DNA from: Alphaproteobacteria bacterium
GTDB taxonomy: Bacteria; Pseudomonadota; Alphaproteobacteria; Reyranellales; Reyranellaceae
Assembly: GCA_017308235.1 (NCBI GenBank)
Contig: JAFKFL010000011.1
Location: forward strand, 1-64,000
DNA length: 64,000 nt
Reading direction: 5' to 3'
Made by a program: the position numbers and the translations under genes. Below, piece after piece: positions 1 through 64,000 of this stretch (position 1 is its first letter; each line of letters begins with the position of its first letter). A model generated the notes under the pieces. That model did no database searches, was not told where the DNA came from, and worked only from the letters and a program-made list of their open reading frames with translations.

Positions 1-1211
1 AATGCGACGGGGATCGACTGGGCGTGGGAAAGATCGCTGTTGATGCATAGGGCACTCTCGGCGTTGCGGGATTGCACGACACATACGGCGCTGCCTGAAC
101 CTGTGAGCGTGCGCCATTCGCCAGCGACTTTCGTCGCTGCTGGCACCAGGGACGAGTTGGCGGCACCAATATCTGGTGCAAGATCGGCGTTGGCTTCGCG
201 CCCCATCTCATTGAAGTCGGCGGGCTCGCCGAACCGCGGATCCAGTTGACGGCGGGCCAAAAACTCGAAGCCCATCGGGACTAGGAGACCACCGCCGCTC
301 AACGCCGCAATCTGGAGGCCGCGCCGGGCAAGCGCGCGCCGGCGCTTGGTATCACGCTCGTGGACGCCGAGGCGTTCCTGGAAAGGCGCCTCGGCAACGC
401 CGATTGGCGGCGCCACACGCTGCAGGATGTTGTGTTCTTCGATGTACCAGCTCGCGCGGCCATCCCACCATGGTGTCGAGGCGAAGACGGCATCGAGGCC
501 GGCGTCGGCAAAAGCGGCGGTTCGCTCCCATGGAAGCCCGAGCGTCCAGGCGAGAAACCGGCAGCCGGGCGCCTCGCGGCGCGTCGCGTCGATCATCAAA
601 CGCAGAGCGGGCGCGGGAATCCGTTCAAGCCCCACCAATCGGAAACCGGCGAGGCCCGCTTCGACCAGCGGCGAGAGACGTTCGGCCCACCAGTCGGCGA
701 AGGTTTCGGCCTCCTCGAAGCGGGCGGGAACGGCACGAAACAGGGACGCGGGCTGCCTTGGATCGATGAACATGCCGATGCGTTCGGGCGCGCCGAACAA
801 ATCGGGAAACAAGAGCGCTGTCTCACCCGTCGCTGCAACTCGATCGATCATGAGATCGGCCAGGAGGCCCAGTCCCGCATCAGTCGCGTGCTGCGCCATG
901 ATCCGCACCGCCGCCTCGGTAGTGCCCTCAATGCCGAGTGCGGGATCGGGCCTGTCATGCTGACCCGTCAGGAACAAATCGCCATCGGGCCCGGGTTCGA
1001 AGGGCTGTGTGACACAAACATGATCGAACCCCATCCCAGCGATACGCTTGAAATGACGGTCCCACTCCGAAACTGGTCCGGCCAGCCGCGGCAGGAGGTA
1101 ATAAATCTTGAAAGGAGCCGATCGGGCCTGGGCGTTCGGACTTTTCAGGCATGGCGACAGGCCAGAGGCGATGGGCGACGGCTCCATAGGGATAAAACGC
1201 AGATTTTCCAT
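1..1211 (-). CDS. GlgE-like maltosyltransferase family protein, N-terminal part (runs off left edge)
   Basis: An open frame of 403 codons reads leftward without a stop and leaves the window. The ATG at 1211 has an AGGAAGG ribosome site about 10 bases upstream. The protein has a TIM-barrel-like start (IYYLLPRLAGP near residue 35, GFDHVCVTQPF, GDLFLT, ALGIEG, LLADLMIDRV) and later LVPMGFEF and a run describing asparagine/aspartate-rich helices. This resembles the extra alpha-amylase-type domain that precedes the maltose-1-phosphate maltosyltransferase (GlgE) domain in some alphaproteobacteria. The catalytic GlgE half would lie outside the window, so the function is inferred from the N-terminal domain only. 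Confidence 0.6.
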   Translation of the reverse strand, partial: MENLRFIPMEPSPIASGLSPCLKSPNAQARSAPFKIYYLLPRLAGPVSEWDRHFKRIAGMGFDHVCVTQPFEPGPDGDLFLTGQHDRPDPALGIEGTTEAAVRIMAQHATDAGLGLLADLMIDRVAATGETALLFPDLFGAPERIGMFIDPRQPASLFRAVPARFEEAETFADWWAERLSPLVEAGLAGFRLVGLERIPAPALRLMIDATRREAPGCRFLAWTLGLPWERTAAFADAGLDAVFASTPWWDGRASWYIEEHNILQRVAPPIGVAEAPFQERLGVHERDTKRRRALARRGLQIAALSGGGLLVPMGFEFLARRQLDPRFGEPADFNEMGREANADLAPDIGAANSSLVPAATKVAGEWRTLTGSGSAVCVVQSRNAESALCINSDLSHAQSIPVA

Positions 1212-1367
1212 ATGGTTCCGCGCCTTCCTGCAATATGTGAACTTGACCCGCGTGGCTTTTTGGTCCTGCCGCTGACAGTCAGCCTACTCAGGATGCCCGC
1301 TTAATCGTCAATCGATTCTCAGCGGATTGCCTTGCCCCCCGTCAAGGTGAAATAAGCGGGTCTCTGC

Positions 1368-2471
1368 CTACGTCTTGCCGGATTTCTCATCGAAGGACCG
1401 GTTGGTGAAGCGGGCGTTACCGAGGCCCGTGCCGATCGTAAAGATGCCCCATCGGTGGAACTCCTGCATCGCAGGCACTTCGCTCAACCCCTGAACGACG
1501 GCGTCGTTGTGAATGACAAAGAGAGGCTCGTGACCGTGAATGCGCGGCAGCCGGCGGGCAAGTTCCTGAGCCAGATTGAAGCCGTCCCCCTCCCAGTTGC
1601 CAGGCAAATTCTGGCCTCCCTGACTGATAACACCATGCTCGTCGATCAGGCCGGGGCAACCGATGCCGAAGAAGGGCGCCAGCTTCAATTTGTGATCGGC
1701 GGCATCGTTGACGAGGTCCTGCGCCATTTCGGCCATACGATCGATCGCGGCGTCACGCGTGGGCAGATCGTTGCGATGGCGCCAGTGCAAATGCTTCCAA
1801 ACGCTAGTCTTAGAAAGGTCGCCTTTCTTGATCTTGAACCCGACCACGCCCACTCGCAGGTTGCTGCCGCCAATATCGGCAGCCAGGATGGCGTCGTGGC
1901 CGTCGAGCACCCATGTCGGTGCAAGTTGCACGGCGCCGATCAGGCCCGCCTCGTCGGGATGGTTCTCGATCGTCCTCAGGTCAAGGGTAATGCCTTTGCC
2001 TTTGAGTATGACAACAGCACGTCCCATCGCGAGCCGGCCGATATGGCTGGCGCTTAGGCCGCCCCCGATGACGATGCACTCGGTATCTTTCCACGCTGCG
2101 AGCCGAAGGAACCGTTGGACGACTATGGCCAGCTCGTTCGCGAATTCCTCGACAGCGGTATGGACCAGTCCGGCGGCGATCGGATCGGCACCCTTGAGGT
2201 AGGTGTCGAGCTTGGACTTCGAAATCTCGCCAGTCGGCGTGTCGCCAAACGGGTCCTCTCCCTGTTGGCGTAGCTGTTCGCGCCAGTCCTCGAGGATGGC
2301 GCGAAAGGCGCGCCCGCTGGCCCGATCGCCAACGAAGCCATTCTCGTCGCGCAGTTCTTCATTGTAAGCATCGATCGTAACGGCCGCGAGCACCCGCCCG
2401 CCATGTCCCAGCGTGGCAGGCTCGTTTGCAGGCTTTTCTATTGGTTCCACTATCCGGCCATCCCCGACCAT
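1368..2471 (-). CDS. ROK-family sugar kinase-like protein with apparently permuted lobes
   Basis: This 367-residue protein carries ROK/hexokinase-fold motifs: LAADIGGSNLRVGVV (phosphate-1 loop), GIGCPGLID, NLPGNWEG, HNDAVVQGLSEVP (catalytic Asp) and TIGTGLGNARFTN near the C-terminus. The segment that normally follows these motifs (DPIAAGL, CIVIGGGLSAS, HPDEAGLIGA) comes first instead, so the two lobes look circularly permuted. The CxCGxxGCxE zinc motif of many ROK proteins is absent. The start is uncertain: ATG 2471 is chosen, and an in-frame ATG at 2549 would add 26 residues of poor composition. It lies behind the GlgE-like gene, which suggests a role in glucose/maltose metabolism, but the substrate cannot be read from sequence. 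Confidence 0.75.
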   Translation of the reverse strand: MVGDGRIVEPIEKPANEPATLGHGGRVLAAVTIDAYNEELRDENGFVGDRASGRAFRAILEDWREQLRQQGEDPFGDTPTGEISKSKLDTYLKGADPIAAGLVHTAVEEFANELAIVVQRFLRLAAWKDTECIVIGGGLSASHIGRLAMGRAVVILKGKGITLDLRTIENHPDEAGLIGAVQLAPTWVLDGHDAILAADIGGSNLRVGVVGFKIKKGDLSKTSVWKHLHWRHRNDLPTRDAAIDRMAEMAQDLVNDAADHKLKLAPFFGIGCPGLIDEHGVISQGGQNLPGNWEGDGFNLAQELARRLPRIHGHEPLFVIHNDAVVQGLSEVPAMQEFHRWGIFTIGTGLGNARFTNRSFDEKSGKT

Positions 2472-2620
2472 TAACGCGATTGAGGGGCATGTGTTGCGTT
2501 CCCAGGCCCTGCGTTGCAGGGCACCACCTTCAGGCGGCAACCCCCGCACAAGCCGGCACGTTCCCTTTGGCGGTTACCGTCTGTTGAGGCGGAAAGAAGA
2601 TCTCAAGGAAAGGAAGTGGC

Positions 2621-3109
2621 ATGAATACTCATTCGCTGTTTCCTCGCGTTATGACAGCTTCCATGATTGGCGCCGCTGTGTTGGTGGGAGGTGTCGCTTC
2701 GTCGGTGGCGCAGAGCCCTTCGGCGAATGCACCCTCCGTCGCTTCTGCGACCAGCAGTAAGCCTGAAACAGTCGAGCAACGCATTGCCGAGCTCAAGACA
2801 GCGCTCAAGATCACACCGGATCAAGACGCCAAATGGAGCAAGGTCGCCGATGCGATGCGCGAGAATGCGGCGCAAATGGACGAGCTCGTCAAAAAGAAGC
2901 AAACGAATATGACGAACATGACGGCGATCGATAACCTCAGGGCTTATAGAGACTTCACCAGAGCCCATCTTGAAGGCCTGAAGAAAGTCGTTGATGCCTT
3001 CGACACGCTCTACGATTCGATGCCCGATGCGCAGAAGAAGAATGCCGACCAGGTGTTCGAGAACTTTGGCCCGACGGATGAGAAGACGAAGACTCCGTCT
3101 CAGGGTTGA
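2621..3109 (+). CDS. Spy/CpxP-like LTXXQ-motif periplasmic protein
   Basis: A 162-residue protein with a hydrophobic signal segment (residues about 10-31, ending SSVAQS) followed by a low-complexity Ser/Ala/Pro stretch and a helical charged domain. The motif LKITPDQDAKWSKVADAMRE is of the LTxxQ type found in Spy/CpxP periplasmic chaperones, which hold unfolded envelope proteins. A purine-rich AAGGAAAGGAAG site precedes the ATG. It opens a run of small envelope and stress genes. The assignment to the Spy/CpxP superfamily is reasonable; chaperone activity is inferred. Confidence 0.75.
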   Translation: MNTHSLFPRVMTASMIGAAVLVGGVASSVAQSPSANAPSVASATSSKPETVEQRIAELKTALKITPDQDAKWSKVADAMRENAAQMDELVKKKQTNMTNMTAIDNLRAYRDFTRAHLEGLKKVVDAFDTLYDSMPDAQKKNADQVFENFGPTDEKTKTPSQG

Positions 3110-3133
3110 TGGCTCAGAGTTGCGGAATCCAGA

Positions 3134-3304
3134 TCAACGGCTTGCCGGCCGGTCAACATAGCTACCATCGGAGTAGACGGTTCGCTCGATGACGGGGGTT
3201 GGCGCAGGAGGCGGTACGGTCCTCTCCGTTTTCGAATAGGACACGCAGCCAGAGCTCATCATGCCCATTGCCACCACAAGGCCTAGAGACAAGAACTTCA
3301 GCAT
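3134..3304 (-). CDS. Small lipoprotein (56 aa)
   Basis: Starting at ATG 3304, with GGGAG eight bases upstream, the frame encodes a 56-residue protein. It has a hydrophobic N-terminus and a lipobox-like MSSGC, so the mature chain would begin CVSYSKTERTV. The rest is proline-rich (PPPAPTP) and ends with YSDGSYVDRPASR. An extended ORF from 3472 exists but its extra part has no signal peptide and overlaps the divergent gene's leader. Its sequence style (ERTV, proline run) resembles the divergent lipoprotein at 3447, so the two may be related. Function unknown. Confidence 0.7.
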   Translation of the reverse strand: MLKFLSLGLVVAMGMMSSGCVSYSKTERTVPPPAPTPVIERTVYSDGSYVDRPASR

Positions 3305-3364
3305 GGATTTCTCCCGAAGACCTTTCGCGCTCATTGACAATTGCGGTGATGCAACGAGAAGGCA

Positions 3365-3406
3365 TGCGCAAGGTTCCCGACAAGAAAGAGCCGGGAACCT
3401 TGCGCA
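3365..3406. repeat. Perfect 15-bp inverted repeat between divergent lipoprotein genes
   Basis: The arms TGCGCAAGGTTCCCG (3365-3379) and CGGGAACCTTGCGCA (3392-3406) are exact reverse complements separated by 12 bases. The element sits in the divergent intergenic region between the genes starting at 3304 (minus) and 3447 (plus). There is no T-tract on either side, so a simple terminator is unlikely. It may be a structured leader or a protein-binding site. Confidence 0.7.
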
Positions 3407-3446
3407 CAACCTTTCCGTTGCATAGCCGCAGATTAGGAGGGGCGAC

Positions 3447-3704
3447 ATGAGGTCGATTGCTCTTTGCATCATTGCGGCGTGCGTTGTGTCGGCTTGCTCC
3501 GTTCGAACGGAAACGAGGGAAGTCCGGCCTGCTCCGGCGCCAGTTGTATATGCCCCGCCGCCAGAACCGGCACGGACAGTCTATGTCCCGGCAGACCAGA
3601 CAAGCCCGAACCGGGATGAATATGGCTTCCGCTATGATGCCAAGGGCAATCGAATCGACTCACGCGGTAATATCATCTCGCCGCAATCCACCTACCGTGA
3701 TTGA
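3447..3704 (+). CDS. Small proline-rich lipoprotein (85 aa)
   Basis: An AGGAGGGGCGAC ribosome site directly precedes the ATG. Residues 1-17 form a lipoprotein signal (IIAACVVSAC), with Cys17 as the lipidated residue. The mature part is rich in Pro/Ala/Val and ends with a motif RYDAKGNRIDSRGNIISP, a short repeat-like region seen in several small alphaproteobacterial lipoproteins. It is divergent from the lipoprotein at 3134-3304, with which it shares an intergenic inverted repeat. No enzymatic function is visible. Confidence 0.75.
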   Translation: MRSIALCIIAACVVSACSVRTETREVRPAPAPVVYAPPPEPARTVYVPADQTSPNRDEYGFRYDAKGNRIDSRGNIISPQSTYRD

Positions 3705-3764
3705 TTGCGCACGGGAGCGATGCGGCTCCCTGACTGCGCGTGGATTTGCGACGAGTCGCAGCCA

Positions 3765-4517
3765 TCAAACGGGATTCAGATAGATACCGCCCAGGACTTT
3801 TGCGAAGTGTGCCTCGACTGTCATCGCGCAATGGCAGGAGAGTGCATGCATCTTGGAACTGTCCTTGATGACGATCCTGCCACGCCGCGTCTCCACAGCT
3901 CCCTGTGCTCGCATGTCGCCGATGACGCGGGTCACGAATGAGCGGCCGACGCCCAACATGTCGGCGAGCTGATCCTGGGTGATTGCGAGGTCGGGCTGCT
4001 GCGTTCGTGCCAACGCGGCCAGCAAGAGCTTGGCGGTTCGCTGCTTGATTGTATGCGTGGCATTGCAGGCCGCCGCCTGGAACACCTGCGCCAGCAGGCA
4101 ATCGGAGTAGCGGGCGAACCAGTGGCGCAAGGTGACGGACTGCAGCTTTGCATCTTCCAGCGCTGCCGTCTTGATGCGCACGAATCGACCCGGTGCTCGC
4201 ACGACTGCGGTCGTATAGGCAGGGAGCGTTCCGTTGGAGACGATGCCACCGATCGCCCCCTCGTGTCCGACGAGGGCTACGTCGAGCATTTCACCTCCTT
4301 CGGTCCCGAGGCAAAAGGCGGCCAGCGCGGCGCCGAGCGGAAACCACGTGTCGACCACGTCATCGCCGACGTGATGCAGGACGGTGTCGGCCGCGAGGTC
4401 GACTGCCACGATACGTCCTGCAAGCCGTTCGCGATCAGCCTGGTCGAGCGCGGCAAGGAGGCCGTTCTGGGCCAGTTCAGCGGTGCTGGGAATTGTAATG
4501 GCGGCTCTCCTGAACAA
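3765..4517 (-). CDS. Crp/Fnr-family transcriptional regulator
   Basis: About 245-250 residues. An N-terminal cyclic-nucleotide-binding-like beta roll (VLHHVGDDVVDTWFPLGA, VGHEGAIGG) is followed by a long helix and a C-terminal helix-turn-helix (ITQDQLADMLGVGRSFVTRVIGDM). There are no FNR-type N-terminal cysteines, so it is unlikely to be an Fe-S oxygen sensor of the FNR class. The annotated frame begins with TTG 4517. No ATG lies near the expected start; an AGGAG at 4507-4511 is well placed for an in-frame ATT at 4499, which would give 244 residues. It lies beside a response regulator and stress genes, which it may control. Confidence 0.8.
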   Translation of the reverse strand: MFRRAAITIPSTAELAQNGLLAALDQADRERLAGRIVAVDLAADTVLHHVGDDVVDTWFPLGAALAAFCLGTEGGEMLDVALVGHEGAIGGIVSNGTLPAYTTAVVRAPGRFVRIKTAALEDAKLQSVTLRHWFARYSDCLLAQVFQAAACNATHTIKQRTAKLLLAALARTQQPDLAITQDQLADMLGVGRSFVTRVIGDMRAQGAVETRRGRIVIKDSSKMHALSCHCAMTVEAHFAKVLGGIYLNPV

Positions 4518-4664
4518 CGCGAATGTTCACTTGTGCACGGACAAGCGAGGCCCGGGGACGTTACCTATGGTCCCGCTTCCCGGATTGAAGGCCGTCTCCA
4601 ACGCTGGGAAATGCCAGGAGTTGCATGTCATGAGTCTGGCCGTTGTATGGCATGGGGAGTACGC

Positions 4665-5039
4665 GTGTCGCCGCTAGAGGCGGCGAAGGTACTGGTTGTC
4701 GAGGATGAATTCCTGATCGCCGCTGACCTCGAGTCCATGTTGCGCAAGCTTGGCGCGTCCGAGGTGCGTATCGAGCTCAGCATCGACGCAGCACTAACAG
4801 GGTTGCGTGAAAGGCTGCCCGACTGTGCGGTACTGGATATTGGCCTCCGCGAGAAGACACCGGAGAAAATCGCCGATCTCCTGCTGCAGCAGCGCGTGCC
4901 CTTCATTTTCGCGACCGGCTATGACAACGCGTTGCCTCTTCCCGATCGTCTACGCGCCGTGCCACTTGTGCGCAAACCGGTCAATGCTGTTGACCTTGAA
5001 GAAGCCTTTGCACGCGCGTTCGCTCTTGTCCGTGACTAG
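4665..5039 (+). CDS. Single-domain response regulator (CheY-like receiver)
   Basis: The 124-residue frame from GTG 4665 (GGGGAG five bases upstream) is a stand-alone receiver domain. It shows the acidic pocket VVEDEF, the phospho-acceptor Asp in AVLDIGLR, FATGYD around the switch Thr, and the conserved Lys in VRKPVN. There is no output domain. Such proteins commonly work with HWE-type histidine kinases in alphaproteobacteria; no kinase is adjacent. An in-frame ATG at 4647 is an alternative start. Confidence 0.85.
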   Translation: MSPLEAAKVLVVEDEFLIAADLESMLRKLGASEVRIELSIDAALTGLRERLPDCAVLDIGLREKTPEKIADLLLQQRVPFIFATGYDNALPLPDRLRAVPLVRKPVNAVDLEEAFARAFALVRD

Positions 5040-5125
5040 CACGTCTATCAATGGCTGACGTGGCAACCTCTTTTGGCGTGACATCGTTAGAAGATTGTAA
5101 GCCCATTTAACAGGATGGAGGGCGC

Positions 5126-5458
5126 ATGCGCTCGATCATCATTCTCACCGCGGCAGTTGCTTTGGGAGCGCTGCCACTGACGGCCAATGCCCAATCATCG
5201 CCGACCACGACTCCAACCAGCCCGACCACTACGTCCCGGTCGGAGGCCGGCCAGATATGGGAGAAATTCCGAGGTGCTTGGTCCCAAACGAAAGGCGCCA
5301 TAAAGGAGCAATGGGGAAAGCTTACTGACGATGATCTGGCCGAGATCCAGGGACGTCGAGAGCAACTCGTCGGGAAGGTCCAGACACGTTATGGCATCAG
5401 TCGGGAGCAGGCTGAGGCCCAAGTGAGTACCTGGGAGCAAAAGCATCGCGACATGTGA
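5126..5458 (+). CDS. Secreted CsbD-like stress protein
   Basis: A 110-residue protein with a clear signal peptide (residues 1-22, ending TANAQS), then a Thr/Pro/Ser linker and a CsbD-like helical domain (WEKFRGAWSQTKGAIKEQWGKLTDDDLAEIQG, then REQLVGKVQTRYGISREQAE). Most CsbD proteins are cytoplasmic and general-stress-induced, so an exported form is notable. The ATG follows GGATGGAGGGCGC. It sits in the small stress-gene run and is followed by a DUF1328 gene, a common companion. Confidence 0.8.
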   Translation: MRSIIILTAAVALGALPLTANAQSSPTTTPTSPTTTSRSEAGQIWEKFRGAWSQTKGAIKEQWGKLTDDDLAEIQGRREQLVGKVQTRYGISREQAEAQVSTWEQKHRDM

Positions 5459-5563
5459 TCGAGCATCGTCGTCTCTGCTCACGGCAGGCGTTCAACCAAA
5501 AGGAACCGCTCCATTAAAGATGCGTTACCCCTGACAAGGACCGTAACGAAGAGGAGCGAACCA

Positions 5564-5731
5564 GTGCTCTATTGGGCCTTGATCTTTCTTTTGATTGCGC
5601 TGGTTTCTGCAGTGTTCGGCTTTGGCGGCATTGCAACCACTGCCGCAAGTATAGCGCAGATCCTCTTCATCATCGCGCTAGTCTTGCTTCTGATCAGCCT
5701 CGTCGTCGGGTTCACACGGAGTAAGCGTTAG
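5564..5731 (+). CDS. DUF1328 (UPF0391) small membrane protein
   Basis: A 55-residue ORF starting at GTG 5564 with GAGGAG seven bases upstream. It contains two hydrophobic segments (WALIFLLIALVSAVFGFGG and AQILFIIALVLLLISLVVG) and a basic tail FTRSKR. The pattern LYWALIFLLIAL...FGFGGIA...A.ILF is characteristic of the DUF1328 family of small inner-membrane proteins. Function unknown, often linked with stress conditions. Confidence 0.88.
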   Translation: MLYWALIFLLIALVSAVFGFGGIATTAASIAQILFIIALVLLLISLVVGFTRSKR

Positions 5732-5754
5732 CGCGATCTAACGAGGAGGACTTC

Positions 5755-6081
5755 ATGTCGATACGTGTTTACGCTGCCGTTGCCGCCGCTGCTCTCGCGG
5801 CTGCCTGTTCCTTTCACGAAACCAGGACGGTCACGGCGCCGCCGACACAGGCGGACGATTCATGTTCGCTATATGGCTACACGCCGGGTACGAGCGCCTA
5901 TAACCAATGTGTGCAACGTGAGACGGCTGCTCGGCGAAACGGCCGCGTAGCGGCAAATTATGGTGAGTCTCGAGTCGTGGCAGATTCACAGAACGCCTGC
6001 CTGTCCTACGGTTTGACGGTCGGGACGTCGAGTTATGATCGCTGCGTCCAACGCGAGATCGCCTATCGGCGACCCTTGTGA
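5755..6081 (+). CDS. Lipoprotein with internal duplicated Cys motif (108 aa)
   Basis: The first 18 residues form a lipoprotein signal (AALAAAC) with Cys18 as the lipidation site. The mature part contains two copies of a 25-residue unit: C-x-LYGYTPGTSAYNQCVQRE and C-x-SYGLTVGTSSYDRCVQRE. Each unit holds a conserved Cys pair, suggesting a disulfide per repeat in the periplasm. An ACGAGGAGG ribosome site precedes the ATG. The function is not known. Confidence 0.75.
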   Translation: MSIRVYAAVAAAALAAACSFHETRTVTAPPTQADDSCSLYGYTPGTSAYNQCVQRETAARRNGRVAANYGESRVVADSQNACLSYGLTVGTSSYDRCVQREIAYRRPL

Positions 6082-6135
6082 GTCTGAACAGCGATCACGC
6101 CCATCGGATTTGCCGCCTGAGTAAGGTCAACCGCA

Positions 6136-6270
6136 ATGCAGCGTGAAATCACTTCTGTCAAAGCGCGCGGCGGCAAGATAAGCGGTCGTGTCATTCTCGT
6201 TCTGATCTTGTCGTCGGTGGGCGCGATCATCGCGCTTGCCGCGTGCTGGGTGTTTCTGTTTGGTCATTAG
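6136..6270 (+). CDS. Small single-pass membrane protein (44 aa)
   Basis: An ATG at 6136 opens a 44-codon frame with a basic N-terminus (REITSVKARGGKISGR) followed by one hydrophobic segment (VILVLILSSVGAIIALAACWVFLFG). It follows the lipoprotein gene by 54 bases. The ribosome site (GTAAGGTCAACCGCA) is modest. Codon use and a positive-inside membrane topology support a real gene, but there is no recognised family. Confidence 0.5.
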   Translation: MQREITSVKARGGKISGRVILVLILSSVGAIIALAACWVFLFGH

Positions 6271-6327
6271 CGCAGGTCGACGCGGCGGCACCGCTTCGTT
6301 GCCACTGACCCAGCGGCTTAGTAGTGG

Positions 6328-6360
6328 GCGCCGACGACGCAGAAGATGCATCGTCGGCGC
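6328..6360. repeat. Hairpin with 10-bp perfect stem, extended by inner GCA/TGC pairs
   Basis: GCGCCGACGA (6328-6337) pairs with TCGTCGGCGC (6351-6360), and the inner GCA/TGC pairs lengthen the stem across one mismatch. It lies 57 bases after the stop of the small membrane-protein gene, with no poly-T run. It may be a transcript-end or stabilising structure. The rest of 6271-6618 shows no credible gene. Confidence 0.5.
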
Positions 6361-6559
6361 AGCTGCAGACTTATGGGCGCTCGAGGAAGCCTGCCGCCAC
6401 GACGCAAAATGCGGGAAGGGAGTGTCCCTGGCCAGTGGCCTTCCGGAACCCAAGAACTGACAAAGGTGTGACTGGGTTAGGTCACTAATTTGCCTCCCGT
6501 CTACCCAGTGGCTTTGCCTGAGGCACCACAGGTCGGCCACTGATTAGCCAGCCATGCGT

Positions 6560-6590
6560 GTGACCATCACATCGTAAGCGTGATGGTCAC
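6560..6590. terminator. Perfect 11-bp hairpin 3' of the substrate-binding-protein gene
   Basis: GTGACCATCAC (6560-6570) and GTGATGGTCAC (6580-6590) are exact reverse complements with a 9-base loop. The element lies about 28 bases beyond the stop codon of the minus-strand gene ending at 6619. There is no U-tract, so it may be a Rho-assisted end or a 3' stabilising hairpin rather than a classic intrinsic terminator. Confidence 0.45.
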
Positions 6591-6618
6591 CGTCGCGCCG
6601 TCATCCGGCAACTCCTGG

Positions 6619-7683
6619 CTACTTCCAGTCGCGAGCGATTTTTCGCACCTTGTCGCCGTCGAAGTCGTTGATGCAGTCGGTGAAGCTATCGGTCGTGATC
6701 GCATCGATCGGAGGCGCTTTGGCGATCTGACCGTCCTGCTCCAGGAGCGACATGTACTCGCTGAACTTCTTCTTATCGATCATGCCGTACTTCGCCTTGG
6801 GCGGGAAGCCGAGGTCGGAGATCTTCAGGATCTGCGTGAGTTCGCTCATGCCGTTCTTCACCGCCTCTTCGTCCGTCGCTCCGCGGCGTGCGCTGGGGGA
6901 GACCTTCCACCACATGCGAAGCGCGGCATCCGGATTGGTCAACGCAAACAGCGTGGCCTTGGCGTAGGCGCGACCGAAACCGCAGACTTCCTTGCGCTTG
7001 GCGGCGATGTTGGCGTCCGAGACGAATATTCCGGAGTTGCCGAATTCCGCCAGCGTCGGGTGGTAGATGTAGCGGAAGTGATACCCCGCACGCTCAAGGC
7101 CATAGTACATGCCGTCGTAGAGTCCCAGCGCTTGCACCTTGTTGGATGTCAGGGCGGCCATCGCCTGGTCCATCACGCCGACCGGGAGCAAGGTGTCGGC
7201 TGTGGGCTCGATGCCAGCGCTGCGCAGGATCGAGCGCACGACCGGTACCGCAGAGCTGCCGAAGTTCGCGACGCCGATCTTCTTTCCCTTCAGGTCCGCC
7301 GCGGTCTTTATCGGAGAGTCAGGCGGCACTGCGATGTAGTAGATGAGGTGGTTGTTGGTGCGCGCGATGATCTTGCCGCGGATTCCCTTTTCGTAGCCGG
7401 CGATTAACGGTTCGATGGTGACGCTTGCGCTGTCGGCCTGTCCGGCAGCTGCAATCTGCGTGGCCTGCGCGGCGCCGGAGGCGTACCGCAGCTCCACGTC
7501 CAGCCCCTCATCCTTGAAGAAGCCTGTCTGTTGCGCGACGTATATCGAGAAGAATGCGATATAGGGTACTGGTGCTCCGCCCTGTACGACGTACTTCTTA
7601 AGTTCGTCCGCTGCCGCCCCCGATAGTCCCATGCCGAGAAAAACGCCCGCTGCTGCGAGCACACGAAGCCTTCTCCACCACAT
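6619..7683 (-). CDS. NitT/TauT-type ABC transporter substrate-binding protein
   Basis: The ATG at 7683 is preceded by GGGAGGAAGAG, and the protein (354 aa) begins with a Sec signal (WWRRLRVLAAAGVFLGMGLSGAAA). The mature chain has the NMT1/SsuA pattern: FFSIYVAQQTGFFKDEGLDVELRYASG, AAAGQADSASV, LKGKKIGVANFGSSAVPVVRSIL. It would bind a small organic solute in the periplasm and deliver it to the permease and ATPase encoded at 8591-10227. It is divergent from tetR, with a palindromic operator-like site between them. Confidence 0.85.
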   Translation of the reverse strand: MWWRRLRVLAAAGVFLGMGLSGAAADELKKYVVQGGAPVPYIAFFSIYVAQQTGFFKDEGLDVELRYASGAAQATQIAAAGQADSASVTIEPLIAGYEKGIRGKIIARTNNHLIYYIAVPPDSPIKTAADLKGKKIGVANFGSSAVPVVRSILRSAGIEPTADTLLPVGVMDQAMAALTSNKVQALGLYDGMYYGLERAGYHFRYIYHPTLAEFGNSGIFVSDANIAAKRKEVCGFGRAYAKATLFALTNPDAALRMWWKVSPSARRGATDEEAVKNGMSELTQILKISDLGFPPKAKYGMIDKKKFSEYMSLLEQDGQIAKAPPIDAITTDSFTDCINDFDGDKVRKIARDWK

Positions 7684-7718
7684 CTCTTCCTCCCACTGGC
7701 GAGCTTGTTGTGATATTG

Positions 7719-7736
7719 TTCGATCGATCGATCGAA
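7719..7736. promoter_or_regulatory. Palindromic operator candidate (TetR), copy 1
   Basis: The 18-base sequence TTCGATCGATCGATCGAA is a perfect palindrome made of CGAT repeats. It lies in the divergent promoter region between the substrate-binding-protein gene (start 7683) and tetR (start about 7788). A 17/18 match occurs right after tetR, upstream of the ABC ATPase gene, which strongly suggests a binding site for the TetR protein. Confidence 0.65.
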
Positions 7737-7787
7737 TGAGGCCCGAGTGTGCCGCAGCAAAATGGGAAGGTCCAGTACAAGGTTCAA

Positions 7788-8519
7788 ATGGACGCAAGCA
7801 TGGCACCGAAGCTCGATAGAGCCGTACGCAGGACACGCCGCAATGGCGGGAGTAGCACCGCAACCCGTCTGCGCATTTTGGATGCGGCGGAGCATCTGTT
7901 TGCCCAGAACGGGGTCGACGGAACGTCGCTGCGCAGCATCATGGCCGCCGCGGGCGTGAGCATCTCGCAGATCAACTACCACTTCGGAACGAAGGAGGTA
8001 TTGCTGCGGGCGATTTTCGAGCGCCGGGCTGTGCCGCATGTTCAGGAACAGCTGCGCGTCGTGCGGGAGGCGGCGAAGGCGCCACCTGAACAGCGTCTCT
8101 CGGCTGTGCTCGCGGCCTATTTTGCACCTGTCCGATGGCATATCGATGGAGCCGAGCTGGTCGGAGACTTCAATCGCCTGCTCGCCCGAATCGGCGGCGA
8201 CCCGGGTGAAATGGCGCGCGGGATCCTGGCCGAATTCTTCAATGGCTTTCAGCATCAGTTCATTGCCGAGCTGCGGCTGCTGTTGCCGGACCTTCCCGAG
8301 GACGACCTCTATTGGCGCTGGCACTGCCTGCTCGCCGTACTGATGTACAGCGCGACCAATCTTGATCGCATGCGCCAGGTTTCGGGCAATCGCTTCGATC
8401 TCCGGGACGGCAACGCTTTCTTCGATCATGTCGTTCCGGCACTTGAAAGTGCATTGCGCGCACCACCGACGCGCGCCGCGGCTGCGCAGAAGCGAAACGG
8501 TCAGTCGCGAAAGGCTTGA
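7788..8519 (+). CDS. TetR-family transcriptional regulator
   Basis: A 243-residue TetR protein: the N-terminal helix-turn-helix reads ILDAAEHLFAQNGVDGTSLRSIMAAAGVSISQINYHFGTKEVLL, followed by a ligand-binding helical domain (FNRLLARIGGDPGEMARGILAEFF). ATG 7788 with AAGG six bases upstream is chosen; a GTG at 7749 would extend it. Near-identical palindromes at 7719-7736 and 8522-8539 flank the gene, so it probably represses itself, the divergent substrate-binding-protein gene and the downstream ABC operon in response to the transported compound or a product. Confidence 0.9.
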   Translation: MDASMAPKLDRAVRRTRRNGGSSTATRLRILDAAEHLFAQNGVDGTSLRSIMAAAGVSISQINYHFGTKEVLLRAIFERRAVPHVQEQLRVVREAAKAPPEQRLSAVLAAYFAPVRWHIDGAELVGDFNRLLARIGGDPGEMARGILAEFFNGFQHQFIAELRLLLPDLPEDDLYWRWHCLLAVLMYSATNLDRMRQVSGNRFDLRDGNAFFDHVVPALESALRAPPTRAAAAQKRNGQSRKA

Positions 8520-8521
8520 AG

Positions 8522-8539
8522 TTCGATCGATCGATCGAT
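8522..8539. promoter_or_regulatory. Palindromic operator candidate (TetR), copy 2
   Basis: TTCGATCGATCGATCGAT matches the 7719-7736 palindrome at 17 of 18 positions. It begins two bases after the tetR stop codon and lies about 52 bases upstream of the ATPase gene start at 8591. The position suggests a second, separately regulated promoter for the transporter operon. Confidence 0.6.
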
Positions 8540-8590
8540 ATAGGCTCAAGACAAGGCTACGGATAGACAATATCGGCGGGAGGACGCCCA

Positions 8591-9403
8591 ATGGTCGCCG
8601 CAACCATTGCCAGGAGCATAGCGACGCCAGCGCGGGCGCCGTTCATCGCGTTGGATGGCGTCGCGAAGACGTACGAAGCTCGATTCGGCGGCCAGGTTCA
8701 GGCCGTGGAGACAGTGTCGTTCGAGATCGGACACGGCGAGTTCGTCTCGATCGTTGGCCCGTCCGGTTGCGGCAAGACCACGCTCCTGAAGATGATCGGC
8801 GGCCTGCTCGAGCCCAGTGCGGGAAAGATCACCTACCAGGGCCTCGCGCCGGGCCGGAAGAAGCCCCAGCTCGGTATCGTGTTTCAGGACGCCGTCCTGC
8901 TGCCGTGGCGCACCGTGTTGCAGAATGTCTGCCTGCCGATCGAAGTCATGCGAAAGGATCGGGCTGAGGGTGAAGCTCTTGCGCGCCGGCTCATCGAACT
9001 CGTCGGGCTCAAAGGATTTGAGGACAAGTACCCCACTGAGCTCTCCGGCGGCATGCAGCAGCGCGCTTCGATCGCTCGCGCGCTGGTCAGCGATCCGGCG
9101 ATCCTGTTGATGGACGAGCCCTTCGGCGCGCTAGACGCGCTCACACGGGAGTACATGGCGCAGGAGCTGCAGCGTATCTGGAGCTCAGCGGCCAAAACCG
9201 TTCTCTTCATCACACACTCCATCACCGAGGCCGTTTTCCTGTCCGACCGCGTCGTCGTCATGACGGCGCGGCCGTCGCGCGTCGCGGAGATCATCCCGAT
9301 TGACCTGCCGCGGCCGCGTGATTTGCAGATGACGACCAGCGAGGTCTTCGGCCGCCAGGTCGCCCATATCCGCAGTCTGTTGTCTGCTACGGGGGAGCTA
9401 TAG
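8591..9403 (+). CDS. NitT/TauT-type ABC transporter ATPase
   Basis: A 270-residue ATPase with Walker A GPSGCGKTT, Q-loop FQDAVLLPWRTV, signature LSGGMQQR, Walker B ILLMDEPFGALD and the switch histidine in FITHSITEAVFLSDR. This arrangement is typical of SsuB/TauB-like subunits, which power uptake of sulfonates, nitrate, thiamine precursors or similar solutes. GGGAGGACG precedes the ATG. It is followed two bases later by the permease gene, so the two are translationally coupled. Confidence 0.92.
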   Translation: MVAATIARSIATPARAPFIALDGVAKTYEARFGGQVQAVETVSFEIGHGEFVSIVGPSGCGKTTLLKMIGGLLEPSAGKITYQGLAPGRKKPQLGIVFQDAVLLPWRTVLQNVCLPIEVMRKDRAEGEALARRLIELVGLKGFEDKYPTELSGGMQQRASIARALVSDPAILLMDEPFGALDALTREYMAQELQRIWSSAAKTVLFITHSITEAVFLSDRVVVMTARPSRVAEIIPIDLPRPRDLQMTTSEVFGRQVAHIRSLLSATGEL

Positions 9404-9405
9404 CG

Positions 9406-10227
9406 ATGGCTACTGCGACTGCCGCCAGAGGCGAAAGCGCGCCCGGCCTTCTGCGGAGACTGGATGTAGGCACAGCCCTGTCCGCAGCCCTGTTCATCCT
9501 GCTTTTTGGCGGATGGGAGCTTGCGGTTATCTGGGGCCTGATGCCGGCCTTCGTTCTGCCAAGTCCATCGGATGTGGTGGTGCGAACGGTCGTCGACCTG
9601 ACGACCGCGACGACGCTCAGCGACTGTGTCTATACGCTCACCGAGATTCTCGTCGGCTTCCTCGGTGCGTTGATCCTGGGCGTCGGCCTGGGCGCCTTGA
9701 TCGCCTTGAACCCGCTGGCCGACCGGGTTCTGTCGCCCTACATCGTGGCTCTGCAGACCATTCCCAAGGTCGCGGTGGCGCCGATCCTCGTGATCTGGTT
9801 CGGCTTCGGCATCGAATCGAAGATCGTCATTGTCGCCCTGATCGATTTCTTTCCGATCCTCGTCAATGCGGTTTCGGGATTCCGCAGCACCGATCCGCGT
9901 CAGATCCTGCTGATGAAGTCCCTCGAGGCGACGGACTGGCAGATCTTCGTCAAAGTACGTCTGCCGAATGCAACGCCGTTCCTGATGGCCGGTATCTACA
10001 TCTCGATGATCTTCTCGGTGATCGGAGCGGTGGTGGGCGAATTCATCGGCAGCGCCCGCGGCCTCGGCAGCCTGATTGTGCAACGTCAGGCCAGCATGGA
10101 CGTGATCGGCGTTTTCTCGATCCTGGTGATTCTGACCCTGATCGGCATCGTCCTGAACATCGCGGCCAAGATGATCGGAAGGCGCCTCGCATTCTGGTCC
10201 GAGACAGAGGGCGCCTCCGGAATATGA
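9406..10227 (+). CDS. NitT/TauT-type ABC transporter permease
   Basis: A 273-residue inner-membrane protein with about six hydrophobic segments. The cytoplasmic EAA-type loop (LEATDWQIFVKVRLPNATPFLMAG) docks the ATPase. Sequence PSPSDVVVRTV near the N-terminus and VAPILVIWFGFGIESK are characteristic of the SsuC/TauC family. It pairs with the ATPase at 8591 and the binding protein at 6619 to form a complete importer. Confidence 0.9.
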   Translation: MATATAARGESAPGLLRRLDVGTALSAALFILLFGGWELAVIWGLMPAFVLPSPSDVVVRTVVDLTTATTLSDCVYTLTEILVGFLGALILGVGLGALIALNPLADRVLSPYIVALQTIPKVAVAPILVIWFGFGIESKIVIVALIDFFPILVNAVSGFRSTDPRQILLMKSLEATDWQIFVKVRLPNATPFLMAGIYISMIFSVIGAVVGEFIGSARGLGSLIVQRQASMDVIGVFSILVILTLIGIVLNIAAKMIGRRLAFWSETEGASGI

Positions 10228-10253
10228 CGTCGGATACGACAAGGAGGAGACAC

Positions 10254-10640
10254 ATGGCGAAGCGTAAGAGTATCGAGATCAAGGGATTCACCCATCAGAA
10301 CCCGATCCCCAATGCCACGCGCATTGGCAACATTCTGGTTTCAGGCGTTGTCGTGGGCTTCGATCCAGGGACGCGAACCATGCCAGCCGATCTCGATCGT
10401 CAGCTCACGAACATGTTCGCCCACGTCAAGGAGATCGTGGAAGCGGCCGGCGGCACGACGGATGACATCATCAAGCTCACCGTCTGGCTCAAGGATCCGG
10501 GCGACCGGGAGCTTCTGAACAAGCACTGGACCAAGATGTTTCCGGATCCGCATGCCCGGCCCTCCCGGCATAGCTTGCCGTTGGTGGGCGGCGGCTCCAA
10601 TACGCTCGTGCAGTGCGATGTGATGGCGGTGTTTGGCTAA
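10254..10640 (+). CDS. RidA/YjgF-family protein
   Basis: A 128-residue protein with the RidA-like course: IPNATRIGNILVSGVVVG near residue 20, a central helix (FAHVKEIVEAAGGTTDDIIKLTVWLKDPGDRELLNKHWTKMF) and a C-terminal RPSRHSLPLVGGG followed by a final strand. RidA-type proteins hydrolyse reactive enamine/imine intermediates; members of catabolic operons often act as deaminases for pathway-specific substrates. AAGGAGG lies eight bases before the ATG. It is immediately followed by an amidohydrolase gene, so the two probably act on the same imported compound. Confidence 0.85.
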   Translation: MAKRKSIEIKGFTHQNPIPNATRIGNILVSGVVVGFDPGTRTMPADLDRQLTNMFAHVKEIVEAAGGTTDDIIKLTVWLKDPGDRELLNKHWTKMFPDPHARPSRHSLPLVGGGSNTLVQCDVMAVFG

Positions 10641-10650
10641 GGAGTACGAA

Positions 10651-11526
10651 GTGAAAAAGTACAAGTTGTTTGATCCGAATCCCCGTACGCCGAAGCCGCT
10701 ACCGCCCAAGGGAAGCTGTGACTGCCAGTTCCATATCTTCGCGGCGGCAGACAAATATCCGGTCCGGCCGGGTGCGGTGTATCACACGCCTGAGGCCACC
10801 ATTCAGGCCGCGCTGAAGATGCACAAGGCACTCGGCATCGAGCGTGGCGTGATCGTCAATTCGACCGCCTATGCAACAAACTACCGGATCATGCTTGACG
10901 GGATCGCCGCTGCCGGGCCGAACTATCGCGGCATTGCCGTTGTCGACGATACGCTGACCGATGCCGACTACAAACGCATGCACGACGGCGGCGTGCGCGG
11001 AGTCCGGTTCAACTTCCTCAAGGTGCTCAACATCGTGCCGGCGCCCGACACCTTCAAGCGCGTGGTGGACCGCGTCGCCGAGATGGGATGGTTCATCAAG
11101 ATCCACGGCAACGGCCAGGACCTGCTCGACCTTGCCGACCTGTTGCGTCCGATCAAGGTCAACGCCGTGATCGACCATCTCTCGAATCCGGACTTCAGCC
11201 TGCCGGTCGATCAGCCGAGCGTGCGCTTCTGCAAGGAGCTGCTGGCCAAGGGAAATTGGTGGGTGATGCTGTCGAATGGCGATCGCCGTTCGACCACCGG
11301 TTATCCATGGGACGACGCGGTGAAATACGCCAAGGCCTACATCGAGGCGGCGCCGGATCGGATGATCTGGGGTTCCGACTGGCCCCATCCGCTCGTCACC
11401 GAAGACATGGCGATGAAGAACGACGGTGACCTGATCGAGCTCCTCTATCGCTACTGCCCGACGGAAGAGATCAAGCGGAAGATCCTGGTGGAGAATCCGG
11501 CCCGGCTGCTGGGGCTGTCCAACTGA
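10651..11526 (+). CDS. Amidohydrolase-2 family (PDC hydrolase/lactonase-like) protein
   Basis: The GTG at 10651 follows AAGGAG by six bases and gives 291 residues. The protein has the COG3618-type TIM barrel: a DCQFHIF motif near residue 24, GVIVNSTAYATNYR, RGVRFNFL, IKIHGNGQDL, NAVIDHLSNPD and the C-terminal WGSDWPHPL with the conserved Asp. Family members open lactones or cleave cyclic dicarboxylate-type substrates. The usual HxH has become QxH (Gln26), which points to a metal-independent mechanism. It ends the TetR-controlled operon. Confidence 0.8.
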   Translation: MKKYKLFDPNPRTPKPLPPKGSCDCQFHIFAAADKYPVRPGAVYHTPEATIQAALKMHKALGIERGVIVNSTAYATNYRIMLDGIAAAGPNYRGIAVVDDTLTDADYKRMHDGGVRGVRFNFLKVLNIVPAPDTFKRVVDRVAEMGWFIKIHGNGQDLLDLADLLRPIKVNAVIDHLSNPDFSLPVDQPSVRFCKELLAKGNWWVMLSNGDRRSTTGYPWDDAVKYAKAYIEAAPDRMIWGSDWPHPLVTEDMAMKNDGDLIELLYRYCPTEEIKRKILVENPARLLGLSN

Positions 11527-11716
11527 CGTGCGGCCTTTGCGGTCCGCCGCAACGCCAGTGAGTCGGCTATCGGTCGTCTTCGCAATGCACGTCGTGGGCG
11601 ACGATGCCGGCCCCATCGGAAGGTAGCTTTCAGACGCGTTTTGGTATTGTTGCAATGCGAACGCGTCCAGACGGCCCTGCCTTGCCAGCGGGAAGCCGGG
11701 GAGCGCTCGCGGCGAC

Positions 11717-11842
11717 GCCTTCGAAGTCGCCATATTCTAGCGGACGATCCTCGACATGGACCGCCAGTCGCTTCTTGCCTGGAATCAGACTGGGACCCTC
11801 CGGCACGGCCCAGCTTTTCAGGACGCCGCCGATTTTGAGACG
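11717..11842 (-). pseudogene. ligD: Remnant of ligD 3'-phosphoesterase domain
   Basis: On the minus strand a 42-codon stretch encodes [18 protein letters not shown], then [19 protein letters not shown]. This is the diagnostic core of the LigD 3'-phosphoesterase domain ([31 protein letters not shown]). Sequence on both sides loses similarity: the upstream HYDFRLE part is replaced and the downstream IPEG.YGAG part is absent. No polymerase or ligase domain is nearby. The fragment lies about 1.5 kb downstream of ku on the same strand, consistent with decay of an NHEJ locus. The remainder of 11527-11901 holds nothing else recognisable. Confidence 0.7.
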
Positions 11843-11901
11843 GCTTGATGCCTTCGGTGACCCCGTGCCAGCATGTCCCGAACGCATTTCTGGAGGTGCC
11901 C

Positions 11902-12177
11902 ATGTGCCGGAACATCCGCAATCTCTACAACTTCAAGCCGCCCGCCACTGATGAGGAGATCCGGGCGTCCTCGCTGCAATTCGTGCGCAAGCTGAGTGGT
12001 TCCAATCGTCCATCCAAGGCCAATGAAGAGGTCTTCAACCGGGCCGTCCAGACTGTTACTCAGGCGGCGCGTGAGCTGATCGACTCGCTTGTAACGACGG
12101 CGCCGCCGCGCGACCGCGAGATCGAGGCCGAGAAGGCACGTGCCCGCTCCGCGATCAGGTTCGCGCGTCCGGCATAG
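11902..12177 (+). CDS. DUF2277 family protein (91 aa)
   Basis: The frame begins [23 protein letters not shown], the characteristic start of the DUF2277 family, and continues with [10 protein letters not shown]-like helices and an AARELIDSL motif. CTGGAGGTGCCC precedes the ATG. These small cytoplasmic proteins are widespread in bacteria and have no assigned function. The gene sits between the ligD remnant and the BRCT/TPR gene, which is on the opposite strand. Confidence 0.88.
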
Positions 12178-12198
12178 CGAGCCGCCGCAGCCTGATCG

Positions 12199-13293
12199 TC
12201 AGCCTGTCTGGGCGCGCTGTTGTTGGATGCGCATGCGGCAGAGAGCGATGGCCTTTTGCGCCGTGCGCGTCTGGCTGGACGATGGTTCGAGCTCCAGGAA
12301 GCGTTCCCAGGAGGTAAGCGCTTCGGCGCAGCGATCGAGCCGCGTGAGCAAGAGCGCCAGGTTGAACTGGGCATCGGCATAGTCGGGTTGCGCCCGCACA
12401 GCTCGGCGGTATTCAGCAACGGCGAGATCGGTCTGTGATTCGTCTTCCGCGGCCATCGCAAGATTGTACCAGGCCTCGGCGAAGGCCGGGTCGCGTGCGA
12501 CCGCGATCTGCCAGGCAATCTTGGCCTCGGCTGACTGTCCCTGCGCCTGGAAGACATTGCCGAGATTGAAAGGCAGGACGGGATCGGTCGTGTCGGCGCG
12601 CATCGCCGTCGTGTACAGGCTCTCGGCCGTCGCGAGATCGCCGCTTTCCTCGGCCTGCTCCGCTTCGGCCAACAGGTCGTCGATGCTGTTCGCCTTCTGC
12701 TCGAGATGCATGGTGAGCTGGCCGCTGAGCTCGGCGAGCTGACCCGAGATCTCGCGCACCAGTTGCCCCGACGGGCCTTCGGTCAGCCGCGCTTCCGACA
12801 AATGGCCGCCGCGGCGGCGCAGCGCGATCGATGCGTCGAGCACATCGCCAAGCACCACGCCGCGCTTCAGCAGCCGGGCGGCCTCGCGAGCGGCGACCAG
12901 ATCGCGATAGGCGTAGCTGTCGTCGCTGGGTTCGAGCACGTCGAACAGCACCAGGCAGGACAACAGGTTGGACGAGAGGCCGGTAAGCCGTTCGACCTCG
13001 GCTCGACCAAGGCTGCGGTCGACCAGCGCCGGCGGCTCGAGCAGCCCAAGCTCCCGACGCAGCACATTCTCGCTGATCAGCGTCGCGTCCGCCGGAAGTC
13101 CGGCGGGCAGTTGCACGCGTCCATCGTCGAGTGCGTGCGCAACGGCCGAATGGCCGAAGGCGATGGTCGTGACGCGTCCGCTGGGTTTCGTCGCGAATCG
13201 GGCGCCGCGCGCGCGCAATAACTGCTCGAGCCGACGCCGCGTGAGGCCCTGGATGCGGCCAACGAGATAGAGAGTTTGTCCGGCGAGAGCCAA
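12199..13293 (-). CDS. BRCT-like / MerR-like HTH / TPR protein next to ku
   Basis: A 364-residue protein with three apparent regions. Residues 1-60 look BRCT-like (LYLVGRIQGLTRRRLEQLLRARGARF, then TTIAFGHSA). Residues about 95-155 resemble a MerR-type winged helix (RAEVERLTGLSSNLLSCLVLF, SYAYRDLVAAREAARLL). The C-terminal half contains tetratricopeptide repeats (LPFNLGNVFQAQGQSAEA, AWYNLAMAAEDE, AQFNLALLLTRLDR). The stop-to-start distance from ku is only 14 bases, so the two are likely co-transcribed. A role in DNA-break repair or its regulation is inferred from this coupling and the BRCT-like domain. Confidence 0.72.
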   Translation of the reverse strand: MALAGQTLYLVGRIQGLTRRRLEQLLRARGARFATKPSGRVTTIAFGHSAVAHALDDGRVQLPAGLPADATLISENVLRRELGLLEPPALVDRSLGRAEVERLTGLSSNLLSCLVLFDVLEPSDDSYAYRDLVAAREAARLLKRGVVLGDVLDASIALRRRGGHLSEARLTEGPSGQLVREISGQLAELSGQLTMHLEQKANSIDDLLAEAEQAEESGDLATAESLYTTAMRADTTDPVLPFNLGNVFQAQGQSAEAKIAWQIAVARDPAFAEAWYNLAMAAEDESQTDLAVAEYRRAVRAQPDYADAQFNLALLLTRLDRCAEALTSWERFLELEPSSSQTRTAQKAIALCRMRIQQQRAQTG

Positions 13294-13307
13294 CTGGGCC
13301 CCGGCCG

Positions 13308-14192
13308 TCAGCGTGCTGCCTTGCGCGCTTTAGGCTTGCGCGTTTCTGCTGCTGCGGCCGGCGCCTCGGCGGGCTTCTTGCTCGGCGCGCGCGGACGGCG
13401 GATTGCGCCCGCATCTGTACCTTCCGCCTCAAGGCTGCGCCTCAAGGCATCCATGATGTTGACGACGTTTGCCGGCGCGGCGGCTTCGGGCACGGCGAAG
13501 GTCTGTCCGGCCTGCTTGGCGCGCAGCATGCTGACGACCGCTTCCTCATACCGGTCGGCGAACTTGTCCGGCTCGAAGTGTCCCGACTTGCGGCCGATGA
13601 TTTCCTGGGCAATGTCGAGCATCTCGGCGGGCAGCTTGACCTCGCTGATGTCGGCAAAATATTCCGCATCCTGCCGCACTTCATAGGGGTAGCGCAGCGT
13701 CGTCGCCAGCATGCCGTTGTGACGCGGCTCCAGCATCAGCATGCGTTCGCGCCGGTTCAGCACGACGCGGCCGATTCCGACCACCTTCTTGCGCGACATG
13801 GCATCACGAATGACGGCGAAGGCTTCCTCGGCGACCTTGTCGTCTGGCGCGAGATAGTAGGGGCTGTCGAGATAGATCTGATCGACCTCGGCCTGCGGCA
13901 CGAAGGTCTCGATCTCGATCATGCGCGTGCTTTCGATCTTGAGCGCCTCGAGGTCGGTGTCCTCGACCATCACATACTGGCCCTTGGCGACCTGGTAGCC
14001 CTTGACGCGGTCGGCCGTGTCCACCGGCTCACCACTCACGGAGTCCACCATGTTCTGCTTCAAGCGGTTGCCGGTCTTGCGGTTCAGGGTGTTGAACGAT
14101 ACCCGCTCCGACGATGAAGACGCGTTGTAGAGGGCCACCGCGCACGAGACGAGCGACAACTTTAGATAGCCTTTCCACGAGGACCGAGGCAT
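13308..14192 (-). CDS. ku: Non-homologous end-joining DNA-end-binding protein Ku
   Basis: A 294-residue bacterial Ku homologue with the standard course: SSWKGYLKLSLVSCAVALYNA at the start, VSFNTLNRKTGNR, VKGYQVAKGQYVMV, RMIEIETFVPQAEVD, SPYYLAPDD and LPAEMLDIAQEII. The C-terminal 50 residues form a Lys/Ala/Pro-rich basic tail (KKPAEAP, RKPKARKAAR), as in many Ku proteins, probably for DNA binding. Ku homodimers ring DNA ends and recruit LigD; here only a small ligD fragment is present locally, so the partner must be encoded elsewhere if the pathway works. Confidence 0.95.
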   Translation of the reverse strand: MPRSSWKGYLKLSLVSCAVALYNASSSSERVSFNTLNRKTGNRLKQNMVDSVSGEPVDTADRVKGYQVAKGQYVMVEDTDLEALKIESTRMIEIETFVPQAEVDQIYLDSPYYLAPDDKVAEEAFAVIRDAMSRKKVVGIGRVVLNRRERMLMLEPRHNGMLATTLRYPYEVRQDAEYFADISEVKLPAEMLDIAQEIIGRKSGHFEPDKFADRYEEAVVSMLRAKQAGQTFAVPEAAAPANVVNIMDALRRSLEAEGTDAGAIRRPRAPSKKPAEAPAAAAETRKPKARKAAR

Positions 14193-14304
14193 CGAAAGAC
14201 TCCTGAAGACAATGTCCTAGAGATTCTAATTCAAGCGCAGTCGCAGGTCCAACGACGCGCGGAGTCGACAACTCAATAAAACGTCTGTGACGCGCGGATT
14301 GACA

Positions 14305-14613
14305 CTACAGATTGGTGTCATTCCGAACACAGTGCGCCAAAAGCTGATCTATCCGCGTCCGTTCTTTCGGGGTGCCTGCGTCGGTGATCGAGCATGCGAT
14401 CGCCTCGATGCTGCAGACCACGGAGAAGGCCCGCACAAGCCGATCGAAAACCACGCTTGCCCAATCGCGCGTCATGTCAGCGAGCGAGACTTCCATCGCC
14501 GCTCGCAATTGCAGTTCGTCTTTCGGGAAGCGTTCTCCGAGACGAGCGCTATTTGCCGGGGTGCAGCCTGGCGCCCCGGGTCGAAGCCCGCCCTCCGGAG
14601 CGTAATCAAACAT
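14305..14613 (-). CDS. Hypothetical protein (102 aa), weakly supported
   Basis: Within the 478-base gap between ku and the GntR gene, this minus-strand frame is the best candidate gene. It encodes an amphipathic helical sequence (LQLRAAMEVSLADMTRDWASVVFDRLVRAFSVVCS) that looks more protein-like than the overlapping plus-strand frame. No good ribosome site and no family are recognised. It could be non-coding. Confidence 0.3.
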   Translation of the reverse strand: MFDYAPEGGLRPGAPGCTPANSARLGERFPKDELQLRAAMEVSLADMTRDWASVVFDRLVRAFSVVCSIEAIACSITDAGTPKERTRIDQLLAHCVRNDTNL

Positions 14614-14618
14614 TGCCT

Positions 14619-14630
14619 ATTGTCGACAAT
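14619..14630. promoter_or_regulatory. Operator candidate for the GntR/FadR-type regulator
   Basis: ATTGTCGACAAT is a perfect 12-base palindrome matching the TTGTnnACAA pattern typical of FadR-subfamily sites. It lies about 40 bases upstream of the regulator's own start, as expected for autoregulation. Confidence 0.5.
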
Positions 14631-14670
14631 CGATCATTGAGCTAGCCTTCTCTCTACTGGGAGGGACATC

Positions 14671-15348
14671 GTGGACGCTGTCCTCAAAAGAAGCGCAGAG
14701 GCGCAAGCGACCGAGATTCTGCGCGAGCAGATTCTGACGGGTCACATCCGGACGGGTGCGCGCCTCACCGAAGTGCGGTTGGCCGCGGAGCTCAAAGTCT
14801 CGCGCGCAACGGTACGCACGGCTTTGCACCAGCTCACCGTGGAAGGGCTCATCGTGCAGACGCCCTATACCGGATGGTCGGTCATGACGCTGACCGCGCG
14901 CGACGCCTGGGAGCTCTACACTTTGCGGGCGAGCCTCGAGGGGCTGGCAGCGCGGCTCGCGGCGCGCTCGCTCAACGCAGCGGGGCGTGCGGAGCTCGAT
15001 CGCGCTTTCAATCGGCTTTCGTCGGCGAGTTTGCGTGGCTCATGGGCGAAAACCACGACCGCCGACTTCGCCCTTCACAAAACGATTGTCCAACTGGCCG
15101 GCCATCAGCGGCTCGCCGAACAGTATCGGCTGGTCGAGCAGCAGGTGCGCGTGTCGATCGGCTCCATCAACGCGCTCATGTCCGATCTTTCGACGATCAT
15201 CGATCAGCACAAGCCCATCGTCGATGCGATCCTGTCGGGGCGCGAAGACGAAGCGGCCAGTTGTTCGGAAGCCCACAGCATTACCGAAGGGGAGCGGCTG
15301 CACGCGCACCTGAGTGTTCGAGAGAAGCCATCTCTCAGTGCTGACTAG
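14671..15348 (+). CDS. GntR-family (FadR/FCD) transcriptional regulator
   Basis: Starts at GTG 14671 after GGGAGGGACATC. The first 75 residues form a winged helix ([49 protein letters not shown]). The rest is an FCD helical effector domain with metal-ligand residues ([24 protein letters not shown]). FCD regulators usually bind carboxylate pathway intermediates. It lies just upstream of, and likely controls, the 15.4-27 kb catabolic cluster. Confidence 0.9.
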
Positions 15349-15404
15349 GTCTTGTCGGAGTTCGAGTTCAACTGTGTGCGGCCGCCGGCCGCAATGGAGA
15401 GTAC

Positions 15405-17075
15405 ATGTCGTCAGTAAAACGCCGTAGCGAGCTGCAATTTGGCGGGGTCGAACGCTCGCTGCAACGCGCATGGGCGAAGGGCGCAGGCCTCATCGACGAG
15501 GAATTCGCGCGTCCGATGATTGCTGTGGTGAATACCTTCCAGGATTTCTCGCCGGAGAACATCCATCTGCGCCAGGTGGCGGAAGCGGCTTGTGCTGGCG
15601 TGCGCATGGCCGGCGGTACGCCCTGCATGTTCAATACCTTCCATGTTACCGACAGCGAGACCTTCGCCTCCGTCGGCATGCGCTATGTCCTGCCGAGCCG
15701 CGATGTCGTTGCCGACATGATCGAGCTGATGGTGGAAGGCCACCGTTTCGACGCCATGGTGCTGATCGGGTCGGGCGACAAGGTCGTGCCGGGCATGGTG
15801 ATGGCCGCCTCTCGCCTCGATCTGCCGTCGATCCTCATCTATGGTGGCCCGACTCCGGCGGGACACTACAAGGGCCGCAAGGTCTTTCTCGAAACGGTCT
15901 ATGACGGGGTCGGTGAGCTGATCACCGGCAAGCTCTCCGAACACGACCTCAAGCAGCTCGAGGATCACCACTTCCCGTTTGCCGGCGCCTGCGACACGGC
16001 GACCTCCGGCAACACGGCCGGCATGTATACCGAAGCGATGGGGCTCGCTCTTCCAGGCTCGGGCACCCTGCCGGCGGGCAGCAACTATCAGCTGCGCGCC
16101 GCCAAGTATGCGGGCATGCGCATCATGGAGCTGCTGGCGGCCGATGTCCGTCCTTCGAAGATCCTGACCCAGGATGCCTTCGAAAACGCCATGCGCGTGG
16201 GCCTCGCGGTCGGCGGATCCACCAACATGGTGCTGCATTTCATCGCCATGGCGAAGGAAGCAGGCGTCGACGTCTCCTTCGAGACCTGGGACAGGCTCTC
16301 TCGCGAGACGCCGACTCTGGTGAAGCTCGCGCCTTCCGGCCCATGGGGCGTCACCGATCTCAACGAAGCGGGCGGCGTGCCGGCTGTCATGAAGGCACTG
16401 GGCGAGCGCGTGAAGCGGACGGCCGCGACCGTATCGGGGCGCAGCGTCGGCGAGATCGTCGATGCCGCCGAGATCGATCCCGAAGTCGTTCGCTCGGCAG
16501 ACAATCCGATCGAGGCGGACGGCTCGGTCTACATTCTCAAGGGCTCCCTGGCGCCGGGGGGCGCGGTGGTGAAGGCATCGGGCGTTGCCAAGAAGATGTG
16601 GAACTGCACCTTGAAGGCCGCCGTCTTCGAGGACGAGGAAGCAGCGATCGACGCCCTGCGCGCCGGCCAGATCAAGCGCGGCACCTGCGTCGTCATCCGC
16701 AACGAGGGCACCAAGGGCGGCCCGGGCATGCGCGAGATGCTGGGCGCCACGTCGGCGCTCATGGGCGCCGGTCTCGGCGACAGCTGTGCGCTGGTCACGG
16801 ATGGCCGCTTCTCAGGCGCGACGCACGGACCGGCGATTGGCTATGTGACGCCGGAAGCTGCGCGCGGCGGCGTCATTGGCCTCGTTCGCGATGGCGATGG
16901 CATCCAGATCGACCTTGCGGCGCGCAAGCTTGAACTCCTGGTGCCGGAGGCCGAGCTCGCCAAACGCCGCAAGACCTATGTCGCGCCCGCCCCGCGGGTG
17001 AAGCGCGGCTACCTCAAGTTCTACGCCGAGCATGTCGCGCCCGCCTCCGAGGGCGCGGTCATGCCGCGTCTTTGA
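15405..17075 (+). CDS. IlvD/Edd-family dehydratase homologue lacking Fe-S cysteines
   Basis: 556 residues across the full IlvD/Edd length. Conserved features are the metal-site DK pair (GSGDK, Asp125-Lys126), GGPGMREML, and [11 protein letters not shown] with Ser470, the catalytic serine position. The three cysteines that hold the Fe-S cluster are replaced: the PCN motif is P-E-N (50-52), GCDK is GSGDK (124), and GSCGGM is GNTAGM (204). Other cysteines (63, 74, 196) could act instead. Family members dehydrate sugar acids or dihydroxy acids. It begins the GntR-linked cluster and feeds into the transporter genes 24 bases downstream. Confidence 0.85.
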
Positions 17076-17099
17076 AGCAGGGTGCGGACTGGCTGGACC

Positions 17100-17891
17100 A
17101 TGATGGCGCAGATCGAGATCACCAACGTCAGCAAGAACTTCGGTTTCGGAAACCGGGCCGTCGTCGCCCTCGATCGCGTGAACCTGCAGATCGAGAAGGG
17201 CAGCTTCGTCTCCCTGTGCGGCCCGAGCGGTTGCGGCAAGAGCACGCTCCTGACCTTGATGCTCGGCCTGCAAGCGCCTTCGGGGGGCGAGATCCGCATT
17301 AACGAGCAGCCCGTGCTCAGCCCCGACAAGAGCATCGGCACTGTCTTCCAGGACGCGAACCTGATGCCCTGGCGGACGGTGCTCTCGAACATTCTCTATC
17401 CGGTCGAATTGCGCCGACTTCCGAAAGCGCAGTTCCGCGAGCGAGCGCTGGAACTTCTCGACCTCGTCGGTCTTCGCCGTTTCGCCGATCACTATCCGGC
17501 GGAGCTTTCGGGCGGCATGCGCCAGCGCGTCTCGATCTGCCGGGCGCTGATCCTCGATCCCGACATCCTCCTGATGGACGAGCCGTTCAGCGCGCTCGAC
17601 GCGCTCACCCGTGACGAGATGAGCCTCGAGCTGCAGCGTATCTGGAGCCTGCACGGCAAGACGGTCGTATTCGTCACGCACAGCATCAGGGAGGCCGTGT
17701 TCCTGTCGGACCGGGTCGTGGTGATGGGCTTGGCGCCAGGCCGCATCACCGAGGAGTTCGACATCTCGCTGGAGCGGCCGCGCAGTGCGGAGATCGAGAC
17801 CGTCGATCGGTTCAATACCCTGATCCACGACATCAGGGGCTCGATCGCACGCGGCCGGATCGGCGTCGACGTCGAGATGGAGAGGACCTGA
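17100..17891 (+). CDS. NitT/TauT-type ABC transporter ATPase
   Basis: A 263-residue ATPase with Walker A GPSGCGKST, Q-loop FQDANLMPWRTV, signature LSGGMRQR, Walker B ILLMDEPFSALD and switch VTHSIREAVFLSDR. Start chosen at ATG 17100 (MMAQIEITNVSKNF); a GTG at 17082 adds six residues. The stop TGA overlaps the ATG of the permease gene by one base (TGATG), so the two are coupled. It belongs with the permease at 17891 and the binding protein at 18743. Confidence 0.9.
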   Translation: MMAQIEITNVSKNFGFGNRAVVALDRVNLQIEKGSFVSLCGPSGCGKSTLLTLMLGLQAPSGGEIRINEQPVLSPDKSIGTVFQDANLMPWRTVLSNILYPVELRRLPKAQFRERALELLDLVGLRRFADHYPAELSGGMRQRVSICRALILDPDILLMDEPFSALDALTRDEMSLELQRIWSLHGKTVVFVTHSIREAVFLSDRVVVMGLAPGRITEEFDISLERPRSAEIETVDRFNTLIHDIRGSIARGRIGVDVEMERT

Positions 17892-18694
17892 TGTCCCAGA
17901 GAGCGTCTGCTGAGGTCGGCGATCTCGCCGCTCCATCCTCACTATGGGACCGCTTCGTAGGCTCTTGGGCGTGGCCAACGACTGTGTTCGTGCTGCTGCT
18001 CGTCGGCTGGGAAGCCTATGTGCGCCTGTCGGGCATCCTGCCGGTGATCCTGCCGGCGCCGAGCGCAGTGCTCTCCTACATGTGGGTCCAGCGCGAGCTT
18101 CTCCTGGAGAACGCTTGGCCCACCGTGCTCCATTGCCTCCTGGGCTTCGTCCTGGCTGTCGTGGGCGGTATCGCAATTGCCGTTCTCATCACGCAGTTTA
18201 CGACCATCCGGCGCGGCTTTTACCCGCTCGTTGTCGGCATCGCGCTGATCCCGAAGATCTCGGTCGCGCCGCTCTTCACTCTGTGGTTTGGCGCGGGCAC
18301 CGTCGCGCGCGTGTCGCTCGTGTTCTTCATCGCCTTCTTCCCCATGGTGGTCAGCCCTGCCTCGGGACTGATGAGCGTCGATGCCGGATTGCTGCGCATG
18401 GCGCGTGCCTTCGGCGCCTCGCGTTCGCAAATCTTCTGGTCGCTCCGGGTGCCGAGCGCGATGCCTTATGTCTTCGACGGAATGAAGGTGGCGATGTCGC
18501 TTGCCGTTATCGGCATCATCGTCGCCGAGTTCGTCACGGCCGACCGCGGGCTCGGCTACCTGGTGATCTTCGCTACCGGTCTCCTCGACACCACGATGAT
18601 GCTCGCCGCGATCATTCTGCTCAGCATCATCGGCCTCGGCCTTTACTTCGCGATCGAGACGGCCGGCAGGATCGTCGTCTACTGGCGATCGTGA
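17891..18694 (+). CDS. NitT/TauT-type ABC transporter permease
   Basis: 267 residues with six hydrophobic segments and the binding-protein-dependent transport loop ARAFGASRSQIFWSLRVPSAMPYVFDG. Motifs LPVILPAPSAVLSY and KISVAPLFTLWFGAGT fit the SsuC/TauC family. It shares a TGATG overlap with the ATPase upstream. Confidence 0.9.
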   Translation: MSQRASAEVGDLAAPSSLWDRFVGSWAWPTTVFVLLLVGWEAYVRLSGILPVILPAPSAVLSYMWVQRELLLENAWPTVLHCLLGFVLAVVGGIAIAVLITQFTTIRRGFYPLVVGIALIPKISVAPLFTLWFGAGTVARVSLVFFIAFFPMVVSPASGLMSVDAGLLRMARAFGASRSQIFWSLRVPSAMPYVFDGMKVAMSLAVIGIIVAEFVTADRGLGYLVIFATGLLDTTMMLAAIILLSIIGLGLYFAIETAGRIVVYWRS

Positions 18695-18742
18695 CCATCG
18701 AAATGCGCACGACAAACAACAAGTGACTCAGGGAGGATAATC

Positions 18743-19831
18743 ATGACGATACTGACACGCAGGAATACGGCGAAACTGCTGGGTGCCGGAGCGCTGGGTG
18801 CTGCCCTGACGCCGGCCTTCCAGGTCAAGTCGTTTGGCCAGAACAAGCTGACCAAGGTGACGCTTACCTTGCCGTGGCTGCCCATCGGATCCTACGCCGC
18901 CTTCATCGTTGCGCGCGAAAACGGCTACTGGAAGGAGCGTGGTCTCGATGTCGAGGTGTCGCGCGGTTACGGCTCGGCCGATGCCAGCAAGAAGGTCGGA
19001 CTCGGCCAGTTCGACTACGGCGATGCGAGCTTCTCGGTCGTCATCCAGACCGTGGCGCAAGGTATGGACTTGGTCGGACTCGGCCTGCATATGCAGGTGT
19101 CGCCGCTCGCCGTCTTCACCCTGAAGAAGAGCGGCATCAAGACCCCCAAGGATCTGGAAGGCAAGACCATTGGCGCCACGCCGACCACGGGCGATTTCCA
19201 TCTGTTCCCCGCCTTCGCCAAGGCCGCTGGCATCGACAAGTCGAAAGTGAAGTTCCGCTTCCTCGACGGCAATGTGCGCACGCAGACTTTGCTCGACGGC
19301 GGCGTCGATGCGCTGACGGGCTATTACAGCACCGATGCCGCGCCGCTTTGGACGGGCGGCGGCGACGTCGACATCATGCTTTACCAGAAGTACGGCATTA
19401 AGTTCTACGACACCGGCGTCATCGCCAGGCAATCGCAGATCGAGAAGTTCCCCGAAGTCACGGCCGCGATCGTCGAAGGGGCGATGCAGGGTCTCAAGTT
19501 CACCTATCTCAAGCCTGCCGAGACGCTCGACATCCATATCCGCGCCGTGAAGGAGTTCCAGGGCAGCGAGCGCAATCGCGAATCGCTCAAACATCAGATC
19601 GCCATCAATACGGCGCTCGGCATTCATCCTGGCCCCAAGGCAAATGGGCTCGGTTATTTCCTCGCTGACGAGGTGAAACAGAACGTCGCCACCGCGAAGG
19701 AGTATCTCAGCCTGCCGAAGGAAGTGTCGCCCGAGGCGATCTACTCGAACAAGTTCGCGGGCACCGTCAAGCTCAGCCCTGCCGAATGGGAGACCGTGGA
19801 GAACAGCGTCAGGTCCTATATCCTATGGTGA
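18743..19831 (+). CDS. NitT/TauT-type ABC transporter substrate-binding protein (Tat-like signal)
   Basis: 362 residues. The N-terminus TILTRRNTAKLLGAGALGAAL has a twin-arginine-like RR followed by a hydrophobic core, so Tat export is possible. The body follows the NMT1/THI5-like fold (TLPWLPIGSYAAFIVARENGYWKERGLDVEVSRGYGSADAS, GLGQFDYGDASFSVVI, LEGKTIGATPTTGDFHLFP). CAGGGAGGATAATC precedes the ATG. It completes the importer started at 17100. The dehydrogenase gene overlaps its last seven bases. Confidence 0.88.
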   Translation: MTILTRRNTAKLLGAGALGAALTPAFQVKSFGQNKLTKVTLTLPWLPIGSYAAFIVARENGYWKERGLDVEVSRGYGSADASKKVGLGQFDYGDASFSVVIQTVAQGMDLVGLGLHMQVSPLAVFTLKKSGIKTPKDLEGKTIGATPTTGDFHLFPAFAKAAGIDKSKVKFRFLDGNVRTQTLLDGGVDALTGYYSTDAAPLWTGGGDVDIMLYQKYGIKFYDTGVIARQSQIEKFPEVTAAIVEGAMQGLKFTYLKPAETLDIHIRAVKEFQGSERNRESLKHQIAINTALGIHPGPKANGLGYFLADEVKQNVATAKEYLSLPKEVSPEAIYSNKFAGTVKLSPAEWETVENSVRSYILW

Positions 19832-20814
19832 CGGCAGTCGCTGGCGGGACGAGGACACCGCCCGGCGGGCCGGTCCTCGTCTACTCCAAGTACGACTTCG
19901 ACCTTGATCGGTTCCGGCGCGTTCTGGGCGAGGCGTTGCCGGGCGTCGTCCTCAACTACGCGGGCTCACCTGAGGAGGCTGCGCCATACCTCGCCGATGC
20001 CGAGATCCTCTACGGTTGGGGATTCTCGGCCGAGCTGCTGCGGCGCATGCCGAAGCTGCGCTGGGTGCAGAAAATGGGCGCAGGTGTCGATGACATCATC
20101 GGCACCTGGCCGTTTGGCACCAAGGTCCTCCTTACCCGCACGGACGGCCGCCTGATCGCGACCCGGATGATCGAGTATGTGCTGGCCGCGATCCTCGACA
20201 AGTCGCTGAAGCTTGGTGTGGCTCGAGCGCAGCAGCGTGAGCAACGCTGGTCGTACATCGCGATGGGCTCGATCCGTGAACTCACGATCGGGATTGCCGG
20301 GCTTGGCGACATCGGCGCTGGCATCGCCAGTAGCCTGGCCGCGTTTGGCGCCCACGTGGTCGGCTGGCGCCGCTCGCCGGCTGAGAGCGAGGGCGTCGCC
20401 GAGCTCTTCGTGGGCGATGCCGGGCTCGAGCCTTTCGTGTCGCGTTGCGATGTCCTCGTCCTGGTCCTGCCGTTGACGTCGGACACGTCCGAAATCTTTG
20501 ACGAAAAAATCTTGATGAGCCTCAAGCCTGGCGCGCATGTCATCAATGTGGGCAGGGGCGGGGTGCTCGATGAAGCAGGCCTCTTGCGTGCCATCGAGAC
20601 AGGCGCGGTATCGCACGCGACGCTCGATGTGTTTGCCACCGAACCCCTGCCGCAGGACCATCCTTTCTGGACCCACCCCGCGATCAGCATCACGCCGCAT
20701 GTTTGTGGCCCTTTGGTGCCCGAGGACGTGGCCCCGCATTTCGTCGCCAACTTTGCCGCCTTCACGGGCGGTCGGCCGTTACGCAACACCATTGATGTGG
20801 CGAGGCAATACTGA
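19825..20814 (+). CDS. D-2-hydroxyacid dehydrogenase (NAD-dependent)
   Basis: Starts at ATG 19825 inside the end of the preceding gene (ATGGTGA). The 329-residue protein has a Rossmann motif (GIAGLGDIGAGIASSLAAFGAHVVGWRRS), the catalytic Arg in INVGRGGVLDE, Glu in FATEPLPQDHPFW and His in SITPHVCGP. This family interconverts 2-oxo and D-2-hydroxy acids. The coupling to the transporter suggests it acts on the imported hydroxy acid or on a downstream 2-oxo acid. Confidence 0.87.
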   Translation: MVTAVAGGTRTPPGGPVLVYSKYDFDLDRFRRVLGEALPGVVLNYAGSPEEAAPYLADAEILYGWGFSAELLRRMPKLRWVQKMGAGVDDIIGTWPFGTKVLLTRTDGRLIATRMIEYVLAAILDKSLKLGVARAQQREQRWSYIAMGSIRELTIGIAGLGDIGAGIASSLAAFGAHVVGWRRSPAESEGVAELFVGDAGLEPFVSRCDVLVLVLPLTSDTSEIFDEKILMSLKPGAHVINVGRGGVLDEAGLLRAIETGAVSHATLDVFATEPLPQDHPFWTHPAISITPHVCGPLVPEDVAPHFVANFAAFTGGRPLRNTIDVARQY

Positions 20815-22238
20815 TGTCTTCCAAGAACCGTACATCGTCACCGACGGACCTGGCGAAAGCGAGCGCACGCGACCTCGTTCATCTCTTCCGCACCCGCCAG
20901 GCTTCGCCTGTGGAAGCAGCTGAAGCCGCACTTGCGCGGATCGACAAGCTGAACGAGCGGTTTAACGCCTACTGCTTCGTCGATCGGGAGCGGGCCCTCG
21001 AGTCCGCCCGCCGGTCCGAGGCGCGCTGGGCCAAAGGCGCACCATTGAGCGCAATCGACGGCGTCACCGCCTCGATCAAGGACCTCGTCCTCACCGACGG
21101 CTGGCCGACCTTGCGCGGCTCGCGCAGCACGGATCCGAAGCAACCCTGGGATATGGACGCACCGGCCACGGCGCGGCTCATCGAAAGCGGCGCGGTGTTG
21201 CTCGGCAAGACGACGACGCCGGAATTCGGCTGGAAGGGCGTCTGTGACTCGCCGCTCACCGGCGTCACCGGCAATCCCTGGAATCCGGAGCTGACGAGCG
21301 GTGGCTCGAGCGGCGGCGCGGCGGTTGCGGCGGCCCTTGGCATGGGGACGCTGCATGTGGGAACGGACGGCGGCGGCTCCATCCGCATTCCGGCAGGCTT
21401 CTCCGGCATCTTCGGCCACAAGCCGAGCTTCGGGCTTGTGCCCGCCTATCCACTCAGCATGTTCGGCACGGTCGCCCATCTCGGCCCGATGACCGCTCAT
21501 GTCGATGACGCGGCCCGCATGCTGACGATCCTTGCCCTGCCTGACGACAGAGATTGGTACAGCCTGCCTTATACGCCGCGCGATTTCACGGTCGGCCTCG
21601 ATGCCGGCGTGAAAGGCTTGCGGATTGCCCTCAGCACAACGCTCGGTTATGCGAAAGTCGATCCGGAGATCGAGAAGCTGGTCGAGCGGGCGGCCGAGAC
21701 GTTCGCGGAGCTGGGCGCGACGGTCACGCGCCGCGATCCGGGATTTGCCGACCCGGCCGACGTGTTCCGCGCGCACTGGTTCAGCGGAGCGGCGAACCAA
21801 CGGCGTGCCGTGCCGGCCGACAAGCATCCTCTCCTCGATCCCGGCTTCAACCATATTGCGGGGCTGGGCGAACGGATCTCGAAAACCGAGTATTTCGACG
21901 CGATGAACCGGCGCACGGCGCTCGGCCTGCATATGGCAAAGTTCCATCGCGAGTTCGATCTCCTGCTGACGCCGACTTTGCCAATTCCGGCCTTCGCCGC
22001 GAACCATGTCGCGCCGCCCGGCCAGGATCAGACGGATTGGGCGCCTTGGACGCCATTCAGCTTTCCCTTCAACCTGACACAGCAGCCCGCGGCCTCGGTG
22101 CCTTGCGGCCTCACGGCGGCTGGACTGCCGGCGGGACTGCAGATCGTCGCCGCCAAATATCGTGACGACCTCGTGCTGCGCGCCGCCCGCGCTTACGAGA
22201 GCGTGGCGCCGATCGTCACGCCGACCATCGACAAATGA
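20814..22238 (+). CDS. Amidase (amidase-signature family)
   Basis: 474 residues with the amidase signature triad: Lys in SIKDLVLTDG, the cis-Ser region in TSGGSSGGAAVAAALG and the nucleophile Ser in TDGGGSIRIPAGFSGIFG. The C-terminal part includes PTLPIPAF and the usual QQPAASVPCG. It hydrolyses carboxamides to acids and ammonia. Its ATG overlaps the preceding stop (TGATG). In the cluster it probably releases a carboxylate for the dehydrogenase or dehydratase. Confidence 0.9.
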   Translation: MSSKNRTSSPTDLAKASARDLVHLFRTRQASPVEAAEAALARIDKLNERFNAYCFVDRERALESARRSEARWAKGAPLSAIDGVTASIKDLVLTDGWPTLRGSRSTDPKQPWDMDAPATARLIESGAVLLGKTTTPEFGWKGVCDSPLTGVTGNPWNPELTSGGSSGGAAVAAALGMGTLHVGTDGGGSIRIPAGFSGIFGHKPSFGLVPAYPLSMFGTVAHLGPMTAHVDDAARMLTILALPDDRDWYSLPYTPRDFTVGLDAGVKGLRIALSTTLGYAKVDPEIEKLVERAAETFAELGATVTRRDPGFADPADVFRAHWFSGAANQRRAVPADKHPLLDPGFNHIAGLGERISKTEYFDAMNRRTALGLHMAKFHREFDLLLTPTLPIPAFAANHVAPPGQDQTDWAPWTPFSFPFNLTQQPAASVPCGLTAAGLPAGLQIVAAKYRDDLVLRAARAYESVAPIVTPTIDK

Positions 22239-22266
22239 CCTTATCGCCTCTGCCGTGGAGACCGTC

Positions 22267-23625
22267 ATGAGCTGCACTTTGATCGAACATGGGTACGTCG
22301 TTCCCGTCAGCACCAACACGGTGATCGAGGATGGCGCCGTCGCCTTCGAAGGGTCGCGCATCATCTATGTCGGTTCCTCGGCCGGCTTCGATCGGCAAAG
22401 GCACAAGCCGGACCGCGTGATCGATGCAAGGGGCCGAGCGGTTCTGCCGGGCCTTGTGAACACCCACACCCATCTGGTCGGCGCCTATATGAAAGGCCTG
22501 ACGGAGGACGTCGGCGGTGGCGGCGACGCGGTAGGCCTCTACAAGTTCGGCTTTCCGGTCGTTTGCTCGCTGCGGCCCGAGGACTTCTACAGCGGTTGTA
22601 TGACGCATGCGCTGGAGATGCTGATGACCGGCACGACGACGATCAGCAATACTTGGATGCACGAGAACCGCGTCGGTCCGGTGTTCCGCGATCTCGGCGT
22701 GCGCGGCGTGCTGAGCGAATGGATCGTCGGCACGGATCTTTTGAAGCTTTCGGCGCGCAACATGGAGCGGCCCTGGAATCCCACGGAGGTCGAGCGGCGG
22801 CTGGAGGCGGCCCAGGAACTCTACGAGACCTGGCATGGCAAGGCGGATGGACGCATCACGACGCGTATCTCGCCCGCCGGCCCCGGCTATCTCTCCGCCG
22901 AAGGGATCGAGAAGTCGCGCGATCTCGCGATCAAGCAGGGCGTGGGCATCAATATTCACATCGCCGAGGTTCCCGGCGAGACCGAATTCGTGATGAAGCG
23001 CTACGGTAAGCGGCCGATGGAGCTCGGACGTGAGCTTGGCATCCTCACGCCGCAAACCATCGGCTTTCACTGCGTGTATCTCAGCGACAGCGACATCGAC
23101 ATCATGGTCGAGACGGGGATGAACCTGTCGCACACCGCGTTCCATACGCCCAAGCGCGGCTATTTCCCGCCGATGGATAAAGCCTATGCGAAAGGAGTGT
23201 CGGTCTCGTTCGGCTCCGACTGGTGTTCGAACGACTTGTGGAAATTCATGCGCGCCGGCATCGAGATCCCGCGCGTGATGACCGGCGATGTAGGCATCGT
23301 CACTGCCTACGACGCGCTGCGCACCGCCACGCTCGGCGGCGCGCGGGCGCTCGGCATGGAAAATGAGATCGGTTCGCTAGAGGTCGGGAAGAAGGCCGAT
23401 ATCATCCTCGTCGACATGACGACGCCGTGGTGCCGTCCGATCCGCCTGCAGAACTTCATCACCAATCTTGTCTTCAACGCCAACGGCAGCGACGTCACCG
23501 ACGTGTTCGTGGACGGCCACCAGGTCGTGGCCGGGCGCGAGGTCAAGACGGTGGACCAGCATGCCGTGATGCGCGAGTGCCAGGAGCGGGCCGAGCGCGT
23601 CTGGTCCAAGGTGCTTGGCGGCTAG
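22267..23625 (+). CDS. Amidohydrolase (deaminase-like, cytosine/adenosine-type)
   Basis: 452 residues starting at ATG 22267 with GGAG seven bases upstream. The metal motif NTHTHLVGAYMKG, HIAE in the middle, GFHCVYL and FGSDWCSND near the C-terminus match the metal-dependent amidohydrolase superfamily (deaminase branch: MTA/SAH- or chlorohydrolase-like). A C-terminal ADIILVDM composite-domain strand is present. The substrate is unknown; a cyclic amidine or aromatic amine is plausible given the other cluster genes. Confidence 0.82.
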   Translation: MSCTLIEHGYVVPVSTNTVIEDGAVAFEGSRIIYVGSSAGFDRQRHKPDRVIDARGRAVLPGLVNTHTHLVGAYMKGLTEDVGGGGDAVGLYKFGFPVVCSLRPEDFYSGCMTHALEMLMTGTTTISNTWMHENRVGPVFRDLGVRGVLSEWIVGTDLLKLSARNMERPWNPTEVERRLEAAQELYETWHGKADGRITTRISPAGPGYLSAEGIEKSRDLAIKQGVGINIHIAEVPGETEFVMKRYGKRPMELGRELGILTPQTIGFHCVYLSDSDIDIMVETGMNLSHTAFHTPKRGYFPPMDKAYAKGVSVSFGSDWCSNDLWKFMRAGIEIPRVMTGDVGIVTAYDALRTATLGGARALGMENEIGSLEVGKKADIILVDMTTPWCRPIRLQNFITNLVFNANGSDVTDVFVDGHQVVAGREVKTVDQHAVMRECQERAERVWSKVLGG

Positions 23626-23663
23626 GATTATCTGGCTCGGTGCGGGCGGACCGTTCTTGGCAT

Positions 23664-23714
23664 TGAACCAAGGTGAACGTTAGGCCTTGCTCACCTCAGC
23701 ATCACCTTGGTTCA
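23664..23714. promoter_or_regulatory. 13-bp perfect inverted repeat in the 23626-23765 gap
   Basis: TGAACCAAGGTGA (23664-23676) and TCACCTTGGTTCA (23702-23714) are exact reverse complements separated by 25 bases, about 50 bases before the start at 23766. A further TCACCT lies between the arms. It may be an operator for a dimeric regulator or a stem of a leader structure. There is no poly-T run. Confidence 0.45.
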
Positions 23715-23765
23715 GTTTAGGCGTAAGGTCGCGCCGGCGCAGATCTCAGATCGGAAGGAAAAGCG

Positions 23766-25487
23766 ATGCAATCTGTCGGCAAGGCGCCGGTTCTGCTGTT
23801 CGGCGGCCAAATCCATACGTTCGACAAGACCGACCGCGTTGCTGACGCTGTGCTGATCGATGGTGGCAAGATCATCGCAGTCGGAGCGGCAGACGAGCTT
23901 CGCGCTGCGGCTGGGCGATCGGTGTCCGGCATCGACGTGAAAGGGGCGACGATTTTCCCCGGCCTGATCGACACGCATCCCCATCTTCTCCACTACGGGT
24001 CGTTGCAGGAACCGTTGGTCGATATTGCCGATGCGACCGACCATGACGACATCGTTCGCCGGATCGCGGCCCGGGCGGCCGTGACGTCGCCGGGCGAATG
24101 GATCATGACCACGCCGGTCGGCGAGGCGCATTACTTCATAAGGCGCTCGTACAAGGACCTGCGCGAAGGCGACCTGCCGACCCGGCAAGTGCTCGACCGC
24201 GCCACCACTCGCCATCCGATCGTCATCCAGGCCTGGGCCCCGACGGTCCCCAACGTCATTGCCTTCAACTCTCTCGCTTTGGACGAGCTGGGCATCGGGC
24301 GAGAGACGCCCGACCGGGTGAGCAACGTTTGGATCGAGAAGGATGCGGGAGGCTTGCCGACCGGCCGTCTGCGCGGTTCGGTCACCAACTATTATAGCAA
24401 TGACGACTACGCCAACAGCCTGTGGCTCAAGGTCCCCTTCCTGAAATATGAACACCTCGTGCCGGGGACCAAGCGGGCGATCTCCAACTACCACAAGCTC
24501 GGCGTCACCGCGGTGTACGAGAACCACATGATGGACAGGAAGCTCATCGATGCCTATCGCGAGCTGCGCGATCGGGATGAGCTCGAGCTGCGGGTCATGG
24601 CCTCGCAGGAGGCAGAGGCCTATGGGATGCCATGGAGCCGGCCGCGCGCGATGCCTGATTTCATGATGCGCCTCGAAGATGCGGCGGCCTCAATTGACCT
24701 CAAGGGTGACTGGTTCCGCTTCAATGGGGTCACCATCATGTGGGACGGCACCTGCTTCCCGGGCGGCATGATGATGCACGAACCCTACGAAGGCCCCTAC
24801 GGCGAACAGACCAAGGGCCACTACCATATCTCTCCGGAGAAGGCCGAGATCGTCATGCGCTTTTGCGCGGAGCGGCGGATCCGGCTCAACACCATGTGCA
24901 TGGGCAACGAGGCGAACGAGCAGAACCTTGCCCTTCTCGAAAAGCTCGCGAAGGCCGTGGATATCCGCGCGCTGCACTGGGTGCTCGTGCATGCCGTGTT
25001 CATCGAGCGCCAGCAAGTCGAGCGTTACGCCAGGCTTGGCATGGACCTCACGACCTCCATGTCGTTCTGCTTCGGCAAGGGCGACCTGTTCCGCCGCAAG
25101 ATCAAGAACGTACCGCTGCACGATCTCCTGCCGCTGCGCCGCTTCTTCGACACCGGATTCGCCGTCGCCGGCGGCAGCGATTGGGGCCCCAAGAGTGCCT
25201 TCGAGCAGATCAAGCTGGCGCTGACCCATGAGTTCGCAGGCTCCGGCCATCGTAATCTCGGCCCCGACCAGAAAATAAGCCGGCGAGAGGCGATTTCCAT
25301 GTGGACACGAGATGCTGCCGCGGTGCTGCAGTGGCCGGAGATCGGCTCGATCCGTCCCGGCGCCAACGCGGATCTCGTGGTGGTCGATCGCGATCTGATG
25401 AGCTGCGACGTGGACGATATCGGCGACGCCAAGGCACTGCTCACGCTGGTCGACGGGCGCATTGTGCACGACGCCAAGGCGTTGTGA
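23766..25487 (+). CDS. Amidohydrolase, YtcJ-like (amidohydrolase-3)
   Basis: 573 residues of the amidohydrolase-3 type: GLIDTHPHLLHYGSL with the metal HxH, a mid-part typical of YtcJ proteins and GSDWGPKSAFEQIKLALTHE near the end, then the composite C-terminal strand (PGANADLVVVDRD). GGAAGGAAAAGCG precedes the ATG. These enzymes hydrolyse amides or imides of unknown specificity. It follows the inverted-repeat gap, so it may be transcribed from its own promoter. Confidence 0.85.
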   Translation: MQSVGKAPVLLFGGQIHTFDKTDRVADAVLIDGGKIIAVGAADELRAAAGRSVSGIDVKGATIFPGLIDTHPHLLHYGSLQEPLVDIADATDHDDIVRRIAARAAVTSPGEWIMTTPVGEAHYFIRRSYKDLREGDLPTRQVLDRATTRHPIVIQAWAPTVPNVIAFNSLALDELGIGRETPDRVSNVWIEKDAGGLPTGRLRGSVTNYYSNDDYANSLWLKVPFLKYEHLVPGTKRAISNYHKLGVTAVYENHMMDRKLIDAYRELRDRDELELRVMASQEAEAYGMPWSRPRAMPDFMMRLEDAAASIDLKGDWFRFNGVTIMWDGTCFPGGMMMHEPYEGPYGEQTKGHYHISPEKAEIVMRFCAERRIRLNTMCMGNEANEQNLALLEKLAKAVDIRALHWVLVHAVFIERQQVERYARLGMDLTTSMSFCFGKGDLFRRKIKNVPLHDLLPLRRFFDTGFAVAGGSDWGPKSAFEQIKLALTHEFAGSGHRNLGPDQKISRREAISMWTRDAAAVLQWPEIGSIRPGANADLVVVDRDLMSCDVDDIGDAKALLTLVDGRIVHDAKAL

Positions 25488-25494
25488 GGCGGCG

Positions 25495-27030
25495 ATGCTG
25501 ATCACCGACATCCTGTCGTTCAATTCAGCTGCGCGGCCGGACAAAGTCGCCGTCATCTGCGGCGAGCGCCAGTTCACCTTCGAGGAGATCGCTCGCCGAA
25601 CCGTGCGGCTTGCCAACGCCTTGCGCGGGTTGGGCGTTGGCAAGGGAGATCGGGTTGCAGTTCTTGGCTCTAATACAGCCGAATATGTCGAGATGGTGTT
25701 CGCCATCTCGATGGTGGGCGGCGTCTGGGTGCCGCTGAACTTCCGCCTGGCGCCGGCCGAGCTCGCCTTCATCGTGCGCGATTGCGGTGCCGCGACGGTG
25801 CTGTTCACCGACGACAACCATGCTTCGGCTTCCGCGACTCGCGACCTTGTTCCCGAGGTCAAGAACTGGGTCAGCATCGGCGCAAATCGGACGTCCGCCG
25901 GCGTGCTGGATTACGATGATCTTCTGCGGGCCGGTTCCGAGACCTCCATCGCTTGTCCGATCGACCCGGCCGATCTTTTCGCCGTGATGTACACGAGTGG
26001 CACGACCGGCCGGCCAAAGGGCGTGATGCTGCCGCACGATCGCTTCCTTTCCGGCACGCTTCTGAGCAGCCTTGGCCTCAAGATCACCGAAAACGATGTG
26101 AAGCTGCAGGTCATTCCGCAATTCCATGCCGGCGGCCAGATCTATCAGCTCAGCCATCTTGCCTGCGGTTCGACGATCGTCGTGTGCCCGAGATTCGAAC
26201 CGGAACTCGTGCTCCGTTTAATCGAGTCGCAGCCGGTCACCACGGTTGGGCTGGTGCCGTCGATGCTCATTGCCCTGCTGGAGTCGCCGGCAGTCCACCG
26301 CACCGACTTCTCCAGACTGCGTCGTGTGATGTATGGCGGCTCGTCGATTCCGGAAGACCGGCTGGCGCGGGCGCTTGAGCTTACGCAGGCCGATTTCTCG
26401 CAGACCTATGGGCAGACCGAGGCTGGCGTGTTGGTCTCGATCCTCGACGAAGCCGATCATCGCCTCGGCTTGAAGAAGAATCCCGAGATCCTGCGTTCCT
26501 GTGGTCGCGCCATCCTGGGTTACGACATCCGGCTCGAGGGCGGCGGGGATCTCGGGGAAATGCACGTGCGATCCAGCAGCCTGATGTCCGGCTATTGGGG
26601 TCGGGCGGACGCCACGGCCTCGACCTTGGTCGACGGTTGGCTGCTCACCGGCGATGTCGCGCGGCGCGACGATGAGGGGCGCTTCTACATCGTCGATCGC
26701 AAGAAGGACATGATCGTCTCGGGCGGCGAGAACATCGCGCCCGCCGAGATAGAAGGCGTGCTGTCGCGGCATGGAGACGTTCTTGACGTTGCCGTGATCG
26801 GCGTTCCCGACGACCGCTGGGGCGAGGCCGTCAAGGCACTGGTCGTGCTGCGGCCCGGCCGGGCACCGCAGCCGAAGGAGTTAACGGAGTTCTGCCGCGG
26901 CTCGCTCGGCGGCTACAAGATCCCGAAATCGATCGAGTTCGTCGACGGTCTACCGCGCAATGCCTCGGGCAAGATCCTCAAGGCACAACTGCGCGACCCC
27001 TACTGGCAAGGCCAGGAGCGGAAAGTCTAG
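25495..27030 (+). CDS. AMP-dependent acyl-CoA synthetase/ligase
   Basis: 511 residues with AMP-binding motifs MYTSGTTGRPKGVMLPHD (ATP loop), TYGQTEAGV, GWLLTGDVARRDDEGRFYIVDRKKDMIVSGGENIAPAEIE, and a C-terminal lysine (NASGKILKAQLR). It activates a carboxylate as its adenylate and CoA ester. The ATG follows the preceding stop by seven bases. Its 3' end shares the self-complementary CTAG stop with the convergent reductase gene. Confidence 0.92.
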   Translation: MLITDILSFNSAARPDKVAVICGERQFTFEEIARRTVRLANALRGLGVGKGDRVAVLGSNTAEYVEMVFAISMVGGVWVPLNFRLAPAELAFIVRDCGAATVLFTDDNHASASATRDLVPEVKNWVSIGANRTSAGVLDYDDLLRAGSETSIACPIDPADLFAVMYTSGTTGRPKGVMLPHDRFLSGTLLSSLGLKITENDVKLQVIPQFHAGGQIYQLSHLACGSTIVVCPRFEPELVLRLIESQPVTTVGLVPSMLIALLESPAVHRTDFSRLRRVMYGGSSIPEDRLARALELTQADFSQTYGQTEAGVLVSILDEADHRLGLKKNPEILRSCGRAILGYDIRLEGGGDLGEMHVRSSSLMSGYWGRADATASTLVDGWLLTGDVARRDDEGRFYIVDRKKDMIVSGGENIAPAEIEGVLSRHGDVLDVAVIGVPDDRWGEAVKALVVLRPGRAPQPKELTEFCRGSLGGYKIPKSIEFVDGLPRNASGKILKAQLRDPYWQGQERKV

Positions 27031-28403
27031 GAGAGAGGTGAGAGGTCGCCCAGCATCGTCGGAATGAACTCCGCGACCGTCGGGTGGATGTGCACGGCGC
27101 GCTGCAGGACCGTGTAGGGCGCCTTGGCGTACATGGTGTCGAGCACGCAATGGATCGCCTCGTCGCCGCTCGTGCCCAGAAACGATGCTCCGAGAATCTT
27201 CTTCGAATCAGCGTCGACGAGCACCTTCATGAAGCCGTCGATCTCGCCCTTCTCGAAGGCGCGGGAGACATCCTCCATAGCGATCTTGCCGACCAACGCC
27301 TTGCGGCCGCTCCGCCGAACCTCGGCCTCCGTCATGCCGGCGCGTCCGAGGGGTGGATCGGTATAGAGCGCGTAGGCGGGAATGCGATCGCTCACGCGCC
27401 GTCGTTCGCTGTCGAGAAGATTGGCCGCCACGATCTCGAAGTCGTTGTAGGAGGTATGGGTGAACGCACCGCGACCATTGCAATCACCCAGAGCCCAGAC
27501 CCCTGGCACGTTGGTACGGAGTTCATCGTCGACCTCGATATAGCCGCGGGTGTCCTGCTTTATGCCCGCGCGATCGAGCCCGAGATCGTCCGTGTTTGGG
27601 CGCCGACCGGTTGCGACGAGCAAATGAGATCCTCGAACCTCGGGAGATCCTTGGTCGCAGTCGAGTTTCATGATGATCTCGCCATCCCGCAACGAAACGC
27701 TCAGGCATTTCGCGTTTGTGCGCAAATCGATGCCTTCGCGGCCCAGGAATCCCGCAACCGCTTCCGAGACATCTTGATCCTCCCGAGGGATCAGGCGCGG
27801 CCCGACTTCGACGATCGTGACGTCGCTGCCGAAGCGGCGGAACATCTGGCCGAACTCGAGCCCGATGTAGCTGCCGCCAAGGATCAGCAGATGCCGCGGC
27901 AGGAAATCGACATCCATCATCGAGCTGTTGGTGAGATAATGGACCTTGTCCAGGCCCGGAATCGAAGGCACGGCAGGTCTGCCGCCGACGTTGATGAAGA
28001 TTCCGTCGGCGCTCAGAATCTCGCCGCCAACATCGACTTCATGCGGCGACACGAAACGCGCGTGGCCCTGATAGACATGTCCATTTTCGAGGTTTCGAAG
28101 CGATCGCTCGACGCCGCTGTTTGAGAGGCCGACCACGTAGTCCTTGCGCGCCTTGACGCGCTTCATGTCGACCTTGATCTCGCCGCCGATGCTGAAGCCG
28201 TAATCGTTGCCGCGGCGCGCCATATGGACGGCATGGGCGCTGGCCACCAGCGTCTTGGTGGGCGTGCATCCGGTATTGACGCAGGTGCCGCCGAAGCGAT
28301 TGCGCTCGATGATCGCCACTTTCATGCCTGAGCCGGCGAGCCGCCGGGCAAGCGACGGCCCGGCCTGTCCGGTCCCGATGATGATCGCGTCGTAACTCGT
28401 CAT
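27027..28403 (-). CDS. FAD-dependent pyridine nucleotide-disulfide oxidoreductase
   Basis: 458 residues with the FAD-binding GTGQAGPSLARRLA, redox cysteine pair GGTCVNTGCTPTK (Cys41/Cys46), NAD motif ILGGSYIGLEFGQMF, VWALGDCNGRGAFTH and a C-terminal interface HIHPTVAEFIP. This matches the class-I disulfide reductases related to mercuric reductase or dihydrolipoamide dehydrogenase. There is no N-terminal HMA domain, no C-terminal Cys pair for Hg(II), and no mer gene nearby, so a specific substrate cannot be named. GGAAGGAGGACGGG precedes the ATG. Confidence 0.87.
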   Translation of the reverse strand: MTSYDAIIIGTGQAGPSLARRLAGSGMKVAIIERNRFGGTCVNTGCTPTKTLVASAHAVHMARRGNDYGFSIGGEIKVDMKRVKARKDYVVGLSNSGVERSLRNLENGHVYQGHARFVSPHEVDVGGEILSADGIFINVGGRPAVPSIPGLDKVHYLTNSSMMDVDFLPRHLLILGGSYIGLEFGQMFRRFGSDVTIVEVGPRLIPREDQDVSEAVAGFLGREGIDLRTNAKCLSVSLRDGEIIMKLDCDQGSPEVRGSHLLVATGRRPNTDDLGLDRAGIKQDTRGYIEVDDELRTNVPGVWALGDCNGRGAFTHTSYNDFEIVAANLLDSERRRVSDRIPAYALYTDPPLGRAGMTEAEVRRSGRKALVGKIAMEDVSRAFEKGEIDGFMKVLVDADSKKILGASFLGTSGDEAIHCVLDTMYAKAPYTVLQRAVHIHPTVAEFIPTMLGDLSPLS

Positions 28404-28458
28404 CCCGTCCTCCTTCCACGATTGGCAGTCGCGGGCGCCGGGCCTCTGAGTTGCAGAT

Positions 28459-29187
28459 TCAGGCCGGATAGTCCTCGACCGTATCGACCGCCGTGCGTAG
28501 CGCCTTCGCCCAGTGCGCCGAAAGCTTGCGGTAGTATTCGTCGTCCTCGTTGATGCGTCGCACACGCTGCACGTCGAGCGCATCGCGCTCATAGAGCAGG
28601 AGATCGATCGGCATGCCGACCGAGAGATTAGAGCGCAAGGTGGAGTCGTAGGACAGCAGAACGAGCTTCGCTGCTTCGTTCAGGCGCATGTCGGTACGCA
28701 CGACGCGATCGAGGATGGGCTTGCCGTACTTGTGCTCGCCGATCTGCAGATAAGGGGTGTCGTCAGTGGCCTCGATGAAATTGCCCTCAGGGTAGATCTG
28801 GAAGAGCCGCGGCGGCTCGTCGCCCACCTGGCCACCGAGGATGAAGGAGGCCGAAAAGCCGGCGGCACTTGCTTCAAGGGCCGGCCCGTCGACAGTCCGC
28901 ACTTCCCGCACGATGTCGCCGATCAGGCGGGCGGCACGGTACATGGAGGTGACGTTCAGCAGGCTCGGCCGGTTTTCGTCGTCGCTCAGTTGCTCGTTGA
29001 TCAGGCTGATCACCGACTGGGTGACCGCGAGGTTGCCCGAACTCAGCAGGACCAACACGCGTTCGCCGGCACGACGCCAGAAATGCAGCTTGCGGAACTG
29101 CGAGACATTGTCGACTCCCGCATTGGTTCGCGTATCGGCGGCAAATACCAACCCGCGCTCCAGGCGCACGGCGACGGCATAGGTCAT
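28459..29187 (-). CDS. anbu: Proteasome-type peptidase (Anbu/BPH)
   Basis: A 242-residue Anbu-type proteasome-beta homologue. Removal of Met1 exposes Thr2, with Asp18 and Lys33 at the positions of proteasome Thr1-Asp17-Lys33 (TYAVAVRLERGLVFAADTRTNAG, QFRKLHFW). Anbu forms helical or open-ring assemblies in the cytoplasm. It is the last gene of the conserved four-gene minus-strand operon: ATP-grasp, alpha-E, transglutaminase, Anbu. Confidence 0.95.
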   Translation of the reverse strand: MTYAVAVRLERGLVFAADTRTNAGVDNVSQFRKLHFWRRAGERVLVLLSSGNLAVTQSVISLINEQLSDDENRPSLLNVTSMYRAARLIGDIVREVRTVDGPALEASAAGFSASFILGGQVGDEPPRLFQIYPEGNFIEATDDTPYLQIGEHKYGKPILDRVVRTDMRLNEAAKLVLLSYDSTLRSNLSVGMPIDLLLYERDALDVQRVRRINEDDEYYRKLSAHWAKALRTAVDTVEDYPA

Positions 29188-29213
29188 GAAGAGCTCGCTC
29201 CTCCTTTTAGCGG

Positions 29214-30023
29214 CTATTGCTGGGGAGTTGTTTGCTGCACCTTGACCTCGACCGCAAGCGATTCGCCCGCGCCGCCGCGGTGCATGCCGCGGATCGGCGC
29301 AGCGTATCGGGCATCCAACGCTGCGGCGAGTCGCACATGGTGCTCTGTCGGGCAGACGCCATTGGCGGCGTCAAAACCGACCCATCCCAGGCCCGCAACC
29401 CAGGCTTCCGTCCAGGCGTGATGGGCGACGGCGTGGTCCGGGTCATCGAGGAAGAGATATCCCGTCACGTAGCGAGCTGGAACGCCAGCCTGTCGAGCGG
29501 CCGCGATGAAGATATGCGCGTGGTCCTGGCAGACTCCCTGGCCGGCAGCAAGCGCCTGCGCGGCCGTCGTTTCGGTACCCGTCACACCCGTGACATAGGC
29601 GACGCGTTCCCGGATCGCAGCCATCAGAGCATGGAGCCAGGGGACCCTCTCCGATGCGGGGAGCGCCTCGGCCAAAGCCGAGATCGCGGCATCTGGCTCG
29701 GTGAGCGGCGTATGCCGCAGATAAACGGCGAGAGGAACGACCTCGGACAAACCCGCTACCACGCCTGCGGTGTCAGCCGTCTCGACAGTGCCTGACGCGA
29801 CGATCTCGATTCCCTCATGCGGACGATTGACGGTCAGGAAATGCGTGATGTTGCCAAACCCGTCCCGTCCTTCGCGCAACGGCGTGGCCGGCTGGCTGTC
29901 AACCTTCCAGTCGATGACCTTTTGGCCGTCGAACACGGCCGGAGTCAGCCGCAGGAGCTGCGCGCTGTAGGCCGCGGGCGCTTCATATCGGTAGCGTGTT
30001 CGATGCTCGACGACGATTCGCAT
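29214..30023 (-). CDS. Transglutaminase-like cysteine protease-fold protein
   Basis: 269 residues. An N-terminal beta domain (RIVVEHRTRYRYEAPAAYSAQLLRLTP) is followed by the catalytic core with Cys165 in GQGVCQDHAH, His202 in HHAWTEAW and Asp218 in WVGFDAANG. It belongs to the bacterial transglutaminase-like family encoded next to Anbu; it may be a peptidase or peptide amidase. The gene lies ten bases downstream of the alpha-E gene and 26 bases upstream of anbu. Confidence 0.93.
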   Translation of the reverse strand: MRIVVEHRTRYRYEAPAAYSAQLLRLTPAVFDGQKVIDWKVDSQPATPLREGRDGFGNITHFLTVNRPHEGIEIVASGTVETADTAGVVAGLSEVVPLAVYLRHTPLTEPDAAISALAEALPASERVPWLHALMAAIRERVAYVTGVTGTETTAAQALAAGQGVCQDHAHIFIAAARQAGVPARYVTGYLFLDDPDHAVAHHAWTEAWVAGLGWVGFDAANGVCPTEHHVRLAAALDARYAAPIRGMHRGGAGESLAVEVKVQQTTPQQ

Positions 30024-30033
30024 TGATCGTGAC

Positions 30034-30975
30034 TTAGTCGTTGAAGTGATAGGCTGCGGCAATTTCGTAGGCCAGTCGGCTGTTGTCGCTGATGAAATCG
30101 CGCAGGAACTCGTGCAGCCCGGCCTGGAAGATGCCCGGCATGTCGAGCATCTTGAGCCGCGACAACATCGTTCCCGCCAGCGCCTGGCAGCTCGTTTCCA
30201 GGCCATAGGATTGCGACAGGCCGGAAAGCGCCTGCATGATCTCGGCGTAGCAAGAGTGCAACGAGCGCGGCATTTGTGGGTTGAGGATCAGGAAGTCGGC
30301 AATGTGCCAGGGCTTGAAGGCATCGCGATAGACCCAACGGAAGCTGCGATGGGCCGATACCGATCTCAACATCGCAGCCCACTGGGCGCTGTCCAGTCCG
30401 CCGCCGACCAGCTCGTTCTGAGGTAGCAGAACATAGTACTTCACGTCGAGGATGCGGGCCGTGTTGTCGGCGCGTTCGAGGAAGGTACCGAGCTGAGTGA
30501 AGTAGAACGTGTCGTTGCGCAGGATCGTGTTCAGCAAGGCGCCTCGGAACAGCGCCGACCGGTCGCGGATGCGGTCGAACAGGGCTGGCAGCGCATCGCT
30601 GGCGACATTCTCGCTGGCGCTCCTGGAAAACTCGATCCAGGCGCCGTTGAGGCTTTCCCACATCTCGCGCGTAATCGCGGTGCGCTGGGCACGTCCGTTT
30701 CGCCGCGCTGTTGAAAGGCAACAATAGACCGACGAGGGATTGCTCTTGTCGAACAGCAGATAATCAACGACCTCTCGGGTCTCGAACGTGTCGTGGGACG
30801 CGATATAGCTTGCCTCGCAGCCAGCACTTTGCAGGGTCGAGCGCCATTCCTGGCCGCCATCTTCATGGGGCAGCAGGCTCAACCGATGGCCGACCTCGAG
30901 CAGACGCGCCATGTTCTCCGCTCGCTCCATGTAGCGCGCCATCCAGAAGAGATCGTTGGCCGTCCGTCCCAGCAT
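30034..30975 (-). CDS. Alpha-E domain-containing protein
   Basis: 313 residues, almost entirely helical. It opens with LGRTANDLFWMARYMERAENMARLLEVGHRLSLLP, the hallmark of the alpha-E (COG2307) family that accompanies circularly permuted ATP-grasp proteins. The family is proposed to assist peptide ligation or amide-bond formation. It lies 25 bases after the ATP-grasp gene. Confidence 0.93.
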   Translation of the reverse strand: MLGRTANDLFWMARYMERAENMARLLEVGHRLSLLPHEDGGQEWRSTLQSAGCEASYIASHDTFETREVVDYLLFDKSNPSSVYCCLSTARRNGRAQRTAITREMWESLNGAWIEFSRSASENVASDALPALFDRIRDRSALFRGALLNTILRNDTFYFTQLGTFLERADNTARILDVKYYVLLPQNELVGGGLDSAQWAAMLRSVSAHRSFRWVYRDAFKPWHIADFLILNPQMPRSLHSCYAEIMQALSGLSQSYGLETSCQALAGTMLSRLKMLDMPGIFQAGLHEFLRDFISDNSRLAYEIAAAYHFND

Positions 30976-31000
30976 ATCGCTTGGTTTCTCCGCTGCCGCC

Positions 31001-32416
31001 TCAGTCCTCGAGCACCCAGGTGTCCTTCGTGCCGCCGCCCTGGCTCGAATTGACGACCAGCGAACCCTTCTTCAGCGCCACACGCGTGAGGCCGCCGGGT
31101 GCCAGACGCATGCGGTCGCCCAACAGCACGAATGGACGCAGGTCGACGTGGCGTGGTGCGACGCCTTCGTCGGTCACCGTCGGGCAGGTTGAGAGTTCGA
31201 GCGTGGGCTGGGCGATGTATCTTGCCGGATCGGCCACGACCTTGGCACGGAAAGCCTCGATCTGGGCGCGACTCGACGTCGGGCCGATCAGCATCCCGTA
31301 TCCGCCCGAGCCATGCACTTCTTTCACCACCAGTTCCGGCAAGTGCTCCAGCACATAGGCGAGATCGTCGGGTCGTCGGCAACGCCAGGTCAGGACATTT
31401 TTCAGGATCGATGGCCGGCCGGTGTAGAACTCGATGATCTCGGGGACGTAGGTGTAGATCGATTTGTCGTCGGCAATGCCGGAGCCGGGTGCATTGACGA
31501 TCGTCACCCGTCCGGCGCGGTAGTGCTCGAACAAGCCGGGCACGCCGATGACGGAATCAGGCCGGAACGCCAGCGGGTCGAGGAAGGAATCATCGATCCG
31601 CCGGTAGACGACGTCGACCTGGCGCAAGCCCTGCGTCGTCTTCATCATGACGCCTGTTTCGGTCGACACCAGGTCGTGTGCCTCCACGAGTTCGACGCCC
31701 ATTCGGTCGGCAAGAAACGAGTGTTCGAAGTAGGCGCTGTTGTGCTCGCCCGGCGTCAGGACGACGATGACCGGGTCGCGATCGAGGCCGGCCGGCGCCA
31801 CGCTCTCGAGCGTTGCGCGCAACTCCTCAGGATACTGCTCGACGGGGGCGACACGGTTGCGGCTGAAAAGATCGGGCGCCATGTGCATCATGGTCTCCCG
31901 ATTCTCCAGCATATAGGACACACCCGAGGGCGTTCGCGTGTTGTCCTCCAGTACGAAGAATTCGTTCTCTGCCGTGCGGACGAGATCGACACCGATGATG
32001 TGCGAGTAAATCCCGCGCGGCGGGTCGACGTTCAACATTTCCGGCAGGAATGCTGCGTTCTGGATGACGATGTCCGCCGGCACCCGGCCGGCGCGCAGGA
32101 TCTCCTGCCGGTGGTAGATGTCATACATGAAGGCGTTGAGCGCGCGCACGCGCTGCTCGATACCGGCAGCCAGCCGGCGCCATTCGGCCGCGCTCAGCAC
32201 ACGCGGAATGATATCGAAGGGGATCAGCCGTTCTTCGGCTTCCTCGGTGCCATAGACGGCAAATGTAATTCCGGTTCGGTGAAACAGCGCCTCGGCCTGC
32301 TGTCGCCTGGTCGTCAACTGCTCGCTTGTCTGACCATCAAGCCAGGTCGCCATCGCGCGATAGGGCGTCCGGCAACGCCGGCTGCGACCTCTTCCATGCA
32401 TTTCATCGAAGGCCAC
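31001..32416 (-). CDS. Circularly permuted type 2 ATP-grasp protein
   Basis: GTG 32416 (with GGGAG upstream) gives 471 residues beginning VAFDEMHG, the usual start for this family. Motifs include GITFAVYG, LIPFDIIPRVLS, NVDPPRGIYSHIIGVDLVRTAENEFFVLEDNTRTPSGVSYMLENRE, VLTPGEHNSAYFEHSFLADRMGVELVE and VKEVHGSGGYGMLIGP. It is the first gene of the Anbu operon and would make an acid-amine bond (possibly a peptide) at the expense of ATP. An upstream GC-poor stretch (32417-32573) has no gene. Confidence 0.92.
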   Translation of the reverse strand: MAFDEMHGRGRSRRCRTPYRAMATWLDGQTSEQLTTRRQQAEALFHRTGITFAVYGTEEAEERLIPFDIIPRVLSAAEWRRLAAGIEQRVRALNAFMYDIYHRQEILRAGRVPADIVIQNAAFLPEMLNVDPPRGIYSHIIGVDLVRTAENEFFVLEDNTRTPSGVSYMLENRETMMHMAPDLFSRNRVAPVEQYPEELRATLESVAPAGLDRDPVIVVLTPGEHNSAYFEHSFLADRMGVELVEAHDLVSTETGVMMKTTQGLRQVDVVYRRIDDSFLDPLAFRPDSVIGVPGLFEHYRAGRVTIVNAPGSGIADDKSIYTYVPEIIEFYTGRPSILKNVLTWRCRRPDDLAYVLEHLPELVVKEVHGSGGYGMLIGPTSSRAQIEAFRAKVVADPARYIAQPTLELSTCPTVTDEGVAPRHVDLRPFVLLGDRMRLAPGGLTRVALKKGSLVVNSSQGGGTKDTWVLED

Positions 32417-32573
32417 GTAATGCTCCCGAGAGCATTGTGCACGGATCGGGCCAACGAAGAAAGACCTCGTGCCGCGGCGGCAAGGTGACCCCGCAACAAC
32501 ACGGCGGTGCGGTTGCGAAGCATATTGCCTATTTCCTGGACAGCATGGAGCCCCCACGCGGCGACTATCTCCC

Positions 32574-33848
32574 TCAGCGGGTGCGCCAGGTCGCCACTTC
32601 GGAAGGATCGGCGTTGCAGGCTGCCGCGAGCAGTGCGGCCGTCAGCAGTGTCGCCTGACGCAGCTCGCTTTGCGCCACCTTGTCCCTCGTATCGGCCGGC
32701 GTCAGGACGACGCGGAGGTTCGCTGCGGGGTCGTCAAAGCCTGCAACGAGGCGAATAGCGGGAATGCCACCCAGAGCGAAGTTGGCGTGGTCCGAGTTGG
32801 TCATCAACGGACGGACCGTGCGAAGAGAGTGCCCATTGGTTGTTGCGACGTTCAGCAGGAAAGGCTCGACGCCGGCATAGCCGCTGGTGAGGGCGGCGAG
32901 GTTGGGGCTGCCGGCCACGGAGTCCAGATTGATGTTGAGGGCGATCTTGGCTTTGTCCGCGTCGGCAAGGTCAGCCACATATTGCGCCGAGCCCGTAAGG
33001 GCCCACTCCTCGACACTGAAGAACATGGCCCGCAAGCCTCGACGGAATTTTGGGACCTCCGGAGACAGCGCCCTGATGACGGCCAGCACGGATGCAAGGC
33101 CGCTGCCATTGTCCATGGCCGATTCGGCCAAGTCGTGGCCGTCGACATGGGCAGATAGAACCACCCATTCGTCAGTCTGACCGGGATAGTCATAGATCAG
33201 GGTCTCGGTCTCCGCCGATGACTCCTCGGTTTCGATCAGCATCGTTGCGGTCGGCCATCCCTCGGCCGTGCGCGCGAGACGGGCCGCCGTCTCGGGGGCG
33301 ATGCCCAAGGCAGGGATGCCATCGCCATGGTCGCGGCCCGAGGAGCCTGCCACGACGTTGCCCGCAAGTGGCCCCGCGATCAGGAAGCCCGCGGCACCTT
33401 TTTCGCGGGCCATCTCGTACTTGCGCCGGCGATGGATCGTGCCGGCCGCGAACATCAGCTCGTGCCGGACAAGGACGATACGTCCCTTGATGTCGGCGGC
33501 GTGCTCCTCGAACTCGTCTGGCGTGCCGCGGCCAAGATCGACTACCTCTGCCGTGAGGCCGTCCTTGGCCGTGGCGATGGTCCGCACCAGCGGATGGCAG
33601 GCGACCTCGCCGCCGTCCTGCAATCGCAGTGTCGCTTTCTTCGCGCGCCAGCCGTTGTATGGAACCGGGATGGAACGGCCCGAATTGGCCGGGGAGGCCG
33701 CATGCACGCGTTCGCGCAGCAAGGCAAAGGCTTGCTTCTCGCTTTCTGTTCCAGCCAGCCTGCCGCCGCAATCGCAGATATCGTTGAAATCACGCCACAG
33801 GCCAACGTCACCCGCGATTCTGGCTGCCAATTTCGGATCAAGACGCAT
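32574..33848 (-). CDS. M28-family metallopeptidase with PA-like domain
   Basis: 424 residues. A protease-associated-like insert (GRIVLVRHELMFAAGTIHRRRKYEMAREKGAAGFLIAGPLAGNVV) precedes the M28 core: SAHVDGHDLAESAMDNGSG (His and bridging Asp), FFSVEEWALTGS (Glu-Glu), NINLDSVAGS (Asp) and TNSDHANFALGGIP (His). No signal peptide is visible. Start taken at ATG 33848; a TTG three bases earlier is also possible. Aminopeptidase or N-acyl peptide activity is likely; the natural substrate is unknown. Confidence 0.88.
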   Translation of the reverse strand: MRLDPKLAARIAGDVGLWRDFNDICDCGGRLAGTESEKQAFALLRERVHAASPANSGRSIPVPYNGWRAKKATLRLQDGGEVACHPLVRTIATAKDGLTAEVVDLGRGTPDEFEEHAADIKGRIVLVRHELMFAAGTIHRRRKYEMAREKGAAGFLIAGPLAGNVVAGSSGRDHGDGIPALGIAPETAARLARTAEGWPTATMLIETEESSAETETLIYDYPGQTDEWVVLSAHVDGHDLAESAMDNGSGLASVLAVIRALSPEVPKFRRGLRAMFFSVEEWALTGSAQYVADLADADKAKIALNINLDSVAGSPNLAALTSGYAGVEPFLLNVATTNGHSLRTVRPLMTNSDHANFALGGIPAIRLVAGFDDPAANLRVVLTPADTRDKVAQSELRQATLLTAALLAAACNADPSEVATWRTR

Positions 33849-33872
33849 CAACGGAGACTCCTGCCGGTACGG

Positions 33873-34751
33873 CTAATTGCCGAGCTTGCGATCGATGAGG
33901 TCGAGGAACGCGGCCGCGAGCACCGACGGCTCGCGGTCACGACGATAGAAGACGCCGATCTCATAGAGCATGGTCGGTTCTAAGGGGCGGACGACCAGCC
34001 CGAGATGGGCGAAGCTGCTGGCGGAGAGCTGGTCGACCAGCGACCACCCGGCGCCAGCGGCGACGAGAGCGCAGAGGCTGGCGAAAAACTCGGCTTCGAC
34101 GACAGCGTTCAGCGCGACGCCGGCCTTGGCAAAGATGTCGAACAGGCGGGCCGGCACCTGCATCGATCGTGAGGGTGCGACCATCGCGTGAGGGGCGAGT
34201 AGCTGCGGTGTCAGCACCTTGTGGGAAGCCAGCGGATGGCCCGGCGGCAGGATCGCGACACAGCGCATCTGGTACTTGCGAAGCTTGATCGCCGTGTCGT
34301 CGATCGGGAGTTCGGCGATGCCGAGATCGTAGCTCTCGCTCGGCAGGAGTTGGCTGACGACGTCGGAATGTCGAGAGATCAGGCGGACCATGGCGCCGGG
34401 CCGCTCCGCGACGAACTCCGCGACGAGCCTTGGCAAAAGAGAGATGGCGGCGGAGGGATGGCTTGCGATGACAAGCTTGCCTGCCTGGCCGCCGCGGATC
34501 TGGGCGGTGGCGGCTGCCAGTCGATCGACCTCGCCCAGTACGCGGCTAGCTTCGGCATAGAACAGCAGGCCTTCTGGTGTAGGCTTCAGCCGCCCGCCGG
34601 TGCGCTCGAACAAGGAGAAACCGCAAGCCTCCTCAAGCCGGGCGATCTGCGTGCTGACGGCCGGCTGCGTCAGGCCCATGGCCTGCGCCGCTGCCGTCAC
34701 CGAGCGATGGTCGACAACCGCCCGGAACGCCTCGAGAAGCTTGACGTCCAT
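33873..34751 (-). CDS. LysR-family transcriptional regulator
   Basis: 292 residues with the N-terminal helix-turn-helix VDHRSVTAAAQAMGLTQPAVSTQIARLEEACGFSLFERTGGRL and an effector domain (VIASHPSAAISLLPRLVAEFV). It is divergent from the amino-acid ABC operon at 34907, the classic LysR arrangement, so it probably activates that operon when the imported compound is present. Confidence 0.93.
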   Translation of the reverse strand: MDVKLLEAFRAVVDHRSVTAAAQAMGLTQPAVSTQIARLEEACGFSLFERTGGRLKPTPEGLLFYAEASRVLGEVDRLAAATAQIRGGQAGKLVIASHPSAAISLLPRLVAEFVAERPGAMVRLISRHSDVVSQLLPSESYDLGIAELPIDDTAIKLRKYQMRCVAILPPGHPLASHKVLTPQLLAPHAMVAPSRSMQVPARLFDIFAKAGVALNAVVEAEFFASLCALVAAGAGWSLVDQLSASSFAHLGLVVRPLEPTMLYEIGVFYRRDREPSVLAAAFLDLIDRKLGN

Positions 34752-34824
34752 CAGTCCATAAAATCCGGTTATTGGGCTGAGAAGCCGTATTGAAGCACAT
34801 CTTTAGCAAATCATTGGCCGAATC

Positions 34825-34849
34825 GGCATATCAAAAAGAAGTGGCATAT
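34825..34849. promoter_or_regulatory. Direct repeat GGCATAT in the lysR-ABC intergenic region
   Basis: GGCATAT occurs at 34825-34831 and 34843-34849, in the 155-base region between the divergent LysR and ABC genes. The spacing of 18 bases is compatible with tandem regulator half-sites, but two copies of a 7-mer are weak evidence. Confidence 0.2.
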
Positions 34850-34906
34850 GAATTGCTTATGGAGTTGGGACGAGGCAATGTTGGCTAAGGGAGAGAAACG
34901 ACATCC

Positions 34907-35665
34907 ATGGCAGCAACGCCGATCATCGTTGCGGAGAACGTGAGCAAGCGGTTCGGAGAGAACCAGGTGCTGACGCGCGTCTCGCTGCCGGTTATGGAGC
35001 GCGATGTGGTGTGTGTGGTCGGGCCAAGCGGCTCAGGCAAGACCACATTGCTGCGCTGTCTGGCCCTTCTCGAAGTGCCCAGTGAAGGGCGCGTCGTCAT
35101 GCAAGGCCTGCCGATTTCGACTCCCGAACGGAGCAAGCAGGTGAGGAGCGCGGCACGCGCCGTCCGGTCGGACATCGGCATGGTGTTCCAGCATTTCAAT
35201 CTCTGGCCGCATATGTCGGTGCTGGAGAACCTGATCGAGGCGCCGGTTCGAGTGAAGAAGCTTCCCAAATCCGAAGCCGTCGCCATCGCCGAGAAGCTGT
35301 TGGCCAAGGTCGATTTGCTCGACAAGCGCAATGCCTATCCGGGCCGGTTGTCCGGCGGACAGCAACAGCGGGTGGCGATTGCCCGGGCGCTCGCCATGTC
35401 GCCGAAGGTCTTGCTGTTTGACGAAGCCACAAGCGCGCTCGACCCTGAACTGCGCCGCGAGGTGCTGCTGGTGATGCGCCAACTCGCCCAGGAGGGCATG
35501 ACCATGCTGGTCGTGACCCACGAGATGGGCTTTGCCCGTCAGGTCGGAACGCGCACGGTATTCATGGACAAGGGCGAGATCGTCGAAGAGGCGCCGGGTG
35601 CCGCCTTCTTTGAGAAACCGAAAACGGAGCGCGCCCAGCGCTTCCTGCAGCAATTCGAGGAATGA
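34907..35665 (+). CDS. Polar amino-acid ABC transporter ATPase (GlnQ-like)
   Basis: 252 residues with Walker A GPSGSGKTT, Q-loop FQHFNLWPHMSVLEN, signature LSGGQQQR, Walker B VLLFDEATSALDPE and switch VVTHEMGFARQVGTR. This pattern is typical of GlnQ/HisP-type subunits. It is first in the operon, followed by the binding protein and the permease. GGGAGAGAAACGACATCC precedes the ATG. Confidence 0.95.
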   Translation: MAATPIIVAENVSKRFGENQVLTRVSLPVMERDVVCVVGPSGSGKTTLLRCLALLEVPSEGRVVMQGLPISTPERSKQVRSAARAVRSDIGMVFQHFNLWPHMSVLENLIEAPVRVKKLPKSEAVAIAEKLLAKVDLLDKRNAYPGRLSGGQQQRVAIARALAMSPKVLLFDEATSALDPELRREVLLVMRQLAQEGMTMLVVTHEMGFARQVGTRTVFMDKGEIVEEAPGAAFFEKPKTERAQRFLQQFEE

Positions 35666-35692
35666 ATAACCAAGGTTCGAGGGAGGCAGATC

Positions 35693-36499
35693 ATGGGTGG
35701 AAAGGAAATCTTCGGCGCGCTGGTGCTCGCCGCGGCAATCAGCGCAGGTCCGGTGGTTCCGGCGACAGCGCAGCAGACGCAATCGCGCCTGTTCGAGATC
35801 ACGAAGAGCCACAAGCTGCGGGTTTGTCAGTTCCCGCTCTACTATTCGATCTCCTTCCGCAATCCCAAGACCGGCGAGCTTGAAGGCATCGACGTCGACC
35901 TGTCCAAGGAACTGGCCAAGGAGCTCGATGCCAAGCTCGAGGTGGTGGAGACAAGCTTCGGCTCGTTCATCGCCGACCTGCAGGCCAACAAATGCGACAT
36001 CGGGATGTTCGGTGTCGGAGCGACCCTGAAGCGGGCGCAGGCGGTCGAATTCTCCAAGCCCTATCTCGTGACGAACATCTATGCCGTGGTGCGCAAGGAT
36101 GGTCCGATCAAGAAGTGGGAGGACATCGACAAGAAGGGGATCAAAGTAGCTGTTTCGCTCGGCAGCTATATCGAGCCCTTCATGAAGGGCTACATGAAGA
36201 ACGCCGAAGTGATTTCGGTCGCGCCACCCAATACCCGTGAGGCCGAGTTGGTTGCCGGTCGCGTCGACGTCGACATGACCGACTTCCCGACGGCGATAAA
36301 GGTCACCGACGAATTCGATTGGGCGGCCTATGTCACGCCGAAGGAGAAGCTAGCGGTCACGCCTTACGCCTATGTCGTGGCGCCAGGCGACCAGATTTGG
36401 CTGAACTACATCAACCTGTTCGTCGACACGATCAAACTGGATGGCCGCCTGGTGAAGTACGCCAATAAGAACAAGCTCGGCCCGATCGTGGCGCCATAG
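35693..36499 (+). CDS. Polar amino-acid ABC transporter substrate-binding protein
   Basis: 268 residues. A signal peptide (ALVLAAAISAGPVVPATAQQ) is followed by the SBP-3 fold (LRVCQFPLYYSISFRNPKTGELEGIDVDLSKELAKELDAKLEVVETSFGSFIADLQANKCDIGMFG, and LVTNIYAVVRKDG). GAGGGAGGCAGATC precedes the ATG. It delivers a charged or polar amino-acid-like compound to the permease at 36522. Confidence 0.92.
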   Translation: MGGKEIFGALVLAAAISAGPVVPATAQQTQSRLFEITKSHKLRVCQFPLYYSISFRNPKTGELEGIDVDLSKELAKELDAKLEVVETSFGSFIADLQANKCDIGMFGVGATLKRAQAVEFSKPYLVTNIYAVVRKDGPIKKWEDIDKKGIKVAVSLGSYIEPFMKGYMKNAEVISVAPPNTREAELVAGRVDVDMTDFPTAIKVTDEFDWAAYVTPKEKLAVTPYAYVVAPGDQIWLNYINLFVDTIKLDGRLVKYANKNKLGPIVAP

Positions 36500-36521
36500 C
36501 GAAGGGCGGGCCGGCCAGAGC

Positions 36522-37190
36522 ATGTTCAAATACCAGTTCCGCTGGGACATCGTTTCCGGCGACAACCTCGACTTCCTGATGTCGGGGCTGCAAATGACGT
36601 TGATCGTCTCGGCGATCACGCTGGTGCTGGCAATGATCGCGGGACTGGTCATCGCCTTGCTGGACATGTCGCGGTTCCCGCCGGCCCGATGGGTGGGGGT
36701 CACGTTCGGTGAGATCATCCGTAACACGCCCATCCTGGTGCAGCTGCTCTGGGTCTACTATGTGCTGCCGATCGTGTTTGGCGTGCGCATCGAATCTCTC
36801 ACGGCGCTCATCGTCGGCTTGTCGCTGTACCAGGGGGCCTTCATCTCGGAGGTCTATCGTTCGGGTATCCAGAGCGTGCCGCGCGGCCACTCGGAAGCGG
36901 CTCAGGTGCTGGGCCTGTCGCCTCTGCAGAATTTCATGCGCATTGTCCTGCCGCAGGCGATTCGCATGACCTTGCCGCCGCTTGCCTCCAACTTCGTGCA
37001 GCTCATCAAGTTCTCTTCATTGGGTGCGGTCATCTCCGTAAGTGAGATCACGCGTCGAGGGATGGAGCTCTCGTCGACGACCTTCCGGCCACTCGAGATC
37101 TTCACCTTTATCGCGGTGGTGTACTTTGTGATCTGCTGGCCGCTCGCCATGGGCATCCGCGTATGGGAAGCGAAGCTCAGGAATCGTTGA
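36522..37190 (+). CDS. Polar amino-acid ABC transporter permease (HisM/GlnP-like)
   Basis: 222 residues with about five membrane segments and the EAA loop SEAAQVLGLSPLQNFMRIVLPQAIRMTLPPL. The N-terminus FRWDIV...LMSGLQMTLIVSAITLVLAM is characteristic. Only one permease gene is present, so the transporter probably uses a homodimeric membrane part. Confidence 0.93.
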   Translation: MFKYQFRWDIVSGDNLDFLMSGLQMTLIVSAITLVLAMIAGLVIALLDMSRFPPARWVGVTFGEIIRNTPILVQLLWVYYVLPIVFGVRIESLTALIVGLSLYQGAFISEVYRSGIQSVPRGHSEAAQVLGLSPLQNFMRIVLPQAIRMTLPPLASNFVQLIKFSSLGAVISVSEITRRGMELSSTTFRPLEIFTFIAVVYFVICWPLAMGIRVWEAKLRNR

Positions 37191-37193
37191 TAC

Positions 37194-38447
37194 ATGTCGG
37201 ATGTCAGAACCACGCTGGCGCGGAAGGTTGAGGCCGCGCGCGATCACTTGATCTCGACCACGCAGCGTCTTGTCGCCGTGGCGTCGCCCAATCCACCGAG
37301 CGATACCGCCGAGATCGCCGCGGTGACGGAGGCCTTGCTGCGCGAGATCCCGGAGATCGAAATCGAGACCATCGAGCCGGCTCCGCGCGTCAGGAGCCTG
37401 ATCGCGCGGTTGCGCAGCGGCCGGCCCGGCCGGCGACTGATCTTCAACGGACACCTCGACACCTTTCCCTTGCTCGAGGGATTGCCCTGGACCGTTCCAC
37501 CCCTGGGCGGTGTCCTGAAAGACGGCAAACTCTACGGGCGCGGCGTCTGCGATATGAAGGGCGGCATCGCCTGCTCTGTGCTCGCGGCGATGTTGCTGGC
37601 TGATCATCGAGATGCATGGAGTGGAGAGATCGTCCTCACACTTGCCGGGGATGAGGAAAATATGGGCTCGCTCGGCACGGGCTACATGATGGAGCATGTC
37701 CCGCACGCCCAAGGGGACGGCAACATCTGTGGTGATGTGGGTTCCCCGAAAGTGGTGCGTTTCGGCGAGAAGGGCCTTATGTGGGTCGAGGTCGAGGCCA
37801 CCGGGACACCGGCGCATGGCGCGCACGTGCATCGCGGTATCAATGCGGTCGACCGATTGCGGGTCGCGCTCGACAAACTGAAGGATCTGGAAGAGGTGCC
37901 ATTCCAGGCGCCGCCTATCGTTACCGAAGCGATCGCGAAGGCAAAGCACATCTCGGAGCCGTTGTCGGGCGCCGGCGAGTCGGAAACCTTGCAGCGTGTG
38001 ACGGTCAACATCGGCACGATCGAGGGCGGAACGTCGCCCAATCTCGTGCCCACCCATGCCATTGCGCGCGCCGATATCCGCCTGCCTGTCGGCATCACGA
38101 CCGACGTCCTCGCGGCCAAGCTCGACGAATGGCTGGCACCACTCGAGGGCGTGAGCTGGCGCGCCATCCGGCGCTTCGAACCTTCGTTCACGCCGCCGGA
38201 TCACGAGCTGGTTCGCCGGACTGCCGGTGTTGCCGCGGAAGTGCTGGGCTCACCGCCGGCGGTAAACATGCGGGTCGGCGGCTCCGACTCTCGATGGTAT
38301 CGCAAATACGGCGTGCCGACCGTGGTGCTGGGGCTCACGCCGTTCAATATGGGCGGTGCCGACGAGTATATCCTGGTGGACGAGCTGTTGGCCGTCGCCA
38401 AGATTCACACGCTTGTGGCCTATGATTTCCTCTCCGCGGGGCAATGA
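37194..38447 (+). CDS. M20-family metallopeptidase (ArgE/DapE-type)
   Basis: 417 residues with the M20 metal site: NGHLDTFP (His, Asp), GVCDMKGGIACSVLA (bridging Asp), GDEENMGS (Glu-Glu) and a GDVGSPKVVRFGEKGLMWVEVEATG dimerisation lid. The C-terminal His equivalent lies in VGGSDSRWYRKYGVPTVVLG. It is three bases after the permease stop, so it acts on the imported compound, probably removing an N-acyl group or cleaving a dipeptide. Confidence 0.9.
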   Translation: MSDVRTTLARKVEAARDHLISTTQRLVAVASPNPPSDTAEIAAVTEALLREIPEIEIETIEPAPRVRSLIARLRSGRPGRRLIFNGHLDTFPLLEGLPWTVPPLGGVLKDGKLYGRGVCDMKGGIACSVLAAMLLADHRDAWSGEIVLTLAGDEENMGSLGTGYMMEHVPHAQGDGNICGDVGSPKVVRFGEKGLMWVEVEATGTPAHGAHVHRGINAVDRLRVALDKLKDLEEVPFQAPPIVTEAIAKAKHISEPLSGAGESETLQRVTVNIGTIEGGTSPNLVPTHAIARADIRLPVGITTDVLAAKLDEWLAPLEGVSWRAIRRFEPSFTPPDHELVRRTAGVAAEVLGSPPAVNMRVGGSDSRWYRKYGVPTVVLGLTPFNMGGADEYILVDELLAVAKIHTLVAYDFLSAGQ

Positions 38448-38450
38448 CAG

Positions 38451-39392
38451 ATGGACCGTCTTTCGGATGCAGAGCTCTTCACCTCTCCCATGACCTTCAT
38501 GGGGGTGCCCTATGGCCGGCCCGGGCCAGGCAATCGCGCCGCGATCCTCGGCATCCCGTTCGATTGCGGCACCAACATGCGGATCGGCGCGCGCGGCGGT
38601 CCCGATTCCGTGCGACAGCAATCCGCGCTCATGCGGCGCTTCAACCCCACGAATGCCGACTTCGACCCGGTCGCGGCACTTGGGCTGGTCGATTGCGGCA
38701 ACGTGAAGCTCACACCCAGCAAGATCGTCGATGCCTTCGAACGTACCGAACAGGCGGTGGATCGCATCGTCGCCGCGGGCGCGGTGCCGATCACGATCGG
38801 CGGCGACGGCTCGGTCACTGTTCCGGTCGCGCGTGCCGTCGGCAAGAAGTATCCGAAGATGGCAGCGCTCCACATCGATTCGCATACCGATTCTTATCCC
38901 TATGAATCAGAGGAGAAGTACAACTCGGCGACCCAGTTCACGCATGTCGCCGAGGAGGGCCTGGTCGATCCGGAATTCTCCTGGCATGTCGGGATCCGCA
39001 GCACCACTTACGCGCAAGGCGTGGTGCCGAGGGCGATGAGTCTCGGCTACAAGGTGGTGTCGATCGACGAGCTGGTGCGGGGTGGTTTCGCTCAGCGCAT
39101 GGCCGAGTTCCGTGACCGGGTCGGCAAGCGTCCGGTCTACCTCTGCTTCGACATGGATGTGTTCGATCCCTCGTGCGCGCCCGGCGTCTGCACGCCCTCC
39201 TGGGGTGGTCTGTCGGCGCGGGAGGGTATCGATCTGCTGCGCTGCCTGACCGATCTCAATATCGTTGCGATCGACGTCAATACGGTGAGCCCGCCGCAAG
39301 ACGTGAACGGCATGGCTGCGCACCTCTGCGCGCATGTGATCTACGAGACCTTGGTCCTGCTCTGTCGGCAAATGGGTCTGACGGCCGCATAG
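38451..39392 (+). CDS. Ureohydrolase (agmatinase/arginase-family) with altered metal site
   Basis: 313 residues of the ureohydrolase fold. The second Mn cluster motif HIDSHTDSY (Asp143, His145, Asp147) and FDMDVFDPSCAPGVCTP (Asp234, Asp236) are intact. The first motif GGDH is GGDG (His to Gly120), and DVVEVSP is DVNTVSP, so the usual substrate-binding Glu is Thr278. It lies four bases after the M20 gene and next to a polar-amino-acid importer, suggesting a guanidino or formimino substrate. Whether it hydrolyses guanidine bonds normally is doubtful. Confidence 0.85.
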   Translation: MDRLSDAELFTSPMTFMGVPYGRPGPGNRAAILGIPFDCGTNMRIGARGGPDSVRQQSALMRRFNPTNADFDPVAALGLVDCGNVKLTPSKIVDAFERTEQAVDRIVAAGAVPITIGGDGSVTVPVARAVGKKYPKMAALHIDSHTDSYPYESEEKYNSATQFTHVAEEGLVDPEFSWHVGIRSTTYAQGVVPRAMSLGYKVVSIDELVRGGFAQRMAEFRDRVGKRPVYLCFDMDVFDPSCAPGVCTPSWGGLSAREGIDLLRCLTDLNIVAIDVNTVSPPQDVNGMAAHLCAHVIYETLVLLCRQMGLTAA

Positions 39393-39482
39393 ACCTGAGG
39401 GCACAGCCCGCCCTCGATTGACTCCCTCGGCCGACGCCGCACAATCGATGGCGCCAGCAAGCAGCATCCAGAGGGAACGACC

Positions 39483-40247
39483 ATGCGTTTCGAGGGCAAG
39501 GTTGCACTGATCACGGCGGCGGCGAACGGCATCGGCCGCGCCACCGCCGAGATCATGGCGCGCGAAGGGGCGATCGTGATTGCGGCCGACAATCACCAGG
39601 GGCGCCTTGACGAGGCGGTGCCGGCCCTGCGACGGGATGGCGCCCAGGTCGAGGGCAAGCTGGTCGACGCGCTGGATGCGGCGCAGGTCGATAAGCTGGT
39701 CGCGGATGTGGAGCGTGACCACGGCCGGATCGACATCCTGGTCAATGCGGTGGGCGGCAGTACGGTGATCGACAAACCGGCGGCGAGCACCGAGCAGTTG
39801 ACCTTGGCCGACTGGCAGAAGCTGATCGCCTTCAATCTCGACGGCACTTTCCTGGTCACGCACGCCGTGATCCCGGTAATGAAGCGACGTCGCAGCGGCA
39901 AGATCGTCAACCTTGCGTCAATCGCGGGACGTGGCCTCAGTGCCAACAGCTCGAGCGCCTATGCGGCCGCCAAGGGCGGCATCATCGCCTTCACCCGCAA
40001 GCTCGCCCACGAACTTGGTCCCGAAGGCATCAACGTCAACGCCATCGCACCCAGCGTGACATTGACCGAACGCATCCGGCCGCATTGGGAAAAGCGCTCC
40101 CAAGGGTCTCAGGCGGAGGAGATCGAACGCACGCCGTTGCGGCGCGTCGCCGAGGCGGTCGATCAGGCGCGGGTCGTCTGTTTCCTGGCCTCGTCCGATG
40201 CCGACTTCGTCACCGGCATCACGATCGATGTGACGGGCGGCGTCTAG
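39483..40247 (+). CDS. SDR-family oxidoreductase
   Basis: 254 residues with the Rossmann ITAAANGIGRATAE glycine-rich loop, NAVGG, catalytic Ser in VNLASIAGRG, and Tyr/Lys in SSAYAAAKGG. The C-terminal VTGITIDVTGG is standard. The ATG at 39483 follows GAGGGAACGACC. It may oxidise the alcohol or reduce the keto group of a catabolic intermediate. Confidence 0.93.
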   Translation: MRFEGKVALITAAANGIGRATAEIMAREGAIVIAADNHQGRLDEAVPALRRDGAQVEGKLVDALDAAQVDKLVADVERDHGRIDILVNAVGGSTVIDKPAASTEQLTLADWQKLIAFNLDGTFLVTHAVIPVMKRRRSGKIVNLASIAGRGLSANSSSAYAAAKGGIIAFTRKLAHELGPEGINVNAIAPSVTLTERIRPHWEKRSQGSQAEEIERTPLRRVAEAVDQARVVCFLASSDADFVTGITIDVTGGV

Positions 40248-40274
40248 CCGGACGCCCCAACCGAGGGAGTGATC

Positions 40275-41168
40275 ATGGCAGGCAAGGTTGGATTCATCGG
40301 GCTGGGCGCCATGGGAGGACCGATGGCGCTCAACCTCGCGAAGGCGGGCTTCGAGTTGGTCGTCCACGACATCGATGCAACGAAGACCGAACCGTTGCGC
40401 AAAACGGGCGCCGACGTGGTGACCACCGCCGACCTCACAGCGGCCGCCGCGGACCGAACCATCGTCATTGTCGAGACGACGGAGCAAGCCGAATCGGTGA
40501 TCATCGGTGCGCACGGCATCATTCGCGGCGCCAAGCCGGGACACATCGTCGTGTGCATGTCGACCATCGATCCTTTTGCCGCGCGCATCTTCGCGGATCG
40601 CCTGGCCGGACGGGACATCGCCATGCTGGATGCGCCGGTCAGCGGCGGCACGGGGCGGGCAAAATCGGGCGAGCTGTCCGTCATCGTCGGTGGCTCGGCA
40701 GAGACTTACGTGAAGTGCCAGGATCTGTTCGCTGCGCTGGGGAGCCAGTCGTTCCATGTCGGCCCGCTGGGCAGCGGCCTCGCCATGAAACTGGTCAACA
40801 ACATGCTGGTCCAGGTCAACACAGTCGCGGTCGCGGAGGCGATGGTGCTGGGCGTGAAGGCAGGGCTCGATCCGCGCACGATCTACGAAGTGGTGCGCGT
40901 TTCGACCGGCGCCAGCGCGGCCTGGGATCTGCGGGTGCCGCGTATCCTGGCTGGCGACTTCGAGCCCGGCGGCACGATCGACATTTCCTACAAGGACCAG
41001 GAGCTCGAAACCGCCTTCGCCAAAAGACTGGGTGTGCCGCTGTTGCTCGCCAATGTGACCCAGCAGGTCTACCAGATGGCCCGGGCCCGCGGACTGAACA
41101 AGCAGGATGGGGCGGCCATCGTTAAAATCTTCGAGCAGTTGGCCGGCGTCACGGTGAAAGGCGACTAG
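40275..41168 (+). CDS. 3-hydroxyisobutyrate dehydrogenase-like NAD(P)-dependent enzyme
   Basis: 297 residues with GFIGLGAMGGPMALNL (NAD binding), the substrate signature DAPVSGGTGRAKSGELSVIVGG and catalytic Lys in GLAMKLVNNML. It belongs to the beta-hydroxyacid dehydrogenase family (HIBADH, tartronate semialdehyde reductase). The preferred start is ATG 40275 with GAGGGAG upstream; a GTG at 40269 is in frame. Its last four bases overlap the convergent gene's stop (CTAG). Confidence 0.9.
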   Translation: MAGKVGFIGLGAMGGPMALNLAKAGFELVVHDIDATKTEPLRKTGADVVTTADLTAAAADRTIVIVETTEQAESVIIGAHGIIRGAKPGHIVVCMSTIDPFAARIFADRLAGRDIAMLDAPVSGGTGRAKSGELSVIVGGSAETYVKCQDLFAALGSQSFHVGPLGSGLAMKLVNNMLVQVNTVAVAEAMVLGVKAGLDPRTIYEVVRVSTGASAAWDLRVPRILAGDFEPGGTIDISYKDQELETAFAKRLGVPLLLANVTQQVYQMARARGLNKQDGAAIVKIFEQLAGVTVKGD

Positions 41169-42898
41169 GACGGCCGAGCCCGAGCCCCGCGCACCAGTCT
41201 GCCTGGCAGGGCGCCGGTGAATGCGCCATCGCGGTAGGTGACTTCGCCTGCGACGATCGTGGCACGATAGCCCTCGGCCTTCTGCTCGAGCCGACGGCCT
41301 CCGCCTGGCAGGTTGTGCACGGGATGCGGGGCAGCGACGCTGAGGCGATCGAGGTCGATCACGTTGATGTCGGCTCTATAGTCGGCCGCCAACCGCCCGC
41401 GATCGCCGAGGCCGATCGTTTGTGCCGGCACATCGGTAAGCTGTTGGACTGTCCAGGCGAGGGGCCAGCGCTCGCCCTTGCGATCGCGCGTCCAGTAGGT
41501 GAGGGCGTGCGTGGTGTAGCTCGCGTCGCAGATTAGACCGTAATGCGCACCACCGTCGCCCAGCGCCATCACCGTGTGCTCGTGCCGCAGCATGCGCCCC
41601 ATGTTGGCATCGGAGCAGTCGGTATAGTTGGCACCGGGATGGAACAGGATCGTGCGGCCATCACCGGAAACCAGCAGGTTATAGGCGAGCTCGAGCGGGG
41701 AGATGCCGAGTACCGCGGCCCGTGCATCCAGCCGCTGGTCGGCGGCCGGTGTGTAGTTCGGTGGATCGCCCAGCACGAACATGTTGCCCACGCTGCGCAT
41801 GAACGCGAGCATTTGGGGATTGCGATAAGTTGGCTCCTCGGCGAGGAGGCGCATCCGGAGTGCCGGATCGCGAAGCCGCACAAGCTTTTGTGCCAGCGGA
41901 AGGTCGGCGACGTCGTGATAACTCGGGCAGGTCGAGAAGGGATGGAATGACAGCTCGAGTCCATACAGGATGGCCACGGGCCGCGCCGCGACTTGACCGC
42001 GGATCGGCAAACCGTCGCGGTTGGCTTGTTCGACCTCGCGCAACAGGGTCTTCCACCGGCCGGGATAGAGCGAGATGTCGAGCAGGGTGAAGGACAGAGG
42101 CCGCCCGGACAGTTTTGCCAGACGGCGCAGCATCGCGAATTCGGTCGCCCCGTCGGCTGTCGTGTCCTGGAAGTCGTCGAGGAGCTGGATGACACCCTTG
42201 CCGATGCGGCCCATGCCACGCGCGATGGCCGTCAGCTCCTCCTCGGCGGCAGTGATGGTCGGAGTAAGGGCGCCTTCGGATGTGCGATGAAAAAGCGAAC
42301 GCGAGGTCGTGAAGCCTAAGGCGCCGGCGCTCAGTCCTTCCTCCACGATCGATGCCATGGCGCCCATGTCCTCGGCCGTTGCGGGCTCGCGATCGACGCC
42401 GCGCTGACCCATCACGAAAACACGCAACGGCGCGTGCGGCACCTGGGTTGCGAAGTCGATGTCGCAGCGTCTGGCATCCAGCGCATCGAGGTACTCGGGG
42501 AAGCTCTGCCAGTTCCAAGGCACGCCTTCGCGCATCACCAGCTCGGGGATGTCCTCGACACCCTCCATGACCTTGATCAGCGTGTCGCGATCCTGCGGCC
42601 GGCACGGCGCGAAGCCCACGCCGCAATTTCCCATCAGGACGGTGGTCACGCCATGCCCAGAGGACGGGGTGAAACGGTCATCCCAGGTGACCTGGCCGTC
42701 GTAATGCGTGTGGATGTCGACGAAGCCCGGCGTCACGGCCAGTCCCTTCGCGTCGATTTCCTCGCGCCCTATGCCGTCGACGCGGCCCACCGCGGCGATG
42801 CGGCCATCCCGCACCGCGACATCAGCTTCGCGCGGCTCGCTGCCCGAGCCGTCGATCACCGTTCCGTTGCGCACCACCAGGTCGAAGTCGGCTGCCAT
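41165..42898 (-). CDS. N-acyl-D-amino-acid deacylase-like amidohydrolase
   Basis: 577 residues resembling D-aminoacylases: PGFVDIHTHYDGQVTWDDRFTPSSGHGVTTVLMGNCGVGFAP (metal HxH and the ligand Cys), QRGVDREPATAEDM, and the C-terminal ADINVIDLDRL strand. It hydrolyses N-acyl-D-amino acids or related amides in the cytoplasm. It converges on the importer operon, so it may complete processing of the same family of compounds. Confidence 0.9.
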   Translation of the reverse strand: MAADFDLVVRNGTVIDGSGSEPREADVAVRDGRIAAVGRVDGIGREEIDAKGLAVTPGFVDIHTHYDGQVTWDDRFTPSSGHGVTTVLMGNCGVGFAPCRPQDRDTLIKVMEGVEDIPELVMREGVPWNWQSFPEYLDALDARRCDIDFATQVPHAPLRVFVMGQRGVDREPATAEDMGAMASIVEEGLSAGALGFTTSRSLFHRTSEGALTPTITAAEEELTAIARGMGRIGKGVIQLLDDFQDTTADGATEFAMLRRLAKLSGRPLSFTLLDISLYPGRWKTLLREVEQANRDGLPIRGQVAARPVAILYGLELSFHPFSTCPSYHDVADLPLAQKLVRLRDPALRMRLLAEEPTYRNPQMLAFMRSVGNMFVLGDPPNYTPAADQRLDARAAVLGISPLELAYNLLVSGDGRTILFHPGANYTDCSDANMGRMLRHEHTVMALGDGGAHYGLICDASYTTHALTYWTRDRKGERWPLAWTVQQLTDVPAQTIGLGDRGRLAADYRADINVIDLDRLSVAAPHPVHNLPGGGRRLEQKAEGYRATIVAGEVTYRDGAFTGALPGRLVRGARARPS

Positions 42899-43053
42899 GG
42901 CGCTCTCCTGTGCGGCTTCGTATCAATCGTTACCAGCTAGATCCCGCAATGGGAATGAGGGCGGCCCGCAGGACGAGGTGAGGAAATGCCGCTACGCTGT
43001 GTCTCGAAACTGACGGGTTTTGTCGCCATATGACCGCCAAGCGCGAGGTAGCC

Positions 43054-44280
43054 ATGTCCAGTCCTCTGTCCTTCCAGGTGCCAGAACCCGCTGTGCGGCC
43101 CGGTGGTGCGCCGGACTTCAGCGATGTGCCGATCTCGCGAGCGGGCGAGGTTCGGCGTCCTCCAGTCGATGTGGCGCCCGAGGACATCCGCGATCTCGCC
43201 TTTGCGATCATCCGCGTCCTCAACCGCGACAGCGAGGCCGTGGGCCCGTGGGCCGGACTTTTGAACGATGCCCAGCTGTTGGAAGGTCTGCGCCACATGA
43301 TGACCCTGCGCGCGTTCGATGCGCGCATGCAGATGGCGCAGCGACAGGGCAAGACCTCGTTCTACATGCAGCATATGGGCGAAGAGGCGGTGAGCTGTGC
43401 TTTCCGCATGGCACTCGAGCCGGGCGACATGAACTTCCCAACTTACCGCCAGGCCGGACTGTTGATTGCCGGCGGCTATCCCATGCTCGACATGATGTGC
43501 CAGATCTACTCCAACGAACTCGATCCCCTGAAGGGGCGACAGTTGCCGGTGCTGTACTCGGCGCGCGATCACGGCTTCTTCTCGGTCTCGGGGAATCTTG
43601 CGACCCAGTACATCCAGGCGGTTGGCTGGGCGATGGCGTCGGCGATGAAGCGCGACACCAAGATCGCAGCGGGCTGGATCGGCGATGGCTCGACTGCCGA
43701 GTCGGATTTTCACGCTGCCCTTGTGTTCGCCTCGACCTACAAGGCCCCGGTGGTTCTCAACATCGTCAACAATCAGTGGGCGATCTCGACGTTCCAGGGA
43801 ATCGCCCGCGGCGGTTCGGGCACATTCGCCGCGCGGGGCCTAGGCTTCGGCATTCCGGCGCTGCGGGTCGATGGCAACGACTACCTCGCTGTCCATGCGG
43901 TGGCCCAATGGGCAGTCGAGCGCGCCCGGCGCAACCTGGGGCCGACAGTGATCGAGTACGTGACCTATCGGGTCGGCGCGCATTCCACATCGGATGATCC
44001 TTCCGCTTACCGGCCGAAGACGGAGTCGGACGCCTGGCCGCTCGGCGATCCTGTGCTGCGGCTCAAGAATCACCTGATCCGGCGCGGCGCCTGGTCGGAG
44101 GATCGGCACAAGCAGGCCGAGGCGGAGATCCTTTCGTCAGTCATCGCGGTCCAGAAGGAAGCCGAGACCCACGGCACACTCCATACCGGGCCGCACCCAT
44201 CGGCCCGCGACATGTTCGAGGGCGTGTTCGAGCAGATGCCGCCGCATCTGCGCCGGCAACGGCAGCAGGGAGGAGTCTAG
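43054..44280 (+). CDS. bkdA1: Branched-chain 2-oxoacid dehydrogenase E1 alpha
   Basis: A 408-residue BkdA1-like protein. Motifs include QRQGKTSFYMQHMGEEAV, FPTYRQAGLLIAGGYP, DPLKGRQLPVLYS and the thiamine-diphosphate motif GDGSTAESDF to NIVNNQWAIS. The C-terminus HLRRQRQ is typical. Start chosen at ATG 43054 because GCGAGG lies six bases before it; ATG 43030 lacks a ribosome site. It opens the four-gene bkd operon. Confidence 0.95.
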   Translation: MSSPLSFQVPEPAVRPGGAPDFSDVPISRAGEVRRPPVDVAPEDIRDLAFAIIRVLNRDSEAVGPWAGLLNDAQLLEGLRHMMTLRAFDARMQMAQRQGKTSFYMQHMGEEAVSCAFRMALEPGDMNFPTYRQAGLLIAGGYPMLDMMCQIYSNELDPLKGRQLPVLYSARDHGFFSVSGNLATQYIQAVGWAMASAMKRDTKIAAGWIGDGSTAESDFHAALVFASTYKAPVVLNIVNNQWAISTFQGIARGGSGTFAARGLGFGIPALRVDGNDYLAVHAVAQWAVERARRNLGPTVIEYVTYRVGAHSTSDDPSAYRPKTESDAWPLGDPVLRLKNHLIRRGAWSEDRHKQAEAEILSSVIAVQKEAETHGTLHTGPHPSARDMFEGVFEQMPPHLRRQRQQGGV

Positions 44281-44283
44281 CCG

Positions 44284-45297
44284 ATGCCCCGCAAGACGAT
44301 GGTCGAGGCGATCCGCGACGCGATGGATGTCTCCATGCAGCGCGATGAGAACGTCGTCGTGTTCGGCGAGGACGTCGGTTATTTCGGCGGCGTGTTCCGA
44401 TGCACGCAAGGCCTGCAGCAGAAGTTTGGCGCCAGCCGCTGCTTCGACGCCCCGATCAGCGAGCTCGGCATCGTGGGTGCCGCGGTCGGCATGGCGGCCT
44501 ATGGTCTGCGGCCGTGCGTGGAAATCCAGTTCGCTGACTACATGTATCCGGCCTACGACCAGATCGTGTCGGAGGCGGCGCGGTTGCGTTACCGATCCAA
44601 CGGCCAGTTCACGGCGCCGATGGTCGTGCGGATGCCGACCGGCGGCGGCATTTTCGGCGGTCAGACCCATAGCCAGAGCCCCGAGGCGCTTTTCACTCAT
44701 GTGTCTGGCCTCACGACCATCGTGCCGTCCAATCCTTACGACGCCAAAGGACTGCTGATCGCGGCTATCGAGGACAACGACCCGGTGATCTTCCTCGAGC
44801 CCAAGCGGCTTTATAACGGCCCGTTCGACGGCCATCACGACCGGCCGGTGATGCCCTGGGCACGCCATCCCCAGGGCGAGGTCCCGGACGGCCATTATAC
44901 GGTGCCTCTGGGCAAGGCCGCGATCCGGCGGGAGGGCATCGCCGTGACGGTGCTGGCCTATGGCACCATGGTCTTCGTCGCCGAGGCCGCTGTCCAGGAA
45001 ACCGGCATCGATGCCGAGATCATCGATCTGCGCACGCTGGTCCCTTACGACCTCGACACGATCGTCGCCTCGGTGAAGAAGACGGGGCGGTGCGTCATCG
45101 TCCACGAGGCGACGATGACATCGGGCTTCGGCGCCGAGCTCAGTGCGTTGGTGCAGGAGAATTGCTTCTACCATCTCGAGGCGCCCGTCGTGAGGGTCGC
45201 GGGTTGGGACACGCCCTACCCGCATGCACAGGAGTGGGACTACTTCCCCGGACCTGCCCGCGTCGGGCAGGCCCTCAAGTCTGTCATGGAGGCTTGA
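44284..45297 (+). CDS. bkdA2: Branched-chain 2-oxoacid dehydrogenase E1 beta
   Basis: 337 residues with the transketolase-pyrimidine and C-terminal domains: ENVVVFGEDVGYFGGVFRCTQGLQQKFG, DAPISELGIVGAAVGMA, PTGGGIFGGQTHSQSPEA and DLRTLVPYDLDTI. It combines with the alpha chain to decarboxylate the branched-chain oxoacids of valine, leucine and isoleucine. It is four bases after bkdA1. Confidence 0.95.
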   Translation: MPRKTMVEAIRDAMDVSMQRDENVVVFGEDVGYFGGVFRCTQGLQQKFGASRCFDAPISELGIVGAAVGMAAYGLRPCVEIQFADYMYPAYDQIVSEAARLRYRSNGQFTAPMVVRMPTGGGIFGGQTHSQSPEALFTHVSGLTTIVPSNPYDAKGLLIAAIEDNDPVIFLEPKRLYNGPFDGHHDRPVMPWARHPQGEVPDGHYTVPLGKAAIRREGIAVTVLAYGTMVFVAEAAVQETGIDAEIIDLRTLVPYDLDTIVASVKKTGRCVIVHEATMTSGFGAELSALVQENCFYHLEAPVVRVAGWDTPYPHAQEWDYFPGPARVGQALKSVMEA

Positions 45298-45298
45298 G

Positions 45299-46603
45299 AT
45301 GGGGATTCGCGTCATCAAGCTTCCTGACGTGGGCGAGGGCGTGGCTGAGGCTGAGCTCGTCGAATGGCATGTCGAAATCGGCCAATCGGTCCTCGAAGAC
45401 CAGCTTCTGGCTGCCGTCATGACCGATAAGGCGACGGTGGAGATCCCCTCGCCGGTTGCGGGCACCGTCGTGGCGCTGGGCGGCGAGGTGGGCGGCGTCA
45501 TTGCCGTCGGCGCCGAACTGGTCCGCCTCGAAGTGGCAGGTGAAGGGGATCGGGAAGTAGCGGCGGCACCGCGGGAGGCAGCCAAGCCAGAACCGGCGGT
45601 TGCTTCGGCTCCTCCCTCTGCGCCTGTGCAGGCAGCGGCCCCTGCGCCCGCATCTTCTCCCGAGCCCGCTAAACCTGCGAAGCCTTTACCGCCAATGGCG
45701 CGACCGTCGGCGAGGCCACCGCGGCCGGCGGGGGAGAAGCCGATCGCTTCGCCTGCGGTGCGGCGGCGTGCGCGCGATGCTGGTGTCGACTTGCGCCAGG
45801 TGCATGGCAGCGGGCCGGCTGGCCGAATCAGCCATGACGACCTCGACGCATTTCTGCGCGGTAGCTCACAGGCTGCAACCGGCCGCGCCCGTGTGGCCAA
45901 TACCGAGGTCGAGACCGTCAAGGTCATCGGTCTGCGCCGGCGCATCGCGCAGGCGATGGCAGAGTCCAAGCGGCGCATTGCGCACTTCTCCTATGTCGAG
46001 GAAGTCGATGTCACCGCGCTCGAGGAGCTGCGTGCGACCTTGAACGCGCAAAACCGGCAGGATCGTTCGCGACTCACTTTGATGCCGTTTCTGATGCAGG
46101 CGGTGGTGCGGGCGGTCGCTGACTTCCCCGAGATGAATGCGCATTTTGACGACGAGGCGGAGACTATCGAACGCTATGGCGGCGTCCATATCGGCATCGC
46201 GACGCAAACGCCGTCGGGCCTGATGGTTCCCGTCGTCCGCCATTGCGAAGCGCGCGGGCTGTGGGATTTCGCTTCGGAGGTGAGCCGCCTGGCCGAGGCG
46301 GCACGGGAGGGACGAGCCACACGCGACGAGCTCACCGGATCGACCATCACGATCACGAGCTTGGGGGCGCTGGGCGGCATCGTGTCGACGCCAGTGATCA
46401 ACCGGCCGGAGGTGGCGATCATCGGCATCAACAAGGAGGCCGTGCGGCCGATGTGGCAGGGCGGACAGTTCGTGCCGCGCACGATGATGAACCTTTCGTC
46501 CTCGTTCGATCATCGTGTCATCGACGGCTACGTCGCGGCGCGCTTCGTCCAGCGCATCAAGGGTCTGATCGAAGCCCCGGCAACGCTTTTCATAGAGGAA
46601 TGA
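45299..46603 (+). CDS. bkdB: Branched-chain 2-oxoacid dehydrogenase E2 (dihydrolipoyl acyltransferase)
   Basis: 434 residues. A lipoyl domain (Lys44 in [12 protein letters not shown]), a Pro/Ala linker (residues 90-145), an E3-binding domain ([33 protein letters not shown]) and the catalytic core ending [20 protein letters not shown] 45299 is one base after the previous stop. It transfers the acyl group to CoA. A long antisense ORF over this region is not real. Confidence 0.95.
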
Positions 46604-46604
46604 G

Positions 46605-48011
46605 ATGGCCGATATTGCTGCCAAGGTGCTGGTCGTCGGCGGTGGCCCCGGAGGATATGTCTGCGCCATTCGGGCAGGCCAGCTGGGCCTCGATGTCGTG
46701 CTGGTGGAACAGGGTGGCCTGAACGGCGGGCTCGGCGGCACTTGCCTCAACGTCGGCTGCATTCCGTCGAAAGCCGTCATCCATGCCGCTGACGCCTATC
46801 ATCAGGCCGTGACCCAGGCATCCTCGGCGCCGTTCGGCCTCAGGGTCGAGCGCCCGACCATCGACTTTGCGCATACCGTCGAATGGAAGAACGGCATCGT
46901 CGGCCGTCTCACGAGCGGCGTCGGCACGCTCCTGAAGCGGCATCGGGTGAAGATCTTGCACGGACGCGCCGAGATGGTGGACGGCAAGACATGCCGCGTC
47001 GAGACCGACACCGGCCCCCAGGTCATCCAGGCCGAGCATGTCGTGTTGGCGACTGGGTCGGTGCCGGCATCGCTGCCGCCCTTGCCGTTCGGCGGCAAGG
47101 TCATCTCATCGACCGAGGCCTTATCGCTTGCCGCGATCCCCGAGCGCCTCGCCGTCGTTGGCGCCGGCTATATCGGACTTGAGCTCGGGACGGCTTTTGC
47201 CAAGCTCGGCGCCAAGGTCACGGTCATGGAGGCCGAGGAGCGCATCTTGCCGGCCTACGACGCTGACCTCGCGCGGCCGGTTGCAAGGCATTTGCAGGCG
47301 CTTGGCGTCGAGGTCCTGATCAAGGCGAAAGCGGTCGGGCTGTCGGAGGACCAAGGCGCGGTGCTGGTCGAGCAGGAAGGCGTGCCGCGCCGCAGCATCC
47401 CAGCCGACCGCATCCTGGTCGCCACCGGGCGGCGCGCCCGGCTCACTGGCTTCGGGCTGGAGCGCCTCGACCTCACCATGAACGGTGGGTTCGTGCAGAT
47501 CGACGAACGCTGCGCCACCTCGATGCGTAACGTCTGGGCGATCGGTGATCTCACAGGCGAGCCGATGCTTGCGCATCGCGCCATGGCGCAGGGTGTCGTG
47601 GTCGCCGAAGTAATTGCAGGCCATCGCCGCGTCTTCGACGGAACGGTGATTCCCGCTGTGTGCTTCACCGATCCGGAGGTCGTCACGGTCGGCCTTTCGC
47701 CCGAGGAGGCACGGCATGCCGGCCGTGAAGTGCATGTCGCCACCTTCCCATTCCAGGCCAACGGCCGTGCGCTGACCTTGGGCGCGGAGGACGGGTTTGT
47801 GCGCGTCACCGCCCGCGCCGACAATCATCTGGTGCTGGGTATTGCGGCGGTGGGGGCGGGCGTGTCCGAGCTTGCCAGCGCTTTTTCACTGGCGCTGGAG
47901 ATGGGGGCGAGGCTCGAGGACATAGGCGGCACGATCCATGCCCATCCCACGCTGGGCGAGGCTTTCCACGAAGCGAGCCTGCGCGCGTTGGGCGAGGCGC
48001 TCCACATCTAA
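46605..48011 (+). CDS. lpdV: Dihydrolipoamide dehydrogenase (E3)
   Basis: 468 residues with FAD-binding [18 protein letters not shown], redox cysteines [13 protein letters not shown] (Cys47/Cys52), NAD motif [19 protein letters not shown] and C-terminal [13 protein letters not shown]. It reoxidises the lipoyl arm of E2. It is coupled to bkdB by a one-base gap (TGAGATG) and closes the operon. Confidence 0.96.
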
Positions 48012-48248
48012 AGGCGCCTGCCGTCAGCTGATGCGTATATTGCGTAACCGACGAAACACATAGAATGCGGACATCCGTAAGCAAGGCCGTGTAGTACTAG
48101 GGCACTCGACGGTTGTCGTTGGCGTGTTTTGTCGACCGTGAGGAATGGGTCGTCGACGTAACCCGATCTGGGAAGGTGGGTTGCCTTTGACGCTTTGGAT
48201 CGACTCGACGGAAGGGGCTTTACGCCTCCGGCGAGGGGGTGGGGTCCG

Positions 48249-49289
48249 ATGATGCGCGCTCACTTGATCAGCGTTCTGTCCGGTGCCGCTTTGATCTGCG
48301 TCGGCACGGCGACGGCAAGATCTGAGCCGGCGCGCGTCGCGCTCGTCATTTCGAATGCGCAATACGCAAGCATGCCGCCACTTGGGATTTGCGGTGCCTC
48401 AGCAGTGATCGTACGCGATGCCCTGCGCGGCAAGGGATTCGAGGTCATCGAACGGCATGACTTGGGGCGCGGCGAATTCGATGCCGCTATCGGCAACTTG
48501 GCACGCCGGGCCGCCGCGTCGCCCTCGACCTTGGTCGCTCTGTACTATTGCGGCTATGCCCTTGAATTCAACGGACGGTCGTTCCTGTTGCCTACGTCGG
48601 CCGGTCTTGCCCGCGACTCCGACGTGCTCACGCAAGGCATCATCTCGAAGAGCCTTGTCGACAGTCTGGTCCGCATCAAGGAGAGCGGGGGCTTCGTCCT
48701 TTTGGACGTGTTTAAATCGCCGAACTCGGCGGCATCGGGTCTCGCGCGTCTTGCCGAGCAGGCGGCTGCCTCGACCTATGCCGTGATCGGTGTCAGTAAC
48801 GACGTCACGCCGGGCGGTCCGACAGCGGCATCGCTGGCTTTGCGTAACCAGGTCGCGGACATCGTGCCAGGCCTTGAGAAGTTCACCGAGGGCATGCGCG
48901 GCCAGCTTTCCAGCAATGTGTCGGTGACGGCACACTTCGTTCCGGCGCTCGCACTCCCGTCACCGCCACCCCCGCCCCCGCCGCCGCCAGTGGTATCTCC
49001 GCCGGCCGCATCCGCGGTACCTGCCACTCCCACGGTCTCAACGCCTCCCGCAACTCCGCCGCCGCCAACGCGACAGATGATGGCGGATGAGGAGCAGATG
49101 TCCGAGCAGGATCGCCGCCTGGTTCAGGTGAAGCTTGCGACGCTGGGCTATTATACCGGCCGCATCGACGCGAATTTCGGTGCCGAAACGCGGGCGGCCA
49201 TTCGGCGCTATCAGTTCGAGATCAAGGCCGAGATGACCGGCCGCCTGACCGCCGAGCAGGCGACGAAGCTGGTGGACAGCGTACGGTAG
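48249..49289 (+). CDS. Pseudo-caspase with proline-rich linker and peptidoglycan-binding domain
   Basis: 346 residues. After a signal-type segment (LISVLSGAALICVGTATA), residues 28-225 follow the caspase/C14 fold (ARVALVISNAQYA, GASAVIVRDALRGKGFEVIE, LYYCGYALEFNGRSFLLP, LLDVFKS). The His of GHG is Tyr103 and the Cys of DAC is Phe155, so both catalytic residues are gone. A run of prolines (239-273) leads to a peptidoglycan-binding-1 domain (RRLVQVKLATLGYYTGRIDANFGAETRAAIRRYQ). It is nine bases before the heme-sensor gene. Confidence 0.75.
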   Translation: MMRAHLISVLSGAALICVGTATARSEPARVALVISNAQYASMPPLGICGASAVIVRDALRGKGFEVIERHDLGRGEFDAAIGNLARRAAASPSTLVALYYCGYALEFNGRSFLLPTSAGLARDSDVLTQGIISKSLVDSLVRIKESGGFVLLDVFKSPNSAASGLARLAEQAAASTYAVIGVSNDVTPGGPTAASLALRNQVADIVPGLEKFTEGMRGQLSSNVSVTAHFVPALALPSPPPPPPPPPVVSPPAASAVPATPTVSTPPATPPPPTRQMMADEEQMSEQDRRLVQVKLATLGYYTGRIDANFGAETRAAIRRYQFEIKAEMTGRLTAEQATKLVDSVR

Positions 49290-49298
49290 GAGAAAAGC

Positions 49299-50174
49299 AT
49301 GGGCCTCCGGACCAAGTTCAACCTGGTGATGATCACCGCCTTCCTGGTCGGATTGGCGGTTGCGACCTTCCTTGCGCGAGAGATCACGACCGAGGAAGCT
49401 AAGCGACAGATGCTGAGCGAGGCGACACTCCTCATGCGCAGCGGAACTGCCGTTCGAAGCTATACCCAGAACGAGATCAGGCCCCTGATCTATGACCAGC
49501 TGTCCGTGCGTTTCCTGCCGCATTCCGTGCCATCCTGGTCGGCGCAAACCGTGCTCAACCAGGTTCACAAGGACTTTCCCGACTACACCTACAAGGAGGC
49601 GGCGCTCAACCCGACCAATCCCTCCGACCGGGCGACGACCTGGGAGGCCGACATTATCAACGAGTTCAAGCGCAACGGCGAACTCAAGGAGTTTGTCGCC
49701 ACCCGCGACACGCCGACGGGGCAGTTTCTGACGTTCGCCCGGCCGTTTCGTCTGACCGACCGCGCCTGCCTTGCCTGCCATTCCACGCCGGCAGCGGCGC
49801 CGGCGACCATGGTGGACCTCTACGGCAACAGCAACGGATTCGGTTGGGTGCTGAACGACGTCATTGGCGCGCAGATCGTCTCGGTCCCCATGAGCGTCGC
49901 GCTCGCCCGCGCCAACCATTCCTTGCTGGCATTCTTGGCGGCGCTCAGCGCCGTGTTCGTTGGGATGCTGATCCTCCTGAACATACTGATGCACTTTTTC
50001 ATCTTGCGGCCGATGCAGGAAATCACCGCACTGGCCCGCGATGTCAGTGCCGGTAAGGCCGACGTCCCTGAATACAAGGTGAAGGGCAAGGATGAGATCG
50101 CATCACTGGGCCGTTCGTTCAATTTGATGCATCGCAGCCTGCAGAACGCGATCAGGATGTTGGAGGGCGTATGA
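49299..50174 (+). CDS. Heme-c sensor (DUF3365/Tll0287-like) with HAMP
   Basis: 291 residues: a first membrane segment (VMITAFLVGLAVATFLA), a periplasmic Tll0287-like domain ending in CLACHS (157-162), a c-type heme-binding CxxCH motif, then a second membrane segment (LLAFLAALSAVFVGMLILLNIL) and a HAMP domain (LRPMQEITALARDVSAGKADVP). There is no kinase or cyclase output domain. It is likely a redox or gas sensor whose HAMP output passes to the adjacent Ser/Thr kinase. Confidence 0.8.
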   Translation: MGLRTKFNLVMITAFLVGLAVATFLAREITTEEAKRQMLSEATLLMRSGTAVRSYTQNEIRPLIYDQLSVRFLPHSVPSWSAQTVLNQVHKDFPDYTYKEAALNPTNPSDRATTWEADIINEFKRNGELKEFVATRDTPTGQFLTFARPFRLTDRACLACHSTPAAAPATMVDLYGNSNGFGWVLNDVIGAQIVSVPMSVALARANHSLLAFLAALSAVFVGMLILLNILMHFFILRPMQEITALARDVSAGKADVPEYKVKGKDEIASLGRSFNLMHRSLQNAIRMLEGV

Positions 50175-50201
50175 TCGCTTCGCCTCCTGGAGGGTAGTGT
50201 C

Positions 50202-51626
50202 GTGGTGGAGCCACTTCCGACCACCATTGGCCGGTATGTCGTTGAGACTTTGGTCGGCATCGGTGGCATGGGCCGGATCTTCAAGGCCTATGATCCCGAG
50301 ATCCATAGACCGGTCGCCATCAAGCTGATCTCGACCAGATTGATGAGCGGTACCGACTCTGACGAATACATCAGGCGCTTTCGGCGCGAGGTCCAGGCCG
50401 CCGCCCGCTGCGCCCACCCCAACATCGTCGCCATCTATGACTTTGCCCTGCACGAGGGCCAGCCATTCATGGCGATGGAATTCGTCCATGGCGTGAGCTT
50501 GCGCCAGGCGCTCGACGCCGCACCTGTGATGGCTGTTCCGGATGCCATCCGCATCATGCAGCAGGTGCTTGACGCGCTCGCGAGCGCCCACGATTTCGGC
50601 GTCGTTCATCAGGATATCAAACCGGCGAACGTTATGCTGACGCCGGACATGCGGGTGAAGGTTGCGGATTTCGGCATCTCCCGATTCGTGAACACCGAGG
50701 TTACCAGCACCTCCTCGTCGATGGGCACGCCCAACTACATGTCGCCCGAGCAGTGCAGTGCTGACGCGGTGGACGGCCGCTCTGATCTCTTCTCGGCAGG
50801 GGCGACGCTGTTCGAAATGGTGGCTGGCATGCGGGCGTTCCCCGGCCACAACCTCGCCGACGTGACCCATCGTATCCGGTTCGACCGATTGCCGTTGCTG
50901 CCCGCGCCCGTTCGGGCCGTAGCGCCCAGGCTGCAGCTTGTTCTCGAGCGTGCCATGGAAAAGCAGCCGGAAGATCGTTTCCTTACCGCGAGGGAGATGG
51001 CCGAGGCCCTGGGGCAGGTGCTGGGAAGCCTAAGCCGGAATGGCGAGAAGGGCGATGACAAGGAGGAGAAGACTCGGGTCTCGCCGATCAGCGCATCGGC
51101 CGGGAGCGTCGCTGCGACACCTCCTGATTCGCAACAGGGGCTGCAGAGGGACACGGGTTCCAGCTCGCCGATTCCTGAGTCGCAGATTGACGCTGATACG
51201 CTGCGGGTACTGGAGGAAAAACTCGTGGGCTATGTTGGACCGATTGCCCGTGTGCTGGTGCGCACAACGGCCGGCCGCAGCCGGTCCGTCGGCGATCTAT
51301 GCGCGCAGCTTGCCCTCTCGGTCACGGATCCGGCTGAGCGTGAGCGCTTCCGCCGCGAAGTCGGCTCCCTGATCCGGTCTCGTTCGCCGGCGGCGACCGG
51401 CGTGCCGTCACGTGGAGAGCTAAGTGGCTCCCGCGACCGTTTGCCCGAGCACGAGCTGGAACGGGTGCAGGAGGCGCTGGCCCAGTATGTCGGCCCGATC
51501 GCCCGGGTCCTGGTGCGGCGAGCCACGGCGGATGCGACCTCTGTCGAGACGCTGTGGCTCAGCCTTTCAAATCACATCGACTCTCCAGCTGAACGGACGG
51601 CGTTTCTGCAACAGCGCCAGAGGTAG
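50202..51626 (+). CDS. Serine/threonine protein kinase with two C-terminal YVGPIA repeats
   Basis: 474 residues. The kinase domain has GIGGMGRIFKAY (P-loop), AIK with Lys41, HQDIKPANVML (catalytic loop, Arg replaced by Gln), ADFGIS and GTPNYMSPEQ. After a linker are two copies of a unit with YVGPIARVLVR (about residues 328-388 and 414-472). The repeat is known from other bacterial Ser/Thr kinases and from some hypothetical proteins. No membrane segment is present. It likely relays a signal from the adjacent heme sensor and pseudo-caspase. Confidence 0.85.
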   Translation: MVEPLPTTIGRYVVETLVGIGGMGRIFKAYDPEIHRPVAIKLISTRLMSGTDSDEYIRRFRREVQAAARCAHPNIVAIYDFALHEGQPFMAMEFVHGVSLRQALDAAPVMAVPDAIRIMQQVLDALASAHDFGVVHQDIKPANVMLTPDMRVKVADFGISRFVNTEVTSTSSSMGTPNYMSPEQCSADAVDGRSDLFSAGATLFEMVAGMRAFPGHNLADVTHRIRFDRLPLLPAPVRAVAPRLQLVLERAMEKQPEDRFLTAREMAEALGQVLGSLSRNGEKGDDKEEKTRVSPISASAGSVAATPPDSQQGLQRDTGSSSPIPESQIDADTLRVLEEKLVGYVGPIARVLVRTTAGRSRSVGDLCAQLALSVTDPAERERFRREVGSLIRSRSPAATGVPSRGELSGSRDRLPEHELERVQEALAQYVGPIARVLVRRATADATSVETLWLSLSNHIDSPAERTAFLQQRQR

Positions 51627-51661
51627 TCACCCAAAAGAGATGCATGGCTGGTGGCGAGCCG

Positions 51662-52207
51662 TCATTTGCGCGTGCTTCGCAAAGCGGTCACCAAAGCGCG
51701 GGCGATCATCGCCGGTGATTTGCCGCCGGCACGGTACCAGGTCGGTGTCCAGTTCAGCGCGCCGAGAAGATGCAGCCGCCATAGGCTGCGATCGAGGCCG
51801 GCGGGCAGCGGCAGCGCGGCCACCAACTCCACGAACCGCTTTTCGTAGCCATCGCGCAGGGTCACCAGGCGCCGCCTGAGCCGCGGCTCCAGGCGGCGGA
51901 GGTCTGCCGTCATGACCGCGGCGTGGGCCGAGTCGGCGAGCAGCGATCTCAGATGGGCAACGCACGCCGCTTCGAGTCGCGCCCATGGATCGTTCTTGCT
52001 CTCGATCGCTTCATCCACGGCCGCCCCGATCTCCTCTACACCGGCCTCATAGACCGCGGCGATAAGATCGTTCTTGGACGGGAAGTGATAGTACATCGAT
52101 CCGGCCAGCATGCCGGCCTTGCCGGCGATGTCGCGCATCGACGTGGCTTCAAACCCGCCTTCGGCGAAGAGGCGAGCGGACACCGCGAGAAGGCGTTCAC
52201 GAGACAT
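51662..52207 (-). CDS. TetR-family transcriptional regulator
   Basis: 181 residues; start at ATG 52207 (MSRERLLAVSARLFAEGGFEATSMRDIAGKAGMLAGSMYYHFPSKNDLI, the standard HTH). The ligand domain is helical. It is divergent from the P450 gene and the palindrome at 52222-52239 lies between the two starts, so it is probably the repressor of the oxygenase genes. It shows no relation to the first TetR gene beyond the family. Confidence 0.9.
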   Translation of the reverse strand: MSRERLLAVSARLFAEGGFEATSMRDIAGKAGMLAGSMYYHFPSKNDLIAAVYEAGVEEIGAAVDEAIESKNDPWARLEAACVAHLRSLLADSAHAAVMTADLRRLEPRLRRRLVTLRDGYEKRFVELVAALPLPAGLDRSLWRLHLLGALNWTPTWYRAGGKSPAMIARALVTALRSTRK

Positions 52208-52221
52208 GGCCGAGTCTACCA

Positions 52222-52239
52222 ACCAAACACTTGTTTGGT
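52222..52239. promoter_or_regulatory. TetR operator candidate in the tetR-P450 divergent region
   Basis: ACCAAACACTTGTTTGGT has exact 8-base arms around a CT centre. It lies between the divergent starts at 52207 and 52265, overlapping where both promoters would be, which is typical of a TetR operator. Confidence 0.55.
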
Positions 52240-52264
52240 AAGCGGTCTCTCGCTAGGCTTCGGT

Positions 52265-53488
52265 ATGGCCTACGGCTTCGACCTCGGCGATCCCGCCACC
52301 AACGCCAATCCCTTTCCAGCGTTCGCGCGACTGCGTTCGGAAGATCCGGTGCACTGGTCGCCGGCGATGAAGGCGTGGATCGTCACGCGCTATGCCGACG
52401 TCAAAAAGGTGGCGCTCAACAACCGGCAGATCTCGGCCGACCGGCTCACGCCCTTCTTCAAGGCCAATCCTGAATATCAACGAGGCTCGATCGAGAGCCT
52501 GGCGCGCTACCTCAATCACTGGATGGTGTTTCGTGATCCGCCGGACCACACGCGCCTGCGCCGGCTGTTCAACAAGGCCTTCACGCCGACGGCGGTCGAG
52601 AACCTGCGCCCCAACATAGAAGGTATCGTCGCCGAACTGATTGAGGGTATGGAAGCCAAGGCGAAGCGCACCGGGACAGCCGACTTCATCGCCGACTTCG
52701 CCTATCCTTTGCCCGCGTCGGTGATCATGGATCTTTTGGGCGTGCCGCGTGCCGATCTCGTACGGATGAAGGTCTGGTCCGACGACATCGCATTGTTCAT
52801 CGGCACCGCCCAGGTGGCCGGCAACAAGTATCTGCGTGCCGAGGCGGGCGCCCGGGCGATGGCGTCTTTTTTCCGTGAACTGGTGGAAGCGCGGGCGGCA
52901 GAGCCTGCGGCCGACATGATCAGCAAGCTCGTGCTGGCGCGCGATGAATCTGACGCTCTCACCACCGACGAGATCGTCGGCACTTGCATCCTGCTGCTCT
53001 TCGCCGGCCACGAGACCACCACCAATCTGATCGGCAACGGTTTTCTCTATTCGATGCGCCATCGCGCGCAGTGGGAACGGCTGATCGCGCAACCGTCGCT
53101 GGCCGCTTCGGCCGTTGAGGAATATCTTCGCTACGACGGCCCGTCGGGTGCCCTTGCGCGCGTGGCCGCCGCTGACGTCGAGATGGCGGGCAAGACCATC
53201 CGGGCCGGCGATCGCGTCTTCGCCTTCATGAACTCGGCCAACCGCGATCCCGAAGCTTTCAGCGATCCGGAGCGCTTCGACATCGGCCGCGAGCAGAATC
53301 CGCATCTGACGTTCGGTCACGGCATCCACTTCTGCCTGGGTGCCCCACTTGCGCGTCTCGAGGCCCAGATCGCCGCCATACGGGTGAGCGAGCGACTGCC
53401 GGACATCCGGCTCGCGGCCGGCGAGCCGGATTGGCACGATTCGCTGATCCTTCGGGGCGTGAAGAGCCTGCCTGTCCGGCTCGGATGA
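52265..53488 (+). CDS. Cytochrome P450
   Basis: 407 residues with the I-helix oxygen-binding LLFAGHETTTNLI, ExxR in EEYLRY, and the heme ligand Cys357 in FGHGIHFCLGAPLAR. No membrane anchor, so it is a soluble bacterial P450. It would depend on a ferredoxin and reductase encoded elsewhere. It precedes the Rieske oxygenase and acyl-CoA synthetase and probably hydroxylates the same hydrophobic compound. Confidence 0.95.
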   Translation: MAYGFDLGDPATNANPFPAFARLRSEDPVHWSPAMKAWIVTRYADVKKVALNNRQISADRLTPFFKANPEYQRGSIESLARYLNHWMVFRDPPDHTRLRRLFNKAFTPTAVENLRPNIEGIVAELIEGMEAKAKRTGTADFIADFAYPLPASVIMDLLGVPRADLVRMKVWSDDIALFIGTAQVAGNKYLRAEAGARAMASFFRELVEARAAEPAADMISKLVLARDESDALTTDEIVGTCILLLFAGHETTTNLIGNGFLYSMRHRAQWERLIAQPSLAASAVEEYLRYDGPSGALARVAAADVEMAGKTIRAGDRVFAFMNSANRDPEAFSDPERFDIGREQNPHLTFGHGIHFCLGAPLARLEAQIAAIRVSERLPDIRLAAGEPDWHDSLILRGVKSLPVRLG

Positions 53489-53549
53489 TTGTTGGAGAGG
53501 TTCGGGCCTGAACATTGCAGCAGGTGAGATAGGTGATGGAGGAAGGACC

Positions 53550-54716
53550 ATGGACGGCAAGGACGAACGGGCAACCGGCGAGCGCCTCCTCCGGCATATC
53601 GACAATCGTTCGACCGACCTCGCCCCGGAGATGTTCGCCAACCGTGTTGCCGCCTATTGCAGTCCCGAGCGTGCCGCCGCCGAGAGAGTGCTGTTCAGGA
53701 GTCGGCCGGTATTCGCAGGGTTGAGCTCGCGGCTGAGCCGGCCGGGCGACTACATGGCCGACGATATCGCTGGCATGCCTGTCCTGCTGACGCGCGGCGG
53801 GGACGGACGATTGCAGGCGTTCGCCAATGTGTGCCGTCACCGCGGTGCTCCGGTTGCTCAAGGCTGTGGCAACGCGCGGGCGTTCGCCTGTCCTTACCAT
53901 GGCTGGACCTATGGTCTCGATGGCCGCTTGCTGGGCACGACGGACCGGACCGGCTTCGCGGGCCTCGATCCGGCAACGCACGGCCTGGTGCGCCTGCCGG
54001 CGGGCGAGGCGCACGGGTTGATCTTCGTGCGCCCGCAAGCTGCGACAGCCGGGGAGGCGGAGCACATCGATGTCGGGGACCATCTCGCTGGCTTGACCGA
54101 TGGTTTCGATTCGTGGGGATGGGAGTCGTTCAAACTCCATTCGATCGATCGGCTGAGCCTGGGCTTCAACTGGAAGCTGGTCGTGGATACGTTCCTCGAG
54201 AGCTACCACATCCCACATCTGCACCGCCGCACCATCGCGCCGGACTTCATCGGCAATCTCGGGACGTTCCTGGAGGCGGGACCGCACGGTCGTCAGACCA
54301 TGGTGCGGAAGTCGATCCTGGAGGCCGATGGAAAGTCGGATGTCCAGCATCCGTACCGTCCGCACATCTTGGTGCTCTACCAGATCTTCCCCAACACGCT
54401 GGTGATCTGGGTCGTCGATCACCTTGAGACCTGGCGCGCCTTTCCGGGTCCGGATCCGAGCCAATGCGAGGTGGAGCTGGCGCTTTACGTTCCGGCATTG
54501 GATGACGATGCCAACGCGCAGGCACATTGGGAGAAGAACCGAAAGCTTACGCTTCGGACGGTGCAGGACGAGGACTTTGTCCTGTGCAAGCAGATGCAGG
54601 CGGGTTTTGCGTCAGGCGCGGTCAAGCAGGTCGTCTACGGCCGCAACGAACCTGCTCTTATTCATTTCCACAAGACCCTGGCCGACGTTCTGGGAGAGCG
54701 GGCGCAGGTCTCTTAA
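53550..54716 (+). CDS. Rieske non-heme iron oxygenase alpha subunit
   Basis: 388 residues. The Rieske motif Cys95-x-His97 to Cys114-x2-His117 (CRHRGAP, CPYHGWTYG) and the iron site with His220 and His225 (ESYHIPHLH) are complete. GGAGGAAGG precedes the ATG. Members hydroxylate or demethylate aromatic, terpenoid or choline-type substrates. There is no beta subunit nearby, and it is unknown which reductase serves it. Confidence 0.93.
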   Translation: MDGKDERATGERLLRHIDNRSTDLAPEMFANRVAAYCSPERAAAERVLFRSRPVFAGLSSRLSRPGDYMADDIAGMPVLLTRGGDGRLQAFANVCRHRGAPVAQGCGNARAFACPYHGWTYGLDGRLLGTTDRTGFAGLDPATHGLVRLPAGEAHGLIFVRPQAATAGEAEHIDVGDHLAGLTDGFDSWGWESFKLHSIDRLSLGFNWKLVVDTFLESYHIPHLHRRTIAPDFIGNLGTFLEAGPHGRQTMVRKSILEADGKSDVQHPYRPHILVLYQIFPNTLVIWVVDHLETWRAFPGPDPSQCEVELALYVPALDDDANAQAHWEKNRKLTLRTVQDEDFVLCKQMQAGFASGAVKQVVYGRNEPALIHFHKTLADVLGERAQVS

Positions 54717-54929
54717 CCAGCCAGCGGACAACAACGCGTGTACCTATTCGCGACCGGTCGACGCGGTGGAAACTCCAGCCTTCTCGCTGGCGCCATAAAT
54801 CGCCGGTGGGTGTCCGGCATTCCCTTGACCGGCATGATTTGGCTGTGGCTAGCTGCAACAAATGCGCCTTGCGAAACAGGGCGATACCGACGAGCCGGTC
54901 AACCGGCCGACCAGGGAGTAAGCGCAGGG

Positions 54930-56897
54930 ATGACCACCGCACCGTCCGACAACGGTTCGCAGGTACGGGATACTTTTCCCAAGATGTTGGCCGCTCGTGC
55001 CCGGGCTGGCGGAGATTTGCCCGCCTACCGAGAGAAGGAATTTGGCATCTGGCAGACCTACAGTTGGGCCGAGGTCGCCCGCGAGGTCGAGCGGCTGGCA
55101 GCCGGCTTGGCGACCCTAGGTTTCTGCCGCGGCGACAGGCTTGTCGTGGTGGGCGACAACCGCCCCCGGCTCTACTGGTCGATGTGCGCCGTGCAGTCGC
55201 TGGGGGGTGTGCCGGTGCCGGTCTACCAGGATTCGGTAACGGAGGAGCTATCCTATGTCGTCGAGCATGCCGGGGCCAGTTTCGCCATTGCCGAGAACCA
55301 GGAGCAGATCGACAAGCTTATCGAGATCCAGAAGAGCATGCCGGCGTTGTCGGTGCTGATTTACGACGATCCGCGCGGTCTGCGGCACTACAAAGGCCTG
55401 CTGTCGTACGGCGAAGTGCAGGAGCGGGGGGTGAAGCTTCTGGCGACGACGGCCGATGCCGTCGCCTCCGAGGTCGCCAAGGGGCACGGCGCCGACGATG
55501 CGATCATCCTCTACACCTCCGGTACGACAGGTCGACCCAAGGGTGCCGTCCTGAGCTATGACAATCTCGTCTGGGCGGCAAAGGCCGGTGCAGAATTTGA
55601 CGGCCTGAGGGAAGGCGACGAACTCCTCTCATATTTGCCGATGGCCTGGGTGGGCGATCACATCTTTTCTTACGCTCAAGGGTATGTCGTTGGCCTGGTG
55701 GTCAATTGCCCCGAGTCGGCCGCCACGGTGATGAACGACCTGCGCGAGATCGGCCCGACCTACTATTTCGCGCCGCCGCGGGTGTTGGAGAACCTGATCA
55801 CCCAGGTCGCCATCCGGATGGAGGATGCCGGCTTCATCAAGCGCAAACTGTTCCAGGCCTTCACCACATTGGCGCGTCGCGTCGGACCGGCGCTGCTCGA
55901 TGGCGGAAAAGTGTCGCTGATCGATCGCTTTTTGTATCGCCTGGGCGACCTGCTGGTCTTCGGACCGCTCAAGAACACGCTGGGCATGAGCCGCATCCGC
56001 GTGGCCTACACTGCCGGCGAGGCTGTGGGATCGGAGATATTCAGCTTCTACCGCGCGCTCGGCATCAACATGAAGCAGCTCTACGGCCAGACCGAGGCGT
56101 CGGTGTTTGTCACCATTCATCCGAACGGCGAAGTCTATCCCGACACTGTCGGCAAGCCTGTCTCGGATGTCGAACTCAAGATCGCGGAGTCGGGCGAGGT
56201 GCTCTATCGAAGCCCCGGTGTCTTCAAGGAGTACTTCAAGAACCCCCAAGCGACCGGCGATACCAAGACCAAAGACGGCTGGGTCCACACCGGCGACGCG
56301 GGCTATCTCGACGACCGCGGACACTTGCGTATCATCGACCGCGCCAAGGATGTCGGGAAGCTGAACGACGGTGCGCTGTTTGCGCCGAAGTTCATCGAGA
56401 ACAAGCTGAAATTTTTCCCGCACATCAACGAGGCTGTCGCCTTCGGCCACGGCCGCGACTTCGTGACCGCCTTCATCAATATCGACATGACCGCGGTCGG
56501 CGATTGGGCCGAGCGGCGCAATATCGCCTATGCGAGCTACCAGGAGCTGGCCGGTCGACCGGAGGTCCATGATCTGATTCAGGGCGAGATCGAGCGCGTC
56601 AATCGCGACCTCGCCCACGATCCGCGCATGGCTGGCGCCCAGATCCGACGCTTCCTGATCCTGCACAAGGCGCTTGAGGCCGACGATGGCGAGTTGACCC
56701 GGACCAACAAGGTTCGCCGCGGCTTCATCGGCGAACGCTACAAGCCGCTTGTCGATGCGCTCTACGACGACTCCAAGAGCGCTCATATAAAGGTCGACGT
56801 GACCTTTGAGGATGGGCGCAAGGGGACCATCGAGGGGACGATGCAGATCCGCGACCTCGCCCACCAGCCGGCAATACCGCTCAAGAAGGCGAGTTGA
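54930..56897 (+). CDS. Long-chain acyl-CoA synthetase (AMP-forming)
   Basis: 655 residues starting at ATG 54930 (MTTAPSDNGS); GGGAG lies upstream. AMP-binding motifs ILYTSGTTGRPKGAVLSYDN, LPMAWVGDH, YGQTEASVFVTIH, and GWVHTGDAGYLDDRGHLRIIDRAKDVGK. The length and the KFIENKLKFFPHINEAVAFGHGRDFVTAFINID part match the long FadD15-like class. The preceding 54717-54929 region holds no other gene. It activates a fatty or aryl acid, probably imported by the Liv-type system behind it. Confidence 0.93.
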   Translation: MTTAPSDNGSQVRDTFPKMLAARARAGGDLPAYREKEFGIWQTYSWAEVAREVERLAAGLATLGFCRGDRLVVVGDNRPRLYWSMCAVQSLGGVPVPVYQDSVTEELSYVVEHAGASFAIAENQEQIDKLIEIQKSMPALSVLIYDDPRGLRHYKGLLSYGEVQERGVKLLATTADAVASEVAKGHGADDAIILYTSGTTGRPKGAVLSYDNLVWAAKAGAEFDGLREGDELLSYLPMAWVGDHIFSYAQGYVVGLVVNCPESAATVMNDLREIGPTYYFAPPRVLENLITQVAIRMEDAGFIKRKLFQAFTTLARRVGPALLDGGKVSLIDRFLYRLGDLLVFGPLKNTLGMSRIRVAYTAGEAVGSEIFSFYRALGINMKQLYGQTEASVFVTIHPNGEVYPDTVGKPVSDVELKIAESGEVLYRSPGVFKEYFKNPQATGDTKTKDGWVHTGDAGYLDDRGHLRIIDRAKDVGKLNDGALFAPKFIENKLKFFPHINEAVAFGHGRDFVTAFINIDMTAVGDWAERRNIAYASYQELAGRPEVHDLIQGEIERVNRDLAHDPRMAGAQIRRFLILHKALEADDGELTRTNKVRRGFIGERYKPLVDALYDDSKSAHIKVDVTFEDGRKGTIEGTMQIRDLAHQPAIPLKKAS

Positions 56898-56899
56898 CC

Positions 56900-57694
56900 G
56901 TGACGACGGCCCGCGCGCGCTCGTTCACCGACGTCCTGCTGTCGGTCGAGAACATCAGCCTGTCGTTCGGCGGCGTGAAGGCCCTGACCAACATCAGCTT
57001 CGATATCCGAAAGGGCGAGATCCGTGCCATCATCGGCCCCAATGGCGCCGGCAAGTCGTCGATGCTGAACTGCATCAACGGCTTCTACCATCCGCAGGAA
57101 GGCGCCATTACCTACAAGGGCCAGCGCCGCTCGCGCATGCGTCCGCACGCGGCGGCCGAGCAGGGTATCGCCCGGACCTTCCAGAACATCGCACTGTTTC
57201 GCGGCATGTCGACGCTCGACAACATCATGACCGGCCGTAACCTGCGCATGCGGACTGGTCTCTTCTGGCAGGCGTTGCGGCTGGGTCCCGCCGACCGTGA
57301 GGAGATAGAGCATCGCAAGGTGGTCGAGCGCATCATCGACTTCCTGGAGATTCAGCACATCCGCAAGGTGCCCGTGGGACAGCTTCCCTACGGCCTGCAG
57401 AAGCGCGTCGAGCTTGGCCGTGCGCTGGCCGCCGAACCCGAGCTGCTGCTGCTAGACGAGCCCATGGCCGGCATGAATCTCGAGGAGAAGCAGGACATGT
57501 GCCGCTTCGTCCTCGATGTGAACGATGAGTTCGGCACGACCATCTGCCTGATCGAGCACGACATGGGTGTGGTGATGGACATCTCCGACCGCGTGGTCGT
57601 GCTCGACTACGGCAAGAAGATCGGCGACGGCGCACCTGACGAGGTGAAACGCGACCAGGCCGTCATCGACGCCTATCTCGGCGTCAGCCACTGA
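56900..57694 (+). CDS. Liv-type ABC transporter ATPase (LivG-like)
   Basis: 264 residues from GTG 56900 (a TTG at 56894 overlapping the previous stop is also possible). Walker A GPNGAGKSS, Q-loop FQNIALFRGMST, signature LPYGLQKR and Walker B LLLLDEPMAGMN with the IEHDMGVVMDISDR switch. It begins the transporter operon G-H-M-K-F for a branched-chain-amino-acid-type or aromatic solute. Confidence 0.94.
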   Translation: MTTARARSFTDVLLSVENISLSFGGVKALTNISFDIRKGEIRAIIGPNGAGKSSMLNCINGFYHPQEGAITYKGQRRSRMRPHAAAEQGIARTFQNIALFRGMSTLDNIMTGRNLRMRTGLFWQALRLGPADREEIEHRKVVERIIDFLEIQHIRKVPVGQLPYGLQKRVELGRALAAEPELLLLDEPMAGMNLEEKQDMCRFVLDVNDEFGTTICLIEHDMGVVMDISDRVVVLDYGKKIGDGAPDEVKRDQAVIDAYLGVSH

Positions 57695-57705
57695 GGGACG
57701 AGAAC

Positions 57706-58629
57706 ATGGGTTTCTTCCTCGAGGTTCTGATCGGCGGCCTGCTGGCGGGTGTTCTTTATTCGTTGGTGGCGCTGGGCTTCGTGCTGATCTTCAAGGCCTC
57801 CGGCGTGTTCAATTTCGCGCAGGGCGCGATGGTGTTGACGGCGGGGCTTGCCCTGGTTCGGGCCCTCGATGTCTTCGAGCAATGGCATTGGCCGTTCGGG
57901 CTCGCTTTGCTGTCCGCGTTTGCCTTCGCTGCCGTGATCATGGCGATCATCGCCTGGATGGTCGAACGGCTGGTGCTGCGCAAGCTTGTCAATCAGGAAG
58001 ACATCATCCTGTTCATGGCCACCATTGGCATCACGTTCTTTCTGGAGGGGCTCGCCCAGACGCTCTTCGGTGCCGATGTCTATCCGCTCAATGTCGGCCT
58101 GCCCAAGGACCCGATCTTCCTGCTCGAATCGTTGTTCGACGGCGGCATCCTGGTGAACGAACTCGATATCTGGGCCGCTGTCGCCGCGGGCCTTCTGGTG
58201 GCGGGACTGGCGCTGTTCTTCCAGAGGACGCGCATCGGCCGCGCGTTGCGCGCCGTTGCCGACGACCATGCGGCGGCCCAGTCGGTCGGCATTCCGCTGA
58301 ACCAGATCTGGTTCATCGTGTGGTTGGTTGCAGGGTTGGTCGCCCTGGTGGCCGGCGCCGTGTGGGGCAGCAAGCTCGGTGTGCAGTTTTCGCTTTCTCT
58401 GCTGGCGCTGAAGGCGCTGCCGGTGCTGATCCTGGGCGGCTTTACCTCGGTGCCCGGCGCCATTATCGGCGGTCTGATCATTGGTGCGGGCGAGAAGCTT
58501 GCGGAGGTGTTTCTGGGCCCGTCAATGGGCGGCGGTATCGAGATCTGGTTCGCCTATGTCGTCGCTCTTCTGTTCCTGCTGTTCAGGCCGCAGGGCCTAT
58601 TCGGCGAGCGGATCATCGAGCGCGTATAG
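57706..58629 (+). CDS. Liv-type ABC transporter permease (LivH-like)
   Basis: 307 residues and about eight hydrophobic segments. It starts MGFFLEVLIGGLLAGVLYSLVALGFVLIFKASGVFNFAQGAM, the LivH hallmark. The cytoplasmic loop RTRIGRALRAVADDHAAAQSVG contacts the ATPases. Confidence 0.94.
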   Translation: MGFFLEVLIGGLLAGVLYSLVALGFVLIFKASGVFNFAQGAMVLTAGLALVRALDVFEQWHWPFGLALLSAFAFAAVIMAIIAWMVERLVLRKLVNQEDIILFMATIGITFFLEGLAQTLFGADVYPLNVGLPKDPIFLLESLFDGGILVNELDIWAAVAAGLLVAGLALFFQRTRIGRALRAVADDHAAAQSVGIPLNQIWFIVWLVAGLVALVAGAVWGSKLGVQFSLSLLALKALPVLILGGFTSVPGAIIGGLIIGAGEKLAEVFLGPSMGGGIEIWFAYVVALLFLLFRPQGLFGERIIERV

Positions 58630-58644
58630 GAAGGGAGGCGCACC

Positions 58645-59721
58645 GTGCTCTACCGCGAGGCCGGTCAATTCAAGGCGAGCTATCAAGCCGACCAGGCGAT
58701 CTTCCCGGTTGCCCAGGATCGCCTCGTGATGCTGGCGTTGCTGGTCATCGCCTTTCTGGTCGTCCCCTTCGTGACAAGCGAATATGTCTACCGCGCAGTC
58801 CTCATCCCGACGGTGATCCTGTCGTTGGCCGCAATCGGGCTCAACGTGCTGATGGGCTATTGTGGCCAGGTCTCGCTGGGTTCCGGCGCCTTCATGGGTG
58901 TCGGCGCATATGCCGCCTACAATCTGGCCGTCCGACTGCCGTTCCTCAATCCCTTCGTCTGCATCCTGCTGAGCGGCTTCGTTGCCGCGGCGGTGGGCAT
59001 CGTCTTCGGGATTCCGAGCCTGCGCATCAAAGGTTTCTATCTCGCCTGCGCTACCCTCGCGGCTCAGTTCTTTGGCGACTGGGCATTTCTGCGCATCAAA
59101 TGGGTTACGAACTACACGCCCTCCGGTTCGGTCAATGCGCCACCGCTGCAGCTCTTCGGCTGGGACCTGAGCTCGCCGACCGCGAACTATCTGGTGGCGC
59201 TTGGCATCACCTTGGCGCTGGCGCTCGCCGTGAAGAATATCGTGCGCGGCCATATCGGCCGGCAGTGGATGGCCATTCGCGACATGGACATAGCCGCCGA
59301 GATCATCGGCGTGCGACCGCTCTACGCAAAGCTGTCGGCTTTCGCCGTGTCGTCGTTCCTGATCGGCGTGGCCGGCGCCATGTGGGCGTTCCTCTATCTG
59401 GGCTCATGGGAACCGGCGGCATTCGATATCAATCGATCCTTCTCGCTCATGTTCATGGTCATCATCGGTGGACTGGGTTCGATCCTGGGCAGCGCCCTCG
59501 GGGCCATATTCATCGTGTTGCTGCCGATCTTTCTCAACCAGGCGCTGCCGCCTTTGGGCGCGGCTGTCGGCTGGCAGATCAGTACCGCCACGGTATCGCA
59601 CTTCGAATCGATGATCTTTGGCGCCCTGATCGTCTTTTTCTTGGTCGTCGAGCCGCACGGGCTTGCCCGGCTATGGTCGATTGGCAAGGAGAAGCTGCGT
59701 TTGTGGCCCTTTCCGCACTGA
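58645..59721 (+). CDS. Liv-type ABC transporter permease (LivM-like)
   Basis: 358 residues with the LivM course: IPTVILSLAAIGLNVLMGYCGQVSLGSGAFMGVGAYAAYNLAVRL, PSLRIKGFYLACATLAAQFF and the cytoplasmic loop VRGHIGRQWMAIRDMDIAAEIIGV. GTG 58645 follows GGAAGGGAGGCGCACC. It pairs with LivH to form the membrane channel. Confidence 0.93.
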   Translation: MLYREAGQFKASYQADQAIFPVAQDRLVMLALLVIAFLVVPFVTSEYVYRAVLIPTVILSLAAIGLNVLMGYCGQVSLGSGAFMGVGAYAAYNLAVRLPFLNPFVCILLSGFVAAAVGIVFGIPSLRIKGFYLACATLAAQFFGDWAFLRIKWVTNYTPSGSVNAPPLQLFGWDLSSPTANYLVALGITLALALAVKNIVRGHIGRQWMAIRDMDIAAEIIGVRPLYAKLSAFAVSSFLIGVAGAMWAFLYLGSWEPAAFDINRSFSLMFMVIIGGLGSILGSALGAIFIVLLPIFLNQALPPLGAAVGWQISTATVSHFESMIFGALIVFFLVVEPHGLARLWSIGKEKLRLWPFPH

Positions 59722-59794
59722 GGGGGAGGGGCTAGGCTTTCAACAATAGACGGTCGCTCAAGGCCGCCAATGCTTGAACAGTGAGGAGGAAACA

Positions 59795-61132
59795 ATGGGA
59801 ATTCGGCAAGTTGCGCTGCTCGGCACCGCAATCGTGTCGGCGGGAATGATTGCAGCGTTGACTGCTCCAAGCGTGGCGCAGGCGCAGAACGAGCAATTCA
59901 TTCCGAACCTAGTCTATCGCACCGGCGCTTATGCGCCTAACGGCATCCCGTTTGCCGACGGCGTTGCCGACTACATCAACATGTTGAACGCTCGTGACGG
60001 CGGCATCAACGGGGTGAAGATCATCACCGAAGAATGCGAGACCGGTTACGCGACCGATCGCGGCGTGGAGTGCTATGAGCGCCTGAAGGGCAAGGGCCCG
60101 ACGGGCGCCGCCTATTTCAGCCCGCTCAGCACCGGCATCACCTTCGCGCTGACCGAGAAAGCACCGGGCGACAAGATCCCGCTGATCACCATGGGATATG
60201 GCCGGAGCGATAGCCGCGACGGCGAGATTTTCACGTGGAACTTCCCGCTGCTCGGCACCTATTGGACCGCCGCCAACGTCGCGATCCAATACATCGCGAA
60301 GGAATGGGGCGGCTTCGACAAGCTCAAGGGCAAGAAAATCGCGCTCCTCTATCACGACTCGCCCTACGGCAAGGAGCCGATCGCAGCGCTCGATATCATG
60401 TCGAAGAAATACGGTTTCGACTTCCTGCAGATCCCGGTGCCGGCGCCGGGGAGCGAGCAGAAGTCGCAATGGCTGCAGATCCGTCAACAGCGGCCGGACT
60501 ACGTCCTGCTGTGGGGCTGGGGCGTCATGAACTCTGCGGCCGTTACCGAGGCCGGCAACGTCAACTATCCGCGCGATCACATGCTCGGTGTCTGGTGGTC
60601 GGGTGCGGAGCCTGACGTGCTACCTGCCGGCGACAAGGCCAAGGGCTATAAGGCGCTGATGCTTCAGCATCCCGCCGGCAAGTTCGCCGTCCATAAGGAC
60701 CTCGAGAAGTATGTGATCTCGCAGGGCAAGTCGATGGCGAAGCCGGAGGAGTTCGGCCAGGTGCTCTACAATCGAGGCATCATCAACTCGATGCTCGGCA
60801 CCGAGTCGATTCGCACGGCTATGGCCAAGTTCGGCAACAAGCCGATGACCGGCGAGCAGGTGCGTTGGGGTATCGAGCATCTCGATCTCAATGCCGACCG
60901 CATCAAGCAGCTCGGCTTCGACGGTATGATCGGACCGATCAAGGTCTCCTGCCTCGACCATGAAGGCGCGCGGCTGAGCCGCGTCCATCAGTGGGATGGC
61001 AAGGAATGGAAGGTGATCTCCGACTGGTTCAAGGGCGACGACAGCATCCTGGAGCCGTTGGTGAAGGCGACGGCGGATGCCTATGGCAAGGAGAAGAAGA
61101 TAACGCCGCGCGATTGCAGCAAGGCGAGCTGA
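59795..61132 (+). CDS. Liv-type ABC transporter substrate-binding protein
   Basis: 445 residues. The ATG at 59795 has GTGAGGAGGAAACA ahead. A signal peptide (AIVSAGMIAALTAPSVAQAQ) is followed by a type-I periplasmic binding fold (RTGAYAPNGIPFADGVADYINMLNARDGGINGVKI, KIALLYHDSPYGKEPIAALDIMSKKYGF). It would bind an amino-acid or aromatic solute and defines the specificity of this importer. Confidence 0.92.
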   Translation: MGIRQVALLGTAIVSAGMIAALTAPSVAQAQNEQFIPNLVYRTGAYAPNGIPFADGVADYINMLNARDGGINGVKIITEECETGYATDRGVECYERLKGKGPTGAAYFSPLSTGITFALTEKAPGDKIPLITMGYGRSDSRDGEIFTWNFPLLGTYWTAANVAIQYIAKEWGGFDKLKGKKIALLYHDSPYGKEPIAALDIMSKKYGFDFLQIPVPAPGSEQKSQWLQIRQQRPDYVLLWGWGVMNSAAVTEAGNVNYPRDHMLGVWWSGAEPDVLPAGDKAKGYKALMLQHPAGKFAVHKDLEKYVISQGKSMAKPEEFGQVLYNRGIINSMLGTESIRTAMAKFGNKPMTGEQVRWGIEHLDLNADRIKQLGFDGMIGPIKVSCLDHEGARLSRVHQWDGKEWKVISDWFKGDDSILEPLVKATADAYGKEKKITPRDCSKAS

Positions 61133-61137
61133 GTCGC

Positions 61138-62022
61138 GTGACGCAGACTGGTGCCTCTCCGTCGCCAATGGGCGCGGAGAGCCGCCTCCCTCTTCAGCCG
61201 GGGGAGGCGGAGGGCGTGGCATCCGCCAACGTGCTCGACGTGGCCAATATCGAGGTGATCTACAATCACGTCATATTGGTTTTGAAAGGTGTGTCGCTGT
61301 CGGTGCCCGAGGGCGCGATCGTCGCTCTCCTCGGCGCCAACGGTGCCGGCAAGTCGACGACGCTCAAGGCGATTTCCAATCTGCTGCTTGCCGAACGCGG
61401 CGAAGTCACCAAGGGCAAGATCCACTGCCGCGGCGAGCGTGTCGATGGGCTCACGCCGAACGACTTGGTTCGGCGGGGCGTGATCCAGGTGATGGAAGGC
61501 CGGCATTGCTTTGGCCATCTCACGGTCGAGGAGAATCTGCTCACCGGCGCTTTCATCCATGGCCGCCGGCGTCAGCAGATCGCCGACGACCTGGAGAAGG
61601 TTTACCACTACTTTCCCCGGCTGAAGGTGCGCCGCGCGAGTCAGGCGGGTTACACCTCGGGCGGTGAACAGCAGATGACGGCGATCGGCCGTGCATTGAT
61701 GAGCCGGCCCAACACCATCCTGCTCGACGAGCCGTCGATGGGCCTGGCACCGCAGCTCGTCGAAGAGATCTTCGAGATCGTGAAGAACCTGAACGAGAGG
61801 GAAAAGGTATCCTTCCTGCTGGCCGAGCAAAATACCAACGTCGCGTTACGCTATGCCCATCGCGGCTACATTCTGGAAAGCGGGCGCGTCGTCCTCGACG
61901 GTGATGCCGCCGACCTGCGGGAAAACGAGGACGTGAAGGAATTCTACCTCGGCATTGGCGGCGAAGGTCGCCGCTCCTTCCGCGACGTCAAGCACTACCG
62001 GCGGCGCAAGCGCTGGCTCTAG
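61138..62022 (+). CDS. Liv-type ABC transporter ATPase (LivF-like)
   Basis: 294 residues if started at GTG 61138; the ATG at 61168 is a possible shorter start. Walker A GANGAGKST, Q-loop QVMEGRHCFGHLT, signature TSGGEQQ and Walker B ILLDEPSMGLAPQL with LAEQNTNVALRYAHRGY. The C-terminal tail (VKEFYLGIGGEGRRSFRDVKHYRRRKRWL) is longer than usual. It shares a four-base CTAG stop with the convergent MarR gene. Confidence 0.93.
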   Translation: MTQTGASPSPMGAESRLPLQPGEAEGVASANVLDVANIEVIYNHVILVLKGVSLSVPEGAIVALLGANGAGKSTTLKAISNLLLAERGEVTKGKIHCRGERVDGLTPNDLVRRGVIQVMEGRHCFGHLTVEENLLTGAFIHGRRRQQIADDLEKVYHYFPRLKVRRASQAGYTSGGEQQMTAIGRALMSRPNTILLDEPSMGLAPQLVEEIFEIVKNLNEREKVSFLLAEQNTNVALRYAHRGYILESGRVVLDGDAADLRENEDVKEFYLGIGGEGRRSFRDVKHYRRRKRWL

Positions 62023-62552
62023 GCTGGACCTTTTCGCTTTGCCCCGGTGACGAGCACGCGCGCTTTTTCCAGCAGCTCGAACAACCGATCATATTCCTCA
62101 GGCGTCAGCCCGTCGTGCAATGGCTGTTCCGTTGCCATGGCAAGCTGATGCATTTCCTGCATCAGCTTCTCGCCGGCGGGAGTGAGGAACAGTGAGTTGC
62201 GGCGGCGATCACTCGATGAGCGACCGCGGATCGCAAGGCCGCGAGCCTCAAGGCCATCGACGATCGTCACGATGGCGGATCGGTCGAGGTTGCCGACGCG
62301 CGACAGCTCGATCTGGGAATATCCCGGGTTGGCCGAAATCAGCACCATGACGGTCAGCGAGCCGGGGCGAAGGTCGTAGGGCAGGAAGGCTTCCGCCACC
62401 CGCTCGCTCAGGAGGTGATGCAGCCGGCGGACCTGAAACCCCAGTCGCTCGGCATGCAGGCCAAGCTTGATGTCTCCATCGGTGGCCTCGTTTTTCGGGT
62501 CCTCGCGGGTCGAGGATTCAGGAGCGTCCAAGGTGTTCACAGTTATTTCCAT
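62019..62552 (-). CDS. MarR-family transcriptional regulator
   Basis: 177 residues; the start ATG 62552 is chosen, with ATG 62597 as an alternative. It has the winged helix GYSQIELSRVGNLDRSAIVTIVDGLEARGLAIRGRSSSDRRRNSLFLTPAGEKLM with the DRR wing motif. It is divergent from the UGSC-like gene, and a palindrome at 62613-62626 sits between them, so it probably regulates that gene. Confidence 0.9.
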   Translation of the reverse strand: MEITVNTLDAPESSTREDPKNEATDGDIKLGLHAERLGFQVRRLHHLLSERVAEAFLPYDLRPGSLTVMVLISANPGYSQIELSRVGNLDRSAIVTIVDGLEARGLAIRGRSSSDRRRNSLFLTPAGEKLMQEMHQLAMATEQPLHDGLTPEEYDRLFELLEKARVLVTGAKRKGPA

Positions 62553-62612
62553 TGGCAACTTATGAGAGCCCGATCTCAGCCTCAAGCTTGGAGGCATCGA
62601 TCAGTTTAAATG

Positions 62613-62626
62613 ATCTGAATTAAGAT
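62613..62626. promoter_or_regulatory. MarR operator candidate
   Basis: ATCTGAATTAAGAT is a palindrome with mismatches only at two symmetric positions (ATCT-n-AATT-n-AGAT). It lies between the divergent MarR and UGSC-like genes and just upstream of the predicted promoter of the latter. Confidence 0.5.
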
Positions 62627-62633
62627 TATCTCG

Positions 62634-62662
62634 TTGACAACCATTATTACCGATTTGATAGT
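62634..62662 (+). promoter_or_regulatory. Sigma-70-type promoter for the UGSC-like gene
   Basis: TTGACA (62634-62639), a 17-base spacer and GATAGT (62657-62662) form a near-consensus housekeeping promoter, about 58 bases before the ATG at 62721. The MarR operator candidate lies eight bases upstream of the -35 box. Confidence 0.5.
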
Positions 62663-62720
62663 CGCCACCGTGGCCTGACAAATGGCCTGAAAATCCCGCG
62701 ATTTTGAATGGGAGACGGCA

Positions 62721-64000
62721 ATGAACGCTGCAGTTGGTGCGCCATCAATCGTCAGAAAAAAGATCATCTGCCACAATCCTGTTGGTTTTCCCCCGAAAGT
62801 CGCGAAGAAGCGCCTCGCACCCCGTCTCGAGGCGCTCGATGGCAAGACGATCTACCTGGTCGATAGCCGCTTCGACGATTCGATCGAGCTCCTGAAAAGG
62901 GTCGAGCGCTGGTTTGCAGACCACATGCCGAACGTGAACGTGAAGCTGGTTTCGCTGGCGGGCTACTATGGCCGCGACGATCAGGAGCTCTGGAGCCAGA
63001 TCAAGGCCAACGGTGATGCTGCGATCATCGGCGTCGGCCATTGCAGCACCTGCTCGCCCGCGGTGTCGACCCATGCCGTCACCATGGAGACGCAATTCGG
63101 CATCCCGACGGTCGCACTCCATACGTCCATGTTCGACAAGGTGGCGCGGTCGGTGACTCGCATGGCCGGCTTGCCCGATGCACCGACGGTCTATGTACCC
63201 CAGCCCGTCATGGGCAAGAGCGAGGCGGAGCTTACGGGCTATGTAGAAGGTCTCGATCCGGTGACGGGCCGCCCCGTCATGCGCGAGATCATCGAAGCGC
63301 TGACCTCTGATCTTTCGGGAACGCAAAAAGAGGAAATCGAGCGGTCGACGCCGCGCTTCGTCGAATCCGGCACGGAAGAGGAACTGCACGAGCTGTTCCT
63401 GCGCAACAACTGGACCGACAAGTTGCCGATCATCCTGCCTACCGAGGAGCGGGTGGCGGCGATGCTGGCCGCGACCAGCCAGCCGGCGGACAAGGTCGTT
63501 GGCCGCATGCAGCCGACGCACAACCGGGGCCGCTGGGAATATACTGTTGAGAAAGTCGCCGTGAATGCGGTGATGGCTGGTGCCAAACCCGAATACTTCC
63601 CGGTGATCCTGGCGCTGGCTGCGTCGGAGGTATCCGCGCGCCAGAGTACGTCGAGCTCGGGATCGGCGATGGTCGTGGTCAATGGGCCGATCCGCAAAGA
63701 GATCGGCATGAACTGCGGCATCGGCGCCATGGGTCCCTACAACCATGCCAACGCCACGATCGGTCGTGCTTACGGGCTGCTATCGCAGAACATCCAGGGT
63801 GGCTCGGTCCCGGGCGAGACCTTCATGGGATCGCAGGGCAATGCCTATACCTATAACAGCATCACCTTTGCCGAGAACGAAGAACGCAGCCCGTGGGAGC
63901 CGTTGCATGTCCAGCGCGGCTTCAAGACCGAGGACAGCGTGGTCAACGTCTTCTTCGGCTGCCGCTCGACCACCTTTGGTCTCGGACTGCGCAAGGACTA
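62721..64000 (+). CDS. UGSC-family (thioredoxin/selenoprotein-like) protein, partial at right edge
   Basis: At least 426 residues, with no stop before the window ends. The first 140 residues are UGSC-like (APRLEALDGKTIYLVDSRFDDSIELL, IIGVGHCSTCSPAVSTH, GIPTV), with Cys108-Ser-Thr-Cys111 where family members carry U-G-S-C. The remainder (NNWTDKLPIILPTEE, VNGPIRKEIGMNCGIGAMGP, NHANATIGRAYGLLSQNIQGG) resembles the companion domain of UGSC proteins, here fused to the first. It may be a Cys-type redox enzyme. GGGAGACGGCA precedes the ATG. Confidence 0.75.
   Translation, partial: MNAAVGAPSIVRKKIICHNPVGFPPKVAKKRLAPRLEALDGKTIYLVDSRFDDSIELLKRVERWFADHMPNVNVKLVSLAGYYGRDDQELWSQIKANGDAAIIGVGHCSTCSPAVSTHAVTMETQFGIPTVALHTSMFDKVARSVTRMAGLPDAPTVYVPQPVMGKSEAELTGYVEGLDPVTGRPVMREIIEALTSDLSGTQKEEIERSTPRFVESGTEEELHELFLRNNWTDKLPIILPTEERVAAMLAATSQPADKVVGRMQPTHNRGRWEYTVEKVAVNAVMAGAKPEYFPVILALAASEVSARQSTSSSGSAMVVVNGPIRKEIGMNCGIGAMGPYNHANATIGRAYGLLSQNIQGGSVPGETFMGSQGNAYTYNSITFAENEERSPWEPLHVQRGFKTEDSVVNVFFGCRSTTFGLGLRKD

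Follow-up and report, generated by a model that had tools for sequence, protein, structure and literature searches.

Cassette layout and conservation

How can a membrane receptor that ends at its HAMP domain pass a signal into the cell, and which neighbouring genes take part? This question is raised by a three-gene cassette on the plus strand of a bacterium related to Reyranella, lying in a stretch of 64,000 nucleotides (hereafter the window) and encoding a pseudo-caspase, a heme sensor and a Ser/Thr kinase (Table 1). The original prediction had read the trio as one signalling system whose genes lie 9 and 27 bases apart, and the ORF coordinates confirmed the three plus-strand genes and both gaps. 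Our promoter/terminator scan gave three terminator-like sites, close to the shuffle means, and no promoter-like site.

Table 1. Features of the cassette, in window coordinates
Feature	Position	Strand	Basis or length
Cassette limits	48247..51626	+	blastn block shared with relative G015
Gene 1, pseudo-caspase, 346 aa, probably secreted, C-terminal PG_binding_1	48249..49289	+	profiles, AlphaFold2 model
Tyr103 at catalytic His position, caspase fold	48555..48557	+	alignment
Phe155 at catalytic Cys position, caspase fold	48711..48713	+	alignment
Peptidoglycan-binding domain PF01471, residues 286-341	49104..49271	+	profile match
Spacer between genes 1 and 2	49290..49298	+	9 bases
Gene 2, output-less receptor, sCache_heme (Tll0287/DUF3365) + HAMP, 291 aa	49299..50174	+	profiles
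CLACH c-type heme attachment motif, residues 157-161	49767..49781	+	sequence motif
HAMP domain, residues 234-282; protein ends 9 residues later	49998..50144	+	profile
Spacer between genes 2 and 3	50175..50201	+	27 bases
Gene 3, Ser/Thr protein kinase with two tail modules, 474 aa, GTG start	50202..51626	+	ORF, profiles
Protein kinase domain PF00069, HQD for HRD	50235..50996	+	profile
Tail (GPxA, STAC-like) module 1	51180..51362	+	49-row profile, model
Tail (GPxA, STAC-like) module 2	51438..51614	+	49-row profile, model

When the window was compared with 57 kb of the relative G015 by blastn (matches >150 bases listed), the cassette was the sole long common block (3.4 kb, 78.7% identity), beside one separate 309-base match (66%). 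The check for the trio in related genomes found it complete in 9/37 sampled genus genomes. All same-genus relatives with the sensor carried the other two genes (8/8; in L008 the kinase is truncated by a contig end, and the matches in G026, G028 and G030, at E about 1e-4 and in the HAMP part only, were excluded from the sensor count), which rules out a single-genome accident. Sensor-kinase adjacency is kept across Proteobacteria, with the order reversed at some loci.

The pseudo-caspase and the heme sensor

The gene 1 product, predicted from its sequence to be secreted, matched PF00656 Peptidase_C14 partially (36.5 bits, cut-off 21.4, profile 2-118 of 233) and PG_binding_1 with 41 bits, and its AlphaFold2 model (pLDDT 86.4) had the caspase-fold protein MALT1 as best solved match (Z 23.8, rmsd 2.5, 193 aligned). 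Together with Tyr103 and Phe155, these matches bear out the predicted caspase fold that lacks both catalytic residues and carries a peptidoglycan-binding domain. Among the aligned pseudo-caspases (window plus 22 loci) the catalytic Cys was missing in 23/23, which rules out an active caspase-type protease for gene 1, and the catalytic His was retained in two (L069, L071); alignment A5 comprised the window and 21/22 caspase-like proteins, L065 being left out. The pseudo-caspase is outside the conserved core and is a replaceable accessory: a caspase-like gene stood before 23/80 sensors, and FecR-like or other genes stood before most of the remaining ones.

Gene 2 matched PF11845 (Tll0287-like) with 131.8 bits (cut-off 24.1), and no further domain rose above the profile cut-off beyond HAMP, in agreement with the predicted sensor that has CxxCH and HAMP and lacks an output domain. 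CxxCH was found in 80/80 related sensors, none of which had another Cys within 125 residues before and 40 after this motif, and the Cys residues of the window sensor are confined to CLACH. A 2026 preprint (PMC12889525) reports in the portion available that a two-TM+HAMP sCache_heme sensor of P. azotoformans, Target 2, binds nitric oxide (NO); since its architecture is the same, NO would be a likelier ligand here than generic redox or cell-wall state. Therefore, the pathway from periplasm to phosphorylation that had been predicted is a reasonable inference in view of the trio in the genus and the adjacency across Proteobacteria, and its redox or cell-wall signal gives way to NO as the likelier one (PMC12889525; 0/80 sensors with extra Cys).

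The kinase tail and its neighbourhoods

Gene 3 matched the protein kinase profile with 159.8 bits and has HQDIKP and VADFG motifs; among tail kinases, an HxD plus DFG string was present in 73/73 and HRD in 66/73. From its sequence the product reads as cytosolic, with no periplasmic part. The two YVGPIA repeats anticipated behind the kinase were recovered as two tail modules, 40% identical to each other and themselves rows of the 49-row profile that located them. The PADLOC matches listed (PD-T4-6, mad6 and others) cover the kinase domain, some reaching slightly past it, and the kinase was rejected as a defence-system marker.

In the AlphaFold2 model (pTM 0.42) the repeats form two copies of a four-helix module of about 60 residues. 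The motif G30-P31-x-A33, preceded mostly by V, I or L (by eye, aligned repeats), joins helices 15-29 and 33-43 in this model and matches the placement of LGPx(x)A in STAC, whereas the central linker has 3 residues (44-46, 129-131 in the model) against the typically nine residues reported for the STAC loop between two hairpins (PMC5715377). Among solved structures AF1502 ranked best in both Foldseek and VIA-align, although the match is weak (Foldseek E 2.4; VIA-align Z 6.0, rmsd 3.3, 62 aligned) and ties with unrelated chains at 5.3. No weight is given to families missing from these match lists. Tail profiles matched AF1502 at non-significant values, namely E 0.13 at rank 1 (A3, 49 repeats), 1.4 at rank 3 (A4, window plus 67/73 two-module tails) and 0.37 at rank 8 (A6, a broader set of 74 repeats). 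Given the tied structural rows and these E-values we do not claim AF1502 as a proven homologue, and the modelled tail module resembles the STAC fold, with membership not proven. A named Pfam or NCBIfam domain was rejected, as nothing consistent or convincing matched among the 49 and 74 repeats scanned; no effector-associated-domain name occurred among the Pfam matches of the 49 repeats, no model of the name DUF8082 matched and no literature on it was found, nor any on YVGPIA. A CbrA-type STAC protein was sought for comparison with the tail profile and none was found. The frame at L215 is a plain symporter.

A tail-module gene lay downstream of the sensor on the same strand in 78 of the best 80 output-less sensor loci, a figure that applies to close relatives because these 80 are the best of at least 585. 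The distance was <=100 bases in 70/78 and 783 at most; L089:27-1598, 2.6 kb upstream of its sensor, was not counted as adjacent. Of the 78 genes, 74 carry a kinase as their enzyme part (73 recognised by profile, and L117, which is split across two frames and was counted as kinase), 3 a cyclase-like part and 1 a TIR part. Sensors L097 and L114 (2/80), the gamma-type L043/L216 and the cyanobacterial L208 had no tail gene in the stretch examined, although these sensors end at or shortly after HAMP. Gene order was inverted with adjacency kept at L174, L179, L183, L185, L197-L199 and L202. In 300 genomes of one order we found 37 tail places (31 genomes). An sCache_heme-HAMP sensor is the neighbour at 22 of these places, and at another 7 it is a HAMP-ended receptor that lacks CxxCH (dCache_1 in 3 cases), so that a HAMP-ended receptor stands beside the tail at 29/37. 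In a second sample, 5/398 genomes had the tail and all 5 had the sensor. Surveys with the tail profile favour sensor-adjacent tails because the profile was built from such tails.

Proposed mechanism, alternatives and known systems

The tail repeats, merely listed in the original prediction, look like a coupling device, and the gene neighbourhoods point to a docking plug that would join output-less HAMP receptors to interchangeable effectors. We lean, with modest confidence, towards a split transmembrane receptor made of an NO-type heme sensor with a HAMP end, a kinase docking through its tail modules and an accessory pseudo-caspase. In the periplasm a dimer of the c-heme Cache domain, a probable NO binder, would alter the HAMP domain, which judging from the family would be the receptor's sole cytosolic part; the kinase would use its two C-terminal GPxA (STAC-like) modules, each of four helices, to dock on this HAMP end, and the receptor would switch Ser/Thr kinase activity. 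The tail may serve as a common plug, the same receptor being paired elsewhere with cyclase-like or TIR effectors and the same plug standing beside other HAMP-ended receptors, as gene neighbourhoods suggest. In the weakest step, the pseudo-caspase might be a non-catalytic periplasmic accessory, held at the peptidoglycan and modulating the sensor, for which FecR-like or other genes would stand in elsewhere. The kinase substrates may be secretion components in relatives whose cassette lies beside type VI secretion genes; this is improbable for the window's genome, which gave no TssB match.

Several other explanations bear on this scheme. The sensor could be a periplasmic heme protein of redox or electron-transfer type that reports redox state rather than NO, which is possible but doubtful: a stand-alone sCache_heme family member behaves in this way and the tested HAMP-bearing protein also autoxidises fast, yet in that two-TM+HAMP protein the axial Cys is missing, NO release is slow and no stable complex with O2 arises (PMC12889525), and 0/80 sensors have another Cys in the part of the periplasmic domain that was examined. 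We regard it as rather unlikely that the tails regulate or dimerise the effector, or bind another partner, without touching the receptor, in a loose common pathway. The 8/37 tail places with no receptor nearby (one at a contig end) would fit this, two modules in 73/79 tail genes would suit self-association, and the receptor-tail interaction is itself a prediction; however, the effectors found next to this kind of receptor, whether kinase, cyclase-like or TIR, have the tail as their common part, and the tail also goes with receptors whose input domains differ but which all have HAMP. That the three genes are mere neighbours with no common pathway is highly improbable, because the scarcity of caspase-like genes before sensors (23/80) is set against the trio being together in 9/37 genus genomes and coinciding with the long block shared with G015, and against the tail gene after 78/80 sensors.

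Threonine-phosphorylation control of type VI secretion (T6SS) is exercised by PpkA/PppA, and the trio might be such a switch, the window copy being a leftover after loss of the secretion genes. We consider this unlikely, even though within the genus sample TssB was matched in 7/9 trio genomes and in 2/28 without the trio (p = 1.1e-4, relatedness ignored), the G015 trio adjoins a Tae4-like gene and a T6SS cluster, and 5/6 plasmid sensor-kinase loci adjoin T6SS genes, a gene for a PP2C phosphatase being present as well at 2 of the five. TssB was unmatched in the window's genome (no PF05591 match at E 1e-6 in G000, an assembly 98% complete) and in G023, G013 has trio and TssB on different contigs, three of the six plasmid loci come from one genus, and matches to six T6SS proteins occurred at just 6/80 sensor loci and 3/37 tail loci within the stretch examined.

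Returning to the split receptor, finding the same plug on quite different signalling enzymes in other bacteria suggests an overlooked modular route for signals across the membrane. A wider proposal, which we hold tentatively at slightly under even confidence, is that prokaryotic signalling makes general use of the GPxA/STAC-like module as a plug for HAMP-ended receptors and that the window cassette is a periplasmic NO-to-Ser/Thr-phosphorylation pathway. If so, HAMP-ended receptors (Af1503 and bacterial ones) would not be defective and would signal via separate interchangeable effectors, namely Ser/Thr kinases, nucleotide cyclases and TIR proteins docking by this module; this would give NO-binding sCache_heme-HAMP proteins a candidate output and amount to a scheme in bacteria by which one receptor serves many effectors. 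Docking and switching are directly testable, since the enzymes that carry the STAC-like module are separate proteins with evident outputs, encoded next to HAMP-ended receptors. Among the literature titles and abstract openings listed, none concerned STAC-like kinases beside HAMP-ended receptors, although Korycinski 2015 (J Mol Biol) may mention some.

Among known systems, PpkA/PppA resembles the cassette in having a Ser/Thr kinase near T6SS genes, with a PP2C gene in some relatives, and differs in that TssB is unmatched in the window's genome and that the kinase here reads as having no periplasmic part of its own. In pseudo-orthocaspases Tyr and Ser replace His and Cys (PMC6426788, as far as available); gene 1 shares their caspase fold and the Tyr for His, whereas it has Phe rather than Ser at the Cys position, carries a peptidoglycan-binding domain and adjoins a sensor and a kinase. 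Target 2 has the same domain as gene 2, with CxxCH, no axial Cys and HAMP as sole cytosolic part; a separate docked effector is not described in the portion of PMC12889525 available, and the words 'operon' and 'threonine' are absent from its main text. The SLC5-STAC histidine kinases CbrA/CrbS (PMC5715377, PMC7918813, PMC13022988, in the parts available) share a suggested four-helix coupler between membrane part and kinase; there STAC lies inside one chain after the transporter, whereas here the module is C-terminal on a separate protein, and P. fluorescens is reported to grow without obvious impairment once STAC is deleted from CbrA and CrbS (PMC5715377), which speaks against the docking scheme. 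Archaeal HAMP-ended receptors without recognisable effector were described previously, among them the output-less Af1503 of Archaeoglobus with its partner AF1502 (PMC4834066, available in part). The module here differs from AF1502 in being bacterial, mostly doubled and attached to the C-terminal side of kinases or other enzymes, as well as in its modelled central linker of 3 residues against about nine; as in the Af1503/AF1502 pair, the gene of an effector-less HAMP-ended receptor adjoins a gene with a four-helix module, which carries an LGPx(x)A-type motif between helices 1 and 2.

The cassette and its conservation in Reyranella

Open reading frames in the window confirmed the arrangement first described, three genes separated by 9 and 27 bases. 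Gene 1 encodes a caspase fold (partial PF00656 match, 36.5 bits) with a peptidoglycan-binding domain by Pfam and structure model, and was the sole Peptidase_C14 match at E 1e-3 in the window's genome (6.3 Mb assembly; window on contig 32). Gene 2 encodes a Tll0287/DUF3365 sensor with HAMP, beyond which a profile scan of the protein gave nothing above cut-off. Gene 3 encodes a Ser/Thr kinase whose C-terminal part holds two repeats (the tail), for which the sole further match in the window's genome was at E 0.14.

Coordinates of the cassette, its flanks and related loci (L-numbers, loci fetched from other genomes or plasmids)
Feature	Location	Strand	Observation
Cassette	window 48249-51626	+	
Gene 1, pseudo-caspase	window 48249-49289	+	
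Gene 2, sensor	window 49299-50174	+	
Gene 3, kinase	window 50202-51626	+	HQD in place of the HRD usual in relatives (HQD in 7/73)
One flank	window 43030-48011		2-oxo-acid dehydrogenase complex genes (by translation)
Other flank	window 51662-57694		TetR-like, P450, Rieske-type oxygenase, acyl-CoA synthetase-like and ABC transport genes (by translation)
TIR-domain protein	L128:3073-3816		Ends in one tail module; 4-base overlap with preceding heme-HAMP sensor
GAF-histidine kinase (by eye)	L089:27-1598		One tail module; lies 2.6 kb upstream of a sensor already paired with a tail kinase
Second Ser/Thr kinase	L229:33-1958		Peptidoglycan-binding domain present; genome G015, at its T6SS cluster

The named close relatives of the sensor in a scan of genome contigs included Reyranella soli and other Reyranella. 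Nine of 37 genomes searched in the genus, that of the window among them, gave a strong sensor match, and in all eight relatives the sensor locus also has a caspase-like gene and a kinase, arranged as in the window (the kinase of L008 is cut by the contig end), so that the trio is indeed present in related genomes. Between the window and 57 kb fetched from G015, the sole long common block was the trio (3.4 kb, 78.7% identity), its ends coinciding with the trio limits, with a separate 309-base match (66%); in G013 the P450 gene adjoining the trio was also common with the window.

The observation of the trio is thus confirmed, and the original prediction of a three-gene signalling pathway is partly supported. 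The pseudo-caspase is an accessory, because among the best 80 of at least 585 sensors a caspase-like protein was encoded upstream in 23 cases and a FecR-like one in 9, the upstream gene of 40 more was of another or unclear kind, and for 8 no such neighbour was found; even L061, where the sensor is 73% identical, showed no caspase-like gene. The nine FecR-like proteins match that of L223, itself FecR by Pfam, and the one of the nine scanned (L105) had no Pfam match; several of the other upstream proteins look like lipoproteins by eye, with few Pfam matches. Two conserved cysteines of the pseudo-caspase (48 and 101) could form a disulphide.

PMC12889525 renames the Tll0287/DUF3365 domain sCache_heme and describes a two-TM+HAMP member without axial Cys that released NO slowly and formed no stable O2 complex, and a stand-alone member behaving as a redox protein. 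CxxCH was present in all of the best 80 of at least 585 sensors, and none of these 80 had a further Cys within 125 residues on the N-terminal side of the motif or 40 residues on its C-terminal side; by Cys pattern they are of the NO-binding type. Since the pattern is that of this type, NO is probably their signal.

The tail module and its receptors

The tail is the cassette's most interesting part: this small module is found with HAMP-ended receptors of differing inputs and on differing effectors. At the best 80 of at least 585 sensor loci, obtained by sensor-alignment scan of genome contigs, a tail-bearing gene lay downstream on the same strand in 78 (all but L097 and L114), within 100 bases of the sensor in 70 of the 78; tail genes at these loci had two modules in 73/79 and one in 6/79. 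The remainder of the 78 adjacent tail proteins was kinase in 74, cyclase-like in 3 (L082, L122, L125) and TIR in 1 (L128, an effector possibly under periplasmic receptor control), and at least L091 matched both kinase and cyclase. The repeats had no consistent match in Pfam (49 scanned) or NCBIfam (74 scanned).

Of 398 genomes drawn from the phylum, 17 gave a sensor match at E 1e-15, and the 5 with a tail at E 1e-6 all belong to these 17. In the 12 remaining, where no tail reached E 1e-6, most sensors continue past HAMP into long frames, though at least L043 (G442) does not. In 300 genomes of another order the tail was found in 31, and of 37 listed tail places 22 adjoined an sCache_heme-HAMP sensor, 7 adjoined a HAMP-ended receptor without CxxCH (3 dCache_1-HAMP and 4 short HAMP receptors, three of which were scanned and had no named sensor domain) and 8 showed no receptor, one of them at a contig end; the survey is biased to some degree, because the tail profile was built from sensor-adjacent tails. 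Tail proteins without a nearby receptor include kinases and a cyclase-like protein.

At L197, L198, L199 and L202, HAMP receptors match the heme sensors in membrane and HAMP parts without CxxCH (L198 and L202 have zero Cys) and neighbour proteins bearing a pair of tail modules, of which that at L197 was scanned and had no named domain. Output-less dCache_1-HAMP receptors at L205, L206 and L207 lie beside short one-module tail proteins, that of L206 with a weak N-terminal DUF4388 likeness below cut-off. A cyanobacterial sensor on a Rippkaea orientalis plasmid (L208) stops at HAMP, and the sequence fetched around it showed no tail gene.

Association with type VI secretion

T6SS genes adjoined 5 of 6 plasmid loci with sensor and kinase, two of the five (Caballeronia L222 and L223) having a PP2C phosphatase gene next to the kinase. 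Some plasmid-collection records, for example NZ_CP141089.1 and NZ_CP104448.1, measure 4-5 Mb and are chromosome-like. After the trio, G015 carries a Tae4-like gene and a T6SS cluster, at which lies the second Ser/Thr kinase (L229); kinase matches near tssH also occurred in G021 and G035. TssB was found in 7/9 trio genomes versus 2/28 others of the genus sample (Fisher's test p = 1.1e-4, relatedness ignored), with no match in the window's genome, and any of six T6SS proteins matched in the fetched stretch at only 6/80 sensor and 3/37 tail loci. Secretion control may be one use to which the cassette is put, but does not define it.

Proposed docking and comparison with STAC proteins

From gene neighbourhood we infer that the tail docks on the receptor. 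The end of HAMP in tail-adjacent receptors has a common Ser and a common Ala, both at set positions (each in 77/79 anchored sensors, both in 6/6 other receptors shown next to tails and in 1/13 rows of non-tail sensors), which may mark a docking surface or merely a HAMP subtype. That a HAMP-ended receptor signals through a separate effector docking via its tail is the reading we favour by a modest degree, held slightly lower because of the tail-profile bias and the STAC deletion results: P. fluorescens CbrA and CrbS without STAC gave no obvious growth difference (PMC5715377), which counts against a simple reading, and in P. putida STAC deletion lowered target expression (PMC7918813).

The AlphaFold2 tail model consists of two four-helix units (pLDDT about 90 in most blocks), the pTM of 0.42 being too low to fix their mutual placement, with the conserved GPxA between helices 1 and 2. 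Among solved structures AF1502 of Archaeoglobus came first both in Foldseek (E 2.4) and in VIA-align (Z 6.0, rmsd 3.3, 62 aligned; VIA-align rows at 5.3 tied), and it ranked first (E 0.13), third (E 1.4) and, with the broadest alignment, eighth (E 0.37) against tail profiles from three alignments. PMC4834066 assigns AF1502 to STAC, describes its translational coupling to the receptor Af1503, whose sole cytosolic part is HAMP, and gives LGPx(x)A joining helices 1 and 2 as common to STAC proteins; by this description the tail agrees with STAC in genomic setting and motif. Its central loop, however, is 3 residues in the model versus typically nine in STAC (PMC5715377), and we therefore call it STAC-like without assigning it to STAC. 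Sensors of this family, pseudo-caspases, kinases and the pairing of STAC with archaeal HAMP-ended receptors are all known individually; the literature searched gave no description of their combination or of the swapping of effectors.
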